From an uncultured bacterium (GTDB taxonomy: Bacteria > Cyanobacteriota > Vampirovibrionia > Gastranaerophilales > Gastranaerophilaceae): a stretch of DNA of 35,638 nt. The position numbers and the translations under genes are program-made. The notes under the pieces are model-generated. The model saw only the letters and a program-made list of their open reading frames with translations, was not told where the DNA came from and did no database searches. Position 1 is the first letter of the stretch. Every line of letters begins with the position of its first letter. Shown here piece after piece: positions 1-35,638 of this stretch. The DNA lies in contig CACWLL010000005.1 in assembly GCA_902761735.1 (NCBI GenBank), positions 1 to 35,638 on the forward strand, in the 5' to 3' direction.

Positions 1-60
1 CCAAAATGTAATAAAACTAAGAAAAGAATTGGGATAAGTTTTCACACAAAAATAAAAATA

Positions 61-94
61 TTAAAAGGGACTAGTTTATACTAGTCCCTTTTAA
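61..94. terminator. Long perfect hairpin, probable terminator
   Basis: A perfect 15-bp inverted repeat (61-75 with 80-94) encloses a 4-base loop. On the minus strand it is followed by a T-rich stretch, and on the plus strand the stem ends in TTTTAA, so it could work in either direction. It lies next to a copy of a tRNA 3' end at 95-112, just as the tRNA-Arg at 281-354 is followed by its own hairpin. Confidence 0.7.
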
Positions 95-112
95 TTTACC
101 CTGGATGCGATT
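95..112 (-). repeat. Orphan copy of the tRNA-Arg 3' end
   Basis: Bases 95-112 match 279-296, the 3' acceptor and T-arm end of the tRNA-Arg gene plus two flanking bases, at 17 of 18 positions. No tRNA body is attached: the sequence that should form the T loop and anticodon arm is replaced by the GC-rich island. It may be a degraded second tRNA or one side of an old integration event at the tRNA 3' end. Confidence 0.6.
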
Positions 113-240
113 TATCACTTCGCTCGCCTTCGACGTGACTTCGCTGTTTGCTTTTTACGGCAAGTGTGCCTTAAGCAAACAGGCTCCGCACTTGGCTCGC
201 TCGTTCCGAACGCAATTCGGCGTTCTCATCGCTATCTCAT
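113..240. repeat. GC-rich palindromic intergenic island
   Basis: This stretch is visibly richer in G+C than its surroundings. It contains a nested hairpin: CTGTTTGCTT (144-153) pairs with AAGCAAACAG (173-182), and inside it GGCA (159-162) pairs with TGCC (167-170). Two related direct repeats flank the hairpin, CACTTCGCTCGCC (starting near 117) and CACTTGGCTCGCT (near 190). No credible reading frame is present. It looks like a small dispersed repeat or a remnant of a mobile element; its family is not recognised. Confidence 0.5.
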
Positions 241-245
241 AAAAA

Positions 246-279
246 ATAGGACGGAATAACAAAAGTCATTCCGTCTTAT
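246..279 (-). terminator. Terminator of tRNA-Arg
   Basis: Bases 246-260 pair with 265-279 over 15 positions (two are G-U type in RNA) around an AAAA loop. Read on the minus strand, the hairpin begins two bases after the tRNA 3' end and is followed by a run of six T, the classical intrinsic terminator layout. Confidence 0.8.
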
Positions 280-280
280 T

Positions 281-354
<74 letters not shown>

Positions 355-395
355 TCGTATACTTTGAAAACCGCATCTGCGCCATCTCCTATACC

Positions 396-423
396 ATACT
401 AGCACAAACATATTTTTGTGCAA
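396..423 (-). promoter_or_regulatory. Promoter of tRNA-Arg
   Basis: On the minus strand, -35 TTGCAC (423-418) and -10 TAGTAT (401-396) are 16 bases apart, with TGC just before the -10 (extended -10). The start would fall about 35 bases before the mature tRNA. A 7-bp inverted repeat, GCACAAA/TTTGTGC (402-408 and 415-421), occupies the spacer; whether it is an operator is unknown. Confidence 0.5.
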
Positions 424-538
424 CAATATTTTTTTTATTATTTGTTAACATATTTTAAGATTTACTTTTTATTGCGCAATTTGGCATAATTGAAATACTT
501 TATATTAATGTAAGGTAGTGTTTTAGAAAAGGTTATTT

Positions 539-1246
539 ATGGCAATTCCGACAGCAAGATTATTAGAAATTTGCGTCCCAAGTACTGTCTTTCTCGGAAC
601 TAACATCAAAAAAGTAGAAAACGGAGAAACAGCACGCGGGGCTGTTGTGTTTGCTCAAGGAGCAAAAATAGCCGAAGCTATTACAAAATACAATGACAGT
701 ACCGCTAAAACCGCAACAGAAGCTTATAACATCTTTGGCAAATATGCGAATAAAAGTAAAATTTTAGATTACACCGGCAAAGGTATAAACTGGGCGACCC
801 ATAATGTTAACCCTCTTATTTGTGCAGCAAGCACATATAAAGTATTAAAATCAGATGACAAAGTCCACACCGGAATAACTCAACTTGGCGCTATTTCAGG
901 TATGTTCTTAGGTGAAGGATTGATGAAACAAAACATGGATAAATTTATCAATCCCGAAAATGTAGCAAAACTCGGCAAGTGGCTGAGCGATAACGGATTA
1001 AAAACAGTAGGTGAATACCTCACTAAAAATGCCGCCGGCGGAAAAATTTCGGCTATTGCAAAAGGTGTTGCATTCGTTTGCGCATCACTAACATCATACG
1101 AAATTGGTGAACAATTGGCAAAACCTATGGCTGACGAAGTTTGCACAAACCTCGGACTGTCTAAACCTAAAACCTCGAATAATTCAAGTCAGACTGAAAT
1201 GAATTACGAAATGCCCAATCCGCAAAAAATCGACCGTATGATATAG
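539..1246 (+). CDS. Unknown 235-aa protein
   Basis: I do not recognise this protein. It starts without a cleavable signal peptide and has several Gly/Ala-rich, weakly hydrophobic stretches (about residues 34-48, 92-100, 113-128 and 168-186), suggesting membrane-associated or packed helices rather than clear transmembrane segments. The last 25 residues are polar and rich in Asn, Ser and Pro. A possible promoter is TTGGCA (481-486) with TATTAA (503-508); the ribosome site is weak (AAAAGG, about 7 bases before ATG). It is monocistronic between the divergent tRNA and the SpoIID-type gene. It is probably a lineage-specific protein. Confidence 0.75.
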   Translation: MAIPTARLLEICVPSTVFLGTNIKKVENGETARGAVVFAQGAKIAEAITKYNDSTAKTATEAYNIFGKYANKSKILDYTGKGINWATHNVNPLICAASTYKVLKSDDKVHTGITQLGAISGMFLGEGLMKQNMDKFINPENVAKLGKWLSDNGLKTVGEYLTKNAAGGKISAIAKGVAFVCASLTSYEIGEQLAKPMADEVCTNLGLSKPKTSNNSSQTEMNYEMPNPQKIDRMI

Positions 1247-1264
1247 CTCTACTCAAAATTAATG

Positions 1265-1273
1265 TGCTATAAT
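1265..1273 (+). promoter_or_regulatory. Extended -10 promoter directly before the SpoIID-type gene
   Basis: TGCTATAAT (1265-1273) is a perfect extended -10 element. It ends nine bases before the chosen ATG at 1283, so transcription should begin only about three bases before the start codon. No Shine-Dalgarno sequence fits in that space. No convincing -35 is seen. Confidence 0.6.
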
Positions 1274-1282
1274 ATATTTATT

Positions 1283-2161
1283 ATGAAGAAATTTGTGCTA
1301 TTTTTGACAATATTTTTCCTTGCATTAATTAATGCATCTCCTTGTTATGCAATAAAAATAGGAATTATAACAAACTCTTCTCAAATAGGTGTTGGCTCAT
1401 CTAAGGAAACCTCATTGATTGATGCCAATACTAACAAAACAATATGCAAAATTGATGCAATGAAAGGTTATGAAATTATTCCGTATAAAAATAAAATGGC
1501 AATCAGACTTAACGGAAAATTTTATGAAATAAAATCTGATAATATTGTATTAAAGCCTGCAAAAGACGGGTTTGTAAATGCTAAACGCAAATGGTATCGC
1601 GGATTTTTGATGATACAAAATCGAAATAATAAATTAACGGTAATTAATAATGTAGATTTAGAAGATTACATTCGTGGAGTTGTTCCTGCTGAAATGCCGT
1701 CAGGCTGGGAATTAGAAGCATTAAAAGCACAAGCAATCGCTGCAAGAAGCTATGCTCTTGCAAATCTCGGAAAACGTGCCTCACTGGGTTTTGATTTAAA
1801 AGATACACCTGAAGATCAGGCATACGGCGGAGCTTCTGCCGAAACAGGAAGAACCAATACAGCTGTTGAGCAAACCGAAAAAATAGTTTTAACATACAAT
1901 TATAAAGTCGTTTCTGCATACTATTCCGCATCTGCAGGCGGACAAACAATAAGCGCAAAAGACGTTTGGGGAGCTGACGTTCCGTACATTCGTTCCGCTG
2001 TTCCTTCCTACGACGGTAATGTAAAAAAGAACGGTCATGGCGTAGGCATGTCTCAGCATGGAGCAAATAATCTTGCAAAAGACGGCTATAATGCCTACCA
2101 AATATTACAATATTTTTACAAAAACGTTAAATTTGCAAAGGCTACAGAACATAAAGGATAA
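1283..2161 (+). CDS. Secreted SpoIID/LytB-domain protein
   Basis: This 292-aa protein begins with a Sec signal peptide (residues 1-23, Lys-Lys then a hydrophobic core, cleavage after CYA). The rest matches the SpoIID/LytB family: VVPAEMP with the presumed catalytic Glu137, the following AQAIAARSYA helix, and GHGVGMSQHGA at 251-261. In sporulating bacteria SpoIID is a lytic transglycosylase that cuts denuded peptidoglycan; non-sporulating relatives have envelope or division-linked homologues. A role in peptidoglycan cleavage outside the membrane is therefore likely, but sporulation is not implied. An upstream ATG at 1262 is in frame, but it overlaps the -10 box and would spoil the signal peptide, so 1283 is preferred. 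Confidence 0.88.
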   Translation: MKKFVLFLTIFFLALINASPCYAIKIGIITNSSQIGVGSSKETSLIDANTNKTICKIDAMKGYEIIPYKNKMAIRLNGKFYEIKSDNIVLKPAKDGFVNAKRKWYRGFLMIQNRNNKLTVINNVDLEDYIRGVVPAEMPSGWELEALKAQAIAARSYALANLGKRASLGFDLKDTPEDQAYGGASAETGRTNTAVEQTEKIVLTYNYKVVSAYYSASAGGQTISAKDVWGADVPYIRSAVPSYDGNVKKNGHGVGMSQHGANNLAKDGYNAYQILQYFYKNVKFAKATEHKG

Positions 2162-2268
2162 TAATTAAAACCGGTCAAAAACACTGTCATATAGCAGTTT
2201 TAAGGTGTATATCTCTTTTATTTCCTTTTATATCTTGCCGTTATATGAAAAAAAACTCCAAAACCCTC

Positions 2269-2296
2269 TTGCAAAAAGAAAATAAAATGTTATAAT
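2269..2296 (+). promoter_or_regulatory. Strong promoter of the HU gene
   Basis: TTGCAA (2269-2274) and TATAAT (2291-2296) are 16 bases apart and TGT precedes the -10 (extended -10). This gives a 5' leader of about 80 bases ending in a strong Shine-Dalgarno, GGAGG, before the ATG at 2382. It is one of the best promoters in the window, as expected for an abundant nucleoid protein. Confidence 0.75.
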
Positions 2297-2381
2297 AATT
2301 TCGTCGATAGAAAAAGCATGCGGGGGTAAAAGAAAATGGTTTCTTAATTCCGTTTGCACAAAAGGAAGAAGGAGGTTCGTA

Positions 2382-2657
2382 ATGAACAAAGAAGAATTAG
2401 TAAAAGAAGTATCTAAGAAAGCAAAAGTATCTCAAAAATCAACTGCTGACGTTATCGCAGCAACTTTAGAAACTATTCAAAAAACTGTTTCTAAAGGTAA
2501 AAAAGTAACTTTAGTTGGTTTCGGTACATTTGAATCAAGAAAAAGAGCAGCTAGAACCGGTAGAAATCCTCAAACAGGTGCTACTTTGAAAATCGCTGCT
2601 AAAACTGTACCTGCTTTCTCAGCTGGTAAGAAATTCAAAGAACTTCTTGCTAAGTAA
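2382..2657 (+). CDS. hup: HU-family DNA-binding protein
   Basis: This 91-aa protein is a typical full-length HU. It has the N-terminal helix pair, GFGTF (46-50), the DNA-intercalating arm with RNPQTG (61-66) including the conserved proline, and the C-terminal FSAGKKFK (79-86). HU dimers bend and compact DNA in the nucleoid with little sequence specificity and help replication and recombination. The gene stands alone with its own strong promoter, a near-perfect Shine-Dalgarno and its own terminator. HU and IHF subunits look alike; a single homodimeric HU is the simpler reading. Confidence 0.96.
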   Translation: MNKEELVKEVSKKAKVSQKSTADVIAATLETIQKTVSKGKKVTLVGFGTFESRKRAARTGRNPQTGATLKIAAKTVPAFSAGKKFKELLAK

Positions 2658-2678
2658 TTGTTCATTAGAGCAAGTTTT

Positions 2679-2711
2679 AAAAACCGCCGTGTCAACAGAC
2701 CGGCGGTTTTT
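2679..2711 (+). terminator. Terminator of the HU gene
   Basis: AAAAACCGCCG (2679-2689) pairs with CGGCGGTTTTT (2701-2711). A further GTC/GAC pair inside leaves an AACA loop. GC-rich stem plus T tract 22 bases after the stop: an intrinsic terminator, which also faces the toxin gene from the other side. Confidence 0.9.
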
Positions 2712-2764
2712 AGCATATGCAAAATATCAGTCTGTTTGAGAAGAAAGAACAGATAGTTTGATAA

Positions 2765-3067
2765 TTATAATTCTGCACAAATATCTTGATAAGTTGTTAA
2801 TACTCTCAATATTCTTAATGTTTTATCATCAATAATCCTATATACAATCAGATAATTCTTTTTAACAACATAAAATTTTACATCCATATATGTAAAATCT
2901 TTTCTTGCTTTTCCAATATTTGGATGAGTTAATAACATCTTAAAAGTTTTATAAAATAATTTCATCATTAAATTTGCTGCAGGTTTATTATCTTGTGCAA
3001 TAAATTCAGAAATTATTTCCATATCATTATATGCTTTACTTGTAATTTCAAGTTTTAAATTATTCAT
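2765..3067 (-). CDS. ParE/RelE-family toxin
   Basis: This 100-aa protein has the layout of the ParE/RelE toxin fold: an N-terminal strand, two long helices (about 11-48), a basic middle, and the strand pair KNYLIVYRIIDDKTLRILRV (70-89), typical of the family. ParE members poison DNA gyrase and RelE members cut mRNA on the ribosome; the sequence alone does not decide between them, though the RHH-type partner favours ParE. Its ATG overlaps the last eight bases of the antitoxin gene, so translation is probably coupled. A small protein with this order (antitoxin first) is a type II toxin-antitoxin system; it may only stabilise the region. Confidence 0.85.
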   Translation of the reverse strand: MNNLKLEITSKAYNDMEIISEFIAQDNKPAANLMMKLFYKTFKMLLTHPNIGKARKDFTYMDVKFYVVKKNYLIVYRIIDDKTLRILRVLTTYQDICAEL

Positions 3068-3296
3068 ACTTCTTTATTAATTTTTGCATTGCGGAATGAC
3101 CTTCTAAAATGGCAGTATCATTCCAACCTTCTTCAATATCTCTGTTTAATTGTGCGATTCTTTCTTGTGAAATAGAGTCTTTTGAAGCTAGAAGTCTTAA
3201 AGCTTCTCTAATAACTTCGCTAACAGAATTATAAAGTCCTGATGCAACCTTATCCTGTACAAATTTTTCTAAAGTCGGTGTTAAAGAAATGTTCAT
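3060..3296 (-). CDS. ParD-like ribbon-helix-helix antitoxin
   Basis: This 78-aa protein starts with the ribbon MNISLTP, followed by two helices with SVSEVIREALRLL, the signature of ParD/CopG antitoxins that dimerise to bind DNA. The acidic, flexible C-terminus (about residues 45-78) should wrap the toxin. The start at 3296 places the ribbon at the N-terminus; a GTG- or ATG-type start four codons upstream (3308) is possible. It lies first in the operon, just downstream of a palindrome at 3331-3349 that is the likely autoregulatory operator. Confidence 0.85.
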   Translation of the reverse strand: MNISLTPTLEKFVQDKVASGLYNSVSEVIREALRLLASKDSISQERIAQLNRDIEEGWNDTAILEGHSAMQKLIKKYE

Positions 3297-3310
3297 ATTA
3301 TACCCCATTT

Positions 3311-3349
3311 ATAACAAACTATATATATATAATAACAAATTTTGTTATT
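3311..3349 (-). promoter_or_regulatory. Operator palindrome of the toxin-antitoxin operon
   Basis: AATAACAAA (3331-3339), one central T, and TTTGTTATT (3341-3349) form a perfect 19-base palindrome upstream of the antitoxin. A further half-site ATAACAAA lies at 3311-3318, between the palindrome and the start codon. Ribbon-helix-helix antitoxins normally bind such repeats cooperatively to repress their own operon; binding here is inferred. Confidence 0.55.
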
Positions 3350-3423
3350 TATATCAAGATAATAGCTGTAAATATTTACAAATTAGCAAATTTTATTTTT
3401 CATAAAAATTTTAATTGATTTTA

Positions 3424-3915
3424 TTAACAACGATGACCTCCATTCGTTAATAAATCTCTCAACATATTTTTTGCCTCATATAATCCCGAATCTTGAGTTC
3501 CATCTGCAAATTTTTTGCACTCATCTAAAATTTGTGTGCATATTTTTCTCATATCGGTATAGTGTTCACGCTTTTTATTTTTACCGAATTTTTTAAGAAT
3601 AACATTAAAGAATGTGCCTATATCTTCGCCATCTCGCCATATAGCACATGTAATCCATTCGGGTGCTAAATTCCTTTTATTACTGTCATAATGACCAACA
3701 ACTTCAAGATTAACTAAACCCCAATGCTTATTTTTATTAACAGGTGTTTCATTTAATACAATGAAAAACCCTTCAACACTTTTTTCTGAATTCTTTTTTC
3801 TCAAGCAATCTCTTAATGCTTCCAATTCTTTATTATGAACTATGTTTATACCCGATTGTGTTAAATGGTCATATAAATATTGTTTAGGTTTTGAATCGAT
3901 AAAAGTAATTTTCAT
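3424..3915 (-). CDS. Unknown 163-aa protein
   Basis: I do not recognise this soluble protein. It has no signal peptide or membrane segment. The N-terminal half reads as alternating strands and a helix (MKITFID, FFIVLNE, WGLVNLEVVGHYD), and residues about 85-100 include WITCAIWRDGEDIG; the C-terminal third is helical, basic and Cys-containing, ending in a Cys. It lies upstream of, and in the same direction as, the toxin-antitoxin pair, but the operator in between argues for separate transcription. It may belong to the same acquired segment. Function is open. Confidence 0.7.
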   Translation of the reverse strand: MKITFIDSKPKQYLYDHLTQSGINIVHNKELEALRDCLRKKNSEKSVEGFFIVLNETPVNKNKHWGLVNLEVVGHYDSNKRNLAPEWITCAIWRDGEDIGTFFNVILKKFGKNKKREHYTDMRKICTQILDECKKFADGTQDSGLYEAKNMLRDLLTNGGHRC

Positions 3916-4046
3916 AATATTCTCCGCATTAATCTATTCTTACTATTTATACATAAAACTCAAAAAAATATTTTTTGCCAATACAAAATAGCAAAAAATT
4001 TTTTTAGGGGTTTTGTAATTATATATAGCATAAAAGAGGTATATTA

Positions 4047-4748
4047 ATGCGAATTCAAAGAGTACAAAACAATAATTATAATACTAACTTCGGGATGAAA
4101 TATCCTATTTATAGAACAAAAAATGTAAGTTCTGAATTTGTCAAAAAAGTAGATAAATGTTTGGAATCATTGCCTGACGAATGGCAAGAGCCATTAATGA
4201 AAAATAAATATAACCTTTTCTGTTCAGAATCTATACAAGATACATTTGACCGTCTTTCAATTCCTGATATGGCACCAGATTGGGATGCAGTTACATGCGG
4301 TCATCCTATGTTCAAGTTTTTTGTTTTTACACCAAAAATAGAAGATAATGATTTGCAAAGAGTTATTAATCACGAAATCTCACATGGAATTGTTAATAGT
4401 GTAAAACTTACAGATAAAATTGATTATCTTCAGCAGATATTCAAAGACGGTGCAAAATTTCCGTATGAAGAACCTAACTACAAAAATCTTTATGACTTAA
4501 AAAATCTCTTAATAAACCCTATTGATGATTACAGGATTAATGAAGTTTTTGCGGATATTATTGCTTGGGCTCAAAAAGGCGGTGGCTTGTGGGGTAGCGG
4601 ATATAAAGGCAGTGCGAAGAACCCGAATTTCTTTAAGGAAAACTATCCTTCAACTTATGCGAAACTAAAAGATTTTAAACCAAATCAGCAGGAAATTGAA
4701 CCGAAGAATGAATTTGAATGGGGAAATGATGATGATTTGCCGTTTTAG
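4047..4748 (+). CDS. Putative zinc metallopeptidase (HEISH motif)
   Basis: This 233-aa protein carries a zincin motif, HEISH at residues 109-113 followed by Gly, inside the helix VINHEISHGIVNS. A glutamate in INEVFAD (Glu166) fits a third zinc ligand of a gluzincin-type site, 53 residues downstream. The catalytic-type histidines and Glu110 are all present, so hydrolytic activity is plausible; substrate and precise family are unknown. There is no signal peptide. The N-terminus is Asn-rich with NFG at 14-16, a style shared with other unknown proteins of this window. The C-terminus is acidic. It has a ribosome site (GAGG) and stands alone. Confidence 0.7.
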   Translation: MRIQRVQNNNYNTNFGMKYPIYRTKNVSSEFVKKVDKCLESLPDEWQEPLMKNKYNLFCSESIQDTFDRLSIPDMAPDWDAVTCGHPMFKFFVFTPKIEDNDLQRVINHEISHGIVNSVKLTDKIDYLQQIFKDGAKFPYEEPNYKNLYDLKNLLINPIDDYRINEVFADIIAWAQKGGGLWGSGYKGSAKNPNFFKENYPSTYAKLKDFKPNQQEIEPKNEFEWGNDDDLPF

Positions 4749-4757
4749 AGCAAGTAG

Positions 4758-4774
4758 GTTGGGTGAAACCCAAC
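4758..4774. repeat. GTTGGGT/ACCCAAC hairpin repeat
   Basis: GTTGGGT (4758-4764), loop GAA, ACCCAAC (4768-4774) forms a compact hairpin just after the metallopeptidase gene. From memory, tagGTTGGGT...ACCCAAC units are widely scattered between genes in cyanobacteria and other bacteria. It lacks a T tract, so it is a weak terminator at best. Confidence 0.45.
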
Positions 4775-4900
4775 AATAACTTTTAAGTGAAATATAGGGA
4801 TAAAAAGAGCAAATATGCGGAGATTTGTGTTACCGAAATCGGACTTTCCAGACCTTTTATGCTCAATCAGTTTTCGACCTTTTTAAATCGGCAAAGCTGG

Positions 4901-4927
4901 ATTGCTTCGCCTTCACAGACTTGCAAT
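4901..4927. repeat. Short intergenic repeat with ATTGC/GCAAT ends
   Basis: ATTGC (4901-4905) and GCAAT (4923-4927) bracket a GC-rich core containing TTCGCCTTC. This resembles the dispersed GGATTGCTTCG...GCAATGA intergenic repeats seen in many bacteria (from memory), and in composition the GC-rich island at 113-240. A 64-codon frame covers this region (4787-4981) but looks non-coding. The rest of the 4749-5012 gap shows nothing else. Confidence 0.35.
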
Positions 4928-5012
4928 GATATGGAATCCTTACGACCAAATGTCCTGAAAAAAGGTAGCATATTTATATAATTCCTTGCGATAATCTATA
5001 ATAAAATATAAA

Positions 5013-6107
5013 CTATACCGCAAAGCGGAAATGAACCAAATCCCCGTCCTGAACAACGTAATCTTTACCCTCAAGACGAGTAACACCTTTCTCCTTACAC
5101 GCTACATACGACCCTAATTTTACAAAGTCGTCATAAGGTGTAATTTCTGCGCGGATAAAACCTTTTTCAAAATCGGTATGGATAACTCCGGCAGCCTGCG
5201 GTGCCTTTGTACCCGCAATAATAGTCCAAGCTCGAACTTCTTTTTCACCGGCCGTTATAAATGTTCTTAAATTAAGCAAATTATATACCGTTTTTATCAT
5301 TCTGTTTATTCCGCTATCATCTATACCCAGTTCTTTCATATATGCAAGAGCTTCATCTCCCAATTCGCACAATTCTTCTTCAATTTTTGCAGAAATTATA
5401 ACCATTTGTGCACTATGAGATTTTGCATATTCTTCAACTTGTTTAGTATAAGCATTACCGTCTTTCAAATCATATTCCGAAACATTTGCCGCATATATTA
5501 CAGGTTTTGTCATCATAAGATTAAGCTGCTTCACAAAAGGAATTTCTTCCTCATTAAAAACATCTGCAATATTAATATATAAGCCGTTATTAAGAAGCTC
5601 TTTTAATGTTTGAAGTGCATTATATTCAATTTTCGCATCTTTTTCGCCTGCTTTATATTGTTTTGAAATCCTTGCCTCACGCTTTTCAACGGAAGCCAAA
5701 TCAGCTAGAGCAAGTTCAGTATTAATAGTGGCTATATCATCCAGCGGATTTACTTTGCCTGCTACGTGAATTGTATTCGGGTCATCAAAGCATCTTACAA
5801 CATGAATAATTGCATCTACTTCCCTTATATTGTGCAAAAATTGGTTACCTAAACCTTCACCCTTACTTGCACCTTTAACCAAACCGGCAATATCGACAAA
5901 CTCAATTGCTGTCGGAATAATTTGATTTGTCTTGCATAATTTTGCAAGAATTTCCAACCTGTCATCCGGTACATTGACAACACCTACATTAGGCTCAATC
6001 GTACAAAACGGATAATTGGCACTTTGGGCATTTTTCGCACTTGTTAACGCATTAAATAACGTTGATTTCCCAACATTCGGAAGCCCTACTATACCTGTTC
6101 TTAACAT
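5013..6107 (-). CDS. ychF: Obg-like ATPase YchF
   Basis: This 364-aa protein is a full-length YchF. The P-loop GLPNVGKST is at residues 8-16, the switch region [17 protein letters not shown] begins near 73, a coiled-coil insertion follows, and the C-terminal TGS domain ends in the family's typical [14 protein letters not shown]. YchF is a translation-associated P-loop ATPase (it prefers ATP to GTP) that binds ribosomes and is linked to oxidative stress responses. The start is set by AAGAGG before the ATG. It is transcribed alone from a good promoter and diverges from the GntR-type regulator. Confidence 0.97.
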
Positions 6108-6141
6108 ATTTATTTCCTCTTAAAAACTCTTTATAATCCTG

Positions 6142-6170
6142 ATTTTATCTAAAAGCCGACAGTTTGTAAA
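6142..6170 (-). promoter_or_regulatory. Promoter of ychF
   Basis: On the minus strand, -35 TTTACA (6170-6165) and -10 TAAAAT (6147-6142) are exactly 17 bases apart, giving a leader of about 28 bases with AAGAGG ahead of the ychF ATG. Confidence 0.65.
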
Positions 6171-6257
6171 GGGGAAACAATTATTAGCCGTTATAAGACG
6201 ATACAAAATATGTTAGATATAATGTAAACTTTTCTTCATATACTAACAAAAAATATA

Positions 6258-6286
6258 TTGATGTTTTTTTATACATAGTATATTAT
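6258..6286 (+). promoter_or_regulatory. Promoter of the four-winged-helix regulator
   Basis: TTGATG (6258-6263) and TATTAT (6281-6286) are 17 bases apart. Transcription would start near 6293, about 22 bases before the ATG at 6315, leaving room for the Shine-Dalgarno AAAGG (6302-6306). Confidence 0.55.
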
Positions 6287-6314
6287 TAAAAAATGGTGAT
6301 GAAAGGTGTGTAGA

Positions 6315-7460
6315 ATGGAGTATACGTTCTTACAAAAAGCTAATTTACACAGAATAGTGTTATCTGATTTAGACTTGGAAATTCCTGATATAAAAAATAC
6401 TGAAGAATCAAAATCCGTAACCATCGCTAAATGGATGATGAGTTGGATTGACGAAGGCATTTCGGATGGCAGAATCTCAATTGGAAATCTGTTGCCTACA
6501 AAGGCTGATTTTGCATATTTTCTCGGAGTAAGCATAGGGACAATACAAAATGCTCTCAGATATATTGAAGATATGGGGTATGTTGAATCCAAACAAAGAA
6601 TAGGTACTTTGATTAAAGATAAAAATATAAAAAAGTCCTCTATACGAAAACTAACATCTAAAAGGGAAACCGCAATTAACGACATCAAAAAATTTATCAT
6701 TTCAAACAAGATAAAAGTAGGGCATATGATGCCGTCGTCAAGAGCAGTAGCAGCATTGATTGGCTGCTCCGCTAATACAACAAGACTCGCATTGGAATAT
6801 TTATGTGCGAAAAATATTCTTGAACATAACACTTCTACTGATAGCGGTTGGAAAGTAATTTCCACAAATTTTGATAAAGATTTTTCGTCTGATAATAATG
6901 AACAAAAGACTTTAGTTACAAAGATTGAACAAGATTTAAAAACATATATAGACGAAAATCTGACCGTAGGGGACAAACTTCCTGCACATTCTGAGTTGTC
7001 TGACATGCTTAAAGTAAGTATAAAAACTGTCCACGATGCATTAAAAAGCCTTATTGACGAAGGTATTCTTTTAGCACGCAGGGGCAGATACGGGACCTCT
7101 GTAATAAGGCTTCCTAAAGAAAACAACAATAAAAGTCTTGAGCAATCAATTTTTGCACCTGCAAAAGATACCGCATTTTATTATTATGAAAAAACCCAAA
7201 ATACCATTAAAAAAATGATAGCCGACAATTATGAAATAGGTTCAAAATTACCTTCAATCATGGAATTATCTAAAGAAATGGATTTGAGCCCGAATACAAT
7301 CAGAAAAGCTTTCCATAATCTTGCAAAAGAAGGTTACTTGGTGTTTTCAAGGGGAAGATACGGCGGAACATTCGTTATAGACATTCCTGAAATTGGCAAT
7401 GAAACCTTCAAATGGCTTGCCGTAAATCCTCAATATGTAAAAGCATACTCTGAAAATTAG
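6315..7460 (+). CDS. Regulator with four tandem GntR-type winged helices
   Basis: This 381-aa protein contains four successive GntR-like winged helix-turn-helix units and no effector domain. Unit 1 (about 36-100) has LLPTKADFAYFLGVSIGTIQ, unit 2 (117-183) MMPSSRAVAALIGCSANTTR, unit 3 (200-267) KLPAHSELSDMLKVSIKTVH, unit 4 (290-357) KLPSIMELSKEMDLSPNTIR. Units 3 and 4 both end in a wing with RGRYG. GntR regulators usually have one winged helix plus a ligand-binding domain and work as dimers; here one chain could contact several half-sites. ATG 6315 is preferred over a GTG at 6306 because AAAGG is well spaced. Its stop overlaps that of the convergent tmk. Targets are unknown; autoregulation is possible. 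Confidence 0.8.
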   Translation: MEYTFLQKANLHRIVLSDLDLEIPDIKNTEESKSVTIAKWMMSWIDEGISDGRISIGNLLPTKADFAYFLGVSIGTIQNALRYIEDMGYVESKQRIGTLIKDKNIKKSSIRKLTSKRETAINDIKKFIISNKIKVGHMMPSSRAVAALIGCSANTTRLALEYLCAKNILEHNTSTDSGWKVISTNFDKDFSSDNNEQKTLVTKIEQDLKTYIDENLTVGDKLPAHSELSDMLKVSIKTVHDALKSLIDEGILLARRGRYGTSVIRLPKENNNKSLEQSIFAPAKDTAFYYYEKTQNTIKKMIADNYEIGSKLPSIMELSKEMDLSPNTIRKAFHNLAKEGYLVFSRGRYGGTFVIDIPEIGNETFKWLAVNPQYVKAYSEN

Positions 7461-8071
7461 GGATTGATACTTCTTATATATTTAATAACATCTTCAGAAA
7501 TTTCATCAATGCTGCGAGTTGAATCTAACACCTTTACTCTGTCTGGTTCTTGCTTTGCTATTTCTAAATAGCCTTTTCTGACTTTTTCAAAAAATTCAAT
7601 ACCTGCAGATTCCATTCGGTCTTTTTCTTTTCCGACACGGGACATTGATGTTTCAATATCAATATCAAAAACAAATGTAATATCAGGTTTTCTTTGACCT
7701 GTTGCAAGATTATTGAGCATTTTTAATTGTTCAAGAACAACCCCTCTGCCATATCCCTGATAAGCGAGGGTACTGTCCGTATGTCTGTCACATAGAACAA
7801 TCTTTCCCTGTTCTACAGCCGGATTAACAATTTTATCTATATGTTGTGCCCTATCAGCAAGAAACAAAAAACTTTCCGCACGAGAAGATACTTCACCATC
7901 ATAATGTAAAAGGATTTCTCTGATTTTTTCACCTAAACCTTTTGCGCCCGGCTCTCTTGTTAAAATCACATCATGCCCGTTATCTTTTAAATATTTGGCA
8001 AGTAAATTCATTTGGGTTGTTTTACCGCAACCGTCTACTCCTTCAAATGTTACAAATAATCCCTTTGACAC
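7457..8071 (-). CDS. tmk: Thymidylate kinase
   Basis: This 204-aa enzyme phosphorylates dTMP to dTDP, an essential step of dTTP synthesis in the cytoplasm. The P-loop FEGVDGCGKTT is at residues 9-19, the substrate-binding TREPGAKGLGEKIREILL follows, and DRHTDSTLAYQGYGRG carries the DR(Y/H) motif. Length is normal. The start codon is GTG (8071), with a strong AAGGAGAGG upstream; no ATG gives a complete P-loop strand. The 3' ends of tmk and the convergent regulator overlap in the tetranucleotide TTAG, which supplies both stop codons. Confidence 0.96.
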   Translation of the reverse strand: MSKGLFVTFEGVDGCGKTTQMNLLAKYLKDNGHDVILTREPGAKGLGEKIREILLHYDGEVSSRAESFLFLADRAQHIDKIVNPAVEQGKIVLCDRHTDSTLAYQGYGRGVVLEQLKMLNNLATGQRKPDITFVFDIDIETSMSRVGKEKDRMESAGIEFFEKVRKGYLEIAKQEPDRVKVLDSTRSIDEISEDVIKYIRSINP

Positions 8072-8095
8072 AACCGCCTCTCCTTTTTGTTATTT

Positions 8096-8104
8096 ATTAT
8101 ATCA
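8096..8104 (-). promoter_or_regulatory. Extended -10 promoter of tmk
   Basis: On the minus strand TGATATAAT (8104-8096) is a perfect extended -10, about 25 bases upstream of the GTG start of tmk. The -35 region is poor, as is common for extended -10 promoters. Confidence 0.55.
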
Positions 8105-8164
8105 AAACAATAACAAACATCAATTTGATAAGAACAATTTAATCAGTAGTATTTACATACAATG

Positions 8165-8352
8165 TTACAGTAAAATCTCTCCATGGGAGAGAAAAGAATT
8201 TCAAAACGCAAGTAGTTGAGTTTTAGAAATTCTTAAGAGGGTGAATGATTTCCCTAACGGGACAACACCCTCACCTGAAAATCTAAGTTTCGCAAGCTCA
8301 ACTTGATTTTCTAACCTCTCCCCTACGGAGAGGTTTCGTCTATATTCAATGT
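8165..8352. repeat. Structured intergenic repeat of about 190 bp
   Basis: This noncoding element has three hairpins. The left end holds CTCTCC-ATG-GGAGAG (8177-8191), the right end CCTCTCC-CCTAC-GGAGAGG (8315-8333), and the middle GAGGGTG (8237-8243) with CACCCTC (8266-8272) enclosing a TCCC/GGGA hairpin. Further arms, AGTTGAG (8214-8220) and CTCAACT (8297-8303), are complementary, so the whole could fold into one branched structure. The ends, CAATGTTAC and CAATGTAAC, are similar. No transposase is present. A MITE-like or dispersed structural repeat is the best guess. Confidence 0.5.
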
Positions 8353-8370
8353 AACGTAATAAATAATTAT

Positions 8371-8904
8371 CTAATCAATTATATGAACACCCCCGCCGGA
8401 GCCGACATTTTTACCGTTGCGATACCAACCGTTGTTACCATAATAGTCACTGTAATTTCCATAACCTGAAGAAGCGTTCCATGATTGGTACGGGTCTATC
8501 GGAGGAGTGTATCCGGTTGGAACTCCAATAAAATTAGAGCTTAATCCATTTAAAAAATTCTTTAATTTACTTGTCGAATTGTTAGCAACATTACGTTTAT
8601 TGTAATAGTAAATCAGGTTAGCAATACGATTTTCCGGTGCAACGTTTGGATAAAGATGATTAAATGCGGTATTTTCAAGCCGTTCCAGTCTTCTGACTAT
8701 GTTTTCACCGACGAAATTCCTGCCATACATTGAATTTTCAATTTCTTCAAGCTTGTTATAATTATAAGCAGAAATATTATCGTTATACCCACCGTAATAA
8801 TAAGAAGAATTAGGAAGCGAAGAAGATGTTGTAACAAATCTTGATTCTGAATAACTCGGACAAGCAGCAAAAAGCAAAATAAAAAGTATAAGTAAATTTC
8901 TCAT
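8371..8904 (-). CDS. Secreted protein with LE-rich repeats
   Basis: This 177-aa protein has an N-terminal export signal (MRNLLILFILLFAAC). It may be a lipoprotein processed at Cys15 or a Sec protein cut after SYS. Residues 51-100 contain two similar units: LEEIENSMYGRNFVGENI and LERLENTAFNHLYPNVAPENRI. I recall comparable LE..xFG..Y repeats in exported proteins of the cyanobacteria/Melainabacteria group. The rest is rich in Tyr, Gly, Asn and Ser, ending in a Gly-rich tail, suggesting an extended surface or periplasmic protein. An AGGAG site precedes the ATG. It stands alone between the biotin genes and the structured repeat. Function unknown. Confidence 0.75.
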   Translation of the reverse strand: MRNLLILFILLFAACPSYSESRFVTTSSSLPNSSYYYGGYNDNISAYNYNKLEEIENSMYGRNFVGENIVRRLERLENTAFNHLYPNVAPENRIANLIYYYNKRNVANNSTSKLKNFLNGLSSNFIGVPTGYTPPIDPYQSWNASSGYGNYSDYYGNNGWYRNGKNVGSGGGVHIID

Positions 8905-8970
8905 AATAAACTCCTCTGATTTATGATATGAGTTTATTAATTTAATTTAGAATTTTCATTCCCTTATCGG

Positions 8971-9702
8971 TTATTTTAATTTAGCCAACACAATTATAGG
9001 CGAATAGGTAAGAGATAAATCCGGATATTCAAAACGATACTTTTCACAGAAAACTTTTACATCTTTTATCCCCCAATTATCATTTGATATTGAATTTACT
9101 CCTGTATCCTTCATGTGTTTTAAAATTTTTAACGGGTTATCAAAATTTAATTTTTGCTCATATTCCTCTGCAAAAATTATCTCATAATCCTTACTTAAAA
9201 AGTTTTTTATTTCCTCAACGGTAAAATATTTTAATGAAATACCGGTCAAAGATTTAATCTCTTTAAAATTTTCGGGAGAAAAAGTTGAGAAAGCTAAAAT
9301 TCCATCTTCATTGAGAAGATTTTTACACAATTTAAAAACATTCTCTAAATCTTCACACCATTGAAAAACGGCATTTGATATAATCAAGTCGAATTTCATA
9401 TTGAATTTTAATTTTCTAAAATCGCCGGCAAAAAATTTCACGTCAGGTACGAATTTATTTATATAATTCTTTGATTTTTCAACTAAATCATTTGCATAAT
9501 ATTCATCAAACGAGCATTTTTGAGCAATAATTTCCGTTAAAATACCTGTTCCCGCACCAACTTCAAGAATTATAGGGAAATGTTTCCCTACAAGATTTTC
9601 CGCTATTTTCTCCGCAGTAATTTTTTGTACCACTGCGTTTTTGGAGTATGTACTCATACTCTGTTTAAAGTGCTTTTTTATTGTTTTAGGGTCTGTTTGC
9701 AT
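8971..9702 (-). CDS. bioC: Malonyl-ACP O-methyltransferase BioC
   Basis: This 243-aa SAM-dependent methyltransferase has motif I ILEVGAGTG at 45-53, the NDLVEKS acidic segment after it, and the BioC-type N-terminus in which the chain begins IKKHFKQSMSTYSKNAVVQ. BioC methylates malonyl-ACP so that fatty acid synthase can build the pimelate moiety of biotin. Its start lies 17 bases inside the 3' end of bioG, so the two are co-translated. BioC alone is easily confused with other class I methyltransferases; the bioG/bioF neighbours settle the call. Genes for the later steps bioA, bioD and bioB are not in the window. Confidence 0.92.
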   Translation of the reverse strand: MQTDPKTIKKHFKQSMSTYSKNAVVQKITAEKIAENLVGKHFPIILEVGAGTGILTEIIAQKCSFDEYYANDLVEKSKNYINKFVPDVKFFAGDFRKLKFNMKFDLIISNAVFQWCEDLENVFKLCKNLLNEDGILAFSTFSPENFKEIKSLTGISLKYFTVEEIKNFLSKDYEIIFAEEYEQKLNFDNPLKILKHMKDTGVNSISNDNWGIKDVKVFCEKYRFEYPDLSLTYSPIIVLAKLK

Positions 9703-10384
9703 TTATAATATCTTTCCAACTGTCAAACTCGAAGAACGGGAAATGCCCGCTATCAAGTAATACTATTTCGGTATTTGATTTATTTTGCCAGAAGTTCAAC
9801 TGGTTTCTTGTCGGTATAATTTTATCCGTATCACTAATTATAACATGGTCATAAAAATCCGTATATTCCGCTTTATTATCTTTAATGAATGTATTTAATG
9901 CAATTAACTCTGCCTTTTGATTTTCTATCGTACGTTCAACAGGACATTGAAGATATTTTTGATATGCCTCGGGAGTTTTAAATAAATTTTTTTGAAATTT
10001 ACCCTGCAACCCTGTATCCACAAATTTCAAAGTCAAATCAAACGTTTTAACGGGAATACCAAAATCATCATCCACCGGATAAGGCGTTCCGTTAATTGCT
10101 ATTTTTTGATTAAAAATCGGTAAAAAATCTTTAATCAAATACGCAACATAAACCCCCATCGACCAAGTAATCAAAATTTTTGATTCGTAATTTTCAATAT
10201 CAGATTTCAATTTATTTTGTTCAAAAAGGTTAAACGAATTTGAGATATCCGCATAATCATATAAAACAAGAACATCAAAATCTGAACATTCCAACCTCTC
10301 AAACGGCTTGTAATCAAAACTCCAACCGCAAAAAAATACTATCAAATTTTTATTGTTGCTCTTATTTAACCAATTAAACTGCAT
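9686..10384 (-). CDS. bioG: Pimeloyl-ACP methyl ester esterase BioG
   Basis: This 232-aa alpha/beta hydrolase belongs to the DUF452/BioG family. The strand FFCGWSFD (17-24) is followed by the nucleophile elbow TWSMGVY with Ser75, then Asp185 or Asp187 in ISDTDKIIP and His214 in DSGHFPFF, completing the triad. BioG removes the methyl group that BioC adds, once the pimeloyl chain is finished, and replaces BioH of E. coli. It is read before bioC and overlaps it by 17 bases. It has its own extended -10 promoter about 25 bases upstream. Confidence 0.92.
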   Translation of the reverse strand: MQFNWLNKSNNKNLIVFFCGWSFDYKPFERLECSDFDVLVLYDYADISNSFNLFEQNKLKSDIENYESKILITWSMGVYVAYLIKDFLPIFNQKIAINGTPYPVDDDFGIPVKTFDLTLKFVDTGLQGKFQKNLFKTPEAYQKYLQCPVERTIENQKAELIALNTFIKDNKAEYTDFYDHVIISDTDKIIPTRNQLNFWQNKSNTEIVLLDSGHFPFFEFDSWKDIINANRP

Positions 10385-10407
10385 AATTTAAACCTCTTAA
10401 TACAATA

Positions 10408-10416
10408 ATTATAGCA
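10408..10416 (-). promoter_or_regulatory. Extended -10 promoter of bioG-bioC
   Basis: On the minus strand TGCTATAAT (10416-10408) is a perfect extended -10. It lies about 24 bases before the bioG ATG, with AAGAGG as ribosome site. The -35 is weak. It would let bioG-bioC be transcribed apart from bioF. Confidence 0.55.
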
Positions 10417-10522
10417 CGTGAATATTTCAATAATACCGAATAAAAATAGTCATTTAACCAATTATTTACAGATAAAAATTAAATTATAATGTATGTTTTG
10501 GAAAATATAAGGAGAAAATAGA

Positions 10523-10654
10523 ATGATGTATAATCAAATTAACAACCTATACTTCAACTACGCAAGAAAAGAATTTATTATATACAAGTACTTGCCTGAA
10601 TTAAAGAAAAGATTGGAAAACATTCAATCACAAATGAATGAGAAAATATTATAA
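10523..10654 (+). CDS. Unannotated 43-aa small protein
   Basis: A short frame starts at ATG 10523 (a second ATG follows at once), with AAGGAG eight bases upstream and a perfect TATAAT at 10485-10490. The peptide reads MMYNQINNLYFNYARKEF at its start and continues through a Tyr/Leu/Lys-rich segment to a Gln/Asn-rich helix. It is predicted to be mostly two amphipathic helices, positively charged in the middle. It lies on the plus strand between bioF and bioG, ending four bases before the bioF stop. Expression signals are better than for most short frames here. Function unknown. Confidence 0.55.
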   Translation: MMYNQINNLYFNYARKEFIIYKYLPELKKRLENIQSQMNEKIL

Positions 10655-10657
10655 ATA

Positions 10658-11773
10658 TTAATACAATATTTCTCTCAGTTTTGCCAAATCTTCTTCCGTA
10701 ATATCTGCCGTCAATGATAAACGCAGACGTGAGGTTCCGACAGGCACCGTCGGCGGTCTTATCGGAAGCGTAAAATATCCGTTTTGAAATAATATTTCAC
10801 TCAACTCTACGGTTTTATCATTTTCACCGACTATAAATGGTACTATATGACTTTCACTGCTCATCTTTTTACCAAGAGCAAGCATTTGCATACGTTTTTC
10901 ATATGTATTGGGAAGTTTATTTTCTATTATCCATTTTGTAAATGCAATATTTATAGGGGGCAGCGCAGTTGAAAAAATAAATGAACGGGCTTTGTTTATC
11001 AAGTAATCTATAAGAACTTTTTTACCCGTTACAAATGCTCCCATAGACCCAATCGCCTTTCCAAACGTACCGACAATTAAATCGACCTCTTTAATTATCC
11101 CTATCGATTCACAAACACCTAACCCTTTTACTCCGAACACCCCAAACGCATGAGCCTCATCCAAAACAAGAATACAATCATATTTCTTCTTCAATTCAAC
11201 AAGTTTTTTTATGTCGGCAATATCACCATCCATACTAAAAACGCTTTCTGAAACTATAATTGCATTTTTAAAATTAGCCCGCTCACGTTTTAAAAGGGTT
11301 TCAAGATTCTCCATATCATTATGTTTATATCTTATAAATTTTCCTTTAGATAACTGCATCCCATCAATTATACTTGCGTGGTTCAATTTATCAGAAAAAA
11401 TTACATCCCCGCTATCCGCCAAAGAACTGTTTATTCCGACATTTGCATGGTATCCGCTGTTGAATAACAGAGTACCTTCACTATCATATAATTTGCAAAT
11501 CAAATTCTCTAATTCTTTATAAACTGGTAACGTTCCCGTTAAAAGTCTTGCGGACGCACTGCCAAAGGTATACTTACCTCCTGCGTATTCAAAAAATTCT
11601 TCTGTAATTTCTTCGCAATCGGCAAAATTCAAATAATTATTTGAGGATAAATTTAATAATTTTTTCCCGCCGACGTATATATATTTTCCCTCTTTTTTCT
11701 CGAAATTTTTTATTGAACGGAAGTGAAAATGTTCTTTTAAATCCTCGATTTTTTTATCGTAACTTTCAAACAT
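10658..11773 (-). CDS. bioF: 8-amino-7-oxononanoate synthase BioF
   Basis: This 371-aa PLP enzyme of the alpha-oxoamine synthase family joins pimeloyl-ACP and L-alanine with loss of CO2, the first step of biotin ring assembly. It shows the substrate segment SNNYLNF (44-50), FNSGYHAN (104-111), DEAHAFGVFG (205-214) holding cofactor residues Asp205 and His208, and GTFGKAIGSMGAF with PLP Lys239. The related glycine C-acetyltransferase (Kbl) is the main alternative; the bioG-bioC context favours BioF. It is slightly short of the usual 380-390 aa. A candidate BirA-type operator overlies its promoter. Confidence 0.92.
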   Translation of the reverse strand: MFESYDKKIEDLKEHFHFRSIKNFEKKEGKYIYVGGKKLLNLSSNNYLNFADCEEITEEFFEYAGGKYTFGSASARLLTGTLPVYKELENLICKLYDSEGTLLFNSGYHANVGINSSLADSGDVIFSDKLNHASIIDGMQLSKGKFIRYKHNDMENLETLLKRERANFKNAIIVSESVFSMDGDIADIKKLVELKKKYDCILVLDEAHAFGVFGVKGLGVCESIGIIKEVDLIVGTFGKAIGSMGAFVTGKKVLIDYLINKARSFIFSTALPPINIAFTKWIIENKLPNTYEKRMQMLALGKKMSSESHIVPFIVGENDKTVELSEILFQNGYFTLPIRPPTVPVGTSRLRLSLTADITEEDLAKLREILY

Positions 11774-11816
11774 ACCACAAGTTTATGACAAATTTTATCG
11801 ATTTTCAAGCCAAACA

Positions 11817-11848
11817 AATTGTAACAAAAAACTTTATTTTGTAACAAT
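11817..11848 (-). promoter_or_regulatory. bioF promoter with BirA-like operator
   Basis: AATTGTAAC (11817-11825), exactly 15 bases, then GTAACAAT (11841-11848) form an imperfect inverted repeat: TTGTAAC against TTGTTAC after complementing, six of seven. BirA operators in many bacteria are TTGTAAAC-N15-GTTTACAA, so spacing and outer bases agree. The arms also coincide with a minus-strand promoter, -35 TTGTTA (11847-11842) and -10 TACAAT (11823-11818), 18 bases apart. Repression by biotin-bound BirA is inferred, not shown. Confidence 0.45.
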
Positions 11849-11917
11849 AATTAAAGATTTCCCCCAAAATACCGAATAGTATATAGTTATCAGTGTGTCA
11901 TTTTAACGGAGAGATAA

Positions 11918-12973
11918 ATGGATATTGAAATCAGGCGTAACGAGGGCATTTCGCAAGCTATTAAAAGACAACTTATTGAATATGGTGCAAATGAAGCACA
12001 ATTTAAAAATAAAAGTCTGTGGATTAGCATAAAAGAAATTATAAGTAATAAAAGCGCAGGTGATATTCTAAAAACAAGAAACGGGAACAAAAACCTTGGT
12101 GAAGCTTTTGAAAAGAATACAGCAACAAATGCCGATGATACTGTCAGTATCACAAAAGAAACTTGGAATAAACTTGTTACACTTACGGGGGCAAGAAAAT
12201 CTGCTGATGCAAATGCCGAAACAGAACAAAATCAACTTGCAATAAATGATGAAAAAAATGATGCCGCATTGGGAGAAACCTCTCCTGACGGGAACGAAAA
12301 ATATCAAAACAAAGCCCCTGCAAACGGAAAATTAGACCACATATACAAACAAGGTGATGTTGCAGATTGTTGGATTCTTGCGGGTATTGAATCGGTAAAA
12401 AGAAAAGCCGGAGGTAAAAAATATCTTGAAAGCTTGATTACTATGGATTCAACAGGAAACTATTTTACTGTATGGCTTCCCGGGATTAGTCACAGATATA
12501 CTTTCAGCCAAAGAGAGCTTCAAAATGCCGCATATCTTTCAAAAGGTGATTTGGATGTAAGACTTTTTGAACTTGCAATGGATAAATATTATAAGAGTAT
12601 AAATGAGGGAGATAGAGATGAATATGGTTCTAATATAGGTAGAGATTATACGGAAGAATTTTACAAAGCAATATTACCACCTGTTGCTTTTGTGAAAACG
12701 ACATCAACACCACAAAATCCGTTCAATCCGAAAAATTTCTCAAATCCCCGTAAAGCTTATACAATAAGCGTAAAAAGTTCTGACACACCTACAGTAGAAA
12801 ATGGTGAGCATTGCGGAAACAAATTACACCAAAAGCACGCATACAGCGTTGTCAAAAGTGACTCCCAATACATTTATATAATTGATCCGCACGCTTCTGA
12901 CAGAATTATGAAACTTTCTGTTGAAGAATTTAAAAAATATAATGTTCTTATAGAAAGTGTCGTACTACCGTAG
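11918..12973 (+). CDS. Calpain-like cysteine protease
   Basis: This 351-aa protein ends in a calpain (C2)-type catalytic domain. KQGDVADCWILAGIESV (144-160) matches the calpain QGxxGDCWFLAAL box with Cys151; DVRLFELAMDKYYKSI (213-228) matches the LLEKAYAK helix; QKHAYSVV (305-312) supplies His307; IIDPHASD (321-328) stands where calpains have NPW, so the third residue would be Asp323 instead of Asn. Residues 1-135 are polar and Asn/Glu/Lys-rich, like a propeptide or targeting region; no signal peptide or calcium-binding domain is seen. GGAGAG precedes the ATG. It diverges from bioF and has no evident partner. Confidence 0.8.
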   Translation: MDIEIRRNEGISQAIKRQLIEYGANEAQFKNKSLWISIKEIISNKSAGDILKTRNGNKNLGEAFEKNTATNADDTVSITKETWNKLVTLTGARKSADANAETEQNQLAINDEKNDAALGETSPDGNEKYQNKAPANGKLDHIYKQGDVADCWILAGIESVKRKAGGKKYLESLITMDSTGNYFTVWLPGISHRYTFSQRELQNAAYLSKGDLDVRLFELAMDKYYKSINEGDRDEYGSNIGRDYTEEFYKAILPPVAFVKTTSTPQNPFNPKNFSNPRKAYTISVKSSDTPTVENGEHCGNKLHQKHAYSVVKSDSQYIYIIDPHASDRIMKLSVEEFKKYNVLIESVVLP

Positions 12974-13057
12974 GCATTATCCCTATTACTAACACTTATA
13001 AAATATTATTGTTGTATAATATTTTAGGTTGATATGCAAATTTTTGAGGGTTAAATT

Positions 13058-13978
13058 ATGAAAATTGCGGATAATATGCTTGAATTGATAGGGAATACAC
13101 CTCTTGTCAGAATTAATAAATTAAATAACGGAAATGCCGCTATTGCTGCAAAATTAGAATGTAAAAATCCAGCAGGTTCAATAAAAGACCGCCCTGCATA
13201 TAATATGATTCTTGATGCAGAAAAAAGAGGGCTTATAAACAAAGATACAACAATTATTGAGCCGACAAGCGGAAATATGGGTATAGGACTTGCTTTTATA
13301 TGTGCAATTAAGGGATATAAACTCATAATAACCATGCCAGACACAATGAGTATAGAAAGACGTCAATTAATGAGAGCGTTTGGCGCAGAACTCATTTTGA
13401 CCGAAGGTTCAAAAGGTATGCAAGGTGCAGTTGAAAAGGCAGAAGAGCTACACAACAAAATAAATAATTCTTTTATTCCGCAGCAATTTCAAAATCCCGC
13501 AAACCCTGAAATACATTATCTTACAACGGCAGAAGAAATATGGGAAGATACGGACGGAAAGGTTGATATAATTGTTGCAGGTGTAGGGACAGGAGGTACA
13601 ATTTCAGGTATTTCAAAAGCATTAAAAGAGAAAAATCCTAATATAAAATCTGTCGCAGTAGAACCTTTTTCAAGCCGTGTATTAGCGGGACAAAAGGCTG
13701 CACCTCATAAAATTCAAGGCATTGGTGCAAATTTTATTCCTAAAAATTATGACAATTCCGTTATAGATGAAATTATACCGGTAAAAAATGAGGATGCATT
13801 TGAAATGGCAAGAAACCTCGCAACAACAGAAGGGATTTTTGCCGGCATATCTGGAGGCGCAAATATGCTGGCAGCATTAGAACTGTCCAAACGCCCGGAA
13901 AACAAGGGTAAACTTATTGTCACGATTCTTCCGGATAGCGGAGAAAAATATTTATCATCCGGAGTGTTTCCGGCATAA
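13058..13978 (+). CDS. cysK: Cysteine synthase
   Basis: This 306-aa PLP enzyme makes L-cysteine from O-acetylserine and sulfide. NPAGSIKDRPA holds the PLP-binding Lys43, TSGNMG (70-75) is the substrate loop, GVGTGGT binds the cofactor phosphate, and the C-terminus has the usual LPDSGEKYLS. Size and motifs fit CysK closely; CysM or a cystathionine beta-synthase-like enzyme is less likely. GAGGG precedes the ATG, and TATAAT lies at 13015-13020. Its stop lies one base from that of the convergent tgt gene. Confidence 0.93.
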   Translation: MKIADNMLELIGNTPLVRINKLNNGNAAIAAKLECKNPAGSIKDRPAYNMILDAEKRGLINKDTTIIEPTSGNMGIGLAFICAIKGYKLIITMPDTMSIERRQLMRAFGAELILTEGSKGMQGAVEKAEELHNKINNSFIPQQFQNPANPEIHYLTTAEEIWEDTDGKVDIIVAGVGTGGTISGISKALKEKNPNIKSVAVEPFSSRVLAGQKAAPHKIQGIGANFIPKNYDNSVIDEIIPVKNEDAFEMARNLATTEGIFAGISGGANMLAALELSKRPENKGKLIVTILPDSGEKYLSSGVFPA

Positions 13979-13979
13979 T

Positions 13980-15137
13980 TTATTTGAAGTTTTTATAATG
14001 TTCCTCGTAAAAATCACCAAACCTATCTTGCAAAACAGCTTCACGACATTTCTGGGAAAACTCAACAAGAAACTTAATATTATGAATTGATAATAATGTG
14101 GCAGCCGTTGCCTCCTGACATCTGAAAAGATGTCTGATATATGCCCTTGAATGGTTACGGCACGCATAACAATTACATCCTTCAACAAGAGGCTTTTCAT
14201 CATCCCAAAAGGCTTTGTTTTTAATATTCTTCTTTCCATCCCACGTAAAGAATGAACCGTGACGGGCATTACGAGTCGGAAGAACACAATCAAACATATC
14301 AATACCGTTTTTAATCCCGTCCAACAAATCTTCCGGAGTTCCAACACCCATTAAATATCTTGGCTTATTTGGAGGCAAAAGTGGTGCTGTCAATTCAACA
14401 AAATGATTCTTTATATCTTCAGGCTCTCCAACACTTACTCCGCCAATAGCGTAACCTACGGTATCGTATGTTGAAATTACCTTTGCACTTTCCCTTCTTA
14501 AATCATCAAAAAAAGCTCCTTGCACAATTGGAAACAACGCTTGTCTCGGATTTGTTTTTGCATCAAAGCATCTCTCTAACCAACGATGAGTACGTTCCAT
14601 TGCAGCTTTGGCAGTATCATAATCACATGGGTACGGAGCACATTCATCAAACGCCATAATTATATCTGCACCTATATCCTGTTGTATTTCCATTGAAACT
14701 TCAGGAGATATAAAATGTTTCTTACCGTCTTTCGGGTCACGAAACTCGACACCATCCTCAGTTATTTTTCTTAAATGAGCAAGAGAAAATACTTGAAACC
14801 CGCCGGAATCAGTCAGTACCGGCTTATGCCAATTCATCCAGCTATGTATTCCGCCAAATTGTTTAATAAGTTTTGTTCCTGCTCTCAGATAAAGATGATA
14901 TGAATTTGCCAGAATTATCTGAGCACCCGTATCCATAATTTGATCTGAAACAAGTGCTTTAACCGCAGAATTCGTACCAACCGGCATAAAAATCGGAGTC
15001 AGAATAGTACCATGCGGAGTATCAAATACTCCTGCTCTTGCACCTGTTTGTCTGCAAGTATGAACAAGCTCATAATTAAAATAATCATGAGCTTTATCAC
15101 GCCTTGTATAATTAAAATTACCCTGTTCTTTATTCAT
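13980..15137 (-). CDS. tgt: tRNA-guanine transglycosylase
   Basis: This 385-aa enzyme swaps guanine at the wobble position of GUN-anticodon tRNAs for preQ1, on the way to queuosine. TDSGGFQVFS carries Asp110; MFDCVLPTRNARHG carries the nucleophile Asp283; zinc ligands Cys321, Cys323, Cys326 and His352 are present in CNCYACRN and its distal helix. The first 20 residues are an extra tail relative to E. coli Tgt. Its ATG shares one base with the ndk stop (TAATG), so the two are translationally coupled. No queuosine precursor genes lie nearby, so preQ1 may come from elsewhere in the genome or be salvaged. Confidence 0.96.
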   Translation of the reverse strand: MNKEQGNFNYTRRDKAHDYFNYELVHTCRQTGARAGVFDTPHGTILTPIFMPVGTNSAVKALVSDQIMDTGAQIILANSYHLYLRAGTKLIKQFGGIHSWMNWHKPVLTDSGGFQVFSLAHLRKITEDGVEFRDPKDGKKHFISPEVSMEIQQDIGADIIMAFDECAPYPCDYDTAKAAMERTHRWLERCFDAKTNPRQALFPIVQGAFFDDLRRESAKVISTYDTVGYAIGGVSVGEPEDIKNHFVELTAPLLPPNKPRYLMGVGTPEDLLDGIKNGIDMFDCVLPTRNARHGSFFTWDGKKNIKNKAFWDDEKPLVEGCNCYACRNHSRAYIRHLFRCQEATAATLLSIHNIKFLVEFSQKCREAVLQDRFGDFYEEHYKNFK

Positions 15138-15604
15138 TATCCTAAATCTTCAATAACGCTTTCTGCCATATTTTCATATTCATCACAAAGCTCTTCCGGT
15201 TTAAAATAGATTCCGATTTCTCTTTCTGCACTTTCAACAGAATCTGAACCATGAACAACGTTATATTCCATAATTAAAGCATAATCCGCTCTGATCGTGC
15301 CGACTTCTGCTTCCATCGGATTAGTTTTACCCATAAGGTGTCTTGCACCTGCAATTACGTTATAACCTTTCCAAACCATAGCAACAATCGGACCGCTTTG
15401 AATATATCTCAAAAGCCTTTCATAAAAAGGTTTTCCCTTATGTTCGCCATAATGTTTTTCAGCCATTTCCTGCGTTACGTCAAGCATTTTTAAACCAATT
15501 AGCTTAAACCCTTTATTTTCAAAACGTCTTATAATTTCACCAACCAAGCCTCTTTTAACCCCATCCGGTTTAACCGCGATAAAAGTTCTCTGTTCTTCAG
15601 GCAT
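15137..15604 (-). CDS. ndk: Nucleoside diphosphate kinase
   Basis: This 155-aa enzyme transfers the terminal phosphate of ATP to other (d)NDPs through a phospho-histidine. [17 protein letters not shown] (8-24) starts the fold and NVVHGSDS contains the active His118. GTIRADYAL (102-110) replaces the usual RGDFA. It is slightly longer than the typical 140-150 aa because of a C-terminal acidic extension. AAGGAGAT precedes the ATG; it is the first gene of an ndk-tgt pair and follows the MATE gene by 74 bases. Confidence 0.96.
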
Positions 15605-15678
15605 AACAATCTCCTTATCTATATTGTACGTTCATGTCGATGGTAACATAAAAAATTAATTCGGGCAATAAATTTAAG

Positions 15679-16992
15679 CTATATGGTTTTTGGAAGTGCC
15701 TTGAAATATCTCTTTAATAAAGTAAACATAATAGCACATAAGGTCATTGCCGAAACAACCAAGCCTATCCAAAAACCTATTAGTCCGATATGCAACTTTA
15801 TTCCGATAAAATATCCCAGAGGGATAGATATCATCCAATATGCAATAAAATTAGCCAAAAGCACTATATTTGTCTTTTTTATACCTTTACATATACCGGC
15901 AAATGCAATTTGCAAACCGTCAAAAATTTGGAATGCCGATAAAACATAGACAATCGGAACACATATAAATATTAAATTTGAATCATTTGTAAATAATCCG
16001 ACAAGAAATTTTGGGATACACGCTATTATAATTGCACTACATGCCATAAAGCACATGGACATTAATACCCCGATTTTTGCATACCGCCTCAAATCTATAT
16101 AATTTTCAGCACCGTTAGCAAAACCTACCTTGACGGCTATGGCGTTTGATATCGCAAACGGAATCATAAATGATATCGTTGTAAGTGTACATAAAAGTGT
16201 ATGCGCAGCGGCGTATATACCGGAAACTCGCCCCATTATAACAGATACCAAATTAAAAGCCACAAATTCAACCAATATTGCAGCAGAAATCGGTAACCCT
16301 ATTTTTATCATCTTTATATAATAATTAAATTCTTTATAATTACTAAACCTCATTATGCTCAAACAATATATTAAAAGTACTATTCCCATAAAATACCTGA
16401 CTATAAAACTGGCAATCGCAAGCCCTACGACACCTAAAGATGGAATTGGTCCAAATCCGAATACCAAAATTATGTTCAAAAATATATTTAAAAAAACACA
16501 AGCAAAAGTTAAATAATTCGGAAACTTAACAATTTCAAATGCCTGCAAAAATTCTTTTACGGCAGCATGCAAATATCCTCCAAAAGTCGCAAATGCCGTT
16601 ATAAAAATATATTGTTTTATCATAGGAACAAGACGGGGCTCAAAATGCAACTTATCGATTATAGGAATAACACCCAGTACAGCAAGCATTACAAAAACCG
16701 ATAAAACAAATGCAAATCTTAATGTAGGGAAAAAATATCTTTTGGCAACTTTCTTTTCTCCTCTATAATTTGATAACAATGGTGAAACACTGGCAATCAA
16801 GCCGATACCAAAAGTTTGAATACAATTTGTTATTGCCGTTGCAATACTTATTGCCGCAAGAGTATCCGTAGAATGCCTGCCGGCAATAAATACATCTCCG
16901 GCACCTATGAGAATAAATCCCAAATTACCGATAATTATTGGCAGAGCAATATTTACTAATTCTTTTATATAATATTTAATCGGCTGTGACAT
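15679..16992 (-). CDS. MATE-family efflux transporter
   Basis: This 437-aa membrane protein has about twelve hydrophobic segments in two similar halves, the MATE layout. The start contains ELVNIALPIIIGNLGF and GDVFIAGRHS; the second half contains KIGLPISAAILVEFVAFN, the paired position. MATE carriers expel drugs, toxins or metabolites in exchange for Na+ or H+; the substrate cannot be read from the sequence. ATG 16992 is preferred to a GTG six codons upstream, which would overlap the promoter. The -10 box TATTAT lies only eight bases before it and there is no Shine-Dalgarno, so the mRNA may be leaderless. It is separated from nusA by a terminator. Confidence 0.9.
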   Translation of the reverse strand: MSQPIKYYIKELVNIALPIIIGNLGFILIGAGDVFIAGRHSTDTLAAISIATAITNCIQTFGIGLIASVSPLLSNYRGEKKVAKRYFFPTLRFAFVLSVFVMLAVLGVIPIIDKLHFEPRLVPMIKQYIFITAFATFGGYLHAAVKEFLQAFEIVKFPNYLTFACVFLNIFLNIILVFGFGPIPSLGVVGLAIASFIVRYFMGIVLLIYCLSIMRFSNYKEFNYYIKMIKIGLPISAAILVEFVAFNLVSVIMGRVSGIYAAAHTLLCTLTTISFMIPFAISNAIAVKVGFANGAENYIDLRRYAKIGVLMSMCFMACSAIIIACIPKFLVGLFTNDSNLIFICVPIVYVLSAFQIFDGLQIAFAGICKGIKKTNIVLLANFIAYWMISIPLGYFIGIKLHIGLIGFWIGLVVSAMTLCAIMFTLLKRYFKALPKTI

Positions 16993-17000
16993 ACAAACAA

Positions 17001-17009
17001 ATAATAACA
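17001..17009 (-). promoter_or_regulatory. Extended -10 promoter abutting the MATE start
   Basis: On the minus strand TGTTATTAT (17009-17001) is an extended -10 element, eight bases before the ATG at 16992. A start about seven bases after the box would fall at or just before the initiation codon. Confidence 0.45.
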
Positions 17010-17045
17010 CAAAATATTTAAAGATTCATTCTTGTGCAAACATAA

Positions 17046-17079
17046 AACGAGGGTATCAAAAAATTAAATTACCCTCGTT
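17046..17079 (-). terminator. Terminator of the rimP-nusA operon
   Basis: AAACGAGGGTA-type stem: bases 17046-17055 pair with 17070-17079 (ten bp), with an AT-rich loop. On the minus strand it follows the nusA stop by about 28 bases and ends in TTTT. Confidence 0.8.
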
Positions 17080-17106
17080 CTATATTATTTTAAATAAAAT
17101 TATTTA

Positions 17107-18342
17107 TTATTCTTCTTCAGAAGTTTCTTCTTCCTCAACAGATTCATCATGTTGAATATCTTCTTCATCGTATGCTTGTTGATTCATTTCTTCTTCAATT
17201 TCCTGCTGAAGTTCATCTTCTTGAACATCATCTTCTTCAACAACTTCATCAGGTTCTTCATAATTTTGAGCAGCCTCAGCTTTTTCCATCTGAGTTACAC
17301 TCTTAATATCTATCTTCCATCCTGTCAATTTATGAGCAAGTCTTACATTTTGACCTTCACGACCTATTGCAAGAGAAAGCTGATCGTCAGGAACGACAAC
17401 CATAGCTTCATGAGCACCTTCTTCATCAGCCATAATATCAACAGAAACAACTCTTGCCGGTGATAATGCATTTACAATATACTCAACAGGATCTTCCGAA
17501 TATCTGACAATATCAATCTTTTCGTTCTTTAATTCTGAAACTATTGTTTGGATTCTGCTGCCACGAGGTCCTATACAAGCCCCTACACTATCAACTTCAG
17601 GGTCATTTGACCATACCGCAATTTTAGTTCTATAACCTGCTTCACGAGAAATTGATTTGATTTCTACAATACCATCTTCAATTTCAGGAACTTCGAGTTC
17701 AAACAATTCTCTAACGATTTCAGCATGAGCGTGAGAAACAATAACCTGAGGAAGTCTTGTTGTTTCTTTAACATTAAGAACAAATACTCTGATTCTGTTA
17801 CCGGGTTTGTAATATTCTCCCGGAATTTGCTCTTTTTGAGGCATAATTGCATCAGTTTTTCCGATGTTAACAATTACATTTCTGTTTTCTACACGTTGGA
17901 TAATACCTGTTGTAAGGGTTCCTTTTTTATCCAAAAATTCGTTTAATACCAAGTTTCTTTCAGCCTCTCTGATTCTTTGTGTAAGAACTTGTTTTGCAGC
18001 TTGAGCCGCAATACGTCCGAATTGTTCAGGTGTTACTTCTAATTTAACTTCATCGCCTTCCTCTACATCTTCATCAATTTCTTTAGCTTCAGCCAATGAA
18101 ATTTGAGTTTCATCGTCTTCGACCTCTTTAACAACAACTTTTGTACTGAAAACGCCTATTTCACCTGATTGCTCATCAAGAATAGCTTCTATATTTGTAG
18201 CTTCTTTATTTCTCATATGTTTTTTGTAAGCTGCCACCATTGCATCGCAAAGAGAGCTTACAAGAACGTCTTTTGATATACCACGTTCTCTTTCTAATTC
18301 TTCCAGCGCTTCGTTTAAATTTCCGCCACCAATTTTAATCAT
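17107..18342 (-). CDS. nusA: Transcription factor NusA
   Basis: This 411-aa protein binds RNA polymerase and modulates pausing, termination and antitermination. The N-terminal polymerase-binding domain covers about 1-135, followed by the S1 domain (GTLTTGIIQRVENRNVIVNIG) and two KH domains (EVDSVGACIGPRGSRIQTIV and DDQLSLAIGREGQNVRLA). The last 55 residues are a highly acidic Glu/Asp/Gln tail rather than the acidic repeats of E. coli NusA. It follows rimP by 16 bases, the common rimP-nusA order. infB, normally next, is not adjacent here: a terminator follows at once. Confidence 0.96.
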   Translation of the reverse strand: MIKIGGGNLNEALEELERERGISKDVLVSSLCDAMVAAYKKHMRNKEATNIEAILDEQSGEIGVFSTKVVVKEVEDDETQISLAEAKEIDEDVEEGDEVKLEVTPEQFGRIAAQAAKQVLTQRIREAERNLVLNEFLDKKGTLTTGIIQRVENRNVIVNIGKTDAIMPQKEQIPGEYYKPGNRIRVFVLNVKETTRLPQVIVSHAHAEIVRELFELEVPEIEDGIVEIKSISREAGYRTKIAVWSNDPEVDSVGACIGPRGSRIQTIVSELKNEKIDIVRYSEDPVEYIVNALSPARVVSVDIMADEEGAHEAMVVVPDDQLSLAIGREGQNVRLAHKLTGWKIDIKSVTQMEKAEAAQNYEEPDEVVEEDDVQEDELQQEIEEEMNQQAYDEEDIQHDESVEEEETSEEE

Positions 18343-18358
18343 GTTTTTCTCCTTTTTA

Positions 18359-18841
18359 TTAATCTATATATAATTTTGCTGATTGTATATTACTTCTCGG
18401 AATTACCAACTCTTGTCCGTCATCAAAACGTAAAAACGTTAATCCTTCGGTATCATTGTAGTCAAGTATTTCACCTTTAAATATCTTTTCGGTTTCGCCT
18501 TCCAGAGCCTCTTTTAATTTTATTGACACTCTTCTGCCTTTAAAAATAACAAATTCCTTGTCGGATTTGAATTTTCTCTCTAATCCCGGTGATGAAACCT
18601 CCAAATAATATTTAACCGGAATAAGCTCATCAAGAAAATCACTCAAGCTTCTTGTTACTTTTTCACAATCATCAAGAGTAACATCTTTTTCCGAAGAATA
18701 AAGATATATTCTTAAAAACCAACGATGATTTTCTTTAACAAACTCAATCTCTATCGGAATATACCCGAAACGCATGGAAGTATTTTCTATTAACGGAGTG
18801 ATTTTTTCTAATATTTCATATCTGTTAATATCCTGTTTCAT
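18359..18841 (-). CDS. rimP: Ribosome maturation factor RimP
   Basis: This 160-aa protein helps assemble the 30S subunit. The N-terminal alpha/beta domain contains LRIYLYSSEKDVTLDDCEKV and the linker holds the hallmark YYLEVSSPGLERKFK (about 98-112); the C-terminal SH3-like barrel follows. Length is normal. It heads the rimP-nusA operon on the minus strand. Confidence 0.95.
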   Translation of the reverse strand: MKQDINRYEILEKITPLIENTSMRFGYIPIEIEFVKENHRWFLRIYLYSSEKDVTLDDCEKVTRSLSDFLDELIPVKYYLEVSSPGLERKFKSDKEFVIFKGRRVSIKLKEALEGETEKIFKGEILDYNDTEGLTFLRFDDGQELVIPRSNIQSAKLYID

Positions 18842-18874
18842 CTTACACTCTGCCTTTCAAGTATCAATATAATT

Positions 18875-18905
18875 AAAAAAAGAACGAGGTGTCCCGTTCT
18901 TTTTT
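18875..18905 (-). terminator. Terminator after the coiled-coil gene
   Basis: AAAAAAAGAACG (18875-18886) pairs with CGTTCTTTTTT (18895-18905), with a GG/CC pair inside the loop. It lies 76 bases beyond the stop of the coiled-coil gene on the minus strand and before rimP, so it separates the two units. Its A/T arms allow it to work on both strands. Confidence 0.8.
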
Positions 18906-18980
18906 GACAATGCTGTCTGCATGAATATTCTATCTTAACTTAATAAATTTGTAAACAAATTGGTAAAGAAAAGTAAAGGA

Positions 18981-20555
18981 TTATTTATTTTTTTGTTCGT
19001 CTTGTTTTTTAATTTCATCTTTCTTTAAGTTTTTGTAGCGGTCTTCTTGCTCGTCTATAGCATTGTTAATAGTGCTCTTTTCTTGTTTCATTCCGGCAAT
19101 TTCTTCATCTTTTGCTTGAATTGCAGCATCATTATCCGTAACAGCTTTTTTAGCATCTGCAGCTTCTTGTTTTTCCTTTTGAACTTGTTTTTCTCCGTCT
19201 TGTGCTAATTTAGTTTCTTGGTCTGCGGATTGCTTTGCTTTTTCCATTTGATCTTTTTTCTGATCTCGTTCAGTAGTTAATTGTTTATTTTCTTGTTCAA
19301 GTTTGTTGTTTTGTTCTGTTAATTTGTTATTTTCTTGTTTAAGTTTGTTGTTTTGTTTTTCTAATTGTGCCTTTTGCTGTTCAAGTTGTGCAATCTGTGC
19401 TGTATTTTGTCCTTTTTCATTGTTTGCTTTTAATTGCGCAATTTGCTGTTCTAATGTGCCTATTTGTTTTTTGTTGTTGGTTATTGTCGTATTATTATTA
19501 CTAATGGTTGTTTTATTTTTGTTAATTGTTTGTGTATTATTGTCTATTTGAGCTTGTTTACTTTTCATTGCATTTTCTGCAACATCTGCTTGCTTTTGGA
19601 AAGAAGCCGCATTCTTCTGATGAGATTTCACATCTTTTTCTGCTGTGCTGACATCTTTTTCTTCTTTTTTAGCAGCTTGCTTAAGTTGTGAACTTTTTGC
19701 TTTCAGGCTAGCTTTATCTGCTTTTGTGGCATTGATATTTTCATCAATTGAAGAAACATCCTGTTTTGCGCCTTCAATTGCGCCGTTTAATTCAGATGAA
19801 GTTGTTGCATTTTCCATCTTTTGTACAGCCTCATTTCCGGTCTTACGTCCTGCTGACTCTGCTTCAGTAGCACCGTTACCGCCGCCTGTCGGTTTAGAGG
19901 AGCCTTTTGTAGTAGCACCCTCAGCTGACCCGTTACCGCCTTTTTTGAACAAGCCCATAATTCCACTTGCAAGGTCAGCAACTCCGCCAATAACGCTGGC
20001 ACCCGCAGTTACCGTAGCCGCAACATCATTAACTCTGTCTAAAAAGTCTTTTTTAGGTTGTGCTGTGAGTTTTTCATTTATACTATTCATTACGGCTTGA
20101 TTTCTTGCATCTTCCCTTAAGGCCGCTCTTCTGGTACTGCCGGTATCACCGATATCTCGCCATAATCCATATTCACCTACTCCGACTTGCCGTGATAAAA
20201 GTGAATTTCTATGTTCTTGTTCCATTTTCATTTTATTCATGTGACCGGAACTAACATATTTTGAATCCCTTACACCACTTTGACCTGAAGTCCTTGCCGA
20301 TGACGATTTTGTCACAGAACCGCTTTCACCCGTATTCTTCAAGCTGAATAAGGAGCCGTTTGCGCTATTCCAATTAGCAGAGGATACCGAACTTTTTTTG
20401 GATAAATTAGACGCAGCAGTAGAGCCTGCCGTATTTTGAACACCGGCAGAGCCACCTTCGCCTGCTTTTTGAGAGGCAAATCTCGATTTTATATTCTGGG
20501 CGGAATTCAACGGAGTTCCGAGCCCGGGTTTGAATCTAATCGGATCAAAGCTCAT
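18981..20555 (-). CDS. Large coiled-coil protein, function unknown
   Basis: This 524-aa protein is unfamiliar. Residues 1-125 are Ser/Gly-rich and probably disordered; 165-205 form a helical hydrophobic Ala/Gly segment (VAATVTAGASVIGGVADLAS) that might insert in a membrane. Gly-rich linkers (205-235) precede a long, highly charged coiled coil to the end. The coiled coil contains exact seven-residue units: LEKQNNK, LKQENNK, LTEQNNK, LEQENKQ (398-425), and before them three Thr/Asn units TINKNKT, TISNNNT, TITNNKK (343-363). No signal peptide is seen. It may be a scaffold or a secreted effector; neither is proven. It is monocistronic with a terminator. Confidence 0.8.
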   Translation of the reverse strand: MSFDPIRFKPGLGTPLNSAQNIKSRFASQKAGEGGSAGVQNTAGSTAASNLSKKSSVSSANWNSANGSLFSLKNTGESGSVTKSSSARTSGQSGVRDSKYVSSGHMNKMKMEQEHRNSLLSRQVGVGEYGLWRDIGDTGSTRRAALREDARNQAVMNSINEKLTAQPKKDFLDRVNDVAATVTAGASVIGGVADLASGIMGLFKKGGNGSAEGATTKGSSKPTGGGNGATEAESAGRKTGNEAVQKMENATTSSELNGAIEGAKQDVSSIDENINATKADKASLKAKSSQLKQAAKKEEKDVSTAEKDVKSHQKNAASFQKQADVAENAMKSKQAQIDNNTQTINKNKTTISNNNTTITNNKKQIGTLEQQIAQLKANNEKGQNTAQIAQLEQQKAQLEKQNNKLKQENNKLTEQNNKLEQENKQLTTERDQKKDQMEKAKQSADQETKLAQDGEKQVQKEKQEAADAKKAVTDNDAAIQAKDEEIAGMKQEKSTINNAIDEQEDRYKNLKKDEIKKQDEQKNK

Positions 20556-20698
20556 GATATACTCTCTCTATTTTGTTTCTCATGAATATAAAAACTTCCG
20601 AAAACCATGAATTTCAAAGGTTTTAAACTTTGTTACAAAAGTTTACATTCCAATATTATTGGGATTTTTTACAATTTAAAGAGAATACTAAAAATTTA

Positions 20699-21802
20699 TT
20701 ACTTTATATTGCCTGACTCAATATTATATATTTTTACGTTATCTAAAAATTCATCTTCAAATAAAACAGTATCTACCGAAGTAATTATGGTTTGGGTTGC
20801 AGAATCAATAGACTTAAGAAGATAATTTTGCCTTATATCATCCAATTCGGCTAAAACATCATCCAATAAAAGAATCGGTTCATCTCCGGTTTTAGCGGTT
20901 ATAATATCCAATTCTGAAAGTTTTAGTGCCAAAACTACTGTTCGCTGTTGTCCCTGAGATGCAAATTTAGTTGCTTCATTGCCGTCTATATAAAAAATTA
21001 TGTCATCTCGATGAGGACCTACGCATGCCTGTCCTCGGCGAAGTTCCTCCTGTCTTTTCTCGACAAGAGCAATTTTAAATTTTTCAATAATCTTTTCGGG
21101 GTCATCCTCACTATCGACAAAAGAATTTTCATATTTTATTTTTAATTCTTCCGTGTTACTGATTGTATGATGTTTTTCTTGTGCAATTTTTTCTATTTCT
21201 TTTAAAAATTTTATTCTTAAGTATATTATATTACTTCCTGTTATTGCCAGTTGCTCATTATATACTTCGAGCAAAGTTTCGTTAAGATTTCCGGTTTTTA
21301 AATAGTCTTTAAGGCAATTATTTTTTTGAATACGAATTTTATCGTACTTACTTAATCTTTCATCGTACGCCGGATAAATCTGAGAAATGGCCCTGTCAAG
21401 CCAATCCCTCCTGTCAGATGGATTTCCTCTTAGCAACAATAAATCATTTGTAGAAAAAAGAACAGTTTTGAGTACGCTTTTAAAATTTTTAGGAGTCGTT
21501 TTAACCTTATTAATCTTTAATTCTCTTGATTTTTCTCTGTTATAAGAAAAACTCAAATCCGTTTCCGTATCCGATTTAATAATATTTGCACACACAGAAA
21601 CTTCCTCTTCATTAAAATTTATCAATTCAACATTGGTAGTAATTCTGGGGCTTTTTAGAGTTGATAAAAAATAAATACTCTCAAGAATATTCGTTTTACC
21701 TTGTGCATTTTTCCCTATAATAAGAACCTTTTCCGAACTCAAATCCAGAAACAAATTTTTACAATTTCTATAATTTTTTAACTCCAAATTGAGAATTTTC
21801 AT
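20699..21802 (-). CDS. recF: DNA repair ATPase RecF
   Basis: This 367-aa SMC-like ATPase helps load RecA at single-strand gaps with RecO and RecR. Walker A GKNAQGKT is at 30-37, the ABC signature lies in FASQGQQRTVVLALKLSEL, and Walker B is ILLLDDVLAELD near the C-terminus. MKILNLELKNYRN at 21802 is the standard RecF start; an in-frame ATG six codons upstream overlaps the -10 box and is rejected. dnaA and dnaN, frequent neighbours of recF elsewhere, are absent here. Confidence 0.95.
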   Translation of the reverse strand: MKILNLELKNYRNCKNLFLDLSSEKVLIIGKNAQGKTNILESIYFLSTLKSPRITTNVELINFNEEEVSVCANIIKSDTETDLSFSYNREKSRELKINKVKTTPKNFKSVLKTVLFSTNDLLLLRGNPSDRRDWLDRAISQIYPAYDERLSKYDKIRIQKNNCLKDYLKTGNLNETLLEVYNEQLAITGSNIIYLRIKFLKEIEKIAQEKHHTISNTEELKIKYENSFVDSEDDPEKIIEKFKIALVEKRQEELRRGQACVGPHRDDIIFYIDGNEATKFASQGQQRTVVLALKLSELDIITAKTGDEPILLLDDVLAELDDIRQNYLLKSIDSATQTIITSVDTVLFEDEFLDNVKIYNIESGNIK

Positions 21803-21808
21803 ACAATT

Positions 21809-21814
21809 ATTATA
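21809..21814 (-). promoter_or_regulatory. -10 box abutting the recF start
   Basis: On the minus strand a perfect TATAAT (21814-21809) lies six bases before the recF ATG at 21802. No Shine-Dalgarno is present between them, so translation would need a leaderless mRNA unless an upstream promoter exists. The -35 is not evident. Confidence 0.4.
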
Positions 21815-21843
21815 CTTCAAACAAATGATTATTATTTACATAG

Positions 21844-21872
21844 TTGCCGAATATTATAATTTATCGTATAAT
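21844..21872 (+). promoter_or_regulatory. Promoter of the pilT operon
   Basis: TTGCCG (21844-21849) and TATAAT (21867-21872) are exactly 17 bases apart. The predicted leader of about 30 bases contains AAGAGGATAA ahead of the ATG at 21909. Confidence 0.65.
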
Positions 21873-21908
21873 TAATCTGTGGTAAAGTTTTATCAAAGAG
21901 GATAACTT

Positions 21909-22160
21909 ATGCTTCCCGTAATTAGTGAAGAGATTGCAGCAACAGCATTTGCAGAAATATTTAAAGATATGCCGGCTTGGCGTAAAAGTATGATTCATTA
22001 TATAAAAGATGAAAATCCTGAAATAAATACTGCCATCATTGAGGCTGCAAACAAATCCGAATTGGATCCTAAAGCTGTTGCGTTAGGAGCTTACATGGCA
22101 TATAATTTGATAGAACTTGCTATGAATGAAAATGACAAATTAATTAACTTTACAGAATAG
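21909..22160 (+). CDS. Unknown 83-aa protein before pilT
   Basis: This small acidic protein has a predicted helical layout: a helix with AATAFAEIFKDMP, a middle KSMIHYIKDENPEINTAI, and a C-terminal helix KAVALGAYMAYNLIELAM that is hydrophobic on one face. It is not a recognised pilus component. AAGAGG precedes the ATG and pilT begins 14 bases after its stop, so the two are probably co-transcribed and may act together, though nothing shows this directly. Confidence 0.75.
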   Translation: MLPVISEEIAATAFAEIFKDMPAWRKSMIHYIKDENPEINTAIIEAANKSELDPKAVALGAYMAYNLIELAMNENDKLINFTE

Positions 22161-22174
22161 AATGAGAGGGTGTA

Positions 22175-23242
22175 ATGGTTATAGAAGATCTTTTAAAGGA
22201 ACTTGTAGAAAATAACGGTAGTGACCTTCATATATCAAACGGCCTACCGCCTTGTGCACGTATAGACGGTAAGCTAAAAAGAATGGATTATCCGCCGCTT
22301 ACTTCCGAACAAGTAGAAAACCTTTTGTTCCCAATGCTTTCAAATGAACAAAGAAGAAGACTTGAACAAGAATGGGAATTGGACTTTTCTTATGGTATTG
22401 AGGGACTTAGTCGTTTCAGGGTAAATTTTTACAAGGACAAAGGAAATTATGCTGCGGCATTCAGAACGATTACATCTACTGTACCTACATTTGAGAAATT
22501 AGGTTTACCTGAGATTGTAAGAACAACAGCGGAAAAGCCAAGAGGACTTATTCTTGTAACGGGGCCTACCGGTTCCGGTAAATCAACAACTCTTGCAGCA
22601 ATGATTGATTATATCAACACGACAAGAGCTGAACATATTTTAACAATTGAAGACCCGATAGAATTTGTTCACACATCAAAATCAAGTATTATTCACCAAC
22701 GTGAATTGGGTATGGATACAAGGTCATTTGCAAATGCTCTTAAATCAGCACTCCGTGAAGACCCTGATATTATCCTCGTAGGTGAAATGCGTGACCACGA
22801 AACAATTTCATTGGCTCTTACCGCAGCCGAAACAGGTCACTTAGTATTTGGTACATTACACACCTCATCAGCATCACAAACCGTTGACCGTATTATCGAC
22901 GTATTCCCTGAAGGTCAACAGCAGCAAATTCGTGTTCAGCTTGCAAACTCTTTAGTTGCCGTATTTGCACAAACTTTGTTACCGAAAGTTCAACCTGACG
23001 GAACAAAACAAGGTCGTGTAATGGCTCAAGAAATAATGGTTGTTATTCCGGCTATTGCAAACCTTATCCGTGAAGCTAAAGCTGCACAGATATATTCTAC
23101 AATTCAGATGAACCAAGGTTTGGGTATGCAAACATTAGAAATGGCACTTGCTAATTTATACAAACAAAAACTTATAACATTGGAAGATGCATTATCTAAG
23201 ACTTCAAGACCTGATGAATTGAAGAGAATGTTATCTCACTAA
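22175..23242 (+). CDS. pilT: Twitching-motility ATPase PilT
   Basis: This 355-aa hexameric ATPase drives retraction of type IV pili on the cytoplasmic face of the membrane. The N-terminal PAS-like domain covers 1-105; Walker A GPTGSGKST is at 130-138, the Asp box around TIEDPIEF (157-164), Walker B DIILVGEMRD at 198-207 and the His box GHLVFGTLHT at 221-230. The PilT signature AIRNLIRE appears as AIANLIREAK in the C-terminal region. Length and motifs are those of a true PilT rather than PilB. No other pilus gene lies in the window except perhaps the small gene upstream. Confidence 0.95.
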   Translation: MVIEDLLKELVENNGSDLHISNGLPPCARIDGKLKRMDYPPLTSEQVENLLFPMLSNEQRRRLEQEWELDFSYGIEGLSRFRVNFYKDKGNYAAAFRTITSTVPTFEKLGLPEIVRTTAEKPRGLILVTGPTGSGKSTTLAAMIDYINTTRAEHILTIEDPIEFVHTSKSSIIHQRELGMDTRSFANALKSALREDPDIILVGEMRDHETISLALTAAETGHLVFGTLHTSSASQTVDRIIDVFPEGQQQQIRVQLANSLVAVFAQTLLPKVQPDGTKQGRVMAQEIMVVIPAIANLIREAKAAQIYSTIQMNQGLGMQTLEMALANLYKQKLITLEDALSKTSRPDELKRMLSH

Positions 23243-23264
23243 TATTTACAGACAAAATCTGATA

Positions 23265-23296
23265 AAAAAATCTCGGTTTATAAACCGAGATTTTTT
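23265..23296. terminator. Bidirectional terminator between pilT and the HNH gene
   Basis: Bases 23265-23280 pair perfectly with 23281-23296 (16 bp palindrome, effectively a 4-base loop), with TCTCGGTT arms flanked by A and T runs. It serves pilT on the plus strand and overlaps the last two bases of the convergent HNH gene, so it can also end that transcript. Confidence 0.85.
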
Positions 23297-25325
23297 ATTC
23301 GATTAATTCATTACGTATATCAAATCGCTTGTTGGTTTCTTTATACATTTTCTCAGCTATTTGCCTTGCCCAATCTTCATAACCTTTTATAATTCCGTCT
23401 TTTGACATATTGTCAACTACCTTAACATGATTATAAAAATTCTTTCTTACATCCGGATGATAAGTATACCAAGTATTTACCGATTTTGAACCTTTCAAAT
23501 AATTACAACTTCTGCAAAGTCCTATCATATTATCGGGAGTCTTTGCCCCGCCTTTTTTGGCAGCAATAAGGTGATCCGCCGTAGCAGCATCCATATTAAA
23601 CAACTCATAAAGAGTTTCCGCAAGTTCTGCTTTCGGATTATGTTCTATAAAGTTTGGACTTGATAACACTGTTGCTTTATATGCAAGAATATCCAATGAC
23701 CTGAATAAACTATATGCAGCTGATATCTTCGGATATGATAAATCTATATCACCGAAACACCCTGATTGAAGCTTATTTATATTAAAATCATTGAATTTAC
23801 CGGCATTTACATAATCTTGAATTCGATTTGCGATTAAATCAAAACGCCTTAATTTTTCATTTTCGGAGCTGTATGAATATATTTTATGAGTATCGCTGTT
23901 TATATTTTCATCCTCAGGTATATAGAAATGTCTTTTACTAATATACCTATTGATTATTGGTTGGACTTGCCTTCTCATTTTCTTTGTCGCAGCCCTCCTG
24001 AATATTGCAAGAATTTCCTCATTAGAAGCATCTGGGTTATATTCATATGCTTTTTTAAGACATGCCGAGATATCTCTTGCTACAGGATTTATATATTTAT
24101 CATATTTTTCAAGCATTTCAACAAAGTCATACGGCGTTTCGCACTGCTTTAGTTCTTTTGCTATTTTTACCTTTACCTCGTAAGGTAACATAGTAGTACC
24201 ACACTCGGCACATGGAACCTCTACCTCGGATTGTCTTACCGGAGCAAAATAATCATGCCTTAATAAAACATTTTGTGCAACTTTTATATATTTAATTTCC
24301 GACTCAGAAAATGATATTTTTTGTTTAGAAACTTTATCCGTCATATAACAAAAATCACTTATATAACTTTGTGAGTTATCTATTTTCTTCTCACCCATAA
24401 GTTGTGATACATCTTTTAAATATTTTTGAATATTATTTTTCAATCCGGTATTAGATGTACTATGCCAAAATGCATACTGAGATTGTCTTTTTTGACACTC
24501 TGAACACATTATAAGAACATTATTTTTGTTATTTGACTTCTGAACTATTGTATTTTCCTTCAACAAAGAGTGCTTAAATATTTGTTTTACAAAATCAACA
24601 GCAAGCTCATTGTCACTTTTTTCGCAATCTATCGGGTATACTTTATCAAGACCGCCCAAAAATCTGCAAGCAAGAAACAGATTTTGCATTGTATTACGTC
24701 TTAATTCATTGGATTGATTTTTATCCAGATTTAATTTGGAACACAAATTCATAATTATTTTACCGTTATTAAAATAATTATCACACGGGTCAAGATTATT
24801 TGCAGCCTCAAGTATTATTTGCTTTTGCTCGCCTTCAAAATGCTCGGAATAATAGTTTAAGTAAGACTTTAAATAATCAAAGGCGGATTGCTTTTCATCA
24901 AAAGCTTGCTGTTTCAACGCCCCAATATACGAAGGTATAGTTAAATTATCAATATTACCGATATTATTTGTCATATATATTACACGCTTATAATTTGGCG
25001 TAATATATTCTTTATACTCATTCAACATTTCAGCAAGCTCAGATGCTGAAGTGAAATTTTGCGCCTTATTGATTAATTCATCAAAGGCTTCTTGAGAAAA
25101 CATTCTTGTTCCGCAAGCCGGACAATGTACACCATTAATATCTTTCAACTGTTCAATATTAATCGGTGCGATATTTTCGGGCTTAGAAAAATCACCTTTA
25201 AAACTTATCTCAACTCTATCTTTAGGCATAGTCAGACAAATATTGTTACTGACAAAAATTTTGTCATTACTTAATCCTTGAACAGGAATCCTAAAATTTA
25301 AAAGATTTATTGAGTCGACTATCAT
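23295..25325 (-). CDS. Duplicated zinc-ribbon/HNH nuclease-like protein
   Basis: This 676-aa protein consists of two related halves. Half 1 begins CPACGTRM (68-75) with ELAEMLNEYKEYITP at 96-110 and has CSECQ at 274-278. Half 2 begins CAECGTTM (372-379) with DFVEMLEKYDKYINP at 400-414 and ends in a typical HNH: ADHLIAAKKGG (583-593), TPDNMIGLCRSCN (596-608), KGS. Each half pairs an early CxxC with a late CxxC, presumably one zinc site. Half 1 has NNVLIMCSEC but lacks Asp-His, so its nuclease centre looks dead. ISFKG (40-44) is the N-terminal motif seen in other unknown proteins here. No signal peptide is evident. Nuclease activity and role are inferred. Confidence 0.75.
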   Translation of the reverse strand: MIVDSINLLNFRIPVQGLSNDKIFVSNNICLTMPKDRVEISFKGDFSKPENIAPINIEQLKDINGVHCPACGTRMFSQEAFDELINKAQNFTSASELAEMLNEYKEYITPNYKRVIYMTNNIGNIDNLTIPSYIGALKQQAFDEKQSAFDYLKSYLNYYSEHFEGEQKQIILEAANNLDPCDNYFNNGKIIMNLCSKLNLDKNQSNELRRNTMQNLFLACRFLGGLDKVYPIDCEKSDNELAVDFVKQIFKHSLLKENTIVQKSNNKNNVLIMCSECQKRQSQYAFWHSTSNTGLKNNIQKYLKDVSQLMGEKKIDNSQSYISDFCYMTDKVSKQKISFSESEIKYIKVAQNVLLRHDYFAPVRQSEVEVPCAECGTTMLPYEVKVKIAKELKQCETPYDFVEMLEKYDKYINPVARDISACLKKAYEYNPDASNEEILAIFRRAATKKMRRQVQPIINRYISKRHFYIPEDENINSDTHKIYSYSSENEKLRRFDLIANRIQDYVNAGKFNDFNINKLQSGCFGDIDLSYPKISAAYSLFRSLDILAYKATVLSSPNFIEHNPKAELAETLYELFNMDAATADHLIAAKKGGAKTPDNMIGLCRSCNYLKGSKSVNTWYTYHPDVRKNFYNHVKVVDNMSKDGIIKGYEDWARQIAEKMYKETNKRFDIRNELIE

Positions 25326-25529
25326 TATGGCTGCCTATAAACATAATTTGCAAATTCGATTTTACTTTGAATTACTAAATCTTATAAAACATTTTTTTTG
25401 ACAAAACATTTACATTAATTTACATAATAATTTTCGCCATTACAGTACGATTTTACAGAAATATACATTGTTCAAAATATTTATGATAACATTGTACTGT
25501 TAATTTATAAAAAAAGAGAGGATTATTTT

Positions 25530-26279
25530 ATGATTAGGGTTGCGGTATGTGGTGCGCTGGGCAAAATGGGAAAAGAAGTATGCGCTGCCGTTGAAAAATG
25601 TAATGAAACAGAATTGGTTGCAAAAATTGATATTGCAGGAAATGATATTTATAAAACAATAGAAGAAGCTCAAAAATCCGTTAGAATCGATGTTTTGGTT
25701 GATTTTACACAACCTGCATCTATTTTTGAAAATGCTAAATACTGTTTGAATAACGAAATAAAACCGGTTATAGGAACAACAGGATTGAAAGATGATGAAA
25801 TTGCCTTCTTGAAAAATTTGTCAAAAGAAAAAGGATTGGGCTGCTTAATTGCACCAAATTTCTCGACAGGAGCAGTATTAATGATGAAATTTGCAAAACT
25901 TGCGGCAAAATATTTTGATAATGCTGAAATTATTGAACTTCATCACAATCAAAAAAAAGATGCACCGTCAGGAACTTCTATTAAAACAGCACTGATGATG
26001 TCGGAAGAAAATGAAGATTTCACAAAAGGAAATTGCCCTGAAAAAGAAACTATCCAAGGAGCAAGAGGGGGAATTTCATATAAAAACATTCACGTTCACT
26101 CTGTCAGAATGCCCGGTTTTGTCGCATCGCAAGAGGTATTATTCGGTTCAGACGGTCAAATATTAAAAATCAGACACGATTCCATAGACAGAAAATGCTA
26201 TATGGGTGGAGTTATGCTTGCCATTAAACATATTGCGGAGCATAATGAATTTATCTACGGATTAGAAAACATTTTGTAA
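25530..26279 (+). CDS. dapB: 4-hydroxy-tetrahydrodipicolinate reductase
   Basis: This 249-aa enzyme reduces the DapA product with NAD(P)H on the way to meso-diaminopimelate and lysine. GALGKMG (8-14) binds the nucleotide, ELHHNQKKDAPSGT (136-149) is the catalytic signature, and residues about 105-125 form IAPNFSTGAVLMMKFAK. Size is normal. AGAGAGGA precedes the ATG. A -35 TTGACA at 25398-25403 with a poorer -10 TACATA (25421-25426) may serve it, leaving a leader of about 95 bases. It heads the dapB-pxpA-yvcK-panB series, although a hairpin follows. Confidence 0.95.
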   Translation: MIRVAVCGALGKMGKEVCAAVEKCNETELVAKIDIAGNDIYKTIEEAQKSVRIDVLVDFTQPASIFENAKYCLNNEIKPVIGTTGLKDDEIAFLKNLSKEKGLGCLIAPNFSTGAVLMMKFAKLAAKYFDNAEIIELHHNQKKDAPSGTSIKTALMMSEENEDFTKGNCPEKETIQGARGGISYKNIHVHSVRMPGFVASQEVLFGSDGQILKIRHDSIDRKCYMGGVMLAIKHIAEHNEFIYGLENIL

Positions 26280-26299
26280 CAGATAAAACTTTTGTAAAG

Positions 26300-26328
26300 A
26301 TACTTCCATAAAAAAATTTTGGAAGTAT
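26300..26328 (+). terminator. Possible weak terminator after dapB
   Basis: ATACTTCCA (26300-26308) pairs with TGGAAGTAT (26320-26328), with an A/T loop and AATTTTAT after it. The stem is AT-rich and the T tract is broken, so termination would be partial. It sits 20 bases after the dapB stop. Confidence 0.45.
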
Positions 26329-26385
26329 AATTTTATAGTAATAATGTTATCGGCAATAACCGAAACAGAATAGGGAAATGTACTT

Positions 26386-27180
26386 ATGCAACAGACTATT
26401 GAGAGAAAAAAAATTGAAAATATAGATTTTAATATAGATTTAGCGCAAAGCTTTGGGGTATACAAAAATAACGCGGAATTTTCATTGTTAGATTACGCAA
26501 GCTCCGTGAACATATCCTGCGGATTTCATGCCGGAGATCCTATGTCAATCAGAGAAGCTTTATTAAAAGCAAAAGAAAAGAATGTGGTTGTTGGAGCTCA
26601 TATAGGTTTCCATGATATTCAAGGGTTTGGATATCGCCATATGCAGCTGAGCGAAGATGAAATCGAAGCCTTGGTTGTATATCAGGTTGGCGCGTTAATG
26701 TCATTTGCAAAAACGTACAAGCTTGAAATTGAACATGTCAGACCACACGGTGCAATGTACAGACAAGCTGCAGAAGATTTCAGCTTTGCATGTGCTATCG
26801 CTAAAGCAATAAAAAAATGTTCTCAATGGCTCATATATTACGGAGCATCAGGAGAAGTCACCCGTAAAGTGGGGGAATATGTTAATCTTCCAATAGCCCA
26901 AGAAGTTTACCTTGAAAAAAATTACAACATAGATGGAACAATCGATTTTTCAAGACCTGATGTAGAAAATATTTTTGGCTCGTTGAACAGATTGAAAAAT
27001 CTTCTTGCAACTTCTCAAATAGATAATGTTGCAGGCGGACGGACAACAATAGAAGCCGATACAATACACTTTTCAAATAAAATAGCAAATGCCGGAGCTT
27101 TAATAAAGCAGGCAAAAGACTTAATTGTTCCGGTACCGGTTAATTACAAAAACGCATGCGGTTCCGGCTGGGTAGAATAA
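26386..27180 (+). CDS. pxpA: 5-oxoprolinase subunit A-like protein (LamB/YcsF family)
   Basis: This 264-aa protein belongs to the LamB/YcsF family. SCGFHAGDP (45-53), GAHIGFHD and HVRPHGAMYRQA are the family metal- and substrate-binding blocks, and the N-terminal FNIDLAQSFGVYK takes the place of the usual DLNADLGEGFG. PxpA works with PxpB and PxpC to open 5-oxoproline at the cost of ATP; neither partner is adjacent, so this may be an orphan member with another substrate. It is followed by yvcK after 14 bases, indicating co-transcription. Confidence 0.85.
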   Translation: MQQTIERKKIENIDFNIDLAQSFGVYKNNAEFSLLDYASSVNISCGFHAGDPMSIREALLKAKEKNVVVGAHIGFHDIQGFGYRHMQLSEDEIEALVVYQVGALMSFAKTYKLEIEHVRPHGAMYRQAAEDFSFACAIAKAIKKCSQWLIYYGASGEVTRKVGEYVNLPIAQEVYLEKNYNIDGTIDFSRPDVENIFGSLNRLKNLLATSQIDNVAGGRTTIEADTIHFSNKIANAGALIKQAKDLIVPVPVNYKNACGSGWVE

Positions 27181-27194
27181 TTGGGATAAGAAGA

Positions 27195-28532
27195 ATGAGT
27201 AAATTTACTGATAATATGAAAATGCCAAAAGAAGCAGGCTGGTTAATTCCCGGTTTGCAGGTAAAAAGATGGTTTATATTAATATTTATTGGCGCAGTTT
27301 TTATGGCAATAGGATTGTTAATTTTATGCGATATAAGACCAATTTTTTACTTAATGGAATTTGTAAAAAAATTCGCATCAAAGGTTTCAACTGAATGGAT
27401 AGCCTTTGCTGTTGTGATGTTTGGTGCGGCATTATTTTTTAAAGGCTGGCAAAAAACGAACCTGTCAATACTTGATTTAAACAACGGTAAAGATAACGAA
27501 ACTATTTTGGAAGCACTATATAGAAGAAGAAAGCTTAACAGAGGTCCAAAAATTGTTGCCATAGGTGGCGGAACAGGGCTTTCTATGTTATTAAAGGGAA
27601 TAAAACATATAACAAATAATATTACTGCTGTTGTAACAGTAGGCGATGACGGGGGAAGCTCCGGAAGATTACGTGAGGAAATGGGTGTATTACCTCCCGG
27701 TGATATAAGAAACTGTATTGCCGCCTTGGCTGATGATGAGGATTTGGTAACAAAATTATTCCAATATCGTTTCAAATCAGGAGAAGGATTAGAAGGGCAC
27801 AGTTTTGGCAATTTATTTTTGACAGCACTTTGTGCAATTACAGGGGATATGGTTCGCGCAGTAAAAGAATCATCAAATGTTTTATCCATCAGAGGACGAG
27901 TTCTTCCATCAACTTTGGATGATATGAAGCTCGTTGCGGAAATGGAAGATGGTCGCATAATAAAAGGAGAATCAAATATTCCTGAAGCCAACGGCAAAAT
28001 TAAACGATTGTTTACGGACCCTAAAAATTGTAAAGCATTAGAAGAAGTTATTTTTGCAATAAGAAGTGCTGATTTGATTATTTTAGGTCCGGGCAGCTTA
28101 TACACAAGTGTAATTCCAAACTTATTGATAGAAGAAATTTCAAAGGAAGTTGTGGTTTCTTCTGCTAAGAAAATATATGTTTGCAATATAATGACTCAAC
28201 CCGGAGAAACTGATGGGTATTCTGCCTCAGATCACATTCAAGCGTTAATGCAGCATGCCAACAGCAGAAAAATTATTGATGCCGTACTTGTAAACGATTC
28301 TCTACCTTCAAACTTGGCTGACAAATATAAAATGGCTCATTCCTATCCTGTAAAAATTGATACTGACAATATTAAAAAACTTGGAATTAAGATTTTCCCT
28401 AAAAAACTAATCGAAGACAGCAAAGAGGGGCTTGTAAGACACAGTTCACATAGGGTTGCAAGAGCAATATACTATTGGTTTAGAAGAGAACAAAAAAATG
28501 AAAAAACTTCTCTTTTTGCAAAACATCACTAG
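27195..28532 (+). CDS. yvcK: YvcK/CofD-like protein with N-terminal membrane anchor
   Basis: This 446-residue protein combines two membrane helices (about 26-46 and 66-84) with a YvcK domain. The domain starts at KIVAIGGGTGLSMLLKG (GGGTG 124-128) and contains VGDDGGSSGRLRE, PGDIRNCIAALAD, GHSFGNLFL and NIMTQPGETDGYSASDH. YvcK proteins bind UDP-sugars and support growth on gluconeogenic carbon and cell-wall synthesis; they resemble CofD, but lack its transferase role. The membrane-anchored version is common in cyanobacteria and some Gram-positives (recalled). ATG 27195 is preferred over 27156, which lies inside pxpA. panB follows after nine bases. Confidence 0.9.
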   Translation: MSKFTDNMKMPKEAGWLIPGLQVKRWFILIFIGAVFMAIGLLILCDIRPIFYLMEFVKKFASKVSTEWIAFAVVMFGAALFFKGWQKTNLSILDLNNGKDNETILEALYRRRKLNRGPKIVAIGGGTGLSMLLKGIKHITNNITAVVTVGDDGGSSGRLREEMGVLPPGDIRNCIAALADDEDLVTKLFQYRFKSGEGLEGHSFGNLFLTALCAITGDMVRAVKESSNVLSIRGRVLPSTLDDMKLVAEMEDGRIIKGESNIPEANGKIKRLFTDPKNCKALEEVIFAIRSADLIILGPGSLYTSVIPNLLIEEISKEVVVSSAKKIYVCNIMTQPGETDGYSASDHIQALMQHANSRKIIDAVLVNDSLPSNLADKYKMAHSYPVKIDTDNIKKLGIKIFPKKLIEDSKEGLVRHSSHRVARAIYYWFRREQKNEKTSLFAKHH

Positions 28533-28541
28533 GATATAATT

Positions 28542-29342
28542 ATGACTAAAAAGGTTACCGTAAATACCATAAAAAATTATAAATCATCAAAAGAGAAATT
28601 TTCAGTACTGACGGCATATGATTGTTATACGGCAAAATATATTGATGAAGCGGGTATTGATATAATATTAATCGGTGATAGTTTAGCAATGGTAGCTTTA
28701 GGTTATGAAAATACTAACGCTATCGGAGCTGATGAGATGGAAATATTTACCCGCGCGGTTGCAAAAGGCGTTAAAAGGGCTTTGGTGGTAACAGATATGC
28801 CATTTTTAAGCTACCATAAGAGTATTGAGTCAGCCGTAGAAAATTGTGGCAAAATGATTAGAGCAGGCGCTAACGGGGTAAAAATTGAAGGTGGCAGCGA
28901 TTATATCATATCCGTAATTGAGCAATTAACTTCTGTCGGGATTCCTGTAATGGGGCATTTAGGTTTTACTCCTCAATTTTTAAACCAATTAGGCGGCTAT
29001 AAAATTCAGGGTAAAACAAGAGAAGCTGCGGATGAAATAGTTCGTCAAGCTAAAAAGCTTGAAAAAGCCGGAGTATTCTCCATTGTTCTTGAGATGGTTC
29101 CGGAAGATAGCGCAAAATACATAACCGAAAAACTAACGGTACCGACAATTTCCTGTGGGGCCGGCAGATACTGTGATGCGCAGGTTCTCGTATCTGATGA
29201 TGTTTTTGGCAAGTATCCCGAATTTAAACCGAAATTTGCAAGAAAATACGGAGATATGGGCAAATTAATTTACGAATGCGCAAAACAGTACAATGACGAC
29301 GTAAAATCAGGAAAATTTCCGTCAGAAGAAGAAGTTTTTTAA
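28542..29342 (+). CDS. panB: 3-methyl-2-oxobutanoate hydroxymethyltransferase
   Basis: This 266-aa barrel enzyme transfers a hydroxymethyl group from methylene-tetrahydrofolate to ketoisovalerate, the first committed step to pantothenate. LTAYDCYTAKYIDEAGID and GDSLAM (residues about 23-50) start the barrel, VVTDMPFLSY carries a metal ligand, GANGVKIEGG another, and LEMVP the catalytic Glu. Length is normal. It sits nine bases after yvcK, last of the plus-strand series, and its pathway partner panC is 0.9 kb further, beyond an opposite-strand gene. Confidence 0.96.
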   Translation: MTKKVTVNTIKNYKSSKEKFSVLTAYDCYTAKYIDEAGIDIILIGDSLAMVALGYENTNAIGADEMEIFTRAVAKGVKRALVVTDMPFLSYHKSIESAVENCGKMIRAGANGVKIEGGSDYIISVIEQLTSVGIPVMGHLGFTPQFLNQLGGYKIQGKTREAADEIVRQAKKLEKAGVFSIVLEMVPEDSAKYITEKLTVPTISCGAGRYCDAQVLVSDDVFGKYPEFKPKFARKYGDMGKLIYECAKQYNDDVKSGKFPSEEEVF

Positions 29343-29472
29343 TACCAAGTTTGCGTATATTGAACACCTTCCCCTCACGGGTAAGGAAAAATTTGTTAAT
29401 GTGTTTTGCGGATTTACAAATTCGGATCGGATGTTATTCATTATTGTGTAAAATTTCACCCCTACAGAGCTA

Positions 29473-30111
29473 TTATTTCAATATAACCAATCCTTTTGAA
29501 TTCTTAAACAGATTATTTAATGATTCATCTAATTTATCAGCGATAATTAATTCAATATGTTTGCATTCATTTTTTTCATCATTAACAGCAAGTGTAATAA
29601 GATTTTCTGGTAGGCTATCTTTTAATTTGCATTTATCTAATAAATATTCTTTTGTAACCTTTGTATCCATTACAGCAATTGAACCATCTGTTCCTTCAAG
29701 GCCGAATTTTTTAACTAGCTCTTTTGACTTTTGAATTATGGCCTCATCACCAATTTCATCAACTTTAGTAATATTTTCTCCGAAAATATTTTTCAGACTC
29801 TTATAAACTTTAACATCTTTAATTCCGAGTGCTTCAGCGGCTTCTTTCGTAGCTTTTTCTGCAGCTTCTCTTGCTGCTTTATTCGTTGCTCTTACGTTTA
29901 GTCCTTTCTTTATTCCTAACCCGATAGCAATAAGTCCTAAAATAGAACCTACACCTATTCCGATTTTTGCCTCGGTTGATAAACCCTCTTTTTCAAATGT
30001 GTCAGGTTTTTGTTCGGTATCAACAGGAGTTTCACTTGCCCTAAAAGATATTTTTTGAGTATTTTGATTGTATTGACTAAAATTACTGATTTCATTTACT
30101 TTAATAGACAT
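29473..30111 (-). CDS. Unknown protein with one membrane helix and ISFRA motif
   Basis: This 212-aa protein is not recognised. A polar Asn/Gln-rich start contains ISFRA (21-25), resembling ISFKG of the HNH protein. A single hydrophobic helix, AKIGIGVGSILGLIAIGLGI, covers about 48-67, followed by a charged Ala-rich helix and a compact C-terminal domain (about 95-212) of mixed strands and helices. It lies between panB and panC on the opposite strand and has no partner of its own direction. The 29343-29472 gap behind it holds only a CCTT/AAGG hairpin-like stretch near 29368. Probably lineage-specific. Confidence 0.7.
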   Translation of the reverse strand: MSIKVNEISNFSQYNQNTQKISFRASETPVDTEQKPDTFEKEGLSTEAKIGIGVGSILGLIAIGLGIKKGLNVRATNKAAREAAEKATKEAAEALGIKDVKVYKSLKNIFGENITKVDEIGDEAIIQKSKELVKKFGLEGTDGSIAVMDTKVTKEYLLDKCKLKDSLPENLITLAVNDEKNECKHIELIIADKLDESLNNLFKNSKGLVILK

Positions 30112-30211
30112 TTTTCACCTACAAAATTAAAATTTTCACACTACATATAATAAAACGAACATATAAATTTTTTTGCTTTTTAATATACTGCATATGAAGA
30201 TTTATAAACTA

Positions 30212-30240
30212 TTTACATCAGTTTGTATTCAAATTATACT
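30212..30240 (+). promoter_or_regulatory. Promoter of panC
   Basis: TTTACA (30212-30217) and TATACT (30235-30240) are exactly 17 bases apart. The leader of about 18 bases contains GAGAGGG before the panC ATG at 30266. So panC does not depend on panB transcription. Confidence 0.7.
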
Positions 30241-30265
30241 AGAACTATAAAGAGAGGGTTTAAAA

Positions 30266-31120
30266 ATGTTATTACATACAATAAAAGAAGTCAGAGAACA
30301 AATTAAAGAATGGAAAAAACAAGGTTTGACCGTTGGTTTAGTACCGACAATGGGTGCACTACACAACGGACATAAAAGCCTTATAGAAAAAAGTGTAGAA
30401 AAATGCGATAAAACTGTGGTTTCTGTATTCGTAAACCCGATACAATTTTGCCCCGGAGAGGATTTGGACAAGTACCCCAGAACTCTCGATGCAGATAACA
30501 AATTGTGTGATGAGATTGGGGCAGATATAGTGTTTGCACCAAACCCTAAAGAAATGTACGGAGAGGGTCATATTTTATCAAACGATTTTTTAACCTACGT
30601 TATACCACCGTATTTTTACACGGACAAATTATGCGGAAAATCCCGTGTAGGGCATTTTGACGGGGTTTGTACCGTAGTAAATAAATTATTTAATATAGTA
30701 CAACCTGATTTTGCATTTTTTGGCAAAAAGGATATGCAGCAGTTAATAATTCTTAAAAAAATGGTACAGGATTTAAACATTCCCGTCGAAATTATACCAT
30801 GCCCTATTGTCCGCGAAGAGAGCGGTTTGGCACTTAGTTCAAGAAATAAATATTTAACGGAACAAGGCAAAATTAATGCACTCGCACTTAGTAAACTTTT
30901 ATTTAATATAAAGGCATGTTATAATAAGGGAGTGGTTGATACAAAGTATTTGGGCGAGACCGCATACTCATTTTTGAATGACAATCATTCGCTGGAATAT
31001 TTGGAATTCAGAGATAAGGATACTCTTGAAGAAAAAACAATTGCAGACGATAATACCGTTGTATTTATCGCAGCAAGAGTAGAAAATGTAAGATTGATTG
31101 ATAATATTGAATTAAGATAA
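30266..31120 (+). CDS. panC: Pantothenate synthetase
   Basis: This 284-aa enzyme joins pantoate and beta-alanine with ATP to give pantothenate. PTMGALHNGHKSLI (about 27-40) holds the HxGH nucleotide motif, VFVNPIQF follows, FFGKKDMQQ carries the pantoate and ATP contacts, and IVREESGLALSSRNKYL is the KMSKS-like segment. Length is normal. It has its own promoter. The beta-alanine supplier panD is not in the window. A membrane protein gene follows after ten bases. Confidence 0.96.
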   Translation: MLLHTIKEVREQIKEWKKQGLTVGLVPTMGALHNGHKSLIEKSVEKCDKTVVSVFVNPIQFCPGEDLDKYPRTLDADNKLCDEIGADIVFAPNPKEMYGEGHILSNDFLTYVIPPYFYTDKLCGKSRVGHFDGVCTVVNKLFNIVQPDFAFFGKKDMQQLIILKKMVQDLNIPVEIIPCPIVREESGLALSSRNKYLTEQGKINALALSKLLFNIKACYNKGVVDTKYLGETAYSFLNDNHSLEYLEFRDKDTLEEKTIADDNTVVFIAARVENVRLIDNIELR

Positions 31121-31130
31121 GAGGGTGTTT

Positions 31131-32078
31131 ATGGTAGCTACAACAGGAAAATTAAAAAGTTTAGAACTTTTTCAGAAAATTAATAAGGTTGTCGGACATG
31201 TTGCGATGGGGCTTCAATTACTCTTCGTAATAATGATATTTCTATGTTGTTTACACATTGCCTTATTGATTTTTGAAGCAAATTTCTTAGAATTTATGGA
31301 CCCGTTCTTTAACTGGGCAAGAGAAACGGCATCTTTCCTGTTCGGCAGTAATATAAAACAAGCGGAAACAGCAGTAGACGGACGTGAAGTTTTATTTATT
31401 TTATTCAGTATGGTTGTATCTTTCTTCATGTCACAGATAAGACTTGCAAGCAAAAGCTACGATGGCTCTCTTGCTAAAAAGATTGTTGAAGAAAAACAAC
31501 GTCTTGAAAATGAGTTTAACCAAGAATTAAAAACCAATATTGAGCAGGATATTATGGCTCAATCACATTATGTTTTTGCAATTCAGTTTAAAGCGAAATC
31601 ACTCATTCAAGAAAGCGTAGGCGTAAAACCTCTTACCGCAGAAGAAATAAATCAAATCAAGCTTGATGCCGTATCAAGATTTTATGAAATGATGAAAAAT
31701 GAACCGGGAATTAAATTTTCAAAAGATGGAGAAATTCTTCTTGCAGCTTCCGGCAGCGTAAATAAAGTTGATGCATTCCTAGATAAAGTTTTTGGTAATT
31801 TAGAAACAATTAGAGCTGAATACAAAGCAAAGAAAATCTCTATCAAAGCAAGAATGGCAATAGATTCTCACAAGATGTTAACAACAGTCAATACTGTATA
31901 TCAAAATCTTAAACCACTGCTGGGATTTAATGTAAGCAATGAAATTCTTTGCTACGGGAATTTTCGTAACAGATATCAGCTTATAAAAGACCCTACATAT
32001 ATCGTTGCCGTAAAAGGTAAATACGATATGGTTAACGGTAATGAAGAAACTATTTGGTCAATAATGAAGAAAGATTAA
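31131..32078 (+). CDS. Unknown membrane protein, two helices and cytoplasmic domain
   Basis: This 316-residue protein has two hydrophobic helices (about 24-50 and 86-103) separated by a loop, a charged coiled-coil stretch (110-140), and a soluble helical C-terminal domain. No known family comes to mind. ATG 31131 fits the Shine-Dalgarno GAGGG five bases upstream; a GTG two codons earlier is less likely. It follows panC by ten bases, so it is co-transcribed, although nothing in the sequence ties it to pantothenate. Confidence 0.75.
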   Translation: MVATTGKLKSLELFQKINKVVGHVAMGLQLLFVIMIFLCCLHIALLIFEANFLEFMDPFFNWARETASFLFGSNIKQAETAVDGREVLFILFSMVVSFFMSQIRLASKSYDGSLAKKIVEEKQRLENEFNQELKTNIEQDIMAQSHYVFAIQFKAKSLIQESVGVKPLTAEEINQIKLDAVSRFYEMMKNEPGIKFSKDGEILLAASGSVNKVDAFLDKVFGNLETIRAEYKAKKISIKARMAIDSHKMLTTVNTVYQNLKPLLGFNVSNEILCYGNFRNRYQLIKDPTYIVAVKGKYDMVNGNEETIWSIMKKD

Positions 32079-32087
32079 GCACGCATG

Positions 32088-32116
32088 TTGCTTTTTAAAT
32101 ATTTTTCTGCTAACAT
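32088..32116 (+). promoter_or_regulatory. Promoter of rplJ-rplL
   Basis: TTGCTT (32088-32093) and TAACAT (32111-32116) are 17 bases apart with TGC before the -10 (extended). Transcription would start near 32123, right where the L10-leader-like motif begins. Confidence 0.6.
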
Positions 32117-32122
32117 AGCTTT

Positions 32123-32427
32123 GTAGACCGCAGACAATTAGCTGAGGTTGGGGCGGAAGGCTCCGGATTTGATTAAACAGGCTTTAATGATGAGGTTTGT
32201 TATACTAAAGACGGTGTTCTGATAAAACCCTGATTTCATTAAATTTCCGTAAAGGATGGCTAATCGAGGTTATACACAAGTCGAAATTAATAGAATTATT
32301 GATACGTGTGTAATATTTTGCGGTTCCGAATATGAGAATTGCAAAATTTTTATTTTTCGGACACACAAAGGTCGATAAAATTTATGTGAACAGTTTTGTT
32401 CACAGTCACTCACAAAAAGGAGCAAAA
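32123..32427 (+). ncRNA. Leader of rplJ-rplL, probable L10-binding region
   Basis: This gap holds no gene; it is the roughly 300-base leader of rplJ. Its start contains GACCGCAGAC followed by GCTGAGGT, in which ACC and GGT can pair around an asymmetric internal loop. That resembles the ACCGNAGACA/CGAGGT kink-turn bound by the L10-L7/L12 complex in known L10 leaders (recalled), with a shorter stem. A second feature, TGTGAACA (32385-32392) paired with TGTTCACA (32397-32404), lies just upstream of the Shine-Dalgarno AAAGGAG. Translational feedback by L10 is the likely function. Confidence 0.55.
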
Positions 32428-32949
32428 ATGGCAACAAAAGCATTTAAATCAGAAAAAATAGATGCAATAAAAGCAAAAATCGAAAAGGCTCAAGTTGCAC
32501 TTGTTACTGAATACAAAGGATTCAGTGTTGAAGAAATCACTAACCTTAGACGTGAACTTCAAAAACAAGGCGGCGACTACATGGTAACCAAAAATACACT
32601 TACCAAAGTTGCTATCAAGGGAACAAACTTTGAACCTTTAGCTGATTTGATGAAAGGACCTATCGCAATTGCTTTTGGGTTTGAAGATCAAGTTAGCCCG
32701 GCTAAAGTTGTATCTAAATTTATTAAAGACACAAAAAAAGGTGAAATTCTTGGTGCCGTAATGGAAGGCAATTTATTGTCTGCCAATGATGCTAAAGCTC
32801 TTGCAAATCTTCCTTCAAAAGAAGAACTTTATGCAAAATTGCTTGGCTCAATCAATTCACCGGCAACGGGCATTACCCTTGGTATCAATGGTGTTATGGC
32901 AGCACTTACAAGAGCTGTTGCAGCAGTCAGAGATCAAAAAGCTGCTTAA
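32428..32949 (+). CDS. rplJ: Ribosomal protein L10
   Basis: This 173-aa protein anchors the L7/L12 stalk to 23S rRNA. KAQVALVTEYKGFSVEEITNLRREL and VTKNTLTKVAI are the conserved RNA-binding part; the C-terminal helices that hold L7/L12 dimers follow. ATG 32428 follows AAAGGAG and gives the standard N-terminus; an in-frame ATG at 32332 would add 32 residues of leader and is rejected. rplL follows, and the usual neighbours rplK, rplA and rpoB are not adjacent. Confidence 0.96.
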   Translation: MATKAFKSEKIDAIKAKIEKAQVALVTEYKGFSVEEITNLRRELQKQGGDYMVTKNTLTKVAIKGTNFEPLADLMKGPIAIAFGFEDQVSPAKVVSKFIKDTKKGEILGAVMEGNLLSANDAKALANLPSKEELYAKLLGSINSPATGITLGINGVMAALTRAVAAVRDQKAA

Positions 32950-33018
32950 TAGCAGCCGCTTAATGGAAAAATTTTCCATATAGAAAGTTACAAAATAAAA
33001 ATTAAAGGAGAAAAAATA

Positions 33019-33396
33019 ATGAGTAATGTAGAAACTATTTTAGAATCAATTGAAAAATTGACTTTGTTAGAAGCAGCTGAATTAGTAAAAGCTATGGAAG
33101 AAAAATTTGGTGTATCAGCAGCAGCTCCTGTAGCTGTAGCTGCAGCTCCTGCAGCAGCAGGCGCAGCTCCTGCAGCTGACGAAGCTTCTGAAGTTAGCGT
33201 AATCTTAGCATCTGCAGGTGCTAACAAGATTGCTGTATTGAAAGAAGTTCGTGCTATCACAGGTCTTGGCTTAAAAGAAGCTAAAGATTTAGTTGATGGT
33301 GCTCCTAAAGCAATCAAAGAAGGCGTTAAGAAAGAAGATGCTGATGCTATCAAGAAACAACTTGAAGCTGCAGGCGCAACTGTTGAAATCAAGTAG
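33019..33396 (+). CDS. rplL: Ribosomal protein L7/L12
   Basis: This 125-aa stalk protein recruits translation factors to the ribosome. The N-terminal dimerisation domain (1-33) is joined by an Ala/Pro-rich hinge (35-55) to the factor-binding domain with [20 protein letters not shown]. Before the gene a palindrome ATGGAAAA-A-TTTTCCAT (32963-32979) lies in the rplJ-rplL gap and could slow transcription or protect the mRNA; a strong AAAGGAG then precedes the ATG. L7/L12 is needed in several copies per ribosome, fitting its strong ribosome site. Confidence 0.97.
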
Positions 33397-33416
33397 TTTG
33401 ATTTTGATGAACATTC

Positions 33417-33446
33417 AAAAACTCCCGTATATTTACGGGAGTTTTT
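33417..33446 (+). terminator. Terminator of rplJ-rplL
   Basis: AAAAACTCCCGTA (33417-33429) pairs with TACGGGAGTTTTT (33434-33446) around a TATT loop, then one more T. A textbook intrinsic terminator 21 bases after the rplL stop; rpoB does not follow, so the operon ends here. Confidence 0.92.
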
Positions 33447-33476
33447 TGTTGCTAATTATTACTCGATTATGATAAT
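33446..33476 (+). promoter_or_regulatory. Promoter of the glycosyltransferase gene
   Basis: TTGTTG (33446-33451) with TATGAT (33468-33473), 16 bases apart, or TTGCTA (33449-33454) with GATAAT (33471-33476). Either puts the start within a few bases of the ATG at 33485. The -35 overlaps the tail of the rplL terminator. No Shine-Dalgarno is visible. Confidence 0.45.
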
Positions 33477-33484
33477 ATTTACAT

Positions 33485-34582
33485 ATGAAAATTCTTTTGA
33501 TAACAGACTTATATCCGGTAAAAAACGACGAAAAAAATACGCCGCGAACTCTGTTGAATTTTGTGAATGAATGGCAAAAACTCGGACATCAAGTAAAAAT
33601 TATTAAGCCTAATTTTATACTAAATTCTTTTATTCGTAAAAAGCCTTTTTATAAAACAGGTTGGTACGAGGATATTTTTAACGTAAATTATTGGCTGCCA
33701 TTTATGGGTAACGTAAAAAATAAACTAAAAAAGTTTTACGAAAAAGATTTCCAACCCGATATTGTAATTGCTCATATGCCATCAGGAATATTATTGGCAG
33801 ACAAACTTAATCTGCCATTTACGGCAGGGGTACACTGTTCGGATATGACAGTCCTTACAAAACCACTTTACCGTTATTATTTCAAACCACGTTTGCTAAA
33901 AGCACTTAATAACGCTCGGAAAATTGCTTGCCGCTCCTTTGTATTAAAAGAAAAACTAGCAAAATTATACCCCGATTTTCTGCAAAAAACTTTTGTGGCA
34001 CCATCCGGCATTGACGAAAAATATATTGTTGAAACACCAAATTTAATTGACACAAAACACTTAAAAGTTGTAACTTGCGCTCAACTTATTAAGCGAAAGA
34101 ATATTGATAAAATAATTAAAGGATTAAAAAATATAAAACCTGAAAATCTTACTATAATTGGAGATGGGAAAGAAAAAAACTACTTGGAAAAACTTGCAAA
34201 AGAGGTAAATTATCCTGTAATATTTTTAGGCAGATTACCACATGAAGAAGTTTTTGAGGTTATGAAAAATTCTGATATCTTTGTTTTGCCAAGTGAAAAT
34301 GAAACTTTTGGAATGGTATATCTTGAAGCTATGGCAAGCGGATGCATTACGATTGGTGTTGAAAGAGACGGTATCGACGGAATTATTAAACACGGCTACA
34401 ACGGATTTACACTAATAAAACCTGAAGCTATATATATTGAAGCAATATTTACCGTAATTAAAAATTTAGAAAACGAAACTCTGAATAAAATACAAAATAA
34501 TTCTATAACCACAGCGGTGGAATATACACAAAAACACTGTTCACAAATGTATTTACGGGAAATCGTTAATAATCTTAAATAA
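33485..34582 (+). CDS. GT4-family glycosyltransferase
   Basis: This 365-aa protein has the GT-B two-domain fold. The N-terminal domain runs LLITDLYPVKNDEKNTPRTL to about 170; the C-terminal donor domain has the strand LKVVTCAQLIKRKNID, then LTIIGDGKEKNYLEKL, FLGRLPHEEVFEVMKNSDIF and the EX7E motif in SENETFGMVYLEAMASG. Such enzymes transfer a sugar from a nucleotide sugar to a glycan or lipid with retention of configuration; acceptor and donor are unknown. It is an isolated gene between ribosomal operons, with a promoter directly at the start. Confidence 0.9.
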   Translation: MKILLITDLYPVKNDEKNTPRTLLNFVNEWQKLGHQVKIIKPNFILNSFIRKKPFYKTGWYEDIFNVNYWLPFMGNVKNKLKKFYEKDFQPDIVIAHMPSGILLADKLNLPFTAGVHCSDMTVLTKPLYRYYFKPRLLKALNNARKIACRSFVLKEKLAKLYPDFLQKTFVAPSGIDEKYIVETPNLIDTKHLKVVTCAQLIKRKNIDKIIKGLKNIKPENLTIIGDGKEKNYLEKLAKEVNYPVIFLGRLPHEEVFEVMKNSDIFVLPSENETFGMVYLEAMASGCITIGVERDGIDGIIKHGYNGFTLIKPEAIYIEAIFTVIKNLENETLNKIQNNSITTAVEYTQKHCSQMYLREIVNNLK

Positions 34583-34586
34583 ACCC

Positions 34587-34615
34587 TTGAAAAATATTTT
34601 TGTGCATTATATTAT
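34587..34615 (+). promoter_or_regulatory. Promoter of rpmI-rplT
   Basis: TTGAAA (34587-34592) and TATTAT (34610-34615) are exactly 17 bases apart, giving a start near 34622 and a leader of about 72 bases. Confidence 0.65.
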
Positions 34616-34625
34616 ACTCGTACGG

Positions 34626-34660
34626 AAGTTTTACGGCTTTGGTATGCCTGAAACTTTTTT
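34626..34660 (+). promoter_or_regulatory. Attenuator-like hairpin in the rpmI-rplT leader
   Basis: AAGTTT (34626-34631) pairs with AAACTT (34651-34656) and GGC (34635-34637) with GCC (34646-34648), followed by TTTT to 34660. This looks like an intrinsic terminator placed within the leader, before the AAAGGAG of rpmI. In other bacteria L20 controls rpmI-rplT through its leader, by attenuation in Bacillus; the hairpin could serve that purpose here. It is short and imperfect. Confidence 0.45.
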
Positions 34661-34693
34661 GTAACTACTTAACTTAACGTAAAGGAGAAGAAA

Positions 34694-34903
34694 ATGCCAA
34701 AATTAAAAACACACAAATCTGCTGCAAAACGTTACAAAGTTACTGCAACAGGTAAAATTCAAAAAAGACAAGCAGGTATAGGTCACTTGCTCCAACACAA
34801 ATCAGGATCTAGAAAACGTAGAATTTTCAAGATGGTTGATGTATCTGAGTCACATGTAAAACTGGTATCTAAAGAGTTACCATACAAGAAGTATTCAAGA
34901 TAG
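34694..34903 (+). CDS. rpmI: Ribosomal protein L35
   Basis: This 69-aa basic protein of the 50S subunit starts MPKLKTHKSAAKRYKVT, the family signature, and contains the KSGSRKRR segment. Length is normal. It is the first gene of the rpmI-rplT pair, 12 bases before rplT. infC, which usually leads this operon, is absent here. Confidence 0.95.
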   Translation: MPKLKTHKSAAKRYKVTATGKIQKRQAGIGHLLQHKSGSRKRRIFKMVDVSESHVKLVSKELPYKKYSR

Positions 34904-34915
34904 GAGCGGTGAATT

Positions 34916-35266
34916 ATGAGAATTAAACGTGGAAACGTAAGTCGTAACAGACATAAAAAAATCTTAAAACTTGCTAAAGGTTTTATTGGTGCTAGAAGCA
35001 GAATATTTAAAGTAGCTAACATTGCTGTTATGAAAGCATTAAAATATGCTTACAGAGACAGACGTACCAACAAGAGAAATATGCGCAGACTTTGGATTGT
35101 CAGAATCAATGCTGCAGTTAGAGAACGTGGTATGAGCTACTCAAGATTTGTTAATGCTTGCAAAAAGGCAAACATTGTTGTTAACAGAAAAATGCTTGCT
35201 GAACTTGCAGTAAATGACAAAGAAGCTTTTGATGTAGTATTTGAAGCTGCTAAATCTGCTAAGTAA
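34916..35266 (+). CDS. rplT: Ribosomal protein L20
   Basis: This 116-aa protein assembles early on 23S r[25 protein letters not shown] is followed by the Arg-rich helix ([22 protein letters not shown]) and the globular C-terminal domain with [18 protein letters not shown]20 also represses its own operon by binding the leader in several bacteria. It follows rpmI directly. Confidence 0.97.
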
Positions 35267-35289
35267 TTTAATAAGACAAATATTTTTCT

Positions 35290-35321
35290 AAAACCCTCTT
35301 AAATTAGTTAAGAGGGTTTTT
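35290..35321 (+). terminator. Terminator of rpmI-rplT
   Basis: AAAACCCTCTTAA (35290-35302) pairs with TTAAGAGGGTTTT (35308-35320) around ATTAG, with a further T. It lies 23 bases after the rplT stop. Confidence 0.9.
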
Positions 35322-35346
35322 GTATTATAAGATTTCGCCATTTTCG

Positions 35347-35355
35347 TGATATAAT
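35347..35355 (+). promoter_or_regulatory. Extended -10 promoter of trpS
   Basis: TGATATAAT (35347-35355) is a perfect extended -10, about 30 bases before the trpS ATG at 35385, with AAAGGAT as ribosome site. No good -35 is seen. Confidence 0.55.
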
Positions 35356-35384
35356 AACATCACAACAAAGAAAGGATAATTTAA

Positions 35385-35638
35385 ATGAGTAAACCAATTA
35401 TTGTATCGGGTATGAGATCTACAGGAAAATTACATTTAGGACATTACCTTGGTGTAATCCAAAATTGGGTTGAATTACAACACAAATATAACAGTTTTTT
35501 CTTTGTTGCGGATTGGCACGCATTGACGACAAAATACGATAAAACAGAAGAACTGAGACAGGATGTTTTAGAAGTCGTTATGGATTGGTTGGCTTCCGGA
35601 TTAGATCCGGATACCTCAACAATTTATGTACAATCTCA
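35385..35638 (+). CDS. trpS: Tryptophanyl-tRNA synthetase (5' part)
   Basis: The first 84 residues of a class I aminoacyl-tRNA synthetase are in the window; the gene runs off the right edge. GMRSTGKLHLGHYLG (9-23) contains the HIGH motif as HLGH, and FFFVADWHALT (38-48) is the TrpS-type substrate segment. It loads tryptophan on tRNA-Trp. The right end of the gene and the KMSKS motif cannot be judged. Confidence 0.92.
   Translation, partial: MSKPIIVSGMRSTGKLHLGHYLGVIQNWVELQHKYNSFFFVADWHALTTKYDKTEELRQDVLEVVMDWLASGLDPDTSTIYVQS

What the first reader, a model, noticed from the sequence alone, without database searches (positions are those of the whole stretch)
23295..25325. Internal duplication with one dead and one intact HNH centre
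Both halves have CxxCGTxM, an (E/D)xxEMLxxYxxYIxP helix, and a late CxxC, but only the second half has the Asp-His and HNH context. A 676-aa protein with a pseudo-active N-terminal half and an active C-terminal half is unusual for HNH proteins, which are mostly small. It could be a new nuclease family, possibly an effector or a defence protein.
Basis: partly seen in the sequence, partly recalled or inferred. Interest (0 to 1): 0.65.

Follow-up and report, generated by a model that had tools for sequence, protein, structure and literature searches.

The report
Doubled HNH nuclease, one half dead
A gene of a gut relative of cyanobacteria encodes a DNA-cutting-type (HNH) protein made of two copies of one fold, of which only the second kept the cutting residues; the dead half has been preserved by selection since an ancient duplication, so it probably does something other than cutting.

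Summary
The ORF at 23295-25325 (minus strand, 676 aa) is a full-length internal duplication: profiles of the two halves align over 288 columns (hhalign 99.8%, E 2.8e-29), and a structure model (mean pLDDT 71) gives the same order of helices in both. The C-half has a real HNH centre (Pfam E 2e-8). The N-half kept the two Cys pairs and one Asn but lost the Asp-His and the last Asn. 44 full-length relatives show the same layout: all have a dead N-half with four invariant Cys, 39 have an intact C-half, and five in one genus have lost both centres. Both halves, and the fully dead copies, evolve under purifying selection (dN/dS about 0.03-0.17). Single-unit paralogues occur in nearly every genome of the family (Gastranaerophilales-type 'Melainabacteria'); no relative was found in phage, plasmid or viral collections. 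Genes sit alone or in tandem pairs among housekeeping genes. A defence or effector role is not supported. Best reading: a chromosomal, lineage-specific zinc-HNH protein with one active site, in which the dead half serves as a binding or pseudo-dimer platform. Activity and cellular role are untested.

The parts
23295..25325 (-). whole ORF, 676 aa, duplicated HNH protein
   Evidence: 44 full-length relatives of 649-686 aa
25149..25325 (-). N-terminal leader, res 1-59, no Pfam domain; ends near ...RVEISFKG (FxG at res 42-44, 25194-25202); pLDDT < 50 for res 1-55
   Evidence: FxG in 31 of 44 leaders against 6.3 (max 12) in shuffles
24291..25148 (-). N-half unit (res 60-345), catalytically dead HNH-type fold
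25113..25124 (-). N-half first CxxC (res 68-71)
   Evidence: Cys in 44 of 44 relatives
24492..24566 (-). degenerate HNH stretch (res 254-278): N269 and CxxC 274-277 kept; Asp, His and last Asn lost
23298..24236 (-). C-half unit (res 364-676)
24201..24212 (-). C-half first CxxC (res 372-375)
   Evidence: Cys in 44 of 44 relatives
23487..23591 (-). intact HNH core (res 579-613): D584 H585 (23571-23576), N599 (23529-23531), CxxCN 604-608 (23502-23516)
   Evidence: PF01844 E 2.1e-8; 39 of 44 relatives intact
23265..23296 (.). perfect 16+16 nt inverted repeat AAAAAATCTCGGTTTA/TAAACCGAGATTTTTT between the convergent pilT and HNH genes; probable shared terminator, so the HNH gene is likely a transcription unit of its own
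   Evidence: function inferred

Best explanation
It is a chromosomal protein specific to Gastranaerophilales-type bacteria, made by one ancient tandem duplication (or fusion of two sister paralogues) of a ~300-aa unit. Each unit is an HNH fold whose two zinc-type CxxC pairs, normally close together, are separated by about 200 residues of helices. The C-half keeps the catalytic set (Asp584-His585, Asn599, Asn608) and most likely hydrolyses one phosphodiester bond at a time, i.e. nicks DNA or cuts a single strand. The N-half keeps only the Cys scaffold and serves as a built-in inactive partner that binds substrate or holds the fold as a pseudo-dimer. Shown by computation: the duplication, the dead and intact centres, conservation of both, lineage restriction. 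Inferred: zinc binding, nicking, the role of the dead half. The cellular job (nucleic-acid maintenance or processing rather than defence) is a guess.
For: Halves align as profiles over 288 columns; one-to-one order of helices in the model. C-half HNH: Pfam 2.1e-8; the profile of nine relatives matches solved HNH domains of a Cas9 (8d2k, E 1e-6, profile positions 574-655) and of Gmet_0936 (4h9d, 1.6e-5). Gmet_0936 binds Zn with two CxxC pairs, is dimeric and shows weak Mn-dependent nicking (PMC3765158). In 44 relatives the four N-half Cys never vary and N269 holds in 43, while the catalytic positions are scattered; the C-half set is intact in 39. The N-half clade has support 0.998, so the dead half arose once. 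N-half dN/dS 0.08 and 74% identity against 65% for the C-half between the window genome and G007; other pairs 0.06-0.16 for N-halves. Found in about 40 of 191 family genomes, as open frames of about 650-730 aa. No relatives in phages, plasmids or viral contigs.
Against: No activity data. Many dS values are near saturation. The model is poor exactly at the catalytic hairpin (res 583-599, pLDDT < 50; similar), so the geometry of the active site and of the Cys pairs is not confirmed. Five relatives in one genus have lost both centres yet are kept under selection, which shows that cutting is not the only function. The double is patchy: 3 of 13 genomes in its own genus.
Confidence: 0.6

Rival explanations
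1. The whole family is mainly a zinc-stabilised nucleic-acid- or protein-binding scaffold; the remaining HNH centre is a relic or a minor activity that is being lost step by step.
For: Dead N-half in 44 of 44; five fully dead doubles with all eight Cys in frame, and dN/dS about 0.03-0.08 in both halves of four of them; N-half more conserved than C-half between G000 and G007.
Against: 39 of 44 keep the complete catalytic set in the C-half; single-unit paralogues keep the invariant His and Asn.
Confidence: 0.2
2. A defence or antagonism protein: restriction-like nuclease or secreted nuclease toxin.
For: HNH domains are common in restriction enzymes and toxins (established knowledge); faster evolution than the neighbours compared (66% against 75-97% identity); a variable, signal-like leader.
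Against: No PADLOC match; no methyltransferase, immunity-type partner or island seen; neighbours are pilT, dapB, aquaporin and the like; strong purifying selection.
Confidence: 0.1
3. A degenerating free-standing homing endonuclease.
For: HNH type, intergenic, patchy within the genus; the double lies at a rearranged spot where most genus members have ychF next to pilT.
Against: Shared gene neighbourhoods of relatives across several genera; absent from phages, plasmids and viral contigs; the dead half is preserved rather than decaying.
Confidence: 0.06
4. An RNA-guided nuclease of the IscB/Cas9 kind.
For: HNH core and following helices resemble a Cas9 HNH; the best NCBIfam hit is IscB, but far below its cut-off (24 against 175 bits).
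Against: No RuvC domain match in Pfam; no HEARO/omega-RNA or other Rfam RNA near the gene; similarity is limited to the HNH stretch and the helices after it.
Confidence: 0.02

Closest known systems
Gmet_0936 (PDB 4h9d), zinc-ribbon HNH endonuclease
   Same: HNH core with Asp-His, Asn, Asn; two CxxC pairs; closest small solved relative (PMC3765158)
   Different: 112 aa, CxxC pairs about 30 residues apart, homodimer of active chains; here the pairs are about 205-230 residues apart with a helical insertion, and two units are fused, one of them dead
HNH domain of Cas9/IscB (8d2k and others)
   Same: HNH core and the helices that follow align (profile positions 574-655)
   Different: no RuvC match, no guide-RNA locus, much lower score than IscB requires
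Single-unit HNH paralogues of the same lineage (alignment A1; 319-539 aa apart from one of 743 aa)
   Same: CPCCGxxM, helical insert, E/D-H, G, N, CxxCN, N-terminal leader; profile match to the C-half E 3.7e-38
   Different: one unit, active-type centre; one gene or two adjacent genes instead of one fused gene
Dis3/RNase II pseudonucleases of fungi (PMC8097288, abstract only)
   Same: precedent for nuclease folds kept after loss of activity, as RNA-binding proteins
   Different: unrelated fold; inactive copies are separate proteins, not one half of a tandem

Membership tests
HNH endonuclease (Pfam PF01844) | profile match above the curated cut-off with catalytic His/Asn set | tested here: met
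   C-half 34.6 bits, cut-off 21.4; D584, H585, N599, N608 present. The N-half gives no HNH match.
HNH endonuclease (Pfam PF01844) | metal-dependent cleavage of nucleic acid | not testable with these tools
   needs purified protein
Zinc-ribbon HNH (Gmet_0936/Hpy99I type) | four Cys in two CxxC pairs | tested here: met
   four Cys invariant in the N-half (44 of 44); in the C-half 44 of 44 at three places, Cys 40 and His 4 at res 604. Zinc binding itself not tested.
Zinc-ribbon HNH (Gmet_0936/Hpy99I type) | pairs close together around the HNH core | tested here: not met
   pairs start 206 residues apart in the N-half and 232 in the C-half, against Cys38/41 and Cys73/76 in Gmet_0936
IscB/Cas9 RNA-guided nucleases | RuvC domain and family-level score | tested here: not met
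   NF040563 24.3 of 175 bits; no RuvC in Pfam
IscB/Cas9 RNA-guided nucleases | omega-RNA (HEARO) or CRISPR near the gene | tested here: not met
   only a tRNA in the window by Rfam gathering scores; no repeat array within 22.8-26.0 kb
Known anti-phage defence systems (PADLOC-DB 2.0.0) | match to a system protein | tested here: not met
   best E 0.066, HNH stretch only
Free-standing homing endonucleases | spread on phages or mobile elements | tested here: not met
   no match in phages, plasmids, viral contigs
Free-standing homing endonucleases | site-specific cutting of the empty site | not testable with these tools
   needs an assay
MqsA/YgiT zinc-finger antitoxins | PF15731 above cut-off | tested here: not met
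   N-half 14.8 of 30 bits

The most novel reading that the evidence does not exclude
A nuclease family in one gut lineage that turns step by step into a non-cutting binding scaffold: active single units, then a fused active/dead tandem, then fully dead tandems, all kept under selection, with a lineage-specific N-terminal leader as an address or docking tag.
Probability: 0.25. Interest if true: 0.65.

Novelty: new variant of a known kind. Interest (0 to 1): 0.45.

Why it matters
HNH nucleases are usually small and act as homodimers or as modules of larger machines. A conserved tandem of one live and one dead HNH unit is a natural experiment on what the fold does apart from cutting, and the fully dead copies make that question testable. 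It also marks a large paralogous family (several places per genome) that the libraries searched here know only as generic HNH, in a common but hardly studied gut lineage.

Tried and rejected
Single-protein scan of genome contigs found nothing because the chosen patterns were poor; the nine-sequence alignment was too diverse to scan with; a four-sequence alignment worked. Foldseek and VIA-align gave no convincing known fold for the whole model, nor VIA-align for the C-half (best Z 8.6 on a helical bundle), which does not prove a new fold. I first thought the N-terminal leader (MKI...FxG) was a genome-wide sorting tag, because an FtsH-like protease and a DSHCT helicase next to one HNH gene, a DHH protein and an amylase carry similar starts. 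A survey of about 400 kb in each of the window genome, one relative and a cyanobacterial control showed no clear excess over shuffled sequence (9 against 5.4, 8 against 5.8, control 5 against 4.2), so this is not claimed. Whether the N-half descends from the upstream gene of the tandem pairs (both have IHC before the motif): in the tree the upstream genes group with the single units, not with the N-halves, so rejected as far as the tree can tell. No paper on this family was found. Handing in once failed on the format of the form only.

Full report
WHAT IS THERE. The window (35.6 kb, part of a 2.0-Mb, 24-contig genome) carries an ORF of 676 aa on the minus strand at 23295-25325. It lies between pilT (22175-23242, plus) and dapB (25530-26279, plus) (names from reading the translations), with a perfect 32-nt inverted repeat at 23265-23296 between the two convergent genes, probably a shared terminator. 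It therefore looks like a gene of its own, not part of an operon.

THE DUPLICATION. By plain BLAST the halves share only 58 aa (E 2e-5). With an alignment of nine full-length relatives split into N- and C-halves, hhalign joins them over 288 columns, prob 99.8%, E 2.8e-29. Both halves also align end to end with a family of single-unit proteins (N-half E 3.9e-23, C-half E 3.7e-38). An AlphaFold2 model from seven relatives (mean pLDDT 71, pTM 0.44) has the same order of elements in both: N 78-88, 94-103, 114-120, 130-160, 165-177, 184-197, 202-229, 238-253, then strands 254-259 and 270-274, helices 275-279, 295-311, 319-334; C 382-393, 398-407, 414-429, 435-468, 485-507, 516-524, 535-553, 564-577, then 605-610, 616-622, 624-642, 652-663. 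The hairpin of the C-half (583-599) is poorly modelled, also when the C-half is folded alone. The model is a prediction, so it supports but does not prove the shared fold.

THE DEAD AND THE LIVE CENTRE. Only the C-half matches Pfam HNH (PF01844, 579-613, E 2.1e-8). Forty-four full-length relatives, the window protein included (649-686 aa), were collected and aligned. In the N-half the four Cys are invariant (44 of 44) and the Asn corresponding to the central N of HNH holds in 43, but the positions matching D584 and H585 are scattered (12 or more residues each; His once at 259, Asp twice at 258) and N608 is replaced by many residues. In the C-half D584, H585, N599 and N608 hold in 39 of 44. The other five, all from genus g5, have lost Asp-His, N599 and N608 yet keep every Cys; one of these genomes (G182) also has an intact double. 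Four relatives have His in place of Cys604 with the catalytic set intact, a plausible zinc-ligand swap (inference).

SELECTION. Between the window genome and G007 the protein is 66% identical while the neighbours compared are 75-97%; N-half 74%, dN/dS about 0.08; C-half 65% with dS saturated; leader 34%, dN/dS 0.49. Pairs of closer relatives give 0.06-0.16 for N-halves and 0.03-0.17 for C-halves; the fully dead copies among them give 0.06-0.08 and 0.03-0.05. Several dS values are near saturation, so the ratios are rough, but every ratio obtained for the two halves is far below 1. The dead half is therefore under constraint, and so is a protein that has lost both centres.

FAMILY AND LINEAGE. 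A profile of the single units finds strong full-length matches in nearly all genomes of the window's family (two genomes of genus g8 have none), usually several places per genome; at E <= 1e-15 it matched only that family in the class sample (38 genomes of 117), and outside the order only generic HNH-level scores were seen. Single units of the same architecture occur in other families of the order. The profile of doubles matches 43 of 191 family genomes at E <= 1e-20, in 13 of 41 genera; two of these genomes (G013, G335) match only in part, with other gene forms. Named records are Cyanobacteria bacterium UBA2855 and an uncultured Candidatus Melainabacteria, among MAGs with vaguer names; I take the lineage to be Gastranaerophilales from these names and from prior knowledge of that group (inference). 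No relative in phages, plasmids or viral contigs.

CONTEXT. Single units stand alone or as two adjacent genes, both of active type, in conserved surroundings such as TsaE/TsaB-like and PNPase-like genes (named from reading the translations). Doubles in five genera share a neighbourhood with an aquaporin and a GH3 gene (only one locus was Pfam-tested, the rest by gene sizes and order). In the window's genus the double occurs in 3 of 13 genomes; G000 and G007 carry it next to pilT at a spot that is rearranged, since most other members have ychF there. No defence genes, partner genes of toxin-immunity type, or Rfam RNAs were seen near the gene.

HOW IT MAY WORK. Solved relatives by sequence are HNH domains: a Csn1-family Cas9 (8d2k, E 1e-6), Gmet_0936 (4h9d, 1.6e-5), IscB weakly. 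Gmet_0936 carries one Zn held by two CxxC pairs and nicks DNA weakly with Mn (PMC3765158); in GVE2 HNHE replacing the catalytic His removes 94% of nicking (PMC5304195). By analogy each half here should hold one Zn with its two CxxC pairs brought together across the helical insert, the C-half should nick, and the N-half should bind or stabilise. The tree gives the N-halves one origin (support 0.998) and separates both halves from the single units (0.997); whether N and C are sisters or one lies nearer the single units is not resolved (0.56).

VERDICT. It is a new variant of a known kind (zinc-HNH), and the suggested defence or effector role has no support. The most interesting part is the retention of dead halves and of fully dead copies.

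Noticed in passing
L139-L143 (genus g5; G182, G284, G184, G220, G195): Full-length doubles that have lost the catalytic residues in both halves but keep all Cys; the four close enough to compare evolve under strong purifying selection.
   Followed up: yes
window 25149-25325 and the leaders of relatives: N-terminal leader starting MKI.. and often ending in FxG: 31 of 44 doubles and 17 of 33 single units, well above shuffles. Related sequences inflate this; function unknown.
   Followed up: partly
L050:6270-14116: Three adjacent genes with similar leaders: an FtsH-like AAA/M41 protein (979 aa), a DEAD/DSHCT helicase (898 aa) and a single-unit HNH protein with a long coiled tail (743 aa).
   Followed up: partly
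L021, L022, L032, L040, L059, L023: Tandem gene pairs: an HCIYCKKPM-type HNH protein (~452-518 aa) directly upstream of a single-unit HNH protein; several single-unit genes of this genus have CxxD instead of the second CxxC.
   Followed up: partly
window 15.6-25.3 kb against L042: Segment from the MatE gene to the HNH gene is inverted in G007 relative to the window, with a breakpoint next to the HNH gene.
   Followed up: no
window 11918-12973: 351-aa protein with a weak calpain-type cysteine protease match (PF00648, E 4e-4, below cut-off) and 75% identity to G007, lower than most neighbours.
   Followed up: no
L102: Double found in a record labelled Muribaculaceae bacterium MAG; probably a mislabelled or contaminated bin.
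   Followed up: no
L054:582-2321: Alpha-amylase-like protein with a repeated motif (S/N)DFIANYAQ in its N-terminal leader.
   Followed up: no
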